A DNA stretch of 64,000 nucleotides from the NCBI GenBank assembly GCA_032622095.1, contig CP136064.1, positions 37,560,426 through 37,624,425 of the forward strand. The letters are read 5' to 3'. The translations under genes were made by a program, and so were the position numbers. Each line of letters begins with the position of its first letter. The stretch's first letter is position 1. This DNA comes from Siphonodentalium dalli (lineage: Eukaryota; Mollusca; Scaphopoda; Gadilida; Siphonodentaliidae). The notes under the pieces were generated by a model. The model saw nothing but the letters and a program-made list of their open reading frames with translations. It was not told the origin of the DNA and did no database searches. This document shows positions 1 to 64,000 of the stretch, piece by piece.

Positions 1-476
1 TTGGTTTATCGTGCTTTTACATATTTCATTAAAAGATAGATTTTTTTGATTTTTCTGAAATATTGAATTTGTGTTGGAATTGAAATACGTTGTCTTGATA
101 TAAACCGAAAATAGTTACTATTTGTTCCAGTTTTCTTTCCTAAAATACTATAGATTATGAATTAACGTTGGTGTGATATAAATAACTAATTATTCACAAT
201 TTAACATGCTTGATACACTTATTTTATATATTTCAACATAAGTTGATTGATTTGAATATATTTCCATCATTCATAATGTTTAAAGGAACCGATAATGGTT
301 ATACATGGTTATACAAATGTGTTGCCTACTAATCTACAGAAGAACGTTCCTAAAAAAGTTCAATGTGTTTAGACCTGTGGTTTTACATGCATAGGTTTAT
401 TCGCTAACGAATATATCATTGTATCATTCATTAACATATATCTATCGTTTAAGATCTAAAATGAACTTAATAAAAC
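1..476. other. AT-rich stretch with no gene
   Basis: No coding signal was seen. About 345-420 reappears in diverged form near 1085-1165 (shared wording around TGTGGTTTTACATGCA), so at least part of this stretch is old repeat. Confidence 0.5.
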
Positions 477-860
477 AACTGTTACAATTTACAGGGGAGC
501 TAACTCTGTTCTTTATATTCCAATTAATATTTGTAGATTTAGTTTACAACTCTGATATTTTTGACTAACCTAGAAATAGTTTGCCTGAGTATAACCCATA
601 GCCTAGAAGTAGTATTTTAAGACCAACCTAGAAATAATTAGTCTGACTTTAAATAATGATTAATTTGGATACTGTTACAATTCACAGGGGATCTAACTCT
701 GTTCTTTATATTCGAATTAATATTTGTAGATTTAGTCAGTATATGTTATGAAATTTTTGAATAACCTAGAAATAGCTTGTTTGAGTATAACCTAGAAGAA
801 GTATTTTAACACCAACCTAGAAATAGTTAGTCTGACTTTAAATATTGATACATTTTTGCC
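477..860. repeat. Two-unit tandem duplication, about 194 bp each
   Basis: The block starting with CTGTTACAATTTACAGGGG at about 479 returns at about 673 with a few substitutions. Both units continue through TAATATTTGTAGATTTAGT and a run of CCTAGAAATAG words. The same CCTAGAAATAG word forms a shorter tandem array further on. There is no coding signal. Confidence 0.7.
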
Positions 861-1254
861 AGAAGATATTTCGACGGGGAGACCAGACTGTCCATATCTT
901 AACAAAAGATTGATTTGATTATGTTTTTTGATATCTGTTTGTATACTAAGATTTATTCATATACCATTTATATTCATTAAATGAACTAAAGTGTGAAGGG
1001 TTCCACATTTCGTTTTCTACGAGACTCTGTAATATCGAGTTTTATGAGATCGAATAGTGTTACCTACAAATCTACAATAAAGAAGAAAAAGTTCCGACAC
1101 TAACAAATATTCCATGTGTTTTAGCCTTGTGGTTTTTTACATGCACGAGGTTATTCACTAGCGAATAATTCATCTCATTATTTTACTAATCTATCATAAC
1201 TAACCTATATATCAATACATGTATTCAATCGTGCGTACTAATTCCTTCAAATAG

Positions 1255-1400
1255 TTACTAGTTAGCCTGACTATATCATCTGCCTAGAAATAGTTTGCGT
1301 TACTATACCATCTGCCTAGAAATAGTTTGCTTACTATACCATCTGCCTAGAAATAGTTTGCTTACTATAACCATCTGCCTAGAAATAGTTTTTAATAAGT
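1255..1400. repeat. Short tandem array, about 30 bp unit
   Basis: The unit ACTATACCATCTGCCTAGAA followed by ATAGTTTGC repeats about four to five times with small indels. It shares its core with the 477-860 duplication. Confidence 0.75.
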
Positions 1401-1462
1401 CTTACTATATCTCTCCTTCTATCAAGTATACGGAAAGATTACTCCTATACACTACTGAGGAA

Positions 1463-1552
1463 TGACCACGCAGAGACTTGATTTCACCGAGAAATTGTCC
1501 CACGGCGTGTAGAAACACCGACCCACGAAAATCAACTGACAAACTGGCCCAG
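1463..1552 (-). repeat. Truncated SINE fragment, reverse orientation
   Basis: Read on the minus strand, this stretch matches the internal body of the intact SINE at 19274-19557, including the words for CTCTGCGTGGTC and GTGTAGAAACACCGACCC. It lacks the tRNA-like head and the CAAA tail, so it is a partial and diverged copy. Confidence 0.65.
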
Positions 1553-1589
1553 ATTAAAACAAAGAAGCTATGTGTTCTATGTGTTGAGA

Positions 1590-1745
1590 TGTATAATAAA
1601 GAGCGTCTGTGCTCCCGCTGTGGTATACAATAAAGAGCGTCTATGGTGAGTCGCGGTATATCTAATAAAGAGCGTCTATGCTATCTTTGTGTGATTAATA
1701 AAGAGCGTATGTGCTGTCGTTGTGGTATATAATAAAGAGCGTCTG
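1590..1745. repeat. Array of AATAAAGAGCGT units
   Basis: Five copies of AATAAAGAGCG followed by T(C/A)TRTG recur at about 1594, 1629, 1663, 1706 and 1731, with spacers rich in GTGGTATA. This core recurs singly or in pairs all over the window, as described in the findings. Confidence 0.75.
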
Positions 1746-1799
1746 TTTTGCAATCAATATATTGGGAAATGAATTTTGCACTGTCTAGGGTTTAGGTCA

Positions 1800-4100
1800 G
1801 TGAAAATGAATTTGCATTGTCATAATTTTAGACCAACGAATACGAACATAAATATTGGATATGTTTAAAAATTGTACCACCATAATGCGTCCACCATTAG
1901 ACTAATTTCAGTTTACCGAAATCTCACGGATTAAAATGAATAAATTATGTGTTCTGCTTTATATCTTGCATTAATTATATAATGTAAATACCTATAGAGA
2001 ATCACACAAAAGTTAAACATCTTGTTCCGTGTAGAATTAAAATCTGGAAACTGGGAATGTCACAGCTCCGAAATTTAGTTCTGAATCCATTGAAGAAGAG
2101 GTCCGTGCACATTGAGAAATTCTTGCATTGTTGAAATGGTATTTTATTCATGTCAGCACTGATAATGAAGTAACAATATGATACTGCCGTCTATTTGGTC
2201 GACCTTTGATGAGATCGGCTCCCTCCTGCATGCCATCGAAACAGTCCTGAGATTAGGCTTTGTCATTTTCTTCATCTGATTGTGATGAATGCCCGTTTGA
2301 GTCTCCAACAGTATGGCAGTGCGGGAATTCGGGTGTTGGTGATTCCCTACTTTTGTTGTTTGAAATCCTCTGCCATTTCTAATTTTTCATTTCTGTGGGG
2401 AATTAGCTGGGTAGGCTGTTGGTACCTAAATTCGTGAAAACAGAAGATTCATAAATGGTGGTGATATTGAATTTATTCGTTCAGAAAGTCGTAGTAAACA
2501 AACCAGAATTAGAATCAGAATGATAATAACGGAATAAACAGTGGTAGAATATAACGGTTGAAAGTAATTTCGTATTTGATTGATTGGTTGTATAAATTCA
2601 ATAATTCCTATAGCATCAAATATAGAGTACCCGTTTCGTGTACCCCAGAGATATCTGTATATATGTGATGGGGAAACACATCGCTAAGGTGCGATTATTC
2701 TAGTTAACTGTCCCCTGAACTATTTGAGCATTGTATGATTGTGGAAATAGAATTATGCTAAGGTCGGCACCTATCATAGGTATGTAGATAAATTGAATGT
2801 ATTATGCACTTGATAACTGAAATGTGATATCTCCCGGATTGTCATGGAGCCTGTAACTCAGCTTAAGTTTCAGGACCCACCAGTCTAAAAACCGACTGAT
2901 TAAGGTAAATAATAAACTGGATGACAAATCCTTGAGACAAACATTGCCTTTATCAAATCCCGACTAAAACTTTCATATGATATGCATGTGTAACAGGTAT
3001 ACCATAATTATAATTAGAAACTATTGTTTACTTGTTAGGGAAAATCTGGGAAATGGAATATAGCCTTGCATTGAACGCTCCAGGACCAACCCGGGATAAT
3101 TTGGGGTGTACAGAAACTTGAATTATATGTGGCCCCTAAAACCTATTTGCGAAAACTGAAGAATGTGATACACAAATATATCAAATTAGTAGACAAACAT
3201 AACACATGAACATGGCTATACAAAATTATCCGGAACCAGGTTGAAAGATTGGCATGTTGCATAATCGCCAATAATAATACAAATGTGTTACAGTTGAACA
3301 AACTCCGGATTTAACAGCAAAACTTTACTCACAAGATTCACAGGTTCACATTGAAAATTACTCGCTTATTACAAATATTCATTGTGTATTCTTTGTTTTG
3401 GACATATTAACTCCAAATGATAAAGGTTTCTTCCGTGCCAATAATAAGGCAATGTAAAAAGTAAAATCGTCAAATGACAAGTATCGTAGTTTTACTAACC
3501 TAAATTCGTGAAAAGAGAAGATTCATAAATGGTTGTGATATTGAATTTATTCGTTCAGAAAGTGACGAAATTACTATCACAATCCATTTATACCCCCCAG
3601 TTCTGCACGAATTAAGGTGTTCCTTGTGGCAGTATGTGGCCTGGATTAACCAATCAAATTTAACCACGTTCTTGAATGATAGCTCGCTCATTTACATATT
3701 GGCCACCATCTGGACTTCATTAAGTAGCCACCAGATGGGCTGGGACTTCCAATTTTCCCGCTCCATGCAGACCTTGTAATTAAAAACCCATCTCGCGTTG
3801 AGTTCCAAAAGATTTATCACTGCCCCGTCTTGTAATCCCGGATCGGCGTTAGAGTAATCATGCAAATGTATTCAACTGAAACCATTTGGCGCCAGTCAGT
3901 CGCGGGAGAGGTAATTAATATCCGTAATCTGACTCTTTGGCCATTCAATTCGGGTAGTCATAATTATTTCCAACGGATCCCCAAATGACCGGCTATCTTA
4001 ATGTGTAAACTTTTTAACGAACCCCTGTTGTTTGATGGAACAAATATTTTCCATGACTTTAAATTTTTAGCTGCGTTCCATATTAAATCTCAAAGTGGAA
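1800..4100. other. Non-coding stretch with a dispersed direct repeat
   Basis: No gene was seen. A segment of about 70 bp at 2424-2490 (containing ATTCATAAATGG and TTTATTCGTTCAGAAAGT) recurs in direct orientation at 3498-3566, about 1075 bp away. The short reading frame at 3500-3691 on the minus strand runs through this repeat and is not supported as a gene. Confidence 0.5.
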
Positions 4101-4120
4101 TCTCCATACAATCTGCTATC

Positions 4121-4345
4121 CAGTCTAGAAATTTTTGGTATAATATTGAAATATAAGATATGAATTTTCTGAAACCAATAGAATAAAATGACCCCAGTCT
4201 AGACATTTTTTAGCGTAATATTTGAAATATAAAATATGAAATTTCACAATATGACACTAAACAAATAGAATAAAATGAACCCAGTCTAGACATTTTTGAG
4301 CGTAATATTTGAAATATAAAATATGAAATTTCACAATATGACACA
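4121..4345. repeat. Tandem repeat, about 75-80 bp unit
   Basis: CAGTCTAGA-ATTTTT followed by GCGTAATATTTGAAATATAA and AATTTCACAATATGACAC recurs three times with decay in the first unit. Confidence 0.65.
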
Positions 4346-5400
4346 TGGTCCAATTCAAGTTTAAACTACCAATTTAACTATTAAAAACCACAAATATTTC
4401 CCTCCCATTGAGCCCAAAATCCCTTCCAGGTGCCCAAATAGTTGTTGTTCAGTGCCTGCCTATATTCTAAAGTAAAACTTGACTATAGTCTGAGAGAACA
4501 CTGACTACAAGATATAATTTTATAGGCACGGGTGCTGTATGTTTCATCATGGGTGGTATGGGTTTTGGAGCGATTCCTTACCCAATGCGGCCCAATCTTT
4601 TACAAATCTTTTATGTAGATGCAGACATATCCAAAAACACTTAAAGCACTGGAGTTAAACACATATAATGGGTTACAGAGCCCAAATCATGTTCAAATAA
4701 CCAATATGACTATTAAAAAAACATAAATATCCCCCTCCCATTGATCGAGTTCAAAATCCCTTCCAGGTGCCCAAATAGTTGTTTGTTGATTGCCTGCCTA
4801 TGTGCTAAAGTCATATGTGGAATCATTTTCATAAATGAGTATAGACTGAGAGAGCACTGACCCCAAAATATGGCTTTGTAGGCAAGGGTGCTGTATGGTT
4901 TTTATCATGGGTGCTTACCCTTAAATTCAATTGAGAAGCCCAATCTTTTGCTAATCTGTTATATGGATGCAGACCTATCTAAAAACACTAAACGTTGTGG
5001 AAATAAAAGCATATAATGGTTTACAGGGCCAAATTAAAGTTGAATGTATCAATTTGACTATTAAAAACACAAATAGTCCTCTCCCCCTGGGCCCTAAATC
5101 ACTTCTTGGTGCCCAAATATTGTTTTTTCGATGCCAGCCTATATTCTAAAGTCAAATATGGAATAATTTCCAGAATGAGTGTAGCCTGATAGAACACTGA
5201 CCCCTTAATTTAACATTATTTTAGTGGCACTGTGCTGCACTGTGTGCTGTATGGTTTTATCATGGGTGCCATGGCTAGTCTCCTTTTCACCAAATCCCAC
5301 TGAGGAGCCCAAACTTTTATATAGATTCATGCCTATCCAAAAACACTAACAGTGGTGCTGTAAATAAACACATATAATAGATTGTGGTGGCCAATTCAAG
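4346..5400. repeat. Satellite-like tandem repeat, about 340 bp unit, three copies
   Basis: The words GCCCAAATAGTTGTT (about 4432, 4769 and 5112, the last diverged) and GCCCAATCTTTT (about 4589, 4939, 5308) recur at a spacing of 337-350 bp. Units also share ACACATATAATGG and CATGGGTG. They are diverged by substitutions and small indels. Short reading frames here are by-products of the repeat. Confidence 0.75.
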
Positions 5401-5407
5401 TTAAAAC

Positions 5408-5570
5408 TAGAGGTCAGATTCCATGGAATCAGATATACTTCCATGGTATCCCATTCCATGTGTGTTATGCGTATAGGTGTGTTCCTCTTCATGCGAATGC
5501 ATATTGGTGTTTTGTGTTCCGTTGGTGGACTTGCATTGACATTTCTAAATAAGATATATATTCCAAAGGT
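5408..5570. repeat. Dispersed repeat, copy 1
   Basis: The segment beginning AGAGGTCAGATTCCATGGAA matches 39331-39478 over about 150 bp in the same orientation, including CATATTGGTG and CATTTCTAAAT. The second copy ends exactly where a Helitron-like 5' end begins. Confidence 0.7.
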
Positions 5571-6099
5571 TTGTGTCATTTGGTTCGACCCACCGTGGAT
5601 GCTTAATGACAGTCTATTGCATCATGGCCGTGACCAACTGAGCCACCATTCACCCCAGCCAATCAGTTCATTTTTATTCGGTAGGGATATATTTTAGAGC
5701 TAATTATAACTCCTCCCCAAGACGCCCATATCAATTCAACGGTCACGAAATTTGGCATGTCTGATTATATCGTAATCGACATGTAGACCAAAAGGGTGTA
5801 AAGCATATTAATGTACCATAACTCTGTTGTTTCACATTTATTGGATAGTTCTTTCAGTTTCGGATTCAGAATCTTTTAGTTTTAATGGCGGAGAAAAGTC
5901 TGCTGGGTTAATTAATTAATTAGTATTTCAGTGCGTCATCGCTACACTATAGTCATTAACGTCTTTGTAATAGTGTTAACTGTAATCGAGAGATAGCTAT
6001 ATCAAATCGATAATGCTAGCTGAGTGCCAACCCGTCCGCTCTGAAACTAATGTTGTCCTTATATACTACCAAACACATGCAGTGTTCAAAATATAACAC

Positions 6100-7710
6100 A
6101 CTTGATTCGCAATTTGGCATTTTTCCCGTTTAGGAGTTTCGGTGGAATTTGCCAAAAGCCTCGACCTTCCCGGGGCGTACGCCACCTCTCCGTTGGACAG
6201 GTTACTTTTATAGTAGAGCGAACATGCCTATAGTATATCGGTGAACATATTCCTGCATTTGTCTTGCTCCTTGATCCACCACACTTATACAAACTCATCC
6301 CCATGGTATGAGGAGTCTAATTGTGTGGCTTTTATCTGTCAAATGTGGCCTCATTCGGGTCAGTGGTGTATAGAGATGAGAGAGACACAACAAATTATAT
6401 CTAAATCTAATGGCGTGGTTTAAATATGGCAAAAGTCGCGCCGTTCGCGTCAGGGGTGCCCGGAAGGGGGGGGGGGCAGATTTATTTTTCTGTCGCCGAT
6501 TGCCACGAAACTTACATATAATCATCCCCATGATATGAAGAATCCAACGGTGCGGTTTAAATATGTCAAAAGTGGTGTCGTTTGACTCAGGGATGAAGGG
6601 AAGGGGAGAGGGGCACCAAAATTGATAAAACTAATTTTAGCGCCGATTTCCACCAAATTGATATATATTCTTCTTCATGGTACAAGGAATCTAATTGTGC
6701 GACTTAACAACGCCAAATTGTTGTTTTGGATGAGAGATTGGGAGGGGTGGGCACTAAATTTTATAATAAGTCGCCGATTGCCACCACACTTATACAAAAT
6801 CATCCCCATGTTATGAGGAGTCTAATGGTGTGGCTTTTATCTGTCAAATGTGGCCTCATTCGGGTCAGTGGTGTATAGAGATGAGAGGGACACAAAAAAT
6901 TATATCTATATGTTTAGTGCCGATTTCCACCAGATTGATACATATTCTTCTCCGTGTTACGAGGAATCGTATCGTGTGGTTTAGATACACCAAATTGGTG
7001 CCCTCTGGGTGAGAGATATGGGGACCTTAAATTTGATACGAATTTGTATACTCGACAATTTTCACCAATTTCATATATATGCATCTCTAATCTCTGATGA
7101 GTCTTAGTGTGTGCAGCTTGAGTCCGAAATAGGGACGGGAGGGTCACCAAAACTGATACAAAATATGTTTAGTACCAATTACCATCAAATTCAGAAACGT
7201 TCTTCTCAAATGATACAAGAAATAAAATCGTGCTGTCTTTCTGTCTTTTTGTCTGTCTGTGTGCGTTCTATATATAACTTCACGCGGTACAATCGAGATG
7301 GCACCAAGGCGTTCTAAGAGGGGTAACTTTTTACAAGGAAGATAATGGTGCGGGTTAAATTTTTTTAAATGACGCTGTTTGTGGGAGGGGAAATTAAAAA
7401 AATATGGTGAAATAATTTTGTCGATGATTTCCACCAAACGAATACATAATCACCTTCGCAATATGGCGTTGTTCGAGTCAGCGTTGCATCAACAATTAAT
7501 TTAATAAACCAAATTCCACCAAATTCATACACGTTTTTCTCTAATGATATACCATGAATTAAATCACATTTGGTGTCGTTTGCGTCACGGATGGCGGGCG
7601 GATATGCACTATCATTGATAAGATTGCTATTCGCCGATATCCACATATAAGTTATATACAAGGCCATCTCCATATCATTATAAGTAGATGGGCGTTCACA
7701 TTTCACAATC
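6100..7710. repeat. Diverged tandem repeat, about 110-125 bp unit
   Basis: The phrase CGCCGATT-CCACCAAA-TT-ATA, then CATCCCCATG-TATGAGGA, TCTAATGGTGTGG and CAAATGTGG, recurs more than ten times with drift. One near-exact pair is 6330-6400 and 6815-6890. The many short reading frames on both strands here come from the repeat. Related sequence appears at 40500-41300 and 44280-44460. Confidence 0.65.
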
Positions 7711-8640
7711 CCGACATATGGTGACCCACATAAGTCACTTGAACAATTATATCTTCCTAACAGTCATATTTATATGGGAATGGCAATCAAGGCATTCACA
7801 CAATGAGCTAGCAAAAAGAGATAACTAGAAGAAGCATTAAAGGCATATTTATCATTCTATCGAAGAGATACATATATTCGTGCAAACTGAGAGACCTCGA
7901 ACCGTCAGAGGATTGCATATATATAATAACAAAATTTAGTCTGTTCCATTCAATACAGTTTCCACAAAAAGTTACAATTTGTCAAGAGATATGGAAGGCC
8001 TGTTCAAAAATAGTGGTCACAGTGTGCAGTCAAATATAGTTTATTCTGATATACAAGAAAATGCAGTTAGTAGCACAAGACTTTTCAGGATCCTACCAAT
8101 ACTGACATCTGAGAAGGGTTTTAGAACAGACTCATCAACTGACATAAACAACTCAAAATTTCGCTCTGTGCCTGGCACATGTAGCTGATATATATGCTCA
8201 GCAACATTCCGTTTAAACTAAGAATTTTTAGCCAATATATAGCACCATGAACAGAAGAGTACCTGGAAATTTCTTTGAACCATCTGTATCTTCATGGAGA
8301 TATGATAGCCAGGTGTCCTCGAGATCTTAGTCCAACTTACTAGATTGATTGATACATCTCAATATGTAAAACCCAATTATCATCTTTTATCGAACTAATG
8401 TGTTTATGATGATCATGTATCATATTATAACGTCTAATGTATACGCAGTTGTAAATAAATAAATACTTCATTATTGGTGGAACGGATTAATCGCAATAAA
8501 CAGAATGACAATTGACAAGGTGAGCCACTACTTATATTCCATGACTGTAATAATCATGTTTTGTGATGCTTTTTGAATATACAATTTATGAGAAAACGTA
8601 TAACACTTTAAGCAAGAGCATTCTCTATTCCCAACAAATA
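7711..8640. other. No gene seen
   Basis: AT-rich non-coding DNA. A TAAATAAATAAATA run near 8453 could be the tail of an old retroposon, but no body attached to it could be recognised. Confidence 0.4.
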
Positions 8641-8656
8641 TCCACAGCATACATTA

Positions 8657-8685
8657 ACCTGGGCAACACCGGGTAACCCTGCTAG
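8657..8685 (+). mobile_element. Helitron 3' terminus
   Basis: A GC-rich hairpin (ACCTGGG, loop, CCGGGT, 8657-8674) is followed after 7 bases by CTAG at 8682-8685, with T next. A subterminal hairpin, then CTRR, then insertion before T is the standard Helitron 3' signature. No matching 5' end could be assigned. Confidence 0.6.
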
Positions 8686-8719
8686 TAGCCTATAAATATA
8701 GGAACAGTACTATTGATAA

Positions 8720-10000
8720 AAAAAACAACTTGATAAATTAATTGGAATAAAATCCAAAGACATTATAATACCATCTTTAAACATTTCTCCAAAAGTACAT
8801 AAACTTAAAACTTTCCCTTCTCATGCTAATGAGCCTAGTTTAACTGGTAGGCCAATTTGTGATGGTTTTTTTTTTAGCTATTAATACAAATCCTTCTAGA
8901 GTTCTTGGGCACTTATTAGAGGGTTATTTATCTCAACTCAAAACTCACTATGATGAGAACAACCTTGTATGGACTATATGCAATGGACGCCATGCATGCA
9001 ATAAATTGTGTAAACAATACTTTAATTCTCCCTGATAAACTCAATAAATATTACCTTTTGAGTTTTGACTTTGGAAGCTTGTATACACGGGTGAGGAACG
9101 AGGATATGTATAATGCGTTCAATTTTTTAAGATCCATCCTTAAGATAGATGACCACTATAAATTTATGGTCGACCTTTTTGAATTATCCAGAAGTTTTCT
9201 TTTTTTCCATGTTGGTTTCAGTAAAGTGTACCAACAAATCAATGGATTAGCCATGGGTACATTTTTCAGTGCACAGGCCCCTAACCTCGTACTTTTAAGG
9301 AGTGAATATTACATGTTTATGAACAACATTATTATGGATAATGCTAGATATTTTTAAGGTACATTGATGACGGTACATTATGTGTTGAAATCGAACCTGA
9401 ACTTCTAAGCCTATATATTAACATAATAAAAATTAACTACCCTAATCACATCAACATAGAATTTGAAGTTAGCAAATGTTGTACAAAATTCCTAGATTTA
9501 ACTATATCTATTAACCATGCTATGTTCTTTGAAAATAAACTACATGTTGGATTATACCAAAAGGCATACAACACATACTCATATACTCATTATAAATCAA
9601 ACCAACCCCTCATATATTAGCTGGAATTAATAAAACAGAATGCCACAGATATATTAGACATAGCACTGACATTTCAGACTATGACTTTTATCTGGAACTC
9701 TTTGTTAACAGACTATTGAAATGTGGTTACCCCTTGCAATTTATCACAAAGCATCTTATCAAATACGATGATATAGTCCATAAAGAATTTTTTGGAGTCA
9801 AACTTAATGAAACTACTTATAAGAAATGTTTTGCCACAGTAAAATATTGTCATTCAACCAAGTCACATATACCTATTAGGAGAAATGTTCTTCATGTTAC
9901 ACCTAACTGTCGTATAGGCTTTGAGATGGGCAAGAAACTTCACCTTCGGGCACTCACTAAAAAGAGGCTCCATGGGAAATTAACTGAACATTTTCATTAG
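8720..10000 (+). pseudogene. Broken reverse transcriptase, Penelope-like or related
   Basis: Pieces of one reverse transcriptase can be read in order across frameshifts. First comes an N-terminal PKVHK and TGRPI region (about 8790-8860) with NPSRVLGHLLEGYL. Then follow FDFGSLYT (about 9072), INGLAMGT (about 9240) with its ANL-like continuation, the catalytic RYIDDG (about 9358), a TKFLDLT segment (about 9490), and a downstream SDISDYDFYLELFVNRLLKC segment running to 10000. Stops or frameshifts fall near 8870, 9355 and 9620. The order of motifs fits RTs that read PKVHK, then SLYT, then AMGT, then YIDD, as in Penelope-like elements. The exact family is uncertain and no GIY-YIG domain was recognised. 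It is not functional as it stands. Confidence 0.75.
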
Positions 10001-10714
10001 CAATTATGGCATTAATAACAAGGAGCTTTCAGCATAATGTTTTTACCTGATACTCCACTCAATTGTATAAACACATTAGATAAAGCAATTATACTACTTA
10101 ATCCAAATTACATTTATATGTGACATGACATTAATTTAACTCCAATACCAATTAAATTTAATTTTAACTTTTCTACCAATTTACATGTGTATTTTGGCAT
10201 GTTAAATAATTAAGCTGTTGTAATAATCTTATATGTAAACTTTAAACTTGCTTTTAGCACTTGTAACTAAACTGTCTCGAATAAACAAAACCATTTTTGA
10301 AATCTTAACAAAACCATTTTTGAAATCTTGACAAACCAAGGAAGGAATCTTTAGTTCTTTTGCAGTATGAATTCCTGGTCAGACTAGGTGGCAAGCTACA
10401 TTACCAGCCAACGCAATGTTGAAGTTCATTACTATACACCTGAAGAGCTAATAGATCTTAACCTTTCTGGTATCACCCGTATACAAGATTCGATATCAGT
10501 CCTGGATAAGGATCTCAATGTGTTCTGGTTCCACAGAATCAAAGCTGGGAGCAACTTTATCTTCTTCTATGTTGGATACCACCATAGAACAATCGACTTT
10601 CGTCCAATTCGAGATTTCAATGTTTTTATCCACAAGAAAACCAGCAACATTACATTATGGATTTCTACGGCAGAGAACAGAATCTGCAGGAGATCATCTA
10701 CTCGTATATATGGT

Positions 10715-10870
10715 AGCCAGCTAGGCGCGCACCGCCTCTCAGTAGGTGCACCGCGCCTCGAGCGAAGGCGTGCTGCGCCTTTCGCTGATTATCATCGCGC
10801 CGATCCGCGGAGCGGTCTTCGGGCCTTCGTTCGTCGTCCGTTGCTTCTACTAATTACGTCCGCGCTTTCG
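10715..10870. other. GC-rich island with short palindromes
   Basis: About 150 bp of strongly GC-rich DNA sits abruptly in AT-rich flanks. It contains a hairpin of GCGAAGGCG against CGCCTTTCGC (about 10761-10784) and further CCGCGGAGCGG-type palindromic words. No gene is supported. A reading frame passes through the island but shows no recognised domain. Confidence 0.6.
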
Positions 10871-11318
10871 ATTTGATTGAATTATCGAAACTAAATGTAG
10901 CTTTAACCCTTTCAGTGCCAAGTCCGATGTTTGCATCAACCCATATTTCCTTGATCATTTTTCAAATTTACTGATTATAATAATGTGATACATTGATGGA
11001 ATGAGCTCTTAGTTGTATACGTATACGTTTACATCGAGGTATAGGTCGATACGTTCTTACATCAGAGGATACGTTCTTACACCAGAGGATACAACAAGGC
11101 ACTTAGCGTGATTGGTTATATACCAACTATAAAATACGATATGTATATGCACATGCATGGTACACTTGAAGAGACACGGAAGTGACTGGAATTGGAATTC
11201 ATTAGAATTTTTAAATTCTTCCGACTTGATCATCACTCTACATGCACATGTCTGATATGGCTATAATCCAATTCAAGGCAATCAGGGTTTACTAATGTAA
11301 GTCTGCGCTTTATTTTCT

Positions 11319-11640
11319 ATGTCAAGAAATATACCTAAATCGAGAGCGTTTCACCACACGGATAAAGACAATAAAGAGCGTTGTGTGATATTTTTTCGAA
11401 ATAACCAACATTGTATAAGGCAATATAAGGCGATACAACAATGTATAAGGCAATCAGGCTTCTCTTATCAGTTGCAGTATATCTTATTATCTCTGTTACT
11501 AGTAGTGTTAGCACAACAAAAAAAGTTATCAATAAAGAGTGTTTTGTCATATATAAAATTGATATTTATTAACCATCAACCTTCAGTGCGGTGTAACATA
11601 GTGCATGATTTTGGTCTCTTTCTTGTATCTGAATAATTGC
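11319..11640. other. Dispersed-motif stretch, no supported gene
   Basis: It holds AATAAAGAGCG at about 11370 and AATAAAGAGTG at about 11531, plus a short tandem of GTATAAGGCAATA (11410-11450). Open frames exist on both strands, but none has a recognisable domain. Confidence 0.4.
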
Positions 11641-11869
11641 CTTTGATGCGATGCGATGTGTGATTTAAAATGAGATATTGGCATAGTGTGCCATCGCCTT
11701 TGTACTATCTTATCCTGGGAAATAAAATATGCTGCCAAAATTAAATAAATCCTTCATAGTCATGTCAAGTCTGTATAATAAACTATAATTATGTACTTTC
11801 TGTGTCCTATTACTCAACATATATCATGAAACAGGTATGCATTGACTGCGCGGCTAGTAACTGTGTTCC

Positions 11870-12375
11870 ACTGGTCCTATCCGTCTATTATGCTATGGCG
11901 TTAGTAGGTCTTGTGAAATTGTTATGCTGTTGGTAGGACAAACTGACGTCGTTACGAAAAAGTACTGTTTTTGTTCTTTTAAGTGTCATTTTCGCGGTGT
12001 TTGGCTAAGCCGATGGATTTTATTAATAACAGTGTATGTATGAAACATTCAATAACGTATATATATTTTTTTTATTTTTTTTTAAACTAGTAATGGCTGC
12101 GCTGGTATTTGCTAAATAACATTAATAGCTAAATTGTTGACAGTCGATTTGCAACAGCTAATACAAACAGTATTAACTTATTTGTATTGTGCTTCTGAAT
12201 GTTTCATACACATTATAGCGTTTCTTGCATATGTTCAGATTATCCGAACACCGCAATAATGACAATTTTAAAACTGTTTAACGGTATCTTTTCGTAACAG
12301 CATCAGTTTGCCGTAACATCGCATAGCAGTTAATCATTATCCATCAGCACCATATCACATTAGCAGGACAACTTG
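11870..12375. repeat. Long imperfect inverted repeat (MITE or foldback)
   Basis: The left arm reads CAAACTGACGTCGTTACGAAA, TGTCATTTTCGCGGTGTT and GTATGAAACATTCA. The right arm carries the reverse complements in mirrored order around 12200-12375: TGAATGTTTCATACACA, GAACACCGCAATAATGACA, TTTCGTAACAGCATCAGTTTG. The arms are about 200-240 bp with a central AT-rich loop near 12060-12190. The outermost ends are diverged, so the boundaries are approximate and no target duplication is claimed. Confidence 0.65.
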
Positions 12376-14223
12376 ACTGGGGTGTGTTCCTTAATTTCCA
12401 CCGCGAATCGATTCGGTCATGCGTTGATGGTTCTTCGTCGTTAATGACTAATAATTACGCACGTCAGTTCGCGTTAATTGATTTATCAAGACGGGTCAAA
12501 CGGGCTTAAAGTGACTGTTAACGGGTGTCTCTCAATGTATGTATGTGTTATCGAGTTTGTTCACTATGTTCTGACATCTGATGATACAACCGGCCGTTAA
12601 ATACACAGCTGGATTAAACTTTTATACCAGCTATAAATATCGACTGTATTGATATAGTATACACGTGGCAAACACAAGTATTCGGATTATAGTCTTATAA
12701 ATCATTATTACAATAACAAATGTATCAATTTTACCTATATCGTTTATTTTGTAAACAATCTGGGTACTAAGAACAAATTATCTTGAGCCATATGTAAAAG
12801 CAAATGTAGTGAAATTAGCCGCATTTTTCAAAACACAATGCGAGAAAACATTGCGAAATGCTCAACTTCATACTAATCATATTAAATATAGTAATTAAAT
12901 CATGTGCCGAAACGTCTTCGATGACTTTCCGAAACATCCAAATGCTTGGTCCGAAATAACAATTGCCGAAACCCCAGGTGCCGAAACATCCTGAAAACTA
13001 GGTGCCGAAACGTCCATGTGCCGAAATGTCCTGCACCCGGAAAAAGTTACACCATGACGTTGTTCATCAATATTCGTTGAAATCATACGAATGTAATGAA
13101 CATTATGGAATTGACATGTCTTCTCCATATATAGTATATCAGTCGCATCGCTCACCAAGCGTCAAGAAATATATTGGTTAAATTCCGTAAAAAAGTTCAC
13201 ATCCCACTCGGCATGCATGGTATAATTATTTTCACTTTGGTGTTGGTAGTTTATACTATGTGTAGCAGACAATAAAGACTACTCGGAAATACGTTTGGTC
13301 TAATTTATAATCTAAATTATAATTGGGATCCATTCTTTCGATGAACCGTTGTGGACGAAGTGTAATTATTGATAATCAATATAGGTTATGTGAATCCGAT
13401 TAGGTCTTAGGCACGTACCGACAGGGTGTGAGTTGTCACAATCCGAACGAGGACCATAATTTTCATAGTTAGAAATTTCATGACACAAATTTCAATAGTT
13501 GGAAATTAAAAGTAACAAGTGAATCGAATGATCTAAGTGTTTCAATTTTCCGACTTCAAGTTCAGACTTGTATGTTTTACCGAACATTGCGTCATGGTCA
13601 CTAGTCTATTAGTAATGCCAAACCTCCATATCTTTCTGATAGCAGATTTAACGATATAACATTCAGCATGCATAATTGTTACCATCATATATTGCTACTT
13701 CTTGGAATTTGAATACGTGTAACTCGTATTCGCTCATCAGCCATATTCTGATTAATAGCATGTATAATGTGCATGTACTGCACGCAGACTGACGCAGTAT
13801 ACTCGAGACATAACATATGGATCAATGCTATGTCATGATTGTCATTTGTGTCTTTATTTACACAGTCCATGCTCTTAAACAGAATGTATGGAAACCCAAA
13901 TTATTAAGCCAATATTGAAATATTGCATTACTCAAAACCAAATGCTATACAGTTGGACATTTGATTAGACAAAAATCCTATATATTTGGAAATGTTATTA
14001 GACCAAATCCTGTGTAGTTGGAAATTGTATGGTCTCACCCACGGTTGGATCCATTTGGTACGTCCCTATTTGGCGGGAATACCAGGTAATATATAAACCA
14101 ATGTTGATTTAAAAAACAAAAGCTAGTTACCCCAATGTGAGTGGTTTAGCTTTGTTATTTAATTACGCTAACGCATGGTCATATTACCATATTTATTCTT
14201 GTCGACCACATCCATCGATAACT
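12376..14223. other. Intergenic stretch with a small GCCGAAAC array
   Basis: Between 12900 and 13040 the word TGCCGAAAC(A/G)TCC and variants recur about six times. At 13900-14040 diverged repeats of AGTTGGAAAT and TTAGAC-AAATCCT occur. No gene is supported. Confidence 0.45.
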
Positions 14224-14691
14224 TATATAGGAATCAGGGAGCTAAATATGTTCCAGAGTCACTATCGAATACACCGTGGAACCCTAAAGGTGAAGGATAA
14301 TTGAAGAATGGCCTTCACCTCATACAGGTGATCCATTATTTAATGATGAGATCTTGTTTATTTGATTTGTACATCATATCTAAATAATTTAAACTGGTGA
14401 ATTAATTGGGAAAAGGATTTTTGTGAGTGTGAAATTTATTTAACTAGTTGTGGTATTTCTGGGTTTTTCCAGGTAAAATTTTGCTGCGGGATAACCCTGT
14501 CTTACACCTGAGGAATTATTTCGAAAAGTAAACACTCGACCTATGGTTTTTCTTGCATTTTCAGGATGATCTGGTGTCAGTCTAACTGGGTAAACATCAC
14601 TGGAATGGCTCGGAGGCTGAAATTCTGTGAATATGGCTGAAACGTTAACACTGTCGCCTATGGGAAAACATTTAGTTCAGTGATTCCTATA
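14224..14691 (+). repeat. Left 468-bp terminal direct repeat
   Basis: Identical by eye to 18362-18829 (offset 4138). The ends are GGAATCA and TGATTCC inverted, within TATA. Internally it holds a hairpin of GGTGAAGG against CCTTCACC (about 14287-14320) and CACCTCATACAGGTG. It has no reading frame of note. It lies directly upstream of the endonuclease start codon and could contain its promoter, which is inference only. Confidence 0.9.
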
Positions 14692-14771
14692 GGAAAAACC
14701 GCCGAAATTGTAAAATTCACGTGTCTCCATGGTAAGTTGTTAGTTTCATATTTTATGATTTACAAGTAATA

Positions 14772-15152
14772 ATGGCATCATTTTGGCAAGATTTAAGGAA
14801 GAAAATGTTAGATTCATCGCAAAATAGTCCGGAGAGTGAGTGTCGTGTGTGGACGAAGGGAAAATATGGGAGATATGGCCGTGTTCGAGTGCCCTGGATG
14901 CTTTTGGATCCAGCATTACCAGGATCGGATGCTTATTTAGCACACCGAATGGCATTTCTGATTTCCAAAGAGTGGACCATTATTAATCCTGAATTTATAG
15001 GCAAAGAAGTGAGCCATCTCTGTCACAATACTTTATGCATTAATGTCAACCATTTAACGCTGGAGACGACGAGCGACAACATGAAGCGCAACGCGTGCAA
15101 GAGATTCAAAACATGTTTTGGTCACCACGCCGAACCACCATGCATGATATAA
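14772..15152 (+). CDS. His-Me finger homing-endonuclease-like protein (I-PpoI-type zinc loop)
   Basis: This intact 126-residue reading frame starts at the first ATG after the left repeat. Its C-terminal half matches the zinc-binding loop of His-Me finger homing endonucleases (zf-His_Me_endon). VSHLCHNTLCINVNHL at about residues 80-95 supplies the presumed general-base histidine (SHL) plus zinc ligands Cys-His-Cys-His. ETTSDNMKRNAC at about 98-109 supplies the metal-binding asparagine, and a CFGHHAEPPC tail gives a second zinc site. The family cuts double-stranded DNA with a beta-beta-alpha-metal fold. The N-terminal half (YGRYGRVRVPW, about residues 31-41) is less typical and may bind DNA. 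The gene faces a Mutator-like transposase on the other strand, and its 3' end overlaps that gene's open frame by about 100 bp. Such genes are known in invertebrate genomes. A role in transposition or integration here is inferred from position only. Confidence 0.8.
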   Translation: MASFWQDLRKKMLDSSQNSPESECRVWTKGKYGRYGRVRVPWMLLDPALPGSDAYLAHRMAFLISKEWTIINPEFIGKEVSHLCHNTLCINVNHLTLETTSDNMKRNACKRFKTCFGHHAEPPCMI

Positions 15153-17669
15153 ATATTTTAAAAGTAAGATTATGTTACTCACGTTGTTTTTTTTCCGTAA
15201 ACTGTATGTGTGGTCCTCATGACGACGTTTAATTTTTCGTTTATTTTTACCCGCGGGAGCATTTTTAATTTCGGTTGGTGTTTTCAACGGTAATGTTTCT
15301 TTCTCATAAGTGTCATCTTTATTATTCTGAATGTCCTTATAACTTTTGAAGAGTTGGAAGCGACGTTTATTTCTCCTAGCTTTGAAGTCAGGTGTTTCTT
15401 GTCTCAATTTATCTTGTGTCGATTTGTTCTGCAATTGATTCAGCTGTTTTGCAGAATGAGATCCGGGTGATATAGGACACAAACACTTTTGGCACAGTTT
15501 GACTATCGATTCGCCTGGACCGTTATTAACTGAATGAACCGCGCTGTGAACTCTCCCTGTATAATTCCTAGAAAATGTTGTAGATCTCGGAACAGACCTC
15601 CTGATACTTCTGTTTACAGCTTCAGATTTTTGGGTTGTCGTCCCAAATTTTGTTTTCAGCATTGCATCGCGTCCAAGTCGCCAGTTCACACACTCACGGA
15701 GTCTGTCTTCGGATATTTTGGAGCTATTTATTTTGAAATCGCTTTGTAGGTATCTGCTTTTTATGCGCCAAGTCCCTTTTGAATTGCAGGCAAACGAATA
15801 TTGTCCACACAGTTTGTGTCTTCCCTGATAACAGTCCACTATACTGTCAACAATGTATGTCAGCGCACACAATAACTTTGTAGTGTCCACTCCAAATTGT
15901 TTGTGGGCCTTATTGAGTTCGCTATTACATCGTGCCATTAAGTCATCGGAGAAGCCATTGCATACCTTCTTCCTCTCCGCTTTAGTTTTACCGGGCATGA
16001 TGTCGATAACAGGAACAGAATTTTTAAATTTTTTCCTTATACTTGCAGTAAGATGTCGAGTGTCATACAGTTGCTCAGGCTTGATGGATGATTTACCGGA
16101 GTCGTAGAACTGCTCTGCACCCATGAATGGTTTTGAGTCTTGATCCGTTGTCAGGTAATGTACAGACAGACCACTGGAATTCAGCTGTTCTAAACATTCA
16201 GTGTTCCAATCTTTCTCATTTCCAATTGTGTCAGTTGATTTTAGATTAGCACTGCATTTGGAAGAATTTGCCAAACAGTCATTTCCATTTTTGTGTTTAC
16301 CATGGTTTGCACACAGCTTGCTTTTGTTTGTGAGTGCTATAACTTGTTTCTTGTGGGTCATGTTTTCAACATGTAGGTATGAACACTGTGTTGCAGGCTG
16401 GAATGGTGTTCGTCCAACTCCAGAATATAGTGGATTTGAGTAAATTCCATCCGATTCAATGTTTATAACATCACTCTGCGCATTTCGCAATTTATTCACT
16501 TACTTCAGTTCCTCACGTCTGTGCCCCAAATCATCTGTTTTGACCTCTACTATTTGTCTGCACACCTTGTTTGATGCAGCTTGCATGCCTCTCCCAGACG
16601 GTGGTGGAATGTTACACGTCATCAACAGTTTTCGAACATTGGTATTTCCGATGGGCATCTGTGTAAGAGCAATCTGCAGGGCTTCATTAATTCTGGCAGA
16701 TTTCCGCCCTTTGTTGCCAGTTTCAATCTCATCGTATAATATGAAGTACTTAGAAATGTAGCTACATATATTGCAGCCAACTTTTTCTCTGCAGACTAAT
16801 CCTCTTCTGTCTTCGGCACCCGGAATATATGATAAATACCCAAGACAATTTGGATGGATGTGTCGATGCTCTGAAAACACGTCATTCCACATATCGGTCA
16901 TACGTTTGACGTGCACAAGCCGATATGTATCATTCTCAGCCCTGAAAAGTAAAAAAACAGCTATTCAAGTCCAAATGAATGGGATAAATCTGTTAAATTG
17001 ATTTGTGGCTCTTCAGTTGTTTATATCTTGCATATCATGCATTACAGAAATATTCGACCATTATTTTGTAGTTGGGGGGGGAGAGGGTAACTGTGCTAAG
17101 TTCTTAATTGTTGAGTGACACTGATATCTGATGTGGTATACTATACAAGATGTTTGTATTATACTGTGATATCTATATGAATGTAGGAGGCAAGCAACTT
17201 CTGGGGAGATAATTCAATCAAAGGGAGGTAATCCTATTACTTTTTATGCATTAATTAGCATTTTCAAGCAGATCAATGAGAGTTAATCCTTCTTATGGTG
17301 ACAGTGGGGATCATTTATTCAATTTTAATTATGAGTTTAGACAATTTATTGCAAGTAAATGTTGAATGTGTATATTTACCATGTATCTGTTTCCTTTCCA
17401 GCAAGAACTTTGACATCAGATGTTTCCTTGATCAGAGGTCGTAGAAGTTTTACTGTTGTTTCTTGGTTATCTGCTGGTTGAACTGGAGCGGCGATATCTG
17501 AGGTAACCATGTCATATTTGTCTTTTGGTACCCTTACGTATCTGCAACTGTCATTATCTATTACAATATCATTCACCGGCTGCATTTTTTTGTGATCAGG
17601 CTGTCTTAAACTCGAAAAACCTGTTTGTTTTAATTGCTGTATTCGGCGTAATTTTGGGATTTTAGACAT
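15054..17669 (-). pseudogene. Mutator-like transposase, two exons, one in-frame stop
   Basis: Exon 1 (17669-17380) starts at ATG and encodes about 96 residues ending KETDTW. The donor is CATG/GTAAAT. Exon 2 begins at 16941 after TTTTCAG and restores the frame (TG+G). It contains CNICSYISK, IPPPSGRGMQAASNKV, then a TAA at 16502-16500. The same frame resumes immediately with SDGIYSNPLYSGVGRTPFQP, ENMTHKKQVIALTNKSKLC, LTTDQDSKPF, YDTRHLTASIRKKF, MPGKTKAERKK and SEAVNRSIRRSVPRSTTFSR. This order matches animal Mutator-like transposase-domain proteins. The likely catalytic acids are the D of SDGIY, the D of TTDQDS and the E of SEAVNR. A Cys/His pattern (KLCGQYSFAC, LCQKCLC) and a basic tail (KNKRKIKRRH) follow. 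Only the TAA breaks the protein, and it sits inside AAGTAAGTG, a good splice-donor-like word. The frame then runs to 15054 through the end of the endonuclease gene, and true coding probably ends before that. Confidence 0.8.
16500..16502 (-). other. In-frame TAA inside transposase exon 2
   Basis: The codons read CTG AAG TAA GTG AAT on the minus strand. The protein is clearly transposase on both sides in the same frame. The simplest cause is a single CAA-to-TAA change. The stop coincides with a GTAAGTG splice-donor word, so a regulated or alternative splice there is possible but unsupported by any clear short intron. Confidence 0.8.
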
Positions 17670-18361
17670 AATTGAGCCAATTAATTCTCACAAATTATAA
17701 CAAGGAGTTTATTGTGTCAGTGTCTCAGTAAATTCCAGTCATAAAGTGAGATGTTGAATTATTTGCTTTGCTTACAAGAGCTGGGATATGATAGTGTTGT
17801 GTAATACAGAACAACCTGTTATTTCTCCTGAGGATACAGTCATATGCAAATTTGGGACTGTTTGTGCTAATTAAACAGAGTGTGCCATGCCATCTGATAC
17901 AATTTCATGCCTGAGGCTTAGTCTAATACAGTTTCATGCTGTTCACATATTTCCATTGACTGAAGCTTGCTTCATGTTGCTATTAAAGTATTTTAAATTC
18001 CCATTTTTCTGTTAAATTAGGTCCATTTTTATTATAAATTGCCAAATTCTGAAGGAAAAGAGTTAAAATTGGTCAAGATATGCCTCTCAAAATGTAGCTT
18101 AATATTTCCTCTTCAATTTAGTAATATTAGGGTGTATATGGGAATAACGCATATTTCAGATTGTACAAAATAAAAAACCTAGTTAAATTGAAAAAAAAGA
18201 AGAAAAAAAAAGTTTATTTTGATGACTGACACTAATATTCGGGAGGCATCATATTGAAAAAATAGAACCAATACTGCCCGCTAGAACTCATTTTTAGTTT
18301 CAGTAAGGTCTATATCTGGATATAATACTGTATGCAATGCCATTTAATGCATATGTACATA
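17670..18361. other. Upstream region of the transposase
   Basis: AT-rich, non-coding DNA between the transposase start codon and the right direct repeat. It should contain the promoter and 5' UTR of the minus-strand gene, but no convincing core promoter element could be picked out. A poly-purine run lies at 18190-18210. Confidence 0.4.
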
Positions 18362-18829
18362 TATATAGGAATCAGGGAGCTAAATATGTTCCAGAGTCAC
18401 TATCGAATACACCGTGGAACCCTAAAGGTGAAGGATAATTGAAGAATGGCCTTCACCTCATACAGGTGATCCATTATTTAATGATGAGATCTTGTTTATT
18501 TGATTTGTACATCATATCTAAATAATTTAAACTGGTGAATTAATTGGGAAAAGGATTTTTGTGAGTGTGAAATTTATTTAACTAGTTGTGGTATTTCTGG
18601 GTTTTTCCAGGTAAAATTTTGCTGCGGGATAACCCTGTCTTACACCTGAGGAATTATTTCGAAAAGTAAACACTCGACCTATGGTTTTTCTTGCATTTTC
18701 AGGATGATCTGGTGTCAGTCTAACTGGGTAAACATCACTGGAATGGCTCGGAGGCTGAAATTCTGTGAATATGGCTGAAACGTTAACACTGTCGCCTATG
18801 GGAAAACATTTAGTTCAGTGATTCCTATA
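18362..18829 (+). repeat. Right 468-bp terminal direct repeat
   Basis: Same sequence and orientation as 14224-14691. The outer end TGATTCC is followed by TATATAG, matching the TATATA before the left copy. Within the unit this repeat lies upstream of the minus-strand transposase, in the opposite sense to the way the left copy precedes the endonuclease. Confidence 0.9.
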
Positions 18830-18990
18830 TAGTGCGTAGAAATAACCACACGGAATATGGTGCTGTTATCCCTTACACGAACAAGTACCCTTATGATTTT
18901 CGCGATGTTTGATTAATCTGCAAGGCCAGTGTCTGGTTGAAACATTCAAACACATATATTCTTGAACTTTATTAACGCATGCCATACTAC

Positions 18991-19859
18991 TAGTGTTCGC
19001 GCTGCCACTTGCCAAATTTGCTAATGGCAAAAATAATTCAAATTTGGCAAAAAATAATTTCATTTGGCAAATCACTTTTTAATTCCTCTAGAAAAATTGA
19101 AAACAATATTGGTCAATAAACACCATTCATTTCAGGAAACTTACAATATAATTATATTAGTGGTGTTGTATATGGTTTACGAAAAGTGAACACCTCTATT
19201 AAGATGAAGTTAAGCTGATAGCATTACTATCGATCGGTGGTGGGATTTAGTGTGGAGGTGTTTACATAGCAAACCGGGGCCCCGGTGGTCCAGTCGGTAG
19301 AGTTCCAGGTGAATTACGACGTCACAGACCGTCCAGCGCCGACGAAGCTGGTTCTAACCCCGCCCTATAGAGGGTGACCGAAATCGTGTACATGGGCAAG
19401 TTTGTCAGTTGCTTTCCGGGGTCGGTGGTTTCTACACGCATTGGAACGATTTCCCGGTAAAATTAAGCCTCTGCGTGGTCTTTCCTCCATCCGTAAATTG
19501 ACAACGTCGTGTGTGGCCTAGCGGCTAGAACGACGATAAACCCTAACAAACAAACAAACATAGCAAATCCTCTTGTGATGCGCCCTTCTGATAAGGCAAC
19601 CCTTCTATCGTGTTTATTGTTTGATTATCTGTGTATTATGTGGTGATAAAGTAGAGATGCGAATATAATTATTAACTACTCGCTTTTCTATCGATATCAA
19701 AAGTTGTTCAAACCGCGAGTGTCGGAACATAAGACTCAAAGTTGCAGAAAATGATACTTCCAAGGATAGTATTTGGCCAATTTTGAAATAATTTGGCAAA
19801 CAAAAATTTAATTTGGCGAATTACATGGCAAAGTAAATTTTGGTCCAGCGGGGACCCTG
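18991..19859. mobile_element. Non-autonomous hAT element
   Basis: The ends are TAGTGTTCGCGCTGCC on the left and, as reverse complement, CAGGGTCCCCGCTGGACC on the right, a hAT-like pattern with decay. The flanks CATACTAC (18983-18990) and CAAACTAC (19860-19867) match at 7 of 8 bases, the hAT target length. Subterminal TTTGGCAAA words are abundant at both ends. There is no transposase. A SINE is nested inside. Confidence 0.6.
19274..19557 (+). mobile_element. tRNA-derived SINE with target duplication
   Basis: The head has a box A-like TGGTCCAGTCGGTAGAG and a box B-like GGTTCTAACCC, so it is tRNA-derived and probably transcribed by RNA polymerase III. A core follows, then a tail ending in CAAACAAACAAACA. 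Perfect 10-bp flanks ACATAGCAAA (19264-19273 and 19558-19567) prove an insertion. A reverse, truncated relative lies at 1463-1552. Confidence 0.85.
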
Positions 19860-19867
19860 CAAACTAC

Positions 19868-21430
19868 AAAACGTTAGAGCAGATTATAAATTTACTCCTC
19901 CTTAAATTCAGATAAAGGCGTGAAACCAGATCCCGACCAGCGACCATAAATCGACCAACTTAGATTTCAATAATGGGGACAAGTACCGATAAGCAACCAA
20001 TAAGTTTACCTTTCTTTGACTAAAAGCAGGCACAATGTACCAGGGACAAACAATATCCGCATAGCGTAAGTGCGGTCGACATCCAAAATTGGTATATGTA
20101 CTCGTGTGTATACAGCAATAAAATGTGTCTAAGATACTCCGTGTATCGGAGTTGAACATCAGCGTGAGTTTTGTAACAAACTTTAAAATGGACGTATCCA
20201 TAACCAACGAACGGCTCTTGGTTGTGTAACATCAAATCAATTACCCCAAATCAAATTATATATTCCGTGTGGGCGCGTGATATCATGGCATCAAAGCCAC
20301 ATGGCGGCCCCCAATTGTAATTCAAAGTAATTTGTCAGTTCTGTTAGGTCAGCATATGACAATTTGGTACGTGCTTTGATTAGATAAGTGATGTTACTTA
20401 ATAAAGGCACATGGCGGTTTGTGATTCAAAATACAGCTAATAATGTTCATTTTCGAAATTTTACCGGTACCGAAATAAGTCGATACATACATGTATACTC
20501 TGCCGTCAAATGAGCATGCTGTGTTCCCAAAAAAAGACATATTGATGTAATGTAAAATACAACTTTAAACAGGGTGTTTGGGTCCCAAACAAAAACAGAA
20601 AATTCCACGAGGTGGTTTAGAAAAGAGCGTTCAGTATTAGTCTATTCTAGATATCGTAGACATGAAGAGCGTTTTTTATTCACTTTTATGTATGTGAAAA
20701 GTAGAACATAGCTGTAAAACTGCTGTAGCCATGGCATATATTGCCATAGATCACGAAGCTGGTATATCAACACACCATAAAAACGATGGCCAGACTAAAT
20801 ACATAATATACACATTTTAATGAATCTCTCTTGGTCTAGATATATATAAGAGTATAACTTCAATGTGAAAGTTTGTCTATCTATCTGTCTATCTGCCCGG
20901 ATTTTCTCCCTATACCGATTTCAATTACATTTGGTGTGGTGACTCGGGGTACCCTATCGGATGTTATCACGGTGTTAGATTTAATTAACAAATTATAAAA
21001 TCAATAATAAGTGAATGGAGCAGAGCTCAATTTAAAAAAAAATAAAGTGTTTTAAATAAAATATACATTTTTTTTTTATCTCAAGACACAAGGCGGTTTG
21101 TACTCATAAATACATCTAATAAAAAAACACTTTTTAATTGTTACCGATAAGGAACTGGTTTGTACTTACACGAACAACCTTTCTGCGGGCATTATATGTG
21201 TCAGGAAGAAGCATTTAATTCATACAAAATTTAACGTTTAACACGCGGTGTTTGTTCATAAGAAAGAGCGTTTATTAAAATGAAAACGTTTATCAAATGG
21301 CTGTGACCATGGATATTATTTTTCTGAGCAAGCATATGAAGCCGGTATATCAATGGTTCGTTTTATTTGTCAATATATCGTGTACCTCATTCCAAATTAC
21401 GCAGACAAAGTTCTGAAGCTCGAGTGAGCG
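19868..21430. other. No gene; dispersed AAGAGCG motifs
   Basis: AT-rich repeat-derived DNA. Motif pairs occur at about 20622/20665 (AAAGAGCGTT, then TCTATTCTAGATAT, then GAAGAGCGTT) and a single copy at about 21262. A segment at about 20835 (TCTAGATATATATAAGAGTA followed by TATCTATCTGTC) resembles a Helitron-type 5' end, but no 3' end could be paired with it. Confidence 0.4.
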
Positions 21431-21656
21431 ACGATGTACGACGATGTATTATCATATGTGTATTTAGGACATAATATGTTTATATTACTTACCTTCTTGA
21501 CACATATTTTGCACTTATGTGTATATATATTGTGCTGTATCTGCGTGACACGTTTGTACGTTGTATGTGCTGTACCAATCTTGGCACTTATTTTGCACTG
21601 TTATATGTTTATATTGAATTATCTACTTGACACTTATTTTTCATTCGACATTAATA

Positions 21657-22000
21657 CTATCTCGGCGCATTTACCCAAAGCCCTTTCGTTTTCAATCCAC
21701 GGTGGACGAAGTGTGCCAGAGCACGTATAGTTTTTGAGTCTGTCCTGGTCATTATTTGTTTAAATAATCTCTCATTGGGGATGTTTAACATGATATGTTC
21801 TCGTAAAATAGGGCGCGCTCGTCTGACAGAGAAATACAGTGTATCAAAAAAGTCGAGGTCAAAGTACCGTCCGCTTAGTATGTTGAAATATGCCAAATAG
21901 TAATTGCCGGAAAGAATCTGGAACCCATTCATTAACGTGTCCGTATGTTGTAGCGAAGTCTTTTCCCTGCGAACGATGGATAAACGGCATCCCCCACTGT
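21657..22000 (-). pseudogene. LINE C-terminal remnant
   Basis: The minus-strand frame ending at 21657 reads LREHIMLNIPNERLFKQIM, then TLRA-like ALAHFVHRGLKTKGLW. This is clearly the same protein end as the + strand remnant at 24419-24655 (PNERLFNRIL and LAYFVHCGLKKEGVW). Upstream the frame carries SGRYFDLDFF, matching GRYFDFD in the other copy, but the cysteine cluster between is lost by frameshift. The reading frame extends to 22103 without recognisable LINE sequence at its start. Confidence 0.65.
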
Positions 22001-22103
22001 GTGGTGTCATCATCCGAGTCTGTAATGTCTTTAATGATAATATGTCATTCGTGACCACATTGTCACTTAACACATGAGCACATATAAAACACATATAGTA
22101 CAT

Positions 22104-24060
22104 TACATAAACATGATATGTGAATTAAACATATGAACATATAAACATATAAACAGGAAATACACATATATAAATGTAGTTTGTATAACACATACAAAGC
22201 TAAACCTAGAAATCGGCAGAATATAGGAGATACATATTTGACCCCCGCTGCGCTCTGTGCCAAATCATCAGGTTGTTGCACCTGTGAATCGGCGCCGTTT
22301 TCATGAGTGAGATGGATATATCTCATTACCCGCGGTGTGATGTCATTATCGAATATTCCGACTAGAGTGCTATATAATTGAGTGTCCGCTAATAAGTTAA
22401 TCGCAGGCGATATCCCCCGTAGATTATCAAAAGTTTCTATCTAGGGTATTATATAACATTAATTAAAGCCATATGGTAGTTCGCGCTTAAAAATGCATGT
22501 AATCATATTCGCTTTTGAATGTTGTGCCGGTATCGATATAGGTTGAAAAAAACTCGAAATACTGTTCTACGGGCATTTTATGCCACAGAAAGGCGCACTG
22601 GATTAACAAAAAATAAATTTTGAACACGGTGTTTGGGTCCCAATACAAACAACATCCATATGCACGTTTATTTTATTCATATGCAAAACGTTGAAAATAG
22701 AGGTAAAACTGCTGTGACCATGCCAAGTATTTTTCAGAGAATAAGAAGCTGATATATAAACATTTCGTGTATTTGTCAACCTATTTTATACTCCTTCTTG
22801 TCAACAGTTAATCACATCTCTGTCACCACATCACAACATCAACGACTTCTTTGATAAATCAATAAAGACATAACTATTTAACGATAATACTCAGCAGCAA
22901 ACTCCCAAGAAATAGCAACACACGTGATCCCCCACGCAACAAGCTTAGAACATACAGAATGTTCAAAACAATCACTTCTTTGGAAGAATATATTGACATC
23001 ATTTCCACCCCCAAACAACGGAAATCCCTCACGAAATTCAGAATTAGTTGTCACACACTGGGCATTGAGGGGTTCGTCCCGTTTTGCAGACACCTATTGT
23101 TTTCGGTAGGTTATGGTAGAGGTGTGAATAATCCTCTTAATGACCACTTAGGCCCTTCCTAGTTGGTTTGATTGGATTCTGGTTTATTTCTGCCCTTTTG
23201 ATTATGGGAAATAACGGAGGTTTGGATTGCATTTATGACTGTTTATTAGTTATGGATAATATAAAATGCATGCAAATATTATATAACCGAGGTACAAACA
23301 TTAACGAATTATAAACAATGACAACAAACATGCCCAGTGACCGCATAACTTGGCCATTTCATTCAGGAACTCTATTTCGTCTATTTCGCCTGCCAAGTAC
23401 ACTCTCTTGAAATGCCGTCTTGAATTTTCCAAGGCACGATACTTTCTTTTCTGTGGTTTCACTTAGCCGCCCGCACTTATCTGTACTATTTTACATTCAT
23501 TGAATGCTTATTCCTTCTTTATGAAGTCTATCAGCCGGAATATGTTTGGATGGGAGCCCGCTATCCTTAGTTGTAGTTTTCTGTGCCACCCTTCTATACG
23601 TGGTTCGTGGTCCTTGGCCCAACAGTGTATATCGGCACGGGCTTTCGGAAGAACTGGTGTGGTTTTGGAACGACAACGGTATATATATAGCGATTATTTC
23701 ATACTGTAAAACGTTGGCACTTTGCTGATCAACAACATCAATAGACTGACATTCGCTCTGTCATGGTTAGCTATGCGACCGAAAACGGCCAATTTCGGTC
23801 AAAAAATGGCTAAAATGAAGATTTAAAAAAATCAGTCTAAGGGAGATAATTCAACTTGTGATGATGCAATTTTTTTCCAAAAGACAGACGAATTATTCTC
23901 TGACCATTTCTGTATCTTGTAACCAAACACTCATGTGCTGTTTATCAATGACCATGGTGCAGCAGAAGGTTGTAATACAGTACCCCCGTCAAAATGGTGA
24001 AAATGGCCAGAAATCGTGTATTGCTACCTAAGTACACGTCAGAATACAGCGGCCATTTGA
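22104..24060. other. No gene seen
   Basis: Non-coding DNA with overlapping short frames on both strands but no domain. AAGGGAGATAATTCAA near 23836 is a word common in molluscan DNA. Confidence 0.35.
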
Positions 24061-24069
24061 GCTTCCTTT

Positions 24070-24172
24070 TTTGGGGTTGCTTCGGTGGCCGTGTGGTATT
24101 GATGCCGGACTTTGAGTCGCAAGGCGCGCTCGCCGTCATGGGCCGGGGTTCGAATCCCACCCAATCCAAAAA
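24070..24172 (+). repeat. tRNA-like segment, possible SINE head
   Basis: The segment reads GGCCGTGTGGTATTGATGCC, then GGGGTTCGAATCCC (box B), then ACCCAATCC. The putative acceptor strands GGGTTGC and CCAATCC pair only in part and the T-stem is imperfect, so it is better called a decayed tRNA-derived sequence than a tRNA gene. Confidence 0.4.
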
Positions 24173-24339
24173 CAATTGCACTGTCTCAAAAATCAAATTA
24201 GTTACATGCGCGAAAAACAAGTGACACCGGTTACCGTGGCCTTAGTATAACAAGTTGGCCTGAACAGAACGCTTAACTTGGATCGGCCTAATTGCCAGCG
24301 TTGTAACAACACAAACGGTCGCACCTTGAGTTAATCCCC

Positions 24340-24858
24340 TGCCGCATGTCTGCAAAGTGAGACTAACCCTCATTGAGCGCGGACGCTATTTCGATTTCGA
24401 TGAACCGGACCGCATAATCGCATATGTGAAACCTGCAACCAAATTGATAATGAGGAGCACTTTCTCCTCCATTGTACCTCACTGTCCGACGAGCGCGCCA
24501 TATTTCACGAGAAACTAATACCTGATCTCCTAACCACCCCTAACGAGAGGTTATTCAATAGAATATTAACAAGCACAGACCCAACAACTCTACAGGCACT
24601 GGCATATTTCGTCCACTGTGGACTGAAAAAGGAAGGTGTTTGGCAATCAAGCTAGTGACGAACTGGTTAATCGAGTACAACAAAAAAGGAACACTGCCCT
24701 AGCAGTCAAATGTACATTAACATAGAATAACATTATTATGAATTTGTTGCTACTTATTTTGTTCCATATTCATTGTTCTTGTCCTGTTATTCTATGATAA
24801 TGTACATTTGACCATACATGGTACATGTAACGTACTAATAAACTTGATTGATTGAGTG
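24340..24858 (+). pseudogene. LINE 3' end with C-terminal zinc-knuckle region and tail
   Basis: The frame from 24419 reads RICETCNQIDNEEHFLLHC, then SDERAIFHEKL, PNERLFNRIL and LAYFVHCGLKKEGVW, stopping at 24655. C-x2-C...EEHFLLHC is the C-terminal cysteine-histidine cluster of many LINE-encoded polymerases. Just upstream, IERGRYFDFDEPDR lies in another frame, so a frameshift separates them. The 3' UTR ends with AATAAA (24837-24842) and TTGATTGATTGA (24844-24855), a typical LINE tail. The element is 5'-truncated, with no polymerase domain upstream. Confidence 0.75.
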
Positions 24859-27375
24859 ATCTAAATTGCGTAAACAACACTTGGAAGCTCGGGCGATCCA
24901 TGTCCATTTATACATGTATATATATTCACCAGCGAATATGGAACAATCAATATTGTATATCGTTGGAAGTGTTTTCGTCTCCCATTTGTATACAACGTCA
25001 TATGGGCAAATCTTGTAATCTGATGGTATATCGGGTTTATAGCAGACAATTTCAATTGAATTTGAATGGTCAACGACTGAGCACTGGCACTAACGTGGTA
25101 AACGAGGCTTTGGTGCGTTGATCTATTCAAAGGCTCAATTAAACACATATTATGTACTTGTTCGGGTATGTGAAATTGATAAGTTAGTATGCAGGCGCTA
25201 TGCTAACTAAAGGAATATTACATTCTACTAACATCGCCAAACATTTGAACCAAATTGGCCGTAGCACTCCATAGAAAACATCGTCAGAACTACGCTCAAT
25301 TGTAAATTTTTACTACTCGATTCGGGACGAATCTATAGGCGATAAACTAACGAAAACAATTTCGCCATCAAGAGTCACTGCATTTAATTAATATATAAGA
25401 ATGACGGTGTGTGCTGTGACGTTTGCTATACTATTTGTAAAAAAAATACTACATTGAATAGATTATTCTCCATTTCTATGTTATCACCATGCCGGAGTGT
25501 TTTACATCACTTAATACAAATAGTAAAATGTGTGCATATGACTTGCTTGAAACGATGAACATTTGGATGTGCTTTGTGTGTATTTCTTGACCACCATATG
25601 ATGCATTCTTCCTAAATGTTATATGTACCAAAATGTTATATGTACCAAGCCTCTACCAATTACTGGTCAATTGTTTTGAACATTAGTATACATATATTTA
25701 CCACTATGGTAACTTATACACATGCAAATACGAGCTTTGTTGGATTTTGTTCAGTAAAGCTATCCTCGTTGTTCAACTTAGATATAATGATCGGCAACAT
25801 GCATGTACTGAATTGTGTCTAAGTTTGGACTTCTTCGTTTCCAATTGATCTTTAAAACTTGACACAATATGCTTGCTATATACCATTGACGGGAGCCTGT
25901 CCGCATACGAATATGAACTCGGTCTGCATGGTGTAATTTTTTTTCGTATAGTGTTATGGCTACCCTTAAATCCACATATCGATATATATATATATATATA
26001 TATACGGTCCGCATTATGACACATGCGCTTGTACTCACGCTGGTATATTGGTAAAGTTCTTGTTATTACATCAGACCAAATCCCCCAAAATACAATTTTA
26101 ATACATGTAGTCCACCTTTAAATTTGCAACGATGCGAGTACAGGGGGAATTTGTCATAAGATGGGTCGAGTCTGGCTGTGTTTTTTGTGTGCATATTCAA
26201 TGTTCCCATTGTGTGCGAGTCAAGAAGAATAATGACTCTCGATGTACAGGTTTGGCAGAACTGGGGTTCGAGTTAAAGTCACATGGCCGTTTGTCCCGCA
26301 CATTAACCTAATGATGTTTGCAATTTAATTTTCCCCGGTATCGAAATAGGTCAATAAACTACTCGAAATATTATTCTGCGGGCTGTTCCTGATGCCGTAA
26401 ACATAAAGAGTCTCTGTTTAACCTATATATGTGGAAATACTTGAACCAGCTCGAGATATAGCTGTCATGGAAATTATTTTCAATAAAAATATGAAGCCGG
26501 GATATCAGTATTTTGTGTATTTGTCAACCTGTCTTATATATACATACTTCCAAATTATGTAGACAAAAGTTGGAAGCTGGAATGATCCATGTCCGTTTAA
26601 GGCATGCCATCTACGAGTGTGCAAATTGTGAAACAACGCCCAAACAGACTCTAGAAGTCATAACTCCTGAAATAAAATTTGGACCGGACTGATTTCCGAT
26701 ATCATATGCAATATAGACATATAGTCATAAGTAGAAGCCACACATGCATGGCCATAATTGGTTAACATCGAAGTTATGAACTGTTGTGCCTATATGTCGC
26801 GAAATATGTATACCCCCAAATACAATTAGGATAAAATTGGTGTTCGATCACATTCAAGATATTCGTGAGTATAATACATGAATATATTATAAACCAATAC
26901 TTTCGATTTTGTTCCAGTATCGCAATATGTCGATAAATACTTGCACCATACATTTATATATATACGGGGAGTATATGCCCCTGGAAGCTGCAACGAAGTC
27001 ACAAAAATACAACTACATGTCAACACGGTCTTTGGGTCCCAAATAGACGACATAAATGACAGTGCACGACACGGAACATAAAAGAACGTTCTGTGTTAGC
27101 CTATTCCAGATATGCATGGTATAAATAAAGAGTGTTTGTTTTCACTTCTGGGCGAAAAAAAATGACAAATGGATGTCACATTGGCAAGTATTTTGTTTCA
27201 CAGCGTATGAAGCCGGTATATCAACATTTCGTGTTTTATCAATTTATCATATATATATATACCTCATTTCAAACTGTGTGGGCAATATTTGGAAGCTTGA
27301 ATGAGCTATGTCCGTTTGAGGTAACTGCGTCACACCAAGTGTTATCAATGCATTTGGGACAGTAATGTTGGCTGA
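24859..27375. other. No gene; microsatellite and dispersed motifs
   Basis: An AT microsatellite lies at 25980-26006. AAGA-CGTTCTGTGTTAGCCT and AATAAAGAGTGTTTG (about 27084 and 27125) are members of the dispersed paired-motif family. No reading frame here has a recognisable domain. Confidence 0.4.
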
Positions 27376-27690
27376 AATATGTCAAACTGTGCAGCTTGGC
27401 AATCCACATTACATAATTATATAGTTAATTTGGGATATGAGAAAGACACTCTCTACACATAGATTAGCTGCATGCACGGTAACACTTATTGTTTTCTAAC
27501 CGAAAATAACACAGATTATAACATACCGTTATATATTCTAGGCTGAAAAATATCAAAGCGTGTTAAACTTCTTTCGAAAGTCCACATCTGGCCATGCACG
27601 ACAACCTCTCACTAATGAGTCCATATGCCCAATCTAATTATTTTCTGGTCAATGTAGGACATACCCATGACGGTTGTATAGTTAGTCTGG
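27376..27690 (+). repeat. Dispersed direct repeat, copy 1
   Basis: About 300 bp match 32368-32672 in the same orientation, with long near-identical blocks (GATATGAGAAAGACACTCTC, CTACACATAGATTAGCTGCA, CTGGCCATGCACGACAACCT). The adjoining 27684-27800 matches 31130-31230 in reverse orientation, so three neighbouring pieces are shuffled between the two loci. Confidence 0.8.
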
Positions 27691-28319
27691 TCGTTGAAGC
27701 ATTGGACCTAGAACAAATTGTTTACAAGCTGTTTTTGGTGTCTTATTGTCGGGCAGAATGTAGGGAACATATCCAAAATCCGCTAAAATCCGCTTTGGGG
27801 AAAATTCTCTATTGAAGATGGCGTCAATAATGTCCGTTGTTATCGGAAAATACTGAATTCTGCGGCAGGTGCTCCAATTAATGCCAAATTCGTAATAAAT
27901 TGAAATATACACAAACATTGCTTAGTCGTAAACCATATATGTAGAATATTTTTCCCAAAATGGCCACCAAAATGGACAAAATCGAATGAAATTTACATTT
28001 AGTGCAAAATTGAATAGCTAGTCCCAGGCTTGGGGCAATTACTTGTGAATGTAATTAATTACAATTACAATTACTTCAACATTTTTCAATTACAATTACA
28101 ATTCCCATTACATCTATTTCACAATGTAATTAATTACAATTACAATTACTTTGAAATGTAATTCAATTACAATTACATTTCATCACATCATTGAAGTAGG
28201 AACACTTTTTATTTATATAAACTCTATTTGATAACAAAACATAAATTTAATACAAGCAAGATGAAAATACACAGTGAAGCACACTTGGTACAGAGCAGCA
28301 AATGTACTGAGTCCAGTAT

Positions 28320-28500
28320 AGGTGTTCGTAGAATTGAGCGAATCATGATTTATAGCTGGCAATTCCAGCGTGTTGCATTGGCAGCTTGTAGTCGGGGTTG
28401 ATCTTCTAGAAATTGGAATGATATCAGAGATTTATGAACTTTGCTAACTATCTTCAATGCTTTGGCATTCTTGACCAATGTTTTTGCATACCGGTACTGA
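28320..28500 (-). pseudogene. hAT transposase fragment, catalytic region
   Basis: The minus strand reads RYAKTLVKNAKALKIVSKVH, then a short stretch, then QAANATRWNCQL, a stop, and MIRSIL. The ATRWN(S)QL-MIRSIL phrase is a hallmark of hAT transposases. TAA replaces the expected AAA/CAA-type codon after CQL. No dimerisation (hATC) domain is seen. Confidence 0.75.
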
Positions 28501-28942
28501 AAGATCCTAGTAGGTTGTTGATTACTTGCTGGTGGTGTTTGTTTGACTGTGGATTCATAGACATCTTGATGCTTTTGCTATAAAATGAAAATAATAGTGT
28601 ATTTTAGTAACACACATGTATCCATCATTTAATTATTAAGGGAATAAGACTATCTCAGTAAGTCAGACACACAGCCAGGCCAATTTTAAAGGACAATGAG
28701 ATAATCAACACTCTGATTGTTAATTAGAGTCATAAACTTAATTAGCCTTTGTGGCCACCAGCTTACTGGTAACACAATGCCTCCACTAGACAGTGCTAAT
28801 TGGGGGATTATTGAGGCAGATATTTGTCCCCACTTTGTCATTCAGTTGCAAATTAGAAGGGACAAGAAACAATGCATATACCAATACCACCATATGACTG
28901 AAGTTATATGTCAATGGAATTAAACAAAACTAATACATAGAA

Positions 28943-29080
28943 ATGGAAACTTACCTTCAGATGTGTCACAAAATTGGAGGTAACTTTTTTGGAACTGGAT
29001 ATTGTGTTGGGCAAAGTTTGCACTTCGCTTTCATAGGACACGATGTGTCTTTCTGCAAATTAAAATGCTGCCAGATTTTT
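28943..29080 (-). pseudogene. BED-type zinc finger of the hAT transposase, frameshifted
   Basis: WQHFNLQKDTS, then CPMKAKCKLC, then after a one-base slip KKVTSNFVTHLK, ending in a splice-donor-like GTAAGT. This is the aromatic, C-x2-C, H-K pattern of BED fingers, the N-terminal DNA-binding domain of hAT transposases. The slip lies in the A run near 28985. Confidence 0.75.
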
Positions 29081-29639
29081 TGTAGACATGTTGATAGCAT
29101 TAGCAATGGTTGGTATGAATGTCTACCATAGCATATATACCATAACAGATGGAGATAATGAAACATGATCATAAGAGTGATATATTATAGTAATCTATTG
29201 TCAATTATTTGAAGTTGGTTTCTCATTGTATTTATCAAAACAAGCCTTCTATCCCAAAGGTTAACCAATGCTTAAGCAAACAAACAGGAGGTGTCAACAT
29301 AATTCACCTTTGAGACACAGTGGATAAAAACTCAGTGTTGTGACAACATAGTGATAGCCAGTCACCAGTCTTACACTTTGAAATTTGGGAAATAAAACAT
29401 TTGAAGAACCCATTGGATGAACCATGAAAGAGAACTTTGAGAAGAAACAAGTACCTGTGATTTTGAAGTAATTGAAATTAGACCCTAATTACAATTACAA
29501 TTACATTATAACCAATTACAATTACATGTAATTGAGAATAAACTCAATTACCAATTACATGCAATTACTTGAAAAAATGTAATTAATTACAATCAATTAC
29601 AATTACAAATTACAATTACCCCATCCCTGGCTAGTCCTA

Positions 29640-31129
29640 ATCGTGTGATATATGTGTAATTAAACAGCTAAACGGGATTTAGTAGGGATGTATTGACTAT
29701 GCAGCCTTTCTCTAGAAGCAGAAATATATGTATTGAGAGCAGTCTCACGAATGAGACCGATCACCATTTATTTTTATATCTACGGTATAAAACCTTAAAA
29801 AATGAATTGCTATAAAAAGGTATGAATTATGTTCATATTGTACTGGAGAGAATGCGTAGATCCTATTGTACGTTTCTCAAAATAGTAGTTATAGTTGCCT
29901 CAGATCAAGTGATAAAACACGAATATTTCGCTTTTATCACAAGAATGCGTGATGGTGTACCATGAACTAAATTTATTAAATCACAAATGAGTACCATAGA
30001 CTGTCTTCAATAAATTCAAAACTTGACCAACATTGCCTACATAATCTGTGACAGAGACTGTGTTTATACCTGGAAATTATATTTGGTTGAATTCACCAAG
30101 GCCACATCTACGCGAAACTTACTACGTTGTCTTCAACCGCATCACCGTGTTTACCCATTTTCCATAATGTTACACATGTCTGTTGCACACAGAACCACAA
30201 CTAACAATATTGGGTGAATGTTCAACGTTGGAATAACATCTTAAACGATGATCACCTGATATTTAGCACGATTACGTGGGTGGTAATGGTAATATAATTT
30301 CAAACAAAAATATACTGAAAACTAATAGTGTGCATTGCGCTGTAGCTTATTCTAGTTGTAAAGTGGCCACTGAAGTAATTTTAACAAAATTGTCTACTAA
30401 GAAACCGGGTTGGTAGCAGAATGAAAATTAGTCTTACATACAATATACTATGTACAGTCTCTTCGACCTGGTGAGATTCGGTGCTAATCCATTGAAGATA
30501 TGAGTGTTTCTTTACAGTATAATAACCATTGCGATATACGTGCATCGTTTATTATCACCGGGAGTGTTGACAATTCCGGAAATATAACTAGTATTTATAC
30601 CTCTAGAGTATGCACTTAAATTTCGGCGTTGCATTCAATATTTAATCACCATGCCGAATGAAACTACCATGCACTGTGAGGCGAAACATTAGTTCGTGTG
30701 TTGCATGCACGAGCTATTTTTGTTTAGCCCAACAGTTGGATGTTGGATAAGCAGAAGACCCAAACGTTAAAGACGTAAATCATTGGGGGTTGACTTGCTG
30801 TGCAGTGACCGATGATCCTTCAGATTGATCTGTTTTAATGATGTGTGTACCTTTAAAGATATTTAACAACCGACTTGTATATTGCCAATACGTATTTCAC
30901 TCTTATGTAGTTACCCAATATGTTGCTTTCTACGTGGTATGGTTTGGAGTTGCGGCCATTTTGACAGCCATTTCATGGCCACGATTGTATAAGTTTCTGT
31001 CCGTGTCACTCTACTCGCTCCCGCATTCTAATTTAACACAAACTGATATAACGGCATAATTCTGATGCCACTATATATCGTATAATGACTTATATCGAGA
31101 ACTGATGTAGTATAGACATCCAATATTTG
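29640..31129. other. No gene seen
   Basis: AT-rich DNA. Short frames at 30023-30217 and 30838-31059 have no recognisable domain and are not called. Confidence 0.35.
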
Positions 31130-31232
31130 GATATGTTCTTCCTGATGCTTTTCCGCGTCGAATGACACCGAAAACAGCTTGTAAACAATTTGTTCTAGGT
31201 TCACCTCAAAATCGAGTCTCAACGACCAGACT
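31130..31232 (-). repeat. Inverted copy of 27684-27800
   Basis: AACAGCTTGTAAACAATTTG and TTCTAGGTTC are the reverse complement of the 27.7 kb segment. This piece marks the left edge of the duplicated block. Confidence 0.7.
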
Positions 31233-31233
31233 A

Positions 31234-32673
31234 AGTGTCAAATCGGACAAGGCAACTTTATTGTAATTAGAACTCGGAAATGTAACATGGGACCAATACT
31301 TTAACACATAATACTGCCTTTTTGTGAAATTTCACCAGCGCCTGTGTACCCGAGTATTATGAAACCCACTTATTAGTAAGAAATGTCCGGAATCGGGCGA
31401 TTAGTTGTAACTATACATACTTCATTAAATCGTCAAAAGGGTAAATTGGCGAGCACGAATTAATGTTATGCTGGCTTCATATGCTCAGACAAAAATCATA
31501 TTCATTATCACCGCCATTTCGCAGTCGTTTTCAACTTATCGCACAAAAGTGAAACAAAACGCTCTTTATTATTACCAATCAGGAATAGACTAACACGGCA
31601 CGCTCTTTTCTGTTCCATGCCGTGCATATGGCTGTTGTTTGGGAATCAAATGCCGTGTTAAAATTGTGTTTTGTTTACTTCAATGTGACATGCAGGCACA
31701 GGCAATGCCTACAGAAATGTAGTTCAAGCATTTATAGACCTATTGCGATACCGGGAAAATTAAAAGGGGAAACATGTATTTTGAGGTACAAACCGCCATA
31801 TGGCTTTAGATTAAAACAAAAATTGGAATAATTTTTTTTTCTGGATTGAGATATGCTCCAGATAACGTTTTTTTTATTCTGGTAAATAACTATATTCCAA
31901 CGCTCTGACCAACTAAGAGCACCACGTCCAATGGGTTAACTGGAAAATCCAGTTGGGCGTGTGTTGACCAATAAACACAACCCGTGCGCTGTGCGACATT
32001 GAACACTCTTGAAAATGGATGTGCTTTACAAACAAATCGGGTAACTATTGTTACAAGAGATGGAGCTATATCTTTCCAGATCGAGAAAAGAATCTAACTC
32101 TCCCAACAGATATAGGCGCTGTCTTGCTAGATCGAGAAAAGAATCCCAACTCTATCAACAGATGTGGTAACGTGAGCCAATATATAATCTTGTTGCTGAT
32201 AAGATTGCATAATTCAACGATTCGACCACATGCTTAAGTGTGCCCCATCCGACATTGTTGACTGGCACTCCAATAAACACTTATGGTATACAGTGTTTGT
32301 GGTTTAGTTGCACATTAATGAATATTTAAGAGCATAATTAGTGAAAATTTAATTAGTGACTCATTTGAGATAGTCAAAATGTACAGCTTGGCAATCCACA
32401 TTAAATATTTATATAATTCATTTGGGATATGAGAAAGACACTCTCTACACATAGATTAGCTGCATGCATGATAACACTTACTGTTTGGTGACCGAAAATA
32501 ACACAGATTATAACATACTGTTATATATACTAGGCTGGAAACAAATCAAAGCGTATTAAACTTATTTCGAAAGTCGACATCTGGCCATGCACGACAACCT
32601 CTCACCAATGAGCCCATGGACCAATCTAATTATTTTCTGGTCAATATAAGACATACCCATTACGGTTGTATAG
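31234..32673 (+). repeat. Tandem duplication, copy A (uninterrupted)
   Basis: About 1.44 kb starting GTGTCAAATCGGACAAGG. Its successive blocks reappear in order in copy B (32674-35760), where two transposons interrupt them. Copy A keeps both empty target sites: GTGTTAAAATTG at about 31653 and TTTAGATTAAAAC at about 31808. It contains paired CGCTCTTT motifs at about 31561 and 31601. Its final 300 bp belong to the repeat shared with 27376. Confidence 0.8.
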
Positions 32674-33099
32674 TGTCAAATCGGACAAGGCAAATCGGAA
32701 ATGTAACATGGGGTCAATACCTTAACACATATTGAAAATAATATTGTAATACTGCCTTTTTGGGAAATTTCACCAGCGCCTGTGTACCCGAGTATTATGA
32801 AACCCACTTATTAGTAAGAATGTCCAGAATCGGGCGATTAGTTGTAACTATACATACTTTATTAAATCTTCAAAAGGGTAAATTGGCGAGCACGAATTAA
32901 TGTTATGCTGGCTTCATGTGCTCTTTAAAAAATAATGTTCATTATCACCGCCATTTTGCAGCCGTTTTCAACTTATCGCACAAAAGTGAAAAAAACGCGC
33001 TTTGTTATTACCAATCTGAAATAGACTAGCACGGAACGCTCTTTTTGGTTCCATGCCGTGCATATGGCTATTGTTTGGGAACCAAGTACCGTGTTAAAA

Positions 33100-34554
33100 C
33101 AGGGGGGATGGGTAAAAAAATAAAATACGGATACAAGGTGGAAATTTTGTGTTTTTCAGTTTTTTGGACCCACTACACCGGGAGCGTAAGTTTTTTCCAC
33201 CCAGGTCTGGGACACCCACCGGGACCGTACGTTTTTTTCAACCAGGTCTGGGACACCCGCCCCCACAATTGATGTAAATTCTACTAAATAATGTGTTGTT
33301 GGCAGGGTAAGGGTCTCTCATTGTGTCTGCACCGGAACTGAGAGAACGCTGATCAAGTACACCCACAACAAATAAACAAACAAAGCACATGCCTGAAAAA
33401 TATGCCAACAAAACCTTTAAAAACTCAAATATTTATGGTTATAAATGTCAAATTACCCACTTTAACAGGATAGATGTGTCCCTTATTAGCAATAGGTTAA
33501 AATATGTGCATGTGTAAAGTAAAAACACCATCAATTTGATTAAATAAACACAGTTCCAGTCTTCTCCATGTCGGAAATCACTGGTGAGCAATGATGAGCT
33601 CCCCTTAAAATCATTCTAGGCGAGTAGCTCTCATACAAAATGTCAAGGCGAGTAGTATCTCCAGAAGGCCTGAGGGGGAGTACGGGAGGGGGTCAGGGGG
33701 AATTCCCGGAACATTTTGAAAATTAGATGCTCTGAGATTGGATCTGGAGCCTTTTAATGCTCCAATCACTGTTCAACTAACGATTTTGTGTCAATAAGAG
33801 ACAAAAATGCAATGCCACATTGCTAATAGTACACAAGCAAGTAATTTGGTATATTCGAAATAAAGGTATCTGATATATTACGCACATTTGAAGCATGTGT
33901 ATTCTGAGTTATCTGTTATGCAGAAATTGTATTGCCGATGTGAATCGGAATCAGTTCGATTTTGAATTGATTCCTCGATCTATTTTAGTAAATAGCGCAT
34001 ATAATAAAAAAAACCTTCGTGTTTTGAGTGAATACCAGAATTACCTCATTCGTGGTCACAGTGAGATACTGAAATCATCACTCGTGGCCTTTAGCCACTC
34101 GTGATGATTCCAGTATATCACTGTGACCACTCATGAGATACTTCCAGTATTCACTCAAAACACGCAGGTATCCTCCATGTATAATAAAAAAATTTTAAAA
34201 AGCCATGATAAACTATGAGAAAAGATGAGAATGGATTTTGTTTATTGCAATTTTTTTCCTCGACCAAAACCGGACCCACCCCATGATTTCAACTGTTAAA
34301 GGGAGAAATTTTGGACAAATAAATAAATATAGAGCCCCCTCACTTGTATAAGACTATAGCATGCACTACTACATGAATCTGATTGTTTCAATGATTCAAT
34401 TCATTTTGAAGCTGTAATTTGTCTTAGAAATGATTTTGGAAAAAAAATTGCATGACATCAGCTGATGGCATCAGAAAAAAATCTGCATTCCGGACTCTGG
34501 GATACCCACCCACCCGGTCCTTGTATCCTGTATTTTTTTCCGACCTCCCCCCTG
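33100..34554. mobile_element. CAGGGGGG-ended DNA transposon, 7-bp target duplication
   Basis: Inverted ends of about 40 bp: left CAGGGGGGATGGGTAAAAAA continuing to CGGATACAAGG, and right the reverse complement with small gaps (CTTGTATCC ... CCTCCCCCCTG). The flanks GTTAAAA (33093-33099, 34555-34561) are duplicated, and copy A at about 31653 shows the unoccupied GTGTTAAAATTG. No transposase is recognised inside, so it is non-autonomous. A foldback hairpin lies at 34017-34166. Confidence 0.8.
34001..34192. repeat. Foldback hairpin with possible target duplication
   Basis: Arms of about 70 bp (GTTTTGAGTGAATACCAG ... CATCACTCGTGG and its reverse complement) meet at a 7-base loop CCTTTAG near 34089. 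ATAATAAAAAAA flanks both sides (34001-34012, 34181-34192), suggesting insertion. It is nested in the CAGGGGGG element. Confidence 0.7.
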
Positions 34555-34715
34555 GTTAAAATTGTATATTTTGTTTACTTCAATGCGACATGCAGACACA
34601 GGCAATGCCTACAGAAATGTAGTTCAAGCATGTATAGACCTATTTCGATACCGGGAAAACATAACAGGGGAAGCATGTATTTTGAGATGCAAACCGCCAT
34701 ATGACTTTAGATTAA

Positions 34716-35221
34716 TAGCATGGGAAGCCTTCGTTGTCGAAATATTCATATTTGTTCCAACCACACAAACAGACAGACTATCACAATGTACATAGTTGTG
34801 TTCATACATGTATATACCACTATCATCGCGTAAATAGCATGCTACCATCAAGATCTACTATGTATTATCTAAACAAGAACCTGACTGCGTTACAGAGGAC
34901 AGCGCAATTCTATCGGATAATCACACAAAAAAGTATATAAACGCTCTTTATTATTTCCATATCAGGAATACACTCACAAAGAACGCTCTTTATGTGTATC
35001 ATCATAATATAAACAAACGCCATGCAGAAAAGGTAACTTTATTGTGCACTTGTTTACATAACAATGTGTAAACATCTGACAATAACATAATGTTTATGCG
35101 ACATGTCTAATTGCTATACGAACAAAGTCTGTCTATATTTGAATATATTTTCTGTTTATGGCGGTTTTCAACGGAGGTGAGTATTTTACCAGCATACCCA
35201 CCACCAAGGCCTCCCGTGCCT
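34716..35221 (-). mobile_element. TTAA-targeted MITE, copy 1
   Basis: Flanked by TTAA (34712-34715 and 35222-35225). Copy A of the host duplication shows one TTAA in TTTAGATTAAAAC at about 31808, the empty site. The termini (ending GGCCTCCCGTGCCT) match those of the element at 49134-49627 in inverse orientation. It contains paired CGCTCTTTAT motifs at about 34942 and 34982. TTAA targets are used by piggyBac and Kolobok superfamilies. Which one applies is not decided. Confidence 0.8.
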
Positions 35222-35760
35222 TTAAAACAAAAATTGGATAAATTTTTTTTTTGGATTGAGCTGTTTTTTTATTCTGGTAAATAACTATATTCCAATGCTC
35301 TGACGAACTTAGAGCACCACATCCAATGGGTTAACTGGAAAGTCCAGTTGGGCGTGTGTTGACCAAGAAACACAACCCGTGCGCTGTACGACATTGAACA
35401 ATCTTGATAATGGATGTGCTTTACAAATAAATCGGGAAACGATTGTTACAAAAGGTGTAGCTAGATCTTTCAAGATCGAGAAAAGAATCCTAAATCTCCC
35501 AACATATATAGGCGCTGTCGTGCTAGATCAAGAACAGAATCCCAACTCTATCAACAGATGTGGTAAGGAGAGCCAGTATGTAATCTCGTTGCTGATAAGA
35601 TTGCATAATTCAACGATTCGACCATATGCTTAAGTGGTCCCAATCCGACATTGTTGACTGGCACTCCAATAAACACGTATGGTATATAGTGTTTGTGGTT
35701 TCGTTGCCCATTAACGAATATTTAAGAGCATGGTTAGTGAAATTTATGTGAAATCGGACA

Positions 35761-37450
35761 TGAGCGAGCGATATTTTTAAACGCGCCAAAATCGTGACAG
35801 ATAAACACACACACACCCTCTCACGCTGTCTCACGCCCCACATATAGAGCCTCTCACACACACATCTCACACACTTGTTATATAGCTTATTTGGTGTATA
35901 TACAAAATACTGATATCCGAATAAAATAAAATACCATAAAATGTATAATTTTATTACACAATCCTACTGTTATTCCATTCGTAGTCATAATATATAAATA
36001 TCAATCACCGATATACATGTACAAACAAAAGATGACTCTACCTTGCCAGTCTAATCCGAAAAAACTACCGGAATGTCACATTCGAACTATTATTATATGA
36101 TTTTGACTGGCTAATAGTGACATATTGTTAATATTATTATACTACTTGGTCAGTATCTGTAGTTGTATATATATATATATCGGACCGAGGAATACTCATA
36201 ATAACCTTATTTCGCGCTCCGCGTATAAGGTGCCGCATTTCTTGGTATGCAGTGGGACATGGTCGTTTTATTTATAGAAACGTGAATTTTTGGAGAGGAA
36301 AATTAGTCGAACTGCGACCCGGAGGCCGAGTCCGGTAAATGATGTGGTTGGGAATTATGGTGATATGCATGAGAAACATTCAGTGATAAGCCTTATATAG
36401 TTGTCATAATTTTGAAGGATTAGTTGTTTTAACGGAATTATGAGTTGGTCATTCGTGAAACCAAAATATTTTATATTCCATAATTGCAATCATGGGTATA
36501 TAATATATGATCTGGAATGCGTTGCAATTTCTGACAGTGCTATTGCTCGTCAGTGCCATATTTCACACCGATACGACGTTACGGTCGTTTCCTCGGGCTC
36601 ATATCGCAGTCGGTATCAAACTAACCAGGTAATAGACTGTAATAGCCCAATAATTATTATTGGAGACTGCCCATCAATCATACTCCTTGTCATACTCGAT
36701 TATGGCTAGGCCCAGTTTCATAAAATCAACTGACAATGTTGGGACGTAAGATGGTCTTAAGTTCAAACTTCAGTCGTAAGTGCGTTTCACGAACAGTGTC
36801 TTACTTAATATAGTCTTAATTTTGGTCTTAACTTTAAGTCTAACGTGAGGTTCTTAAGAAAAATCCTAAAGTTAAGACATAAGTTATGGTCCTCCTTTTG
36901 TCGGAAATATAGATGGGGTCTGGTTTAAGTATGTTTATAAATAAATTTAAATGAATAACATCTTACGAACACGGAGGGATGTTTCGGAAATTGTGGTCTA
37001 TAGTTAATAGCCAACTGGTACGCTCTAGCAGGGACGTGGCCTGCAGTGGATGCGCGATTGGCGGGGTGTGATGCAGTGTCCATTCCCAATACTAACTGGA
37101 AAAAGCCAATACCTAACTATACAGTTCTCAATGTTGTAACAAAAAGAATATATTTTCATAGATTTGAACAGTATTTGCGATTCAAATCACAGAATTGTAA
37201 TGTTTACAGTAATCATGTTATGACAATTGGTCCGAACATGTCCACATCTATAGGATATTAGTGAATGAGTTATACCAGACCAGATCTCAGAAACGGTGGA
37301 GCTATCGACTTGAAATTTGGTGTGTGAATGTATCTTGCCCCGGATACGAATTTTATCGGGTCGCCGAGCCCGTGAGACGCCAGCTTCGCGCATGCGCAGA
37401 CCAGATCTCGGAAACGGGTAGAGCTATCGACTTGAAATTTGGTTTTTGAA
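35761..37450. other. No gene seen
   Basis: CT-rich CACACAC/CTCTCAC repeats at 35805-35875 and an AT microsatellite at 36168-36181. At 36720-36900 short AAGTCTTAA/CTTAAGAC words form a diverged array. A reading frame at 36440-36709 has no recognised domain. Confidence 0.35.
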
Positions 37451-37481
37451 TAGCCCGGACAACGTCGGGCTCATCGGTTAG
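37450..37481 (+). mobile_element. Helitron 3' terminus (TTAG variant)
   Basis: Hairpin GCCCG-GACAACGT-CGGGC (37453-37470) is followed by TCATCGG and TTAG, ending at 37481 immediately before a TCTATATAT 5' end. A related 190-bp repeat (AGACCAGATCTC ... CTATCGACTTGAAATTTGG) occurs twice just upstream (37277-37320, 37397-37443). Confidence 0.5.
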
Positions 37482-38808
37482 TCTATATATATATTTTGAG
37501 ACTTCCGTATATATGTGTGTGTATATATATATATGTGTGTGGTTACTTCATAGAATCGAAAACGGCTGCGCGGATCGAGCTCAAATTGGACAAATTTTGG
37601 ACAAGCTCTGAGCACTCATTCTCCACTCCCAATCATCAAAATCACCGCAAACACGGCGGGGGTTAATCGGGTTGATATTCGCTCGCGACCCAAGAGGCGT
37701 AACTCTTACATTTTTGTATATCTGTATATGTATATTTTTATATCCATATTCACTTCAAACTGCTAAACCCGTTGAGCCAAAACTTGCTAATACCTTCCAA
37801 AATATAGAATTTACATTTTCTCATATATACATTTCGTGTTACGGCTCAAAATATTAGCCTATGTTCGATACATTCATATAAACAAGCTCTAAACTTACAC
37901 CCCTCAATTCGTGCTAACTCACGCACCTTATACGGCTGCTCAAAATTCAGTAAATACGAGGCAGTGCGATACATCCCCCAATCTGACGGGACTTCCATCT
38001 GTTCTTATCTGAGCACGCTATGCTTTGATCGAGCCCGTGCTGTGAGATACGTCCCCGACGATGGTCACCCCATCGGACGGGACTTCCACGGTATGGGTTA
38101 GCAGCCTGAGGAGAACGAGTGGTCCTGACTGACTGACGGACTTCCCGTTCTAGCGGGGACTGACCCCGACAGGCAATTTGTCCATCTCGTAAGGGTGGGT
38201 CACCTCTTTCGGTGTGCTCCAGCCGATAAGAGTGGTCCGCAATAGCCCCGGGTTAAAAAACAAAAAACAAAAAACTTCCACTGCCTTATCGGGTCACCCC
38301 AAGTCGTCAATGCCAACAACAACGACATTGTTGCAATGTGAGAATCTTCGGGAGGCTCCCAAGCCGTGAAGGCCAACAACAACGACATGGCTGCTGAAAA
38401 TGCAGTAAATACGAGGCGGTGTGATACGTCCCCGAATCTGACGGGACTTCCAATTTATCTTGATTAATCGGGTCAGTTTTTTCCGCCCGATGTACCTTAA
38501 ATCATACCTCTTTTAGGGACGGGTACTGCGTGTTGTGTGAAACATTCTTATGTCCGTCGTTCCTAGGAACGGGGAAAATTTTCATCGGGTCAGTCTTAAC
38601 CTTCAAACGGGTACCCACAAATTATATATTGTGACCCCGACATGACCTTGACCTTGAAAATGATCAATTCAAGGTCAAATCGGATAAAATATTGAAAAAC
38701 CCAAAATTAAATTAAAAAATTAATATTAACTCATTGAAAAACACCCAAAAAAAACAAAAAATTGTCATGTTTCGGACAAACGCCGCCAGTGGCGGGCTAA
38801 CCTGCTAG
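37482..38808 (+). mobile_element. Non-autonomous Helitron
   Basis: The 5' end TCTATATATATATTTTGAGA follows directly on the previous 3' end. The 3' end has hairpin CCGCC-AGT-GGCGG (38783-38795), nine bases, then CTAG at 38805-38808. About 1.33 kb, with no Rep/helicase coding. Inside, a motif GTGATACGTCCCCGA...GACGGGACTTCCA recurs at about 37960, 38045 and 38415, and AAAAAACAAAAAAC runs mark 38255-38275. Confidence 0.6.
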
Positions 38809-39005
38809 TCTATACTATATATTTTGAGACTTCCGTATATATGTACTTTATAGAATCGAAAACGGCTGGCTCGATTGAGTTCAAACTTCCCATCTAAGGG
38901 TAAAAACCCACGAACACCGTAGTTGTCGCGTTTTGGAGAGCTCTGAGCACCCTTTATCCACTCCCAAATCACCGCAAAGGCACGGCGTGGGTTAATCAAG
39001 TGATT
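38809..39005 (+). mobile_element. Helitron 5' terminal segment
   Basis: TCTATACTATATATTTTGAG starts on the base after the previous CTAG. The next 190 bp match 37482-37660 (CGAAAACGGCT, CTCTGAGCAC, CACTCCCAA, CACGGCG.GGGTTAAT). Its own 3' end was not found before the next 5' end, so it is truncated or interrupted. Confidence 0.55.
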
Positions 39006-39330
39006 ATTTAATGAGCGTTTGTTGTTGACGCATCGCTATAAAGAGCGTCTGTTTACCATTCAACGTTATTAGCATCTACAGAGAGATATACGGGAACATT
39101 GAGTGGTTTCCTATGCGGGGAGAATTATTAGATGCCATAGTACTCTTACAACAGCATTGTTATAGTATGTATGACACTTAGGTCAGGGCTTAGGGGGGTA
39201 GTTGTAGGCATAATGCTTCTCAGAAATCCCGGTTACAAACCAACACTCACAATTTCGTATTTACGCAAACGTATACGGGAACAAGTGCTTTCCTATTTTT
39301 AGAACGCAACACATGATACAAAACAAAACT

Positions 39331-39477
39331 AGAGGTCAGATTCCATGGAATCAGATATACTTCCATGGTATTCCATCCCATCCCATGTGAGTGTTATGCG
39401 TGTGTGTGTGTTCCTCTTTATGCGAATGCATATTGGTGCCTTATGATCCGATGGTGCACTTGCTTGTCATTTCTAAA
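39331..39477 (+). repeat. Dispersed repeat, copy 2
   Basis: Matches 5408-5570 from AGAGGTCAGATTCCATGGAA through CATTTCTAAAT, then is cut off by the TCTATTATCTATTTT Helitron-like start. Confidence 0.7.
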
Positions 39478-40086
39478 TCTATTATCTATTTTGGAAGATA
39501 TGTGTGTGTGTGTGTGAGAGTGTGTGTGTGTGGATTTCGATGAAACTTGGTATGTGGGGTTACATTCGGCCGGGGAGTGGCATGTGCCTATTAATTTGCC
39601 CGTGCGTCGTGACCTTGAAATCGGGTCATTTCAAGGTCAAACGCCGGAATATCACGGGATTTCGATTACAATTAGTGTCTAGGGATAATTTAGTATGGGG
39701 AGTCACATAAGCCTATTAATTTGACCGTGCTACGTGACCTTGACCTTAAAATCGGGTCAATTCAAGGTCAAATCGCGAATTTTGATGGGATTTCCATGAA
39801 ATTTTATACCTATGGTTACTTTTGTCCACTGAATGTTTTGGACGGGTCATATCGTGACCCCGACCTTGACCTTCAAAGTGATCACTTCAAGGTCAAATCG
39901 GGTAAAACAGGATGGATTTCGACAGGTACTTCTGTCGGGTACTTTTGTCCGGGCAGTGTTTTGGACGGGTCAAATCGTGACTCCACCTGACCTTGACCTT
40001 CAAAATGGACAATTCAAGGTCAAATCGCGCAATTCGCCGAAAAGCAAAGGGGAAAGAGCTCGGTCAAAGTCGGGTCCACCTGCTAG
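39478..40086 (+). mobile_element. Short non-autonomous Helitron with internal tandem repeats
   Basis: 5' TCTATTATCTATTTTGGAAG, a (TG)n run at 39500-39530, then repeated units, and 3' CCTGCTAG at 40079-40086 directly followed by another 5'-like end. The expected terminal hairpin is weak here, so the 3' call rests mainly on CTAG and the tandem arrangement. Confidence 0.5.
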
Positions 40087-40500
40087 TTTAATATATATTT
40101 TGGGACTTCTGTCTGTCTGTTTGTTTGTCTCTTAGCTATGACCGGGAAAACTGCTGGACGGATTTTGACAAAATTTGATAAATATGGGTACTTTTATTCA
40201 TGGAGTGTTTTTGGACGGGTCAAATCGTGACCCCCGACCAGACCTTGGCCTTCAAAAGGGTAAATCCAAGGTCAAATCGGGCAAAACAGACTTATTTCAA
40301 TGAAATTTGATACCTAGGGGTACTTTTGTCCGGGGAGTCTTTTGGTGGGTCAAATTGTGGCCCCGACCTAACATTGACCTTCGAAATGGTCCGTTCAAGG
40401 TCAAATCGGGTAAAACGAACGGATTTCGAAAATAATTTGATACCTAGGGAAACTTTTGTTCGGGGAGTGTTTTGGACAGGTCAAATCGTAACAATAGGTT
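39590..40500 (+). repeat. Tandem repeat, about 120-135 bp unit
   Basis: The unit combines GTGACC(TTGA/CCGA)CC, TTCAAGGTCAAATCGGG, TTTCGATGAAATTTGATACC, TACTTTTGTCCGGGGAGTGT and TTTGGACGGGTCAAATCGTG. About seven copies start near 39604, 39735, 39855, 39978, 40219, 40355 and 40488, interrupted at 40087-40150 by a Helitron-like 5' end. Open frames over this region are repeat by-products. Confidence 0.7.
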
Positions 40501-41350
40501 ACTTTTATAGTAGAGCGGACATACCTATATAGTATATCGGTGAGCATGTTCATGCATTTGCCTTGCTTTTAGACAAGTCCGTTTGAATTTGCGTCATGAA
40601 GAGAGGGTTTGAATTTGAGTATTATATATCACCCGTTACAACGTTATACGCTGCCAGGGTTAAACCGTCCAATCTAAATCTTTAAAAAGCGTACTAATCT
40701 TGCTTTTAGATACTACTTATCACATCCAATCGTCGAAAAGTTTTTATCTCAATATCTGATTTCCGGAGTAATTTTCCCCATTTGATCTTCGGTGGAATTT
40801 GCCAAATCTGAACCCACCCGACACAAACACTCCCTTGAGCAGGTTGAGTTTATTGTAGAGCGTACCTACAGTATACCGGCTTACATGATCCTGCGTGAAA
40901 CTCGCTCCTACATTAGCCCGTTTGGATTTGGGGCTAAATATCGGTTAGTGATAGACTACATAAGTATACACATTTATGATATATAGTGTTGTCACGAGTA
41001 AACCGTTCCATCTGAAAATTAGAAAATCGCCCTCTAGATGCGCGTGAACACTAGCCATCAGATGTACTCGTTAAAAAAAATTATCTCGATGTTTGAATTT
41101 CCCCCCTTTGTAATTTTCGTGGAATTTTCCTAATGTCTCAACCCACCCTGACACGCATTCTCCGTTGGGCATGTTACATTTACAGTATAGCCGTCAAACT
41201 TCTGGGACGTACATAGAGTATGTCAACGTACCTGCTACGACATTATCTTGCTCTTTAATCAGACGGTTCGGATTTGGCGGGAAAAATAGTTGCAATATTT
41301 CCGTACCCCGTAACACGGAAAGTCCTGGGTAAAAACATGTTTAAGCGGTA
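40500..41350. repeat. Diverged repeats related to the 6.1-7.7 kb array
   Basis: GGTTACTTTTATAGTAGAGC ... ATACCTATA-GTATATCGGTG resembles 6200-6250, and GGTGGAATTTGCCAAA recurs at about 40791 and 6141. Units of about 300 bp recur to 41300. No gene. Confidence 0.5.
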
Positions 41351-41419
41351 TATTCGAGTCCGAATCTCTCGTCCAATTCGGAATATGCTATAAAAAATTT
41401 AGAGCTCAGTACTTATTGA

Positions 41420-41443
41420 AAAAAAAAAAAAAAAAAAAAAAAT
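41420..41443. repeat. Poly-A run
   Basis: An uninterrupted A run of more than 20 bases. It may be a retroposon tail, but no target duplication or body was recognised. Confidence 0.6.
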
Positions 41444-41569
41444 GGTTTATTCATCCTGGTGTGTAGTGTGTCCCTATTTATGGGCAGTAACTCTTCAGGA
41501 AAAGCGCGGACACAAGTGTTGATGCCCGTGGGCAGTAGGGCATATCGAGACGTGCACTGATGCACTGCT

Positions 41570-43720
41570 TCTTCTAATTTCCGAGATAATAAAATGACTT
41601 GTTTTCAAATAAAGGGAGATAACTCCTCGGTGAAAGCGCGGACACAATCGTTATGTGCCATAGGTATAGAACTCATGTACCCCAACCTACTCACCAAGTT
41701 TTAGTGTCCTACTTCTTGTACTTTTCGAGTAATAGTGATTACAAAAGTGTCAAGTATAATAGTGAAATGAAAAATAATCGCAAAAGGGCCATAACTCCGC
41801 CAAGAAACATTGGGCGGAAATCCGGATACCATTATATCTAGTAAACCTTTGATGCCTACATTCGCTAGAGATTTCACGTTCCTACTGCAATCAGTTTCTG
41901 AGTATTTCGAAATAAACGGAAAACGACCTCAGTAGAAAAACAATATACTTCCTTGGTTACACCATGGAAGTATAATAATAGGGAAAATCATGATCTGAAC
42001 GAATCGCGTTTTCGGGACGGAAACACGAAGTATGATGATTATATGTTGTTCTTAACATGTGTGTGTTTATCTTATGTGTTTGTAAGTGACCCCATCCCAA
42101 CCTCGAAATTGGGTAACGGGATTGGGAAAATTGTTAAACCCGGCCAAAATGCGAAGTTTGAGGGCCCATAACTCAGATATTTTCCAATGGATTTTAAAAT
42201 TGTTTTCAGTATTGTGATTAGTTCCTCACATAGATTGTTTGTTATAAATTTTGTCTGATTCGGAGACGGAAAACATTTTGATTATTGGAAAGAATACGGG
42301 TCCAGATTCAAATTTGTATGGCCCAAATCTCGGCCATTTAATAACGGATTTACGATCTGTTTTCAGTTTTGCGATCAACGTGTATGGTAGATGTTATATT
42401 CCGATTTTCATATAATTGGAAGACAAAATAAATTTTGGTACCTCGGACCACCCCTCCCCTGCCCTACAACACTGAACCGACACTGGCAAAATTCGGCACA
42501 CCGCGTGCTCTCTTCAGACCGCACGCACTGGGCTATCAGATGACATCCTAAATTTTACATCTTCAGAGGAGATGTGTACACAAGCACATGGGGCCAAATT
42601 TGCATAGTTTGAAGGCCCGCAACTCTGTCATTTTTCAATGAATTTTCGGAATTCTTTCAGTTTCTAGATCGGTTTACGGTGTAGATGTTATATTCCAAGT
42701 TTCATCTGATTCGGAGAAGAATACAAAATTGGTACCCAGGACCGCTGTTCAGTATATACATTTCGATTATCTCTGGCTTCCATCGACATAATACGGCAAG
42801 TAGGTAATCTTTTAGAAGTACTAGAAATTACCCATCGAATGACCCCAAAAAAGTGACGATTGGTTGTAGGAATTTAAATCCATAGTGCATCTTCTGTAAA
42901 CTTGATAAGAATTCATGGGCCAAAATTTCTACATTTTACAACAGATTTACAAAATTCTTTCGGGAGTACTCTCAGAACGTCCTATAGATACTTCACAACA
43001 ATTTTGGTTCGAATCGGAGACGACAAAAAAATGACAAATTTTGACCCCTCCCTAGTGAGGACAACTATCATTGGATCTTGGTAAAAAATTGCACGTGTTC
43101 GTCTTCTCTCTACGTATAACACGCTCACATAAATCAAATCCAGCTCATGTGCGTCCTCTAGGAGGAGTTTTGTATACAAGCACTTTCTCCTCAATCAATA
43201 TATATAATTTTCGATTGTCTGTAACTTTGACATTTCTCAACCGATTTACAAAATTCTGTCAGGAGGATCATTAGAACGTCCTGTAGATAAATGGTATTAA
43301 AAATGGTTGAAATCATCGCAAAAAACAAATTGCGAAAATTTCGCCCCCACCCTAACCAAAAAATGTAAGTCCGACCCTGTCCAAAATAGTTTTGTGTAGT
43401 ATATTGACAACGGCCAGCACTACCATAAAACTAAATCCAGCTATCTTTCTTGCTATGCGAGAACAGGCGATCAGAAAGATTTCGAGGTTGACATATATAT
43501 TGGAGATAACTCTGGAGAGGAAAGACGGAAAAAGTTTTTGATGTGCTTACGATTCATTGGATATCAAGATGTATCTATTGACCAAATTTCAGTGCTGTAC
43601 TCCTTATATTTTCTGAGTTCTGAAAACACCAATTTTTGACATAAAGGGAGATAACTCTGAAAGTCAAGTGAGGACATGATTCTCAATATACCTAAGCACT
43701 AGAGTTTGTATACATATATA
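41570..43720. repeat. Diverged satellite-like repeats
   Basis: CCCATAACTC-G.CATTTT..A, GATTTA.AAAATT.TTTC, and TCTGATTCGGAGACGACAAA recur at about 42170-42260, 42330-42420, 42615-42720, 42910-43030 and 43215-43310. At the edges (41600-41640, 43495-43690) GGGAGATAACTC units occur. No reading frame shows a domain. Confidence 0.55.
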
Positions 43721-44640
43721 TACATACAAAGTTTTAGCTTTCTATCTCTTGTATTGACTGAGCTATGCTCATTATAAAATTGCTAAGAAGAATAAAGAAT
43801 AACTAGGATTTAAATTTCTGAAATACCAGAAATTTTATACTTCCATGGAATATTTAATTTTTAATAAACTCATATAAACACTTTATATTATATGGAAATT
43901 ATATATTAAATAATTAACAGAAAATAATTAATCATAAAAATAATACCGTGAACATGCTTGCTCGTGTCTGACTACATGTATGCACTGTGTGTTTGTATCC
44001 ACCTCGTTTATGAACTGGAAGTGATCCCAAACATGAATGATGTATAAAACATGATGCACGGTATAGTTCTCTACTTATAATATTAATAGTTGTAATAGTA
44101 TTACTCGATCACGATTGATGCAGAGTATGATAAAAGCCAAGCACCCTTCTGGTGTTAACATTATTACTGGACCATGGCAGTGATAGTATACATATACTAA
44201 ACGTCCGTGCAACATTCTATTCTCATTCGCGAATTTTGTTTTTAGAAAATTGCAAATATATACTACACATCACATCATTTCATCAATTTAGTTTTATCTG
44301 GATTCGCGAATTTTACCCCCCCCCCCCTCCCCCTCTGAGTTTTGCGGAATTTGCCTAATGTCTGAACCCGCCCGAAGTGAGCTCTATGTTGTGCAGGTTG
44401 CTTTGTGGTCAAGCTTTGTGGGCGATCAGACAGTATACCAACGTACCTGTATTTGCATTAAAGACGGATTATCTCTTTAAATAACAAATTTGAAATAGTT
44501 TCATTGGTCTAAAATAACAAGCAGTCGCAGACGGCGGTATCCCCCGCCGAAATGCGCAGTTGGGGAAGTGCATTGTCAATGTTTGCGTTCTCTGCCGAAA
44601 TGTGCAGTTGTGGAAGTGCATTCTCGACAAGAGGTGGGAT
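43721..44640. other. No gene seen
   Basis: AT-rich stretch 43790-43950, a C run at 44318-44330, and at 44330-44460 a short relative of the 6.1-7.7 kb repeat (TTTGCGGAATTTGCCTAATG). Confidence 0.35.
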
Positions 44641-45320
44641 TTTGTCATAAAGCCTGGCTTGTGAACTCATTTTAGGACTGACATTTGTGGAAGTTAGCCA
44701 TATGACGTCGTCCATTTGCACTAAGTCCAATAACTCTGCTGAAAATATCTGACCGGACCTGGTTTGCGAACTCGTTCTAGATACTGATCAAATGAACTCA
44801 TATACCAAACATCTTTGAAATCTGTTGACATTTGTGGAAATGAGCCCTGTGACGTCGTCCATTTGCATGCAAAAAATAAACAAAGTCCAATAACTCTGCT
44901 AAAAGTATCCGGCCGGACCTGGTTTGCGAACTCGTTCTAGATAATAGTCATGTAAATTCATATACCAAAAATCTTTGAAATCCATGGACATGTGTGGAAA
45001 TGACCCCGTGACGTCGTCCATTTGCATGCAAAAAATAAATAAAGTCCAATATCTCGGCTGAAAATATCCATCCGGACCTGGTTTGCGAACTCGCTCTAGA
45101 TACTATTCATGTGAACTCATATACCAAGATCTTTGAAATCCGTTGACATTTGTGGAAATGTGCCCTGTGACGTCGTCTATTTGGTAAATTCGACAAAAAT
45201 AATAAACAAAGTCCAATAACTCCGGTAAAAATATCCGGCCGGACCTGGCTTGCAAACTCATTCTAGGTAATGGTCAGGTGAACCCATATACAAAAATCTT
45301 TGAAATCCGTTGACATTTGT
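44640..45320. repeat. Tandem repeat, about 160 bp unit, 4-5 copies
   Basis: CCGGACCTGGTTTGCGAACT recurs at about 44753, 44913, 45071 and 45239, with TTGACATTTGTGGAAATG, GTGACGTCGTCCATTTG and AAAGTCCAATAACTC between. The first unit is partial. No gene. Confidence 0.85.
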
Positions 45321-45459
45321 TCAAGGTATGACTCTTACAAATTCGGGACGGACATACGTACTGGCCAAAGTATACTTGTGGGGTGACTGTATGCACAGAA
45401 ATTCATATACAGCTGTTTACAGTGAATTTCCCCCCGCAAATCTCTGTTTTAGTGTTAAA

Positions 45460-45622
45460 AGAGGGGGTGGGTGTCAAAAAATGGTCGGAAAAACTGCCGA
45501 AAACGGAAAAAAAATTGGCGGTGGGGGTGGGTGGGTACGAAAAATGATCGAAAGGGAAAAAATGCCATACGTGCCTGAAATGTTTTTCCGACCCCCCCCC
45601 CCCCCCCCCCCCCCCCCCCTGC
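45460..45622. repeat. G/C-run repeat segment
   Basis: GGGGGTGGGTG, TGCC-ATACGTGCCTGAAATG and TTTTTCCGACCCCCCC end in a C run of about 33 followed by TG. The right end resembles the CAGGGGGG elements, and 53744-53790 is a relative in inverse orientation. A matching left end with target duplication was not found. Confidence 0.45.
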
Positions 45623-46208
45623 TTTGCGGACATAAATGTCTTGTAAAGTTTGTCAGCTACTGCACGATGACGGTGATTTATATATGCAGTGGGTGGTATG
45701 TGGTTGTAATTATTAAAGTGCACGATAAACACTGATATACTTCATTGCGCAGATAACAAACAGGGAATGCCTAAAATCGTGTTCATCATCTCGATGTTAG
45801 CATTGGCAAACACTTTGAATATATTGTCATGCATTTTAATAGTTGCATGTGTGATATGTATTGACGTAAGAACTGTTTCGTATTCAATGAAATGCTATTT
45901 AAATAAGACAATAGAATCGAAGTGACTTAGTCGGACAGATGCGTAGCATAATATGCCATCCGACGCACATCGGACATGCTGCATCCAATTTAAAAAACGC
46001 GAATTTGCGAAATGTGCACGGACTGCATGGGGAATGTAATGTCAGTGACTGTTGTGTCTAGGTGCTGTGAAATGATTGCCCTTTAGAACAATTCAACTGA
46101 AAATCACTGAAGCCTGCACATGTATACAGTTTGCGTGTTCTCTACAGAGATGATGTTATTAAAAAGGCATAAAGCTTTAGTTTTTTTTCCATGTGATATA
46201 CAAGATAT

Positions 46209-46345
46209 TCAACTCATTATGTTTAGATATAAGATTTTATGAAACTCGTTTGATAAATTTGATTAACAACTCGTCTACGGCTCGTTGTGAATCAAATTTA
46301 TCAAACTCGTTTCATAAAATCTTATATCCCAACATAACTCGTTGG
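46209..46345. repeat. Foldback hairpin at the end of the pseudogene
   Basis: Arms of about 60 bp (ATATAAGATTTTATGAAAC, then TTTGATAAATTTGATT and their reverse complements) surround AACTCGTCTACGGCTCGTTG. The right arm forms the last residues of the minus-strand frame, so it was probably inserted into the gene. Confidence 0.75.
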
Positions 46346-47097
46346 AGTCCACATATAGTTCACAGTGCATGCAAATTGACAGTGAAGTGTTTGCCTCTGG
46401 ACATTCCTTAGTGTCTATAATAGTTCCAATTTTATCCACACATACCATACTAGTGCTTGCTTCGGGATTTGTAACACTCTTCGCTATGCATCGACCAATT
46501 AGAACCGCAATATGTCTTTCCAGGGAGGACATCTCAGGTCTTAGTGAGTCTCTTGGTGATTTCAGGAAGTGCTTCATCATGGAATGCCGGAGTTCACCGT
46601 CCATTGATGAGAAACGAAGACTGTGTATTGTATACATTAACCATGAATTGCAAGTTTTTCCCACATGAACCACCTTTAAGTCTTTTGAAAGCTTGTAGAA
46701 TTGATGAATCTGGACTTCCAGACTTGTCCACAACAGCTGTGTATCTTGCAATGATATTATATTTATTTGCAAATGAAGGATCATAGAGGCTGTGAAAGAT
46801 GTCTTTTTTAAGGAGCTCAAAACATCCTGCACTGCACTCAATCTTTAATTGTCTACCCTGGTCCTTAGGAATGATATTTAGAAAAGGCTTCTCACACGCA
46901 ATCCTCTTTTTCTCCAATGTCTTCATTCCATTCAATGCATAATTCTTCTTTCTGATGACATCCAGAACTAACTGGGACTCACTGGAAGGGTTCACATGTT
47001 GAGTAGTTGTGCCTTTTATTTCTTTATTCCCTGCCAGTACCGGTACTAGCTGTACACCTGCATGCATTTGGATGTTCTTCTGTCTAGTTTCAATCAT
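46320..47097 (-). pseudogene. Cysteine-rich protein of unrecognised invertebrate family, frameshifted
   Basis: One frame from ATG at 47097 reads ECSAGCFELLKKDIF, ARYTAVVDKSGSPDS and GKNLQFMVNVYNTQSSFLIN, then GR and a TGA. Past the stop the same frame gives TPAFHDEALPEITKRL. Coding then appears to shift to the neighbouring frame, which ends with KECPEANTSLSICMHCELYV, a C-x2-C-E cluster like that of PHD-type fingers. I have seen the phrase NVYNT-SS-LINGR in uncharacterised invertebrate proteins but cannot name the family. At least one stop and one frameshift break it, and a hairpin caps its 3' end. The minus frame at 47763-47581 could be an upstream exon, but this is weak. Confidence 0.55.
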
Positions 47098-47763
47098 AGT
47101 TATTTATATGTAGAGATGCTCACAGCAAACTCCAAGAAGGGCTCAATGTCACTGATACCCAGACTGGGCCAGAGTTAGACATAAAATGTATATCAGTACT
47201 CAGTTGGTCTAGATTATAGTCTATTATATATGTAAAAAATACAGATAGTGCATTATCTATTGAAGAAATGTTTATACTCAGCCTAACTCAATTGTTCATA
47301 CTAGTAGTAGTACTAATAAGCGTCAAAAGTCATTAGTTACTATGACAATGAAAATGTTAATTGTTAAAATTATTAGTACTCACAGTCAGATTATAAATTG
47401 TCATTAGCATCAGCTACTGAGTTGGTAGGTTAGTACTGTTAGTATTAAGTTTAAGACTGAGATAAATGGTTAAAGTTATACCAGAAAGTGTCCAAAAATA
47501 CCAAAAGTATTCGAAATTTCCAATTCTAACGAGCAGAGCTCAGATTGATTCACGTTAGATTCACGTTGTTATCACAAATATCACAAATTCACCCGGAAAT
47601 TGCACAACGATTTCCCGGAAGGAAAAACGGTCTCCAGCTGTTGAAACGGAAGAAATGCACCGCACTTAAAAACTCGTTTTTGCGAATAAAACTCGTAGAA
47701 TTCCAGAACTTCTGCTTCAGCTTCCTCACAAATACTATTCCGCACTATATCCAGGAGATCCAA

Positions 47764-49129
47764 TCCTTAATCTGATGAAATTCACAAATTAATTCACATT
47801 TAAACGATAACATTTTCCCGTTGCTAAAAGTTTCCTTAACCGTTGGTGACCTCTCCTCCGATCTTGTAGTAGGCTGCACTTTTGTATTCAGTGTCAATAG
47901 CATATGAAGTGTGTTCAAAATTCAGGCATATATGCCGCACGGACAATCATACATTACGGAAGAGACAACATATACGGACCCTGACCGATATTCTTATAAA
48001 AAGGTAACATAGATTTTCAATTATAGCATACATTATCGCATTAAATTGATTTTTTATCAAATATAAAATATAAACACAACTCCCCCATCGTATGATTTCC
48101 CAACCACCACGTGAACGCGCCTCGTTCATCGCACGAATCTCGTGTTAATATATCATGTAAATATAAGCAACGGACTCGTGATTACCGGTAAGAGAGACTC
48201 TCGTTCGCGCGTTTTTTTTTATCTAGTTTGACGTCATGTATTTTGATGGAGAGGGAAATTTGGCCACATTTTTCCAGCTGGAGGTATATAACGGTAATTT
48301 GTTCTATACGGCCCACTCTCTGGTGACCAAATAGGTCGAGCGTTCAGGGCCGAAACCTATCACACAAACAGGCTGTACTTGATGTCTGTTAAACCAGAGT
48401 AACGCTCCTTGACGACTCCTTGCTGGCATAGTTTTTTCGATCCCAACTTTATAAATGCTATCTTTTGGACATGGTCTTAGTAAACATTTTCCAAAATGGG
48501 TTAATTATTTTTCCTCCAAAACCATCAGGATATACCGATAGTCAAACACTGCATAATAATAAACATTTACATAAACATACCACCAAAAAAGGTGTGCCAT
48601 TTATAATAAGGTTTATAAAATCTAAATATATAACATCTGACAGCGATATACTTTTGCTGTATGTATGCATATATGGAAACCTTTTAACTCTATCCATAGA
48701 GTTATGAATATACTAACAATTATCATCCTATGGGCAATGATAACCCATAATTATATTATGAGTAACTGCTCGTCCAATAAGAGATGATAACCTTCAACTA
48801 TAGTTGGCCCAAATTATCATATCTGACATGCACGTTGCCATATTGGCATAAAACTTAACTATGAAATGGGAAGGGGTGATATACATGATAACTGTAAGAT
48901 GGGCGTCGTATACATGTACATCATACACAAATGGGGAGGGGTACTATACATCATATAATTTTTTTACTACCTATTACTAATTTTAGAAACTTGACTACCT
49001 GTTACTACTAGCTATAAACTAGACTTTTCCATCACTTATTAACTATAAAATCTATAAACTAGTCTACCTGTTACTAATTTGAGAAACTTTACTACCTGTT
49101 ATTAATTTTACAAATTAATTAATGTAACA
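47764..49129. other. No gene seen
   Basis: AT-rich DNA. A diverged array of ACTACCTGTTACTA and TATAAACTAG words lies at 48960-49100. No reading frame has a recognisable domain. Confidence 0.4.
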
Positions 49130-49133
49130 TTAA

Positions 49134-49627
49134 AGGCACGTGCGGCCTTGGCGGTGGGTATCCTGTGAAAATATATCCACCCGTCACAAACCGCCACAAA
49201 CAGAAAGAACATAAAAATGTAGATAGACTTTGTCCGTATACAAATAAGAAATATCGCATAAACAGTATGTTATGGTCATATGTTTGACCAGTGTTATGTA
49301 AACAACAGCATAAAAAGTTACTTTTCTGGTGTTTGTTTATATTATGATGGTAAACATAAAGAGCGTTCTTTGTTAGTGAATTCCTGATATGGAACGAATG
49401 AAGAGCGTTTATGCCATTTGTGTGTGATTAGCCAGCAGCACTGTGCTGTCTTCTGTAACACAATCAGGCTCTTGCTTAGGTAAAATATAGTAAATCTTTA
49501 TGATAACATGCTGTTTACGCGATGGTCATGGTATATATGAACGGAACTGTATGCGTTTTAATGTTTTTCTGTTTACGGTGTTTGGAACAAATATGAATAT
49601 TTTCGACAATTAAGGCCGCACGTGCCT
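49134..49627 (+). mobile_element. TTAA-targeted MITE, copy 2
   Basis: Perfect inverted ends AGGCACGTGCGGCCTT and AAGGCCGCACGTGCCT, with TTAA on both sides (49130-49133, 49628-49631), 494 bp. It carries the paired motif ATAAAGAGCGTTCTTTG, TTCCTGATATGGAA, GAAGAGCGTTTAT at about 49354-49405. There is no coding capacity. The same family as 34716-35221. Confidence 0.9.
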
Positions 49628-49859
49628 TTAATACATTTATTAATATAATATACTAACAATTTATTATTTTATGTTAGTATCACATCATAGTGTTCAGTTC
49701 CGGGGTTACTGTGGACTATATACAACCCCACTACATATATGTTATTTAATATTATAAATATATATATATATAATTACAATACTTTGGTGGCTGACAACCC
49801 TTGTCATAGATACACCACAAACTGATTTGTGTCGGGGACCAGATAAGAAATTAAGGTTT

Positions 49860-50170
49860 GTGGCCATGCGCCTTGCTGGTTGAAGCACCGGGGCCGCATC
49901 CGTAGTAATATTGGGCACCGGGGTCCCCCTCCATAAGATTGTATACGACTTACTAATTGAATCACCCGGGTCCCTTCCATGGGAATACCATGCACCTTGC
50001 TGGATGAGGCACCGGGCCCAATCCGTAGGAGGGTCATACGCCTTGATGGTTGGGACATCGGGGTTTCCGCGTGGGAGTGTCGTGCGCCTTGCTGACTGGG
50101 TCATCGAGGCCCCCCCCCCCCCCCATGGGAGTGCCTTGTGCCTTACTTACTGAGTCATCGGGACGGGAAC
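49860..50170. repeat. Minisatellite, about 50-60 bp unit
   Basis: CGCCTTGCTGGTTG-GCACCGGGG followed by CC-TCC-TGGGA recurs about six times (near 49868, 49940, 49990, 50038, 50083 and 50138). A C run lies at 50110-50124. Frames on both strands remain open through it, a by-product of its composition. Confidence 0.7.
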
Positions 50171-51100
50171 TTAAAATATTGCCAAGCATAGTGTGTACAG
50201 AGGAGACATTGCAACATAGCCCGTGTTTTTTGTGTCCAGCAGTATTGCGTGAACGATTCTTTTGACAAATATGTTTCAAGCCGTTTTTTGCTCTTCTCCT
50301 TTTTTGACTTTCTAAAAGGCCCCTGGTCGACCTGCCGGCATCTCACCTTGACTCGTTTTTGTCATTCTGGTGTGCCAGGTTTGGTGTTCACTACGGTTGG
50401 ACAACGTGTTACATGTTAGACACACACTTACCAAAAATTGGTTACGCATAAAAACAAAACTGCTAACAGACAGATCACATAATACGCCGTTTTTTTTTCA
50501 AACGGGCACATCAAAATCGATAACTAGCCCAGCAGCCGCCGTTGACTACCCATCGAATTCTGGTCGTGCCAAATACTGGTACATAGCTGTTCAAAGCGGC
50601 GATCCGTTTAGCCACTACATGTAGCAGCCTCACGGTAACTCCCCACGACGAGACAGGCGTTAACAATACATGATTCAACACGACGAACACAAGAGACAGG
50701 AGAGAACAGAAACACCACACGTGAAAAATAGAAAACAGGACTGCAAACATCAGACGAACAATTCAACAGACAACTCAAATTTAATTTGTAACACTGCGGA
50801 AAGTCGTGACTGAGCGATTGAATGAGCCGGGTTCAACTCAACCACCCATCTTGAAGAGATGTAGGACCAAAAATTACCTTGAGCTAAGTCGTATCCGCAG
50901 GTCGATGCCTCACGTGATACGACCGCCCTAGTACCTCCAGGACTCCTGCACCACACCTCAATGGGTGCACCCCACGACAAACAGGGTGTTACCTTTGGGG
51001 AGTCTTACTCTTCGCAGTGGGGCGGTAGGCCTATTCTGAATTTGACATCGCATGATCTAATAAAAACAAGAGTTATCCACGTGTACAAGAAAGCATTCCT
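50171..51100. other. No supported gene
   Basis: Slightly GC-richer DNA with overlapping frames on both strands and no domain. Confidence 0.3.
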
Positions 51101-51109
51101 CGAGCTAAA

Positions 51110-51380
51110 AAGAACGCCAAGTCGTGAATTCATCGGCCAATAGCCTTATCAAGTGATATGCAAGTGTACCAGGAAAACACGAAGAACGTGGGGCAAAGCC
51201 TAGAAACGCAAACCTATTTAGGAGGACGAAGCCCCAACATTCTGAGAGCCACACAACTACTACTGAGGTAAATTGATTTTTTTTCAAGACACAGAGTAGT
51301 TGATATTCAAGCAAGTATATATATTGCGTTAGAGTATTATGTATTACACGAACGTTGTCAAAGAGATGAGTCAGATGACC
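51110..51380 (+). repeat. Dispersed direct repeat, copy 1
   Basis: CATCGGCCAA, GAACGTGGGGCAAAGCC, GAAACGCAAACCTATTTAGG and TAGTTGATATTC recur in order at 52780-53040. Confidence 0.75.
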
Positions 51381-52750
51381 ATGTTAATTTGCTAATAAAT
51401 TATGCATTAATGTTAATTTAACATGATGGTCCGAACCATGGTAAAATCGGGAACAATTGGCGAAGTGTGGGGCGACTCTTAAAGGATATTTCAAAACGGT
51501 TTGTGACGCGCCCTCCAGATGATATAGGCACTACATTTAGTAATATCATCGTGTACACTAAACTGCGGTACTATGAACAATATCGGTGATGGGAGCACCT
51601 GCATCGGGGAACGCATGGTCATCGTTTAGATTACCTGAGCAACATGGACTGAGTAAGGGGGTGTGCTCGAGAATTGTGGCAATGCCAACGGTGCTTGTGT
51701 TGCACGGTATGTAAACAGATATGCGCATGCAAACAAAACCCGCTGGCATTTCCTGGAGTAAACATGACAAATGAACATGCAATTGCACACGGCACAATCG
51801 TTCAGACGAATCCGGCGAACAATTTCACGATTCCATCGCAGCGTTCACGCGGGTGAATGCACACACTATATATATATTTGGAGATCACCTCTGCGAGATA
51901 AATGTCAACATTTGAAGGCAGTGGAACTTTTCATGAACACATCAAGTCAAAAAATTCAACAAAGTAGAAATTTGCTGGCTAGTTCAGTGAGACAACTGGC
52001 AAAACAAGTGAATGGGAGTGATTAACCTCTGCTGCAGATGAAATGTATACATACTCGTCTAGTATTGAATGCTCAGACATGCATACACATCATATCGGTG
52101 ACCACCAAGAAACTATGTGAATACATTTAAGTGGCTAACCATAATTAAGTTAAAACTATGAAAGGCCTTTATAGTTGCTATATGTGAGTTATGTATTCCA
52201 CTAATTTCACTATTATCGGTAAGTCCACTGCAAAGGTAATGTATAATGGTGTTGACACTCGAAATCGCATTATTATCAATCCGTATAACAGACTGCTGCG
52301 TTGAAATGGTATGCACACTTAATCATGAAGTCATTTTTCACACCCATTATTCCTGAGTAAACATGAAAACTTACCTGCTTGGAAATGTTTGCCGTAAAAC
52401 GTGGAAATGAACATACCTTCTGGGGAATTTTGAAAGCAAAATAAAAATAAAATAAAAACCTGCCTATTTATTGAAGGAAAAAAAAACGTATCCGAGAAAC
52501 CGATAATACACTATGTTCCCTAATGAAATATATATCCATGTATACTTGATGAGAGATGTTTTGCTGGTTATGAAATTCTGAATTATTCAAAGCCGATTAA
52601 ATATATGTTGTTTAACACAGGCAAATTCGGGATTAACTTATGCAACTACATGTACACGATCATCTCATCCACACACTTGTTTTCTATTGGCCGTTGTAGA
52701 CGAATTACCGAGGCTTGGTCAGAAACACAGTGGCAGCTTTTGTGATATAC
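51381..52750. other. No gene seen
   Basis: Non-coding DNA between the two direct repeat copies. No domain in any frame. Confidence 0.35.
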
Positions 52751-52779
52751 TTCCTGTTACTAAAGTAGCTGCCAAGTCG

Positions 52780-53040
52780 GACATTCATCGGCCAACAGAT
52801 TTATCAAATGAAAGAACGTGGGGTAAAGCCGAGAAACGCAAACCTATTTAGGAGGATGACGCCCCAATATTCTGTGAGTTCCACACTACTACTATTACTA
52901 CTACTACTACTACTAATGAGTTAAGTACTGACTTTGTTCAACACGCATAGTAGTTGATATTCCAGCGCCCTGACAAATTATAAAGTTAGAATATTATTTA
53001 TTACACGGACGGTATCAAAGAGATGATCATATGACAAATG
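52780..53040 (+). repeat. Dispersed direct repeat, copy 2
   Basis: Matches 51110-51380 with indels, including an expanded (ACT)n microsatellite at about 52885-52915. Confidence 0.75.
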
Positions 53041-53912
53041 ATAATTTAAAGCAATATGTTATTTAATATCAAGTTTAGGGTGGGTGTATCAGAATATTCG
53101 ACAGTTTCACATTTCATGTACAAAACACCAATGCATGTAAATTTGAGACTTATGTCTAAGTTAGAACCAATAAAGAGATGGCGTACTAAAGTAACAGTTT
53201 TCAACTAGCTTACGTACAAACCCCAATATTGCTGACGAAAGGTTCGCAGTGAAGACACATATGAGGCCTTTCGCTGGCGGGAATATCACACAAGCGAACA
53301 TTTAATTATAGGTTTCGAGAGCAAGAAGGGTATCTGGGAACACTTTTGGTATTCTCGTGGAAAGTTTTTTCAGAGAGTACTTGTTGCGTCACTACAGAAG
53401 ATAGCGAAAGCAGTCTGCGTTCTCTCATAACTATTTGCAGAGGGAGATTAATCTTGAGAGAATTGACAGTGACCAACATTACGAGTGTGAAGGATTAATC
53501 AGTGAAAGGTCTGGTTAAAGATAACTATAGACTCATCCAGGACCAGACCAAGTTTCCTTCATCTAATTCAGCTATTCAATTTGAGCTAATTTTTGAGCAA
53601 TTATGCTACGAGCATCAATCGAACATATTTAGACATTTGAGCTAAGTTAATCTCTGAAAATTCATGAGTTATATCAGTTATTTTTAGAACAAATATATAA
53701 GTATAAAATTTGTGTTTGTGTGTGCAAAAATGTGCTATGGGAGCAGGGGGGGGGTCGAAAAAAAATTCCAGGCACGTACGATGGGGTGGGTGTCTCTCGG
53801 GTCCGAAAAGCAGTTTTTTCCATGAGCCAAATCTTTTTTCCATTTCTGCTATTGAGTCTTATTTTATGTGTTTTGAACAGAAACAGGTCATATATATTTA
53901 ATAGCAATGCTA

Positions 53913-56881
53913 TCTATTATATATTTTGGAAGATCTGTCTGTATATCTGTGTATCTGTGGTCTGTGTGTGTGTTCGCAATGAACTCGAAAACGGCCTAAG
54001 GAGACTTGGTCCATTCCAGCTTACCCCTGGGACTTATATTATCCAAACAGTCAAAATGGCTCCAAGCATGATTTCCTGGCGGTATTCATTGATCAAGGTT
54101 TCGTTATATTTGCATATATTTATTCAAGTGTTGGCAAGACCTGAAATGTTCTTTGAATTCTCATTAAATCAAACTTACTACACTGACTGAGTAAATTTAC
54201 TTTTATAATATGGTGTTGCTACATTAATTGTCTTTGATTAATTGGCCGTACTTGGAAGGTGATTCTAGTCATTGGAAGATGTTTTAGTTTATATTATTGC
54301 AATTAGACTGAGCCAAATTCCATGTGGAATAATTGGCAACTGTAATTCTCAATAAGTGATTTACTGTTTTTCTAACATTTTGATCAACCTTATTTAGCGT
54401 TGGACTTTTTGGATCAATCACTTTATCCCCACTTTTAAAATAGAAAAAATATATTCAACTGAACAGTGTAATGTCATGGTTAATTCATTTTATGTTTATG
54501 GTTACCTTTGTGAAAAAATCAGATAGGAACAGTTATTATCAATCCCTAGACAGATACTTCATTCACATAAATGAACGTAATCAAGATTAGTGTTACTATT
54601 TATGTTATATTAATATGAATAATCACCACATTCCATTTAATACTCAGAATCCTGGATGAGAATAAGCATAAACTTAATTAACCATGGCCTAATAATTAAA
54701 TCAAATTTTGTTGAGCACGAATACTGCTTAAGCAATCAAAGTGGAAGACAGGCTGAATCTAAAATTGAAAAGTTTTTAAATATTTTTTTTACAGAATCAA
54801 GTGTGCCAGTGAAATTGGTCGATTTTATGTAAAGTGGCAGAGACATGGCCACCAACTGAAACGCGACAAAGGTGAGCACTTTTACAGATGGAGCTTCCAC
54901 TGATATAATATCTTATGTCAGGTCGATGCTAACAGCATCAATAATTTTATTTTATATTTTTTTAGATCCCATATGTATACCATGCATGGTCATGGAATAA
55001 TTGATAATATAGGTTCAGACATGAGCATGCAACAGTTGGCCATTTCGTTACGACCCTCCTTGCTCTAAAGTTTAGATTTGGACCTTGATATGCAAATATA
55101 GTCAGTTAGTTTCATCCTCTAGACTCAGATTTCTATTTTAATATATAAAAAATACATTTCTTATGTTACAGGGGAATTCTTGAAAGCGACAATATGAGTG
55201 TAAGTCCCGATTTGCAATGTGGAAAACGGCCAACATAATTCCTCTCCTCGCATGGTTATAAACATGAGCCAAAAACTTTTGAATTAGATTTTTTTCTTCA
55301 AATATTTATTTCACGACGTTGGACAATTTTTTTAGCTATTTTCGAAACACTACTCTATTTATTAGAATACAGTTTTTTTTTTAACATTTACTTGTAACAT
55401 ATTTGCAACAAACATCAAAACGTTATTTGAAAAAAAAAACATAAAAACCCATATTCATTGCAAATGCAACATGCCTTTAACTCATTCACATTAATTTTGA
55501 CAGATTTACCCCTGTTTTTTTTATTTAGTGTAACTTTTCTTTTAAAGCCAGATTTCGGAATACGACCATTCCGAAATAGCAGAAATAATCTTTCATGGAA
55601 CCTATTCCCGCTGTATTGGACAAATTCAAATTTAGGTGAGAATCATAACTCTATTCTACGGGTCAAGTTATCATCGTGCTTCAATTGTTACCGACCGGAT
55701 TTGAACCATTTTTGTTTTATAATTATTTAGTAAAATTATTAGTGCACTTAGACATTTGTGAGGTCGGGGCCTAATACGATATCGCAGGTCATATTACCCA
55801 TATGTACACATTTTCAGCTCCGATGGTCCAATCGCTTGTTGGCCTCTAGCCAACATATATATCTAATAACATATATATTAGCGCTCCCAATTATACAAAT
55901 ATATTTACAAAATACAAAAACAGGTCCTATCAAATATACCCACATATAAACAAAACTCAGCCCCAATGGTCCAGGCGTTAGTCGCATATAAGCGGACAAG
56001 AAACACGGTTGAGGTTCACTTGCATGTTTTGTTGCCCACTCATTTAAAACACTGGATGAAATTTATACTTACAGAGCTATGTCCAGGAAAAAAGTATGAC
56101 ATTTTGTGGCAAGACGAAAATATTGCATGCTGTTTATCAAGCTGGCAAAAAAATGATTGCCAGCATGGAGTTGACAGGCACAAAGGAGAAGAGAGAGAGA
56201 ACGAATGAGGTGAAGGTATGTGTAAATCGATTTCATAAGTTGGCAGGGCCAAATACCAAATTGAATATAACAACCATATTTTTTATTTCAGACTTGTCTT
56301 GTACCTTCTCAAATGCAGGTCAAAATTGCGAAATTTCATGCAGATATGTTCAAGATAATTTTTTCGCTCGCTTTATCGTGGGGGTGGGGTGGAGTGTTGA
56401 AAATTGGTGCATATCTAAAGTTGGGTGTAGACAACTAGTTTGGCGGTGTACTTCCAGATTCAATATAAAGAAACACGAATAGCTTTCTATATATTTTAAC
56501 CCCACCCACTGCATGATCTGTTAAAGATGCACAATCCGATCGCTCCTAAATTCTCCTGTTTCTTAATGAAGAGCGTTTATCATCAACTCAAAAGATATGT
56601 GTGGAAATTGGCACACCGAGATAATTTGACACGGGGAGAGGCTAGATTGGTGTCGTAGACCTCAGATTACATTTTACTTGTACATATTTCTTGTTAATAT
56701 ATTAATGTTATATACAAGAAGCAAAGATTAAACAAAATAATGAGCATTTATTATATATTTACTAGTAAAAGATAAATGTAATGCAATAGGTGGTGTTAAA
56801 CTCATGTGACTAATAATTTAAATAACTAACAGGTAATAATAGTTGACTCATTTTTACCCATGCAATGGGTACACCAGCTAG
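53913..56881 (+). mobile_element. Possible Helitron, 5' and 3' ends
   Basis: 5' TCTATTATATATTTTGGAAG at 53913 (preceded by A) is like other Helitron starts here. At 56855-56871 there is a hairpin TACCCATGCAATGGGTA, six bases, then CTAG at 56878-56881 followed by T. They may be the two ends of one 2.97-kb element or ends of two unrelated truncated ones. No Rep/helicase coding lies between, but splice-bounded open segments do. Confidence 0.4.
54795..55197 (+). CDS. Candidate C-terminal exons, unknown protein
   Basis: Exon 54795-54871 follows TTTTTTTTACAG and ends AAAG/GTGAGC. It reads IKCASEIGRFYVKWQRHGHQ followed by LKRDK. The next segment after TTATGTTACAG at 55172 keeps the frame (G+GG) and reads GEFLKATI before TGA at 55195-55197. 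Splice sites are good and the composition looks coding, but no domain is recognised and upstream exons were not found. Confidence 0.35.
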
Positions 56882-58169
56882 TAAAATATACAAAATAAAA
56901 TCGTAGAAACGGACGTAAATCGAGATTGATATTACCCTAAGCTTGAACCAGATGTAAATACATTAAATCTTATTGTAATATATCACACAGCCACACTATT
57001 ATTCCATTAACCATCTTCCCATTTATTCAGCTATCCTTGCTTTATCATGTTTCCTCATATACCATTTGCAGCAGCGTCAAATTCCTCGGTTATCTACGAG
57101 GCATATGGACATTTTTCATGTTAGAGCAAAAGGTGGAGATACTTCGTATCAAGTGATATGTACCCAGTAACGGAAACCTTAGCTGTCAGTTTCTCTCTCC
57201 CAGGAGCTTAGCCACCTCTTCCTTGCAAGCATGTTTGCAATCCATTCAAAGTATCAAGAACTGAACCTGTTGGAGAACAAAGTGTACGCTAGATCCTTGC
57301 ACGGACCCATTGACATCAATGTCATGCCAGATAACAAGGCAAGCACATATTAATAAATTATATCCAATACAAATAAGCTCATGAAAAGGCATTCGGTTTC
57401 AGTCAATACCCTGACGAAAAGTCACCTTATTATACTACTAGTAAAGTATTTTATAGTGTTTATTATTTCACTCCATTTGCATGTAATTAATACAAGTCAT
57501 ACCGGTAGTTGACCTATTCACTGAAATATATGTAGGTAATATAGTGAAAAAAGTTAATAATGTAATAAAGGAACAATAAATTGATGACCGGCCCAAACCA
57601 ATTGCTGCAATATCTTTTGTGGTGTCGTTCAAAATGAAAGAGAATGTCAAGGACATTTCAATATGAAAGTGTCAATCAACCTGTAATTGAACTTGGGATG
57701 CGTTAGTTTTATACTGAACAGTCAATAGAATGATTAAGAAGCAGTCAACTAGTGTCAATAAAGGGATTGTATTGTGTTGATGTAATTCAACATGAAATTT
57801 GGTGATGATCGTATGAGGGATGTGGCCTATGGGGTTTGTCAAACGAAAATATTGACGGACAGACACCGACGAATGGCAATAGTTCAAACTTGAATTAAAC
57901 ATACAATTTTATGAATTCAATATCTGAAAAATAAATGTTAATTATTTAACATACTTATTTTACAGAGTGAAATTCGTGAACAGAAACCAAAAAGAAAAGA
58001 CCTGGCAGTGCTAAATGCGGTGAAGTGCAGGGAGCAGATAAAAGAACTTACCTTCATCCAGAAAAACTCAGATCAACTTGCAGAAATGGAGTCTGTTCTT
58101 TTACAACTTCTCAATCAGATGAAGGCAACAGTTCCACGGAATTCCATTTGTGTCAAGTGCCCCTGAAAG
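56075..58169 (+). CDS. Candidate three-exon gene segment, unknown protein
   Basis: Three phase-0 open segments with splice-like borders join in frame. The first, 56075-56215, reads SYVQEKSMTFCGKTKILHAV and so on, with acceptor TTATACTTACAG and donor AAG/GTATGT. The second, 57204-57338, reads ELSHLFLASMFAIHSKYQEL to VMPDNK, with acceptor CTCTCTCCCAG and GC-type donor AAG/GCAAGC. The third, 57966-58169, reads SEIREQKPKRKDLAVLNAVK, then a charged, leucine-rich helix with LAEMESVLLQLLNQMKATVP, likely a coiled coil, and donor AAG/GTAAAT. An in-frame TGA at 58164-58166 lies just before that donor, so this is either the stop or a sign of decay. I cannot name the family. Confidence 0.45.
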
Positions 58170-58586
58170 GTAAATATTTAATGTTGAATAAAAGATCAAT
58201 GAAAGTTAGAGCTATGTCAGAACATGTTGGATTATAACAGTCCTCCGAAAATTGTTCAGTTGAGCTAAAATTAATTCCAATTATTACATAACTTCTAGTA
58301 ACTCTAGCTAGCCAAGAATATAGACAACTACCTGAGGGAAAAAAGGATAATAATTCAGGCAGAGTTGGAAGGAAAGCCGAAAAAGAATAGGCTAACAAAG
58401 ACCCTGTTGTCAGGAAGGTATCTGCACAAATTGGTGAGCTTTATGTTTACGATTATTCAGGCATTTGCAGTAAATGCACAAACATTCTAAATCCACTAAG
58501 TGGGTATCCCAAGTCAAACAAGGGCTACAACTCTGGTCAAAATTGACAAAAAACAGTAGTATGTGAGTACTAGTATCCTTTTCCCC

Positions 58587-58766
58587 AAGCTGTGCTATCA
58601 CCAAACAAAACGCACAACTCAATCCGATTACCCTTGTCCATGATACAAGCTGTGCTATCACCAAACAAAACGCACAACTCAATCCGATTACCCTTGTCCA
58701 TGATACAAGCTGTGCTATCACCAAACAAAACGCACAACTCAATCCGATTACCCTTGTCCATGATAC
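58587..58766. repeat. Three identical 60-bp tandem copies
   Basis: Units 58587-58646, 58647-58706 and 58707-58766 (AAGCTGTGCTATCACCAAAC ... TTGTCCATGATAC) show no differences. The period is divisible by three, so frames on both strands stay open and repeat a 20-residue unit. The identity implies recent expansion. Confidence 0.95.
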
Positions 58767-59343
58767 ACGCTGAAATGTTCTTTCGAACACAAAATTCACA
58801 GCATGCCCAAGGACAACCAAATCTTATCATTAGCACCCGAGTTACAAGGTGGTACGGTACGTTCGGACGGACGACACGACAGATAAAGACGGGGCTGTCG
58901 GCTATATACCCCGAACCTCGTATGGGGGGTGGTGACATGACACAAGTGAAAAATAGACATGTTGAGCACATGTTTCCATGAAATCATCAACGCTGAGCAG
59001 TGAAAGCGTCAGGCACTTTTGCTAAACAAAAATTATATACATGTAGGAAAGCCTTCATTTGGCATGATTTGTAAAAAGGAAGTCCAGGTATTTGTCAACC
59101 TATTGTGATTCAAAATCGAATACTTAAAGATGCACTAGTACTTTTGAATTATAATTCTTTACGATACATGTGTACATGCCATATTCTCAAACATTCAAAA
59201 ATGTGTTCATAAGCTAGTTGCCAGACCAAAGGTAACGACGAGAGAAAGAAAGACACAGAAAAAGAAAGACAGAGACCAGTCTGAGTATTCAGATTTCGGA
59301 AGGTAAACAGATATAATTTACACAAGTGAGTGAATTGGTTAAG

Positions 59344-59458
59344 GATGTCAAGTGACCAATTTGGAATGGGGACTTCCTTGCAAATCTCAGCAGCAAAAGT
59401 TACATATGAAGCAGTTGTCTGGGAACTAAAACAGCAATTTCATTGGCCGACCCGCCAG
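59344..59458 (+). CDS. Candidate exon, unknown protein
   Basis: The open segment reads MSSDQFGMGTSLQISAAKVT, then YEAVVWELKQQFHWPTRQ, ending CAG/GTAAAT. The acceptor (GGTTAAG) is weak. Its phase does not fit the next candidate exon at 60121 without a further exon, so membership in the same gene is uncertain. Confidence 0.3.
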
Positions 59459-60120
59459 GTAAATATTTATTATTTTCAATACCGCACAAGGTCACACCCA
59501 GAGATATTTTCAACTCTTAACTTTTGGTGCGTCGATTTGCATGGAAATGCCCGTTCAGAATTGTCCACTTAACCTCCTTCCCTTAATGAAATAATGTTGC
59601 ATGAATTTGTTACATGGTGGTGAAACGAGAACTTTAGGTTCAATTTAAACATTAACGTGTTTACACACATGTGTTCATTGCACATTCCACTTATTGTAGC
59701 TTTTTTTAAACTGAAATTAAGGCTGGTATTTCTTTTTTTAATTCCACAGTTAATGATAAAATTATGTAGACTAGACATCATAATTTAGTGAAGACATTGT
59801 CAATTACAGTTTATGAAAAACGCCACATGGCAAACTAAATGCTGTGGCATATTAGATTCCACATGTTGTCACTCCATTATTGCTGTGGCCAATTTCGAAG
59901 AGTGCTACTGGCAATAATGTATAAATCTTGTAGATTCTTGCTGTAGTTTCTACTTTTATACAGTACTCACACTGTGACCAAAATCAAGCTAATGTCCAGA
60001 TAAAGAATCGGACGAATGACATATAGAAACGGTTCCACTTGTGCCCTGTGACAAGTAGAAATTTCTGAAAGTTTCTTCCAACTTGCTAATAGACTCAGCT
60101 CAACATATTGTCTGTTTCAG

Positions 60121-60609
60121 GGTCTGATTCATACAATGCTGCAGATAACTTGCTGGCAGATGAAACGTACTTTGCAAGGAATTTCCATTCAGTGGCAATT
60201 GGCAATGCAAATAAGAATAATGTACGCTTTATATTTTATTCCCAGTTCCCACATCTGGTCGTTATTTGGCCTTGTAGCTATGTTAACTGTGACATGCACC
60301 ATGTCCTTATATATTTTTAATATCTAAATCTAAAGCTTTTCGACACACCAGTAAATCTCTGCTAAATCATTAACTGAGCGCCATTTTTTTTATTTCCAGC
60401 TCCAGATAAGATTGAAGAACCTGCAGCAACAACAAAAAAATTGGGCTGTGAAAAAAAAACCTAAAGACTTTTGTGCTGTTTGTGATCTTGAAGTTGTGAC
60501 TGTCTGTATGGCGTGTGAAAGTTGTAATATTTCGAATCATTTTGTATGCGTTGTTCTGACAGGGAGGGAAAGGTGTTTGAAAGGCAATTTTAAATGGTTC
60601 TGTAAATGA
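60121..60609 (+). CDS. Candidate two terminal exons with a PHD-like cysteine cluster
   Basis: Exon 60121-60221 follows CTGTTTCAG and reads SDSYNAADNLLADETYFARN to NANKNN, with donor AAT/GTACGC. It joins in phase to 60400-60609 (acceptor TATTTCCAG), which reads LQIRLKNLQQQQKNWAVKKK and then a zinc-binding pattern: FCAVC, VCMACESC, HFVCV, ending KWFCK and TGA. The spacing C-x2-C ... C-x2-C-x2-C ... H-x2-C ... C fits a PHD or FYVE-like finger, not exactly either. PHD-type fingers often bind histone tails. Here function is unknown. The minus-strand pseudogene at 46320-47097 also ends in an SICMHCE cluster and could be related. Confidence 0.5.
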
Positions 60610-60779
60610 GCAAGTCTGAGTGTACGTTTGATTGGAATACTATTGTTACATGCCCCGGTATATATCTCATCGTCGCTATTTCGTTATATGGCACGGGCCA
60701 CAGTAAAAACACATGTTAAGAGCGTACACCTGAAAAGTCGTCAGTTGGCTTATTTGTGTAATTGTCCGCAAATAATCTG

Positions 60780-60870
60780 CTTAGAATAGCCTCATTATGA
60801 GTCGATAATGTGACTAAAACTCTAAATTTCAGCACATTATCGACTCTAAATTCGGCTATTATTAAAAGAT
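60780..60870. repeat. Small imperfect hairpin
   Basis: AATAGCCTCATTATGAGTCG, ATAATGTG and the mirrored CACATTATCGACTC...GGCTATT form arms of about 30 bp. Confidence 0.5.
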
Positions 60871-61174
60871 TAAACAGATATGGCTCATTCGAACCTACAA
60901 TTTTTTTTTCTACGTAATTTGGAGCGACGGATACGATAGGTCGATAAATAAACGAACTATTGATATTCCGGCTTCATATGCTCTGAAAAACACTTGTCAA
61001 AGTCACAGCCATTTTTCAACTTATCGCCAGAAGTTAGATAAACGCTCTTTATTGCTGCCATATCAGGAATACACTACCACGGAACGCTCTTTTCTGTTCC
61101 ATGTCGTGCAAATGGCTGGTTTGTGTTTGGGACCCATTCACCGTATTGACAGTTGTATTTTTTATCACTTCAAT

Positions 61175-62786
61175 CAGGGGGGGGTCGCGGAAAAAAATTA
61201 CATATATAGGGCGAAAAAAATGTTTTTGCCCCTTTCGGGGACCCACCACCCCTCTACCTGCAATTTTTTTCCTTTTTTTCCGCCCAATTTTTGGGACCCA
61301 CCCCCCAAAATCTTACAAAAAACATAAAATATAAACCAAATCAAAGCCTAGCAAAGAATTGTTCCATTTCTTATTATTTAATACTATTCCCAGCATTTTA
61401 GTAAACCTCTAAACTGCTCTAAAGGGAGATAATTATATTAGTATAAAATGTGGAAATGCTGAACGCATGCACTTAAAAACATTGGGCATAATGCCATAAA
61501 ACATAATAATTACGAGGTAATACATTTCCTGATATCCTCAATAACTCCATATTCTTTTATATAACAATAGTATAAGATGTTTTAGAGTCAAGGCCCAATA
61601 GTAATACTGTAGTAATAGGGATAGAACAAATTTCATCTGGGACCCAAGCCAAGGAAAGTCACACTCACAGCAGCTCAGTCTAAATACATGTATGTATGTC
61701 ATGTTGGTTTGCAGATTGACATATACCAATATTAGCGAAAAATTGGTAGTATTATTAACTTATTATCAGAGTATAAAGTTTAGTTTAAAGCCAGCAGAGA
61801 TATCCAAGCCACGGTCACCTTGTACAAACCGTCTGTATACATGTAGGTTCCCCCTGTGCAATGTGGTTTACTGGACGTATCACATGGAAACCCATTATAA
61901 GAACAAGCATCCTGGATCAGACTGTTCAGTTGAGATATGTGACTCTGAGAAAGTTCGCATGAAGAGAGTTGCATAGATTACCTGTGCAGTTTGATCCAGG
62001 TTAGTATGATTTATAATTAGTTTCAAGAACAAAGTTCATATTAGTCATGTTTATATTCTAGCTTTATGTTGCATATGGAATAAGTTGAGACTTTAATACC
62101 AAAAGCTACTTTTACAGTTACATTGCTCTATCCTGCTATATCCTAAATTGAATATCAAAGCAACCAATAATGAACAAACAACTAATAATTACAATACCAT
62201 ATGTATTGGCAGTCAAATAACTGGAACTCCAAGATATACCTCCTTATTACATGTATATGTACAGTACCTAACTGCTTAGACTTGTGAATAATAACTGTGG
62301 TTGATTTAATATCACAAAAGGCTAAGTTTTCATATTGTTATCCAAATAGTATGAACTTTTTGTATGAGTTATTTTGTTTTATAGTTTTAAACCAGTGGAA
62401 TATAGTGGAACTGTTATTTTTGTTTGTATCATCAAGTTTATCTTGATAACAAATAATATCCATTATGTGGATTAAGAACAGAAGATGGTAATCATTTCAT
62501 AATTATGCTTATATAATATATCTTTCATCCGTCGAAATCTGGTACATTAATTTTGACATACATCAGCATACATACACCCCTAAATGGTAGTTAGTTCTGG
62601 TTAGTATGTTTTAAATAGCATAGTGTGTCATATGGTTGATATTAAAAGATTACATGAGCACAAAAGCAGTGATTTTAAGTGGAGGAAAAAATTTGCATTT
62701 TTGGTCATTTACGCATTTTTTCCGGGTGAAATGACCCACCCACCCCCGCTTCATTTTATGGAATTTTTGTGCGCGACCCCCCCCTG
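61175..62786. mobile_element. CAGGGGGG-ended DNA transposon, second copy
   Basis: Ends CAGGGGGGGGTCGCG (left) and CGCGACCCCCCCCTG (right) are inverted. The flanks CTTCAAT (61168-61174 and 62787-62793) are a perfect 7-bp duplication, the same length as for the 33100-34554 element. The surrounding DNA is a member of the paired CGCTCTTT repeat. Length 1612 bp. A C2H2-like open segment lies inside. Confidence 0.75.
61790..61976 (+). CDS. C2H2-like zinc-finger exon inside the element
   Basis: The last part of the frame reads KPAEISKPRSPCTNRLYTCR, then FPLCNVVYWTYHMETHYKNK and HPGSDC, ending KVRMKRVA and TAG. C-x4-C-x11-H-x4-H is a plausible C2H2 finger. A possible acceptor AGTTTAAAG precedes it. 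It may be part of the element's own DNA-binding protein or a captured exon. No transposase core is visible near it. Confidence 0.4.
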
Positions 62787-62846
62787 CTTCAATGCGTCAT
62801 TTTTGGTTACTTAAGCTGAAGGATTCACTCTCACCAAAAAAAGTGC

Positions 62847-62930
62847 TGAAGGGTACACATGATTTGAAAATGTGCTGAAGGGTACACAGGATTTGATAAG
62901 TGTGCTGAAGGGTACACATGATTTGAAATC
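62847..62930. repeat. Tandem repeat, about 30 bp, three copies
   Basis: GTGCTGAAGGGTACACATGA followed by TTTGAAA repeats three times with minor changes. Confidence 0.9.
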
Positions 62931-64000
62931 TTGTTCGAAATAACGTTCATTGGGTTGTTGTTGTTGTTGACCTTTAGGTCTGCCGAGATTTATGCTAGAA
63001 ATTCAATGGAAAACTTTAATGATCTAATAGATCCTAATACGAATTGCTGATGAGCGTCAGTCTTCCAGTAACCGGGCCAACGCAGATAACTGATAGTCGT
63101 ATCCTAACAAACAATTTATAATGACATAAATGATAAAGTTGTTTTAATAATTTAATGTTAGAGCGTATTCTAACTCTAACTCACATAAGTCTCAACCTCG
63201 GCAAAACTTGTATCGTCATTGCAACTTGCCATTGAATTTGAAGGCTTGATAAAGTTGAAGTGAAGCATCATTGTCCGGCATGACTGTGTCACAGATTCTG
63301 TGTAACAGCTACCGCGATGTACTGAGTTTGGGCAGATAACTCTTTTCTTGTAAACAACCCTCGATATTATTGTTTTTTTTTTGTCTTTAAAAGTAGCAAC
63401 TTGTCCGTTATCTGAAAATTCCGTTAAAACTAGTGTATTGGTCAATCAGTGTTTGCAACTTTATCAACGTGAGATGAATTTAAAAAATAAGAGTATAGCA
63501 AAATAACTGGCAACACTCAAACTTATTGCGAAACTTCAAGTATAATACAGTATCAGATATAATGGAATGGGTACGATATCTATCACTCGAAGTGGTCGGT
63601 ATTCAACAGGAACAGATTATTATTGTTAATTTGATCCTGATCAGTCCAAATCACCCAAATTAAAACTTTATCGAGTTTCTGTATATTTATTTATGTCCCC
63701 TTGATGGCTTAAAACTCATATTTCTGTATGTGCTCAGGGCAATTTAACCATGCATTGTGGGGAGGTCTCGATGTTGTGTGTGTGTATTTGGGGGGGGGGT
63801 GTGTATACTATACTGCCCAAACACAGAAGTCCCAATAGTTTTTATGTGATCTTGTTCATTATCACTTGAATTATGTGAAAGTGTCAATGACACTGTAGCT
63901 CATCTTAGGTATGGGGAATAATTTAATGGTTGACAGTAAATGGAGGGATGTGGTCTGTAGGGTGCGCCAAAGGATTTAGTGATGCAAATAGTAAATTCTA
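62931..64000. other. No gene seen
   Basis: Non-coding DNA with a (GTT)n run at about 62953, and TG and G runs at about 63776-63800. The minus frame at 63445-63176 has no recognised domain. Confidence 0.35.

Follow-up and report, generated by a model that had tools for sequence, protein, structure and literature searches.

An apparent KolobokP transposon with identical long direct repeats and an I-PpoI-like nuclease gene in the scaphopod Siphonodentalium dalli

KolobokP is a family of jumping genes in which a transposase and a homing-type nuclease are encoded between identical direct repeats (Kojima and Bao 2022, Mob DNA 13:24, PMC9587614). According to the main text of that paper, these long terminal direct repeats (LTDRs) are about 450 or about 660 bp long, and each has its own inverted ends (5'-RR...YY-3'). 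Target duplications are 3-5 bp, and both solo LTDRs and multimers that share LTDRs are described. The transposase is a DDE enzyme with a C/DxxH motif between the second D and the E and with two zinc fingers, of which the CCHC one follows the first D; the nuclease is an I-PpoI-like His-Me enzyme whose gene follows that of the transposase on the opposite strand. In some families the internal region (INT) starts and ends with TATA, and INT-INT junctions retain one TATA. Other Kolobok lineages (Kol0, KolobokE, KolobokH, and KolobokD) likewise have a DDE transposase with C/DxxH, 4-bp duplications, and 5'-RR...YY-3' ends, but they encode other accessory proteins, and long direct repeats belong to the KolobokP lineage (PMC9587614). 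I-PpoI itself is a His-Cys box homing endonuclease from a Physarum group I intron. It leaves a 4-nt overhang (PMC9587614), which is the length of the KolobokP duplication. The family thus bears on the question of how two long direct ends can stay alike in a DNA transposon that makes no use of reverse transcription, and on the role of its homing nuclease.

We analysed a window of 64,000 nucleotides from Siphonodentalium dalli, and it contains an element that is almost certainly a member of KolobokP, in the class with LTDRs of about 450 bp. A first-pass annotation of this DNA had reported two 468-bp direct repeats with no visible difference, and indeed 14224-14691 and 18362-18829 are 100% identical, with the match ending there on both sides. 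If we set the ends by comparing the flanks of different copies, then the true LTDR is 458 bp (14230-14687 and 18368-18825, plus strand); the extra bases belong to the target site or to interior TATA sequence and are alike on the two sides. Like other LTDRs in this genome, it has short inverted ends of the 5'-RR...YY-3' type (GGAATCA...TGATTCC in the window, and perfect 12-mers in several families). LTDRs of other families are 448-453 bp or 646-648 bp long. Between the two LTDRs is the INT (14688-18367), which begins with TATAG and ends with TATATA. It holds two genes in tail-to-tail order, one for a nuclease and one, broken, for a DDE transposase. This LTDR-INT-LTDR anatomy, the gene order, the TATA-bordered INT, and the INT-INT junctions with a single TATA all match the main-text description of KolobokP.

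The nuclease gene (14772-15152, plus strand) is intact and encodes 126 amino acids in its own reading frame between the LTDRs. It is a His-Me finger protein of the His-Cys box type (PF05551, E 6.5e-11), and its profile matches I-PpoI (E 2.5e-8) over the SHLCH...C.N..H...N core, to which the likeness is limited. In eight aligned nucleases, S81, H82, H94, N103, and six cysteines are invariant. Structure models were weak (pLDDT 65 and 68) and gave no Foldseek match at E of 0.001 or below.

The transposase gene is on the minus strand. Its predicted first exon (17380-17669, starting MSKIPKLRR) joins in frame to exon 2 (15054-16941), which encodes the DDE core, across a predicted GT-AG intron (16942-17379) whose donor and acceptor can be read directly from the sequence. 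A single in-frame TAA at 16500-16502 separates two frames, 16503-16964 and 15057-16499. The front part matches Pfam PF20700 ("Mutator", E 4.4e-24), and the rear part (481 amino acids) has no Pfam match. The longest reading of the transposase overlaps the 3' end of the nuclease gene, and the C-terminal tail of this reading may be spurious. In 6 of 12 fetched loci, the corresponding spliced frame stays open for at least 685 amino acids, and in 10 of 12 other loci the predicted intron measures 433-445 bp. D151, D253, D280xxH283, and E427 are present in an open copy of the window's family. Across seven aligned transposases, D151, D253, E427, and H283 of the C/DxxH motif are invariant, and the first position of the motif is D or C. 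The zinc-finger residues C357, H362, C365, and C372 are also invariant, while only C197, C209, and C216 of the CCHC finger line up, with the histidine unaligned in the window's family.

The element was inserted into another repeat, and 27 other copies of that repeat show the empty site. These have TATATA once, as against TATATA on both sides of the element (14224-14229 and 18826-18831), a duplication of 6 bp within a run of TA. A hand recount covered 20 insertions in which both outer ends are present, and 17 of them have an exact 4-bp duplication (the exceptions are L008, L011, and L012). An automated count gave 16 of 23. The recount left out L020, whose left end is truncated, along with L024 and L025, in which one side is interior (the automated count includes L025 among its matches). 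It also treated L022 and L023 as one interrupted element and took L002 at its first 3' LTDR; L009, L021, and L023 are absent from the 23 insertions of the automated count. A single duplication pair brackets the whole LTDR-INT-LTDR unit, and the insertion sites are varied 4-mers resembling TNNA.

Searching the genome with the interior and the repeat, as had been suggested, returned 13 full-length interiors at 97% identity or more (including the window) and at least 43 matches to the LTDR (40 of 2096 candidates were scored). The same layout is found in diverged families. Among the 150 transposase matches listed, at least 128 have a nuclease match on the opposite strand within 3.5 kb, and 124 of these 128 pairs are tail to tail, which bears out the claim that the genes and direct repeats form one mobile element. 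Conversely, 127 of the 200 nuclease places listed are paired with a transposase match; this list has many fragments and the groups at C5:237-238 Mb and C7:36 Mb left out. The first-pass annotation had held that transposases without a nuclease neighbour, or repeats that mostly stand alone, would count against its proposal. Both do occur to some extent: 22 of the 150 listed transposase matches have no nuclease match within the nuclease list used, and there are seven solo LTDRs (L013-L019), each with an exact duplication. Nevertheless, association of the two genes is the rule among the matches listed. At several nuclease loci (e.g., L048, L051, L052, L054, L055, L057, L061, and L071), LTDRs were not clearly found, and these loci have no end type.

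Many copies are in tandem. Among the matches listed, there are runs of 2 to 11 units at a spacing of 3.6-5.2 kb, and both (LTDR-INT)n and (INT)n arrays are present. Arrays lie, among other places, at C2:178.17, C3:153.39, C7:202.90, and C8:164.87 Mb. For example, a dimer of the form LTDR-INT-LTDR-INT-LTDR (C1:23980448-23989191) is bracketed by two copies of TGAA. In three families the interior alone is repeated in tandem, with no LTDR between units. These interior-only arrays are not in the main text of the KolobokP paper, where the longest LTDR-free run is LTDR-(INT)4-LTDR (PMC9587614); here, runs of up to 9 listed units are at or near the interior-only period, and roughly 2 to 4 units of each array were read. 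Because these arrays have no LTDR, which is one proposed cut site, the number of units can rise where that site is absent.

The LTDRs of seven families in the class of about 450 bp have conserved blocks at fixed positions, which the main text of the KolobokP paper does not describe (PMC9587614). As a control, we made 60 shuffles in which the 12 end bases were fixed and the interiors were shuffled. Conservation across seven LTDRs is highest, at a peak of 0.80, in the stretch that contains the right subterminal block ACGTTAACACTGTCGCCTATGGGAAA (14642-14667, plus strand, with a second copy at 18780-18805). The consensus used for block B is identical to the window sequence, which makes the 26/26 match of the window true by construction. 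The central block (14466-14533, plus strand) is above the maximum of the 60 shuffled alignments; the window's family keeps mainly its CTGCG part and matches the full consensus poorly. One weaker block, at 0.507, is barely above the shuffle maximum of 0.498. Given that the mean column conservation is 0.435 in the real alignment and 0.215 in the shuffled ones, the whole LTDR is homologous, with the blocks standing out as peaks above that level. Also, the block consensus has no good match in three loci with LTDRs of about 660 bp (L036, L058, and L063), so the blocks are not a universal site for the nuclease.

The two LTDRs of an element agree in their subfamily variant at alignment column 98 in 9/9 cases (P 0.008 by permutation), another observation that is not in the paper's main text (PMC9587614). 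This likeness within pairs suggests that the two LTDRs of an element undergo homogenisation, with the proviso that the test concerns one site and that one ancestral event could also give concordance. Just one further site, column 424, is informative, and in L006 it is discordant.

We think it probable that the transposase is the mover of this KolobokP transposon and that the nuclease promotes exchange between its repeats. The DDE transposase would recognise the GG...CC ends of the LTDR and move an LTDR by itself or the complete unit. The I-PpoI-like nuclease may make a sequence-specific double-strand break inside the element, at a putative site, and repair from a neighbouring repeat, by unequal exchange or reinsertion of a circle, would keep the LTDRs alike and add LTDR-INT units. 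This break-and-exchange mechanism was proposed by Kojima and Bao, and by their own account it awaits experiment (PMC9587614). Our data agree with it in part and are no proof of it; the growth of arrays that have no LTDR between units counts against it.

Alternatively, the nuclease could be a passenger, that is, a selfish gene that parasitises the transposon, with the transposase and ordinary host recombination between direct repeats giving rise to the solo LTDRs, the likeness of the LTDRs, and the arrays. This would leave membership in KolobokP untouched. We consider this unlikely, though it has several points in its favour. The (INT)n arrays grow without LTDRs, 22 of the 150 listed transposase matches are without a nearby nuclease match in the lists, and exchange between repeats could account for homogenisation without a nuclease. 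Also, the KolobokP paper mentions families that may lack the nuclease (PMC9587614). On the other hand, the nuclease has been retained across families whose nucleases are about 30% identical, with an invariant active site, and it appears from the codon comparisons to be under purifying selection in most pairs, which the main text of the KolobokP paper does not report (PMC9587614). We tried 23 pairs, of which 5 lacked a nuclease frame in one or both members. In 15 of the 18 computed pairs dN/dS was at most 0.51, although several of the frames are partial (64-99 codons), one pair (18 codons) has no differences, and dS is saturated in the two pairs with the lowest ratios. For two close pairs the values are higher, 0.84 and 1.39. 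This argument is not decisive, as a parasite could also be kept.

If the nuclease does break the element, where would it cut? One idea, which we regard as doubtful, is that the element's own border serves as the homing site of the nuclease and that the border motif C-TNNA-GGTNRC descends from the I-PpoI half-site TTAA-GGTAGC. Cleavage by the nuclease at the duplication would then produce 3' overhangs of 4 nt, TNNA. Loss of an LTDR would leave one TNNA, as at the INT-INT junctions that we see, and border breaks would drive the growth of arrays. In one of nine end types (L063, in the class of about 660 bp), the duplication and the LTDR end together equal the I-PpoI half-site TTAAGGTAGC, and in 7 of 9 end types a C precedes the TNNA on the INT side. 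But the window's family (GGAATC) and the L074 type (GGTTAG) do not match GGTNRC, and the L049 and L073 types match it at one end only. Also, L029 and L030 share their first eight end bases (GGTTACAC), yet, judged by eye, the part of their nucleases flanked by the YG and HR motifs is very different. Since these two share ends while their residues differ, the likely contact residues lend the border no support; the structure model is too weak to refine this comparison. The half-site match is a lead only, because GG is common to all ends, the ends share ancestry, and one exact match in nine is by rough estimate a 3% event.

Another reading, which develops the first-pass annotation's suggestion of a possible new transposon type, is a superfamily not described before, in which a Mutator transposase is combined with a homing nuclease that cuts or chooses the target. 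Pfam does name the transposase Mutator-like, the two genes do co-occur, and the nuclease is constrained in most pairs. Mutator/MuDR elements normally have target duplications of 8-11 bp and long terminal inverted repeats rather than long direct repeats. The element here differs from these in its 4-bp duplications and 458-bp direct repeats, so we reject Mutator proper on duplication length and end structure. "Mutator-like" is a Pfam label, and the transposase fits Kolobok better. The C/DxxH motif is common to both (PMC9587614). Target cutting or choice by the nuclease gets no support here: the varied TNNA-like 4-mers do not resemble a long homing site, and Kojima and Bao likewise argue that the nuclease does not determine where the element integrates (PMC9587614). 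Finally, the architecture was published in 2022 as KolobokP (PMC9587614), which rules it out as a new type and makes a new superfamily highly improbable. Bacterial composite transposons and IS26 pseudo-composites also have a composite layout with ends that are mobile alone (PMC9587614), but the present element is eukaryotic and has its transposase gene enclosed by the repeats and not within them.

We give almost no credence to a chance composite of two independent MITE-like insertions flanking two genes: each LTDR does carry inverted ends of its own, and there are solo LTDRs, but the layout recurs in the 13 near-full copies and in diverged families, and one duplication pair serves the whole unit. 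The idea of an LTR retrotransposon or degenerate retroelement is just as implausible, and we reject it: as with LTRs, the repeats are direct, can be solo, and form near-identical pairs, but they end in GG...CC and have short inverted repeats there, the genomic copies keep the predicted transposase intron, and four scanned proteins had no Pfam match to reverse transcriptase or integrase.

The genome of S. dalli is rich in KolobokP, with many families and long arrays, and so it offers clues to how the repeats stay alike and how the units multiply. The conserved LTDR blocks, and the likeness of the border to the I-PpoI site, provide short candidate sites that could be tested by cleavage. And the interior-only arrays suggest that a DNA transposon is turning into satellite-like DNA.

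The element at 14230-18825 belongs to an already described type of transposon, KolobokP. According to the main text of the paper describing it (Kojima and Bao 2022, PMC9587614), KolobokP elements have long terminal direct repeats (LTDRs), about 450 or 660 bp in length and each with its own inverted ends, and encode a DDE transposase and, on the complementary strand, an I-PpoI-like nuclease. They occur as solo LTDRs, as (LTDR-INT)n-LTDR multimers (INT being the internal region), and with INT-INT junctions that retain one TATA; their target duplications are 3-5 bp, and they are found in 7 animal phyla. A full-text literature search for "KolobokP" found no description outside this paper. The first-pass annotation proposed a new transposon type, but because this architecture had been published, the window element adds a member to a known one.

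The direct repeats had been put at 468 bp, and they are indeed 100% alike over that length, where the match ends. However, by comparison with the outer flanks of 20 same-family insertions, the true LTDR is 458 bp (14230-14687 on the left and 18368-18825 on the right, each starting GGAATCAGGGAG and ending CAGTGATTCC), and the surplus consists of the TATATA and TATA that flank it. The nuclease gene (14772-15152, + strand) is intact, as first reported, with an open frame of 126 aa. The transposase gene, thought to be near-intact, is present on the opposite strand, but an in-frame TAA at 16500-16502 splits its frame. On that strand we also predict an upstream exon (17380-17669) and a GT-AG intron of 438 bp (16942-17379). 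Of 12 other loci that were fetched, 6 (L001, L002, L003, L004, L006, and L007) have an open transposase frame of 685-725 aa after the same splice, so copies with an unbroken frame exist, even though the window copy is broken. The frame stops earlier in L005, L008, L009, and L012, and the exon-1 landmark was not found in L010 or L011. The window also contains tandem repeats at 44723-45320 (159 bp period), 6492-6997 (277), 40158-40489 (129), and 58586-58772 (60).

Across the 2.227-Gb genome (9 contigs), the repeat gave at least 43 rows (40 of 2096 first-look candidates were scored) and the interior gave 61, of which 13, including the window, are full length at ≥97%. A nuclease match over the full length is present in all 13 and is free of stops in 11. 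One locus is a dimer, LTDR-INT-LTDR-INT-LTDR (C1:23980448-23989191), with TGAA at both outer ends. Furthermore, nuclease searches with three queries and one transposase search found many diverged families. The end types observed in the ~450-bp class (448-458 bp) are GGAATCA (the window's), GGTTACACTGGT, GGTTACACACAA, GGTTACAGTGAA, GGTTA[TC]AAGCAA, GGTTA[TC]AGTA, and GGTTAGAAGGAA; those of the ~660-bp class (646-648 bp) are GGTGACACTCCA and GGTAGCAATACA. The two genes usually occur together: among the matches listed, at least 128 of 150 transposase matches lie within 3.5 kb of a nuclease match on the opposite strand (tail to tail in 124 of the 128), but 22 do not, and at least 127 of 200 nuclease places are paired with a listed transposase match.

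A profile of eight nucleases from the genome matched I-PpoI chains (best E 2.5e-8). S81, H82, H94, and N103 (window numbering) and six cysteines are invariant in the eight, and from the alignment and the profile match, these four residues probably correspond to S97, H98, H110, and N119 of I-PpoI (numbered as in the main text of PMC9587614). The AlphaFold model of the nuclease is weak (pLDDT 65); its top four Foldseek matches are all I-PpoI, none of them significant (E 0.11 to 0.39). Seven aligned transposases keep D151, D253, H283, and E427 as well as C357, H362, C365, and C372, and their CCHC finger is alignable in part only. RAG1, Transib, and Mos1 chains are among the best matches of the transposase model (pLDDT 68), none significant (E ≥0.07). 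The nuclease is under constraint in most comparisons: dN/dS could be computed for 18 of 23 pairs (and not for 5), and it was at most 0.51 in 15 of the 18, for example 0.12 for the window and L026 and 0.20 to 0.38 among L036, L055, L056, and L057. The ratio was 0.84 and 1.39 in two close pairs, and one pair had no differences.

There is direct evidence that the window copy inserted where it now lies, nested within another repeat. When we compared 39 left-flank with 39 right-flank matches, excluding the window itself, 27 places joined both flanks as unoccupied sites, all with a 6-bp overlap, and these carry a single TATATA at the point where, in the window, it flanks the element left and right. 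The host repeat is abundant: 13830-14229 and 18826-19300 each match at least 40 rows at 95-100% identity (40 candidates scored). The window's duplication reads 6 bp in a TA run, as opposed to 4 bp elsewhere, so either slippage or a longer duplication may explain it. Among the 20 insertions that have both outer ends, a hand recount gives 17 with an exact 4-bp duplication; the exceptions are L008, L011, and L012. The duplicated sequence is TATA in three cases, TGTA in two, and TGAA, TAAA, TCAA, TGGA, TTGT, GATA, TACA, AAGA, TAGT, TAGA, TGTT, and TTTA in one each. Of these 17 duplications, 15 begin with T and 14 end in A. Another full copy (L002, C1:211784719-211790524; locus positions 4746-5663) stops exactly at an older LTDR, 83.5% identical; the border reads CC-TAAA-GG, with one 4-bp duplication joining two LTDR ends, which suggests that this copy inserted right at the border of a pre-existing LTDR.

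How do these elements move and multiply? Most likely, transposase mobility is combined with nuclease-driven exchange between repeats. As proposed in the main text of PMC9587614, the transposase would move LTDR-bounded units and the nuclease, by its presumed action, would provoke repair-driven exchange. The anatomy and the target duplications are directly observed, and one site supports LTDR homogenisation. In nine elements with two readable LTDRs, the pairs differ at 0, 2, 2, 0, 0, 1, 5, 9, and 10 positions (mean 3.2, as compared with 3.4 to 4.1 between elements). At column 98 both LTDRs agree in all nine (5 G/G, 4 T/T), and random left-right pairing was seldom as similar (P 0.008). Judging from these sequences, a variant must have passed between the LTDRs of one element at least once. 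The agreement fits exchange between repeats, and it may also reflect a single ancestral event; the evidence for homogenisation is thin because at column 424, the sole other informative column, the LTDRs disagree within L006.

Alternatively, the nuclease might cut at element borders, which we consider improbable. The I-PpoI site is CTCTCTTAAGGTAGC (main text of PMC6294500), its half-site TTAA/GGTAGC is exactly duplication plus end in one family (L063), and the 4-nt TTAA overhangs that I-PpoI leaves (main text of PMC9587614) have the length of the target duplication here. Several points weaken this reading: the half-site is matched in full by a single end type out of 9, its agreement with the end of the window element is poor, the likely nuclease contact residues (compared by eye) vary between families that have the same end, and every LTDR end carries GG.

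Seven LTDRs of the ~450-bp class are 41-58% identical in all 21 pairs. Blocks whose conservation exceeds the highest value from 60 shuffled alignments lie at both ends, in the left quarter (two weaker ones), centrally around CTGCG, and in the right subterminal region around ACGTTAACACTGTCGCCTATGG, which is the highest peak. The main text of PMC9587614 does not appear to mention them. The ~660-bp loci gave no good match to these blocks. They might act as sites for the transposase, as a site for the nuclease, or as elements of a promoter. In several ~450-bp families, one left-quarter block holds TGATTGG, roughly 85-100 bp in from the left LTDR end; we take this to be an inverted CCAAT-box-like word, and it might be a promoter element.

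Nuclease matches often form arrays of evenly spaced units, such as those at C2:178.17 Mb (8 units of 4495 bp), C7:202.90 Mb (9 units), C8:164.87 Mb (a run of 11), and C3:153.39-153.48 Mb (runs of 7, 3, and 9). At C5:237.71-237.81 Mb and C5:238.14-238.32 Mb, they recur regularly at ~8.6-8.7 kb and ~12.9-13.0 kb, as if higher-order units were amplified. An LTDR is present in each unit read of four arrays (L029, L030, L032, and L033). In the array at C6:97.0 Mb (L034), whole interiors abut without an LTDR and share one TATA (junction AGCTATAGCT; about two units read). Units at C3:153.39 Mb (L031) meet at CTAAAG, also without an LTDR (about two units read; period alone, mostly 4021-4029 bp, backs this structure for the rest), and two single copies of this family (L092 and L093) have a 450-bp LTDR at the CTAAAG point. 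Finally, C4:142075206-142087667 (142.075-142.088 Mb) is a satellite-like array in which the repeated unit is an 883-bp KolobokP-derived interior, related to the window's family but short (12 interior matches). In the part covered by L027, of which four units were read, the units are joined within a TATA run and have no LTDR match at E 1e-3. The number of units can grow without LTDRs, and these interior-only arrays therefore speak against any mechanism that always depends on a cut within the LTDR.
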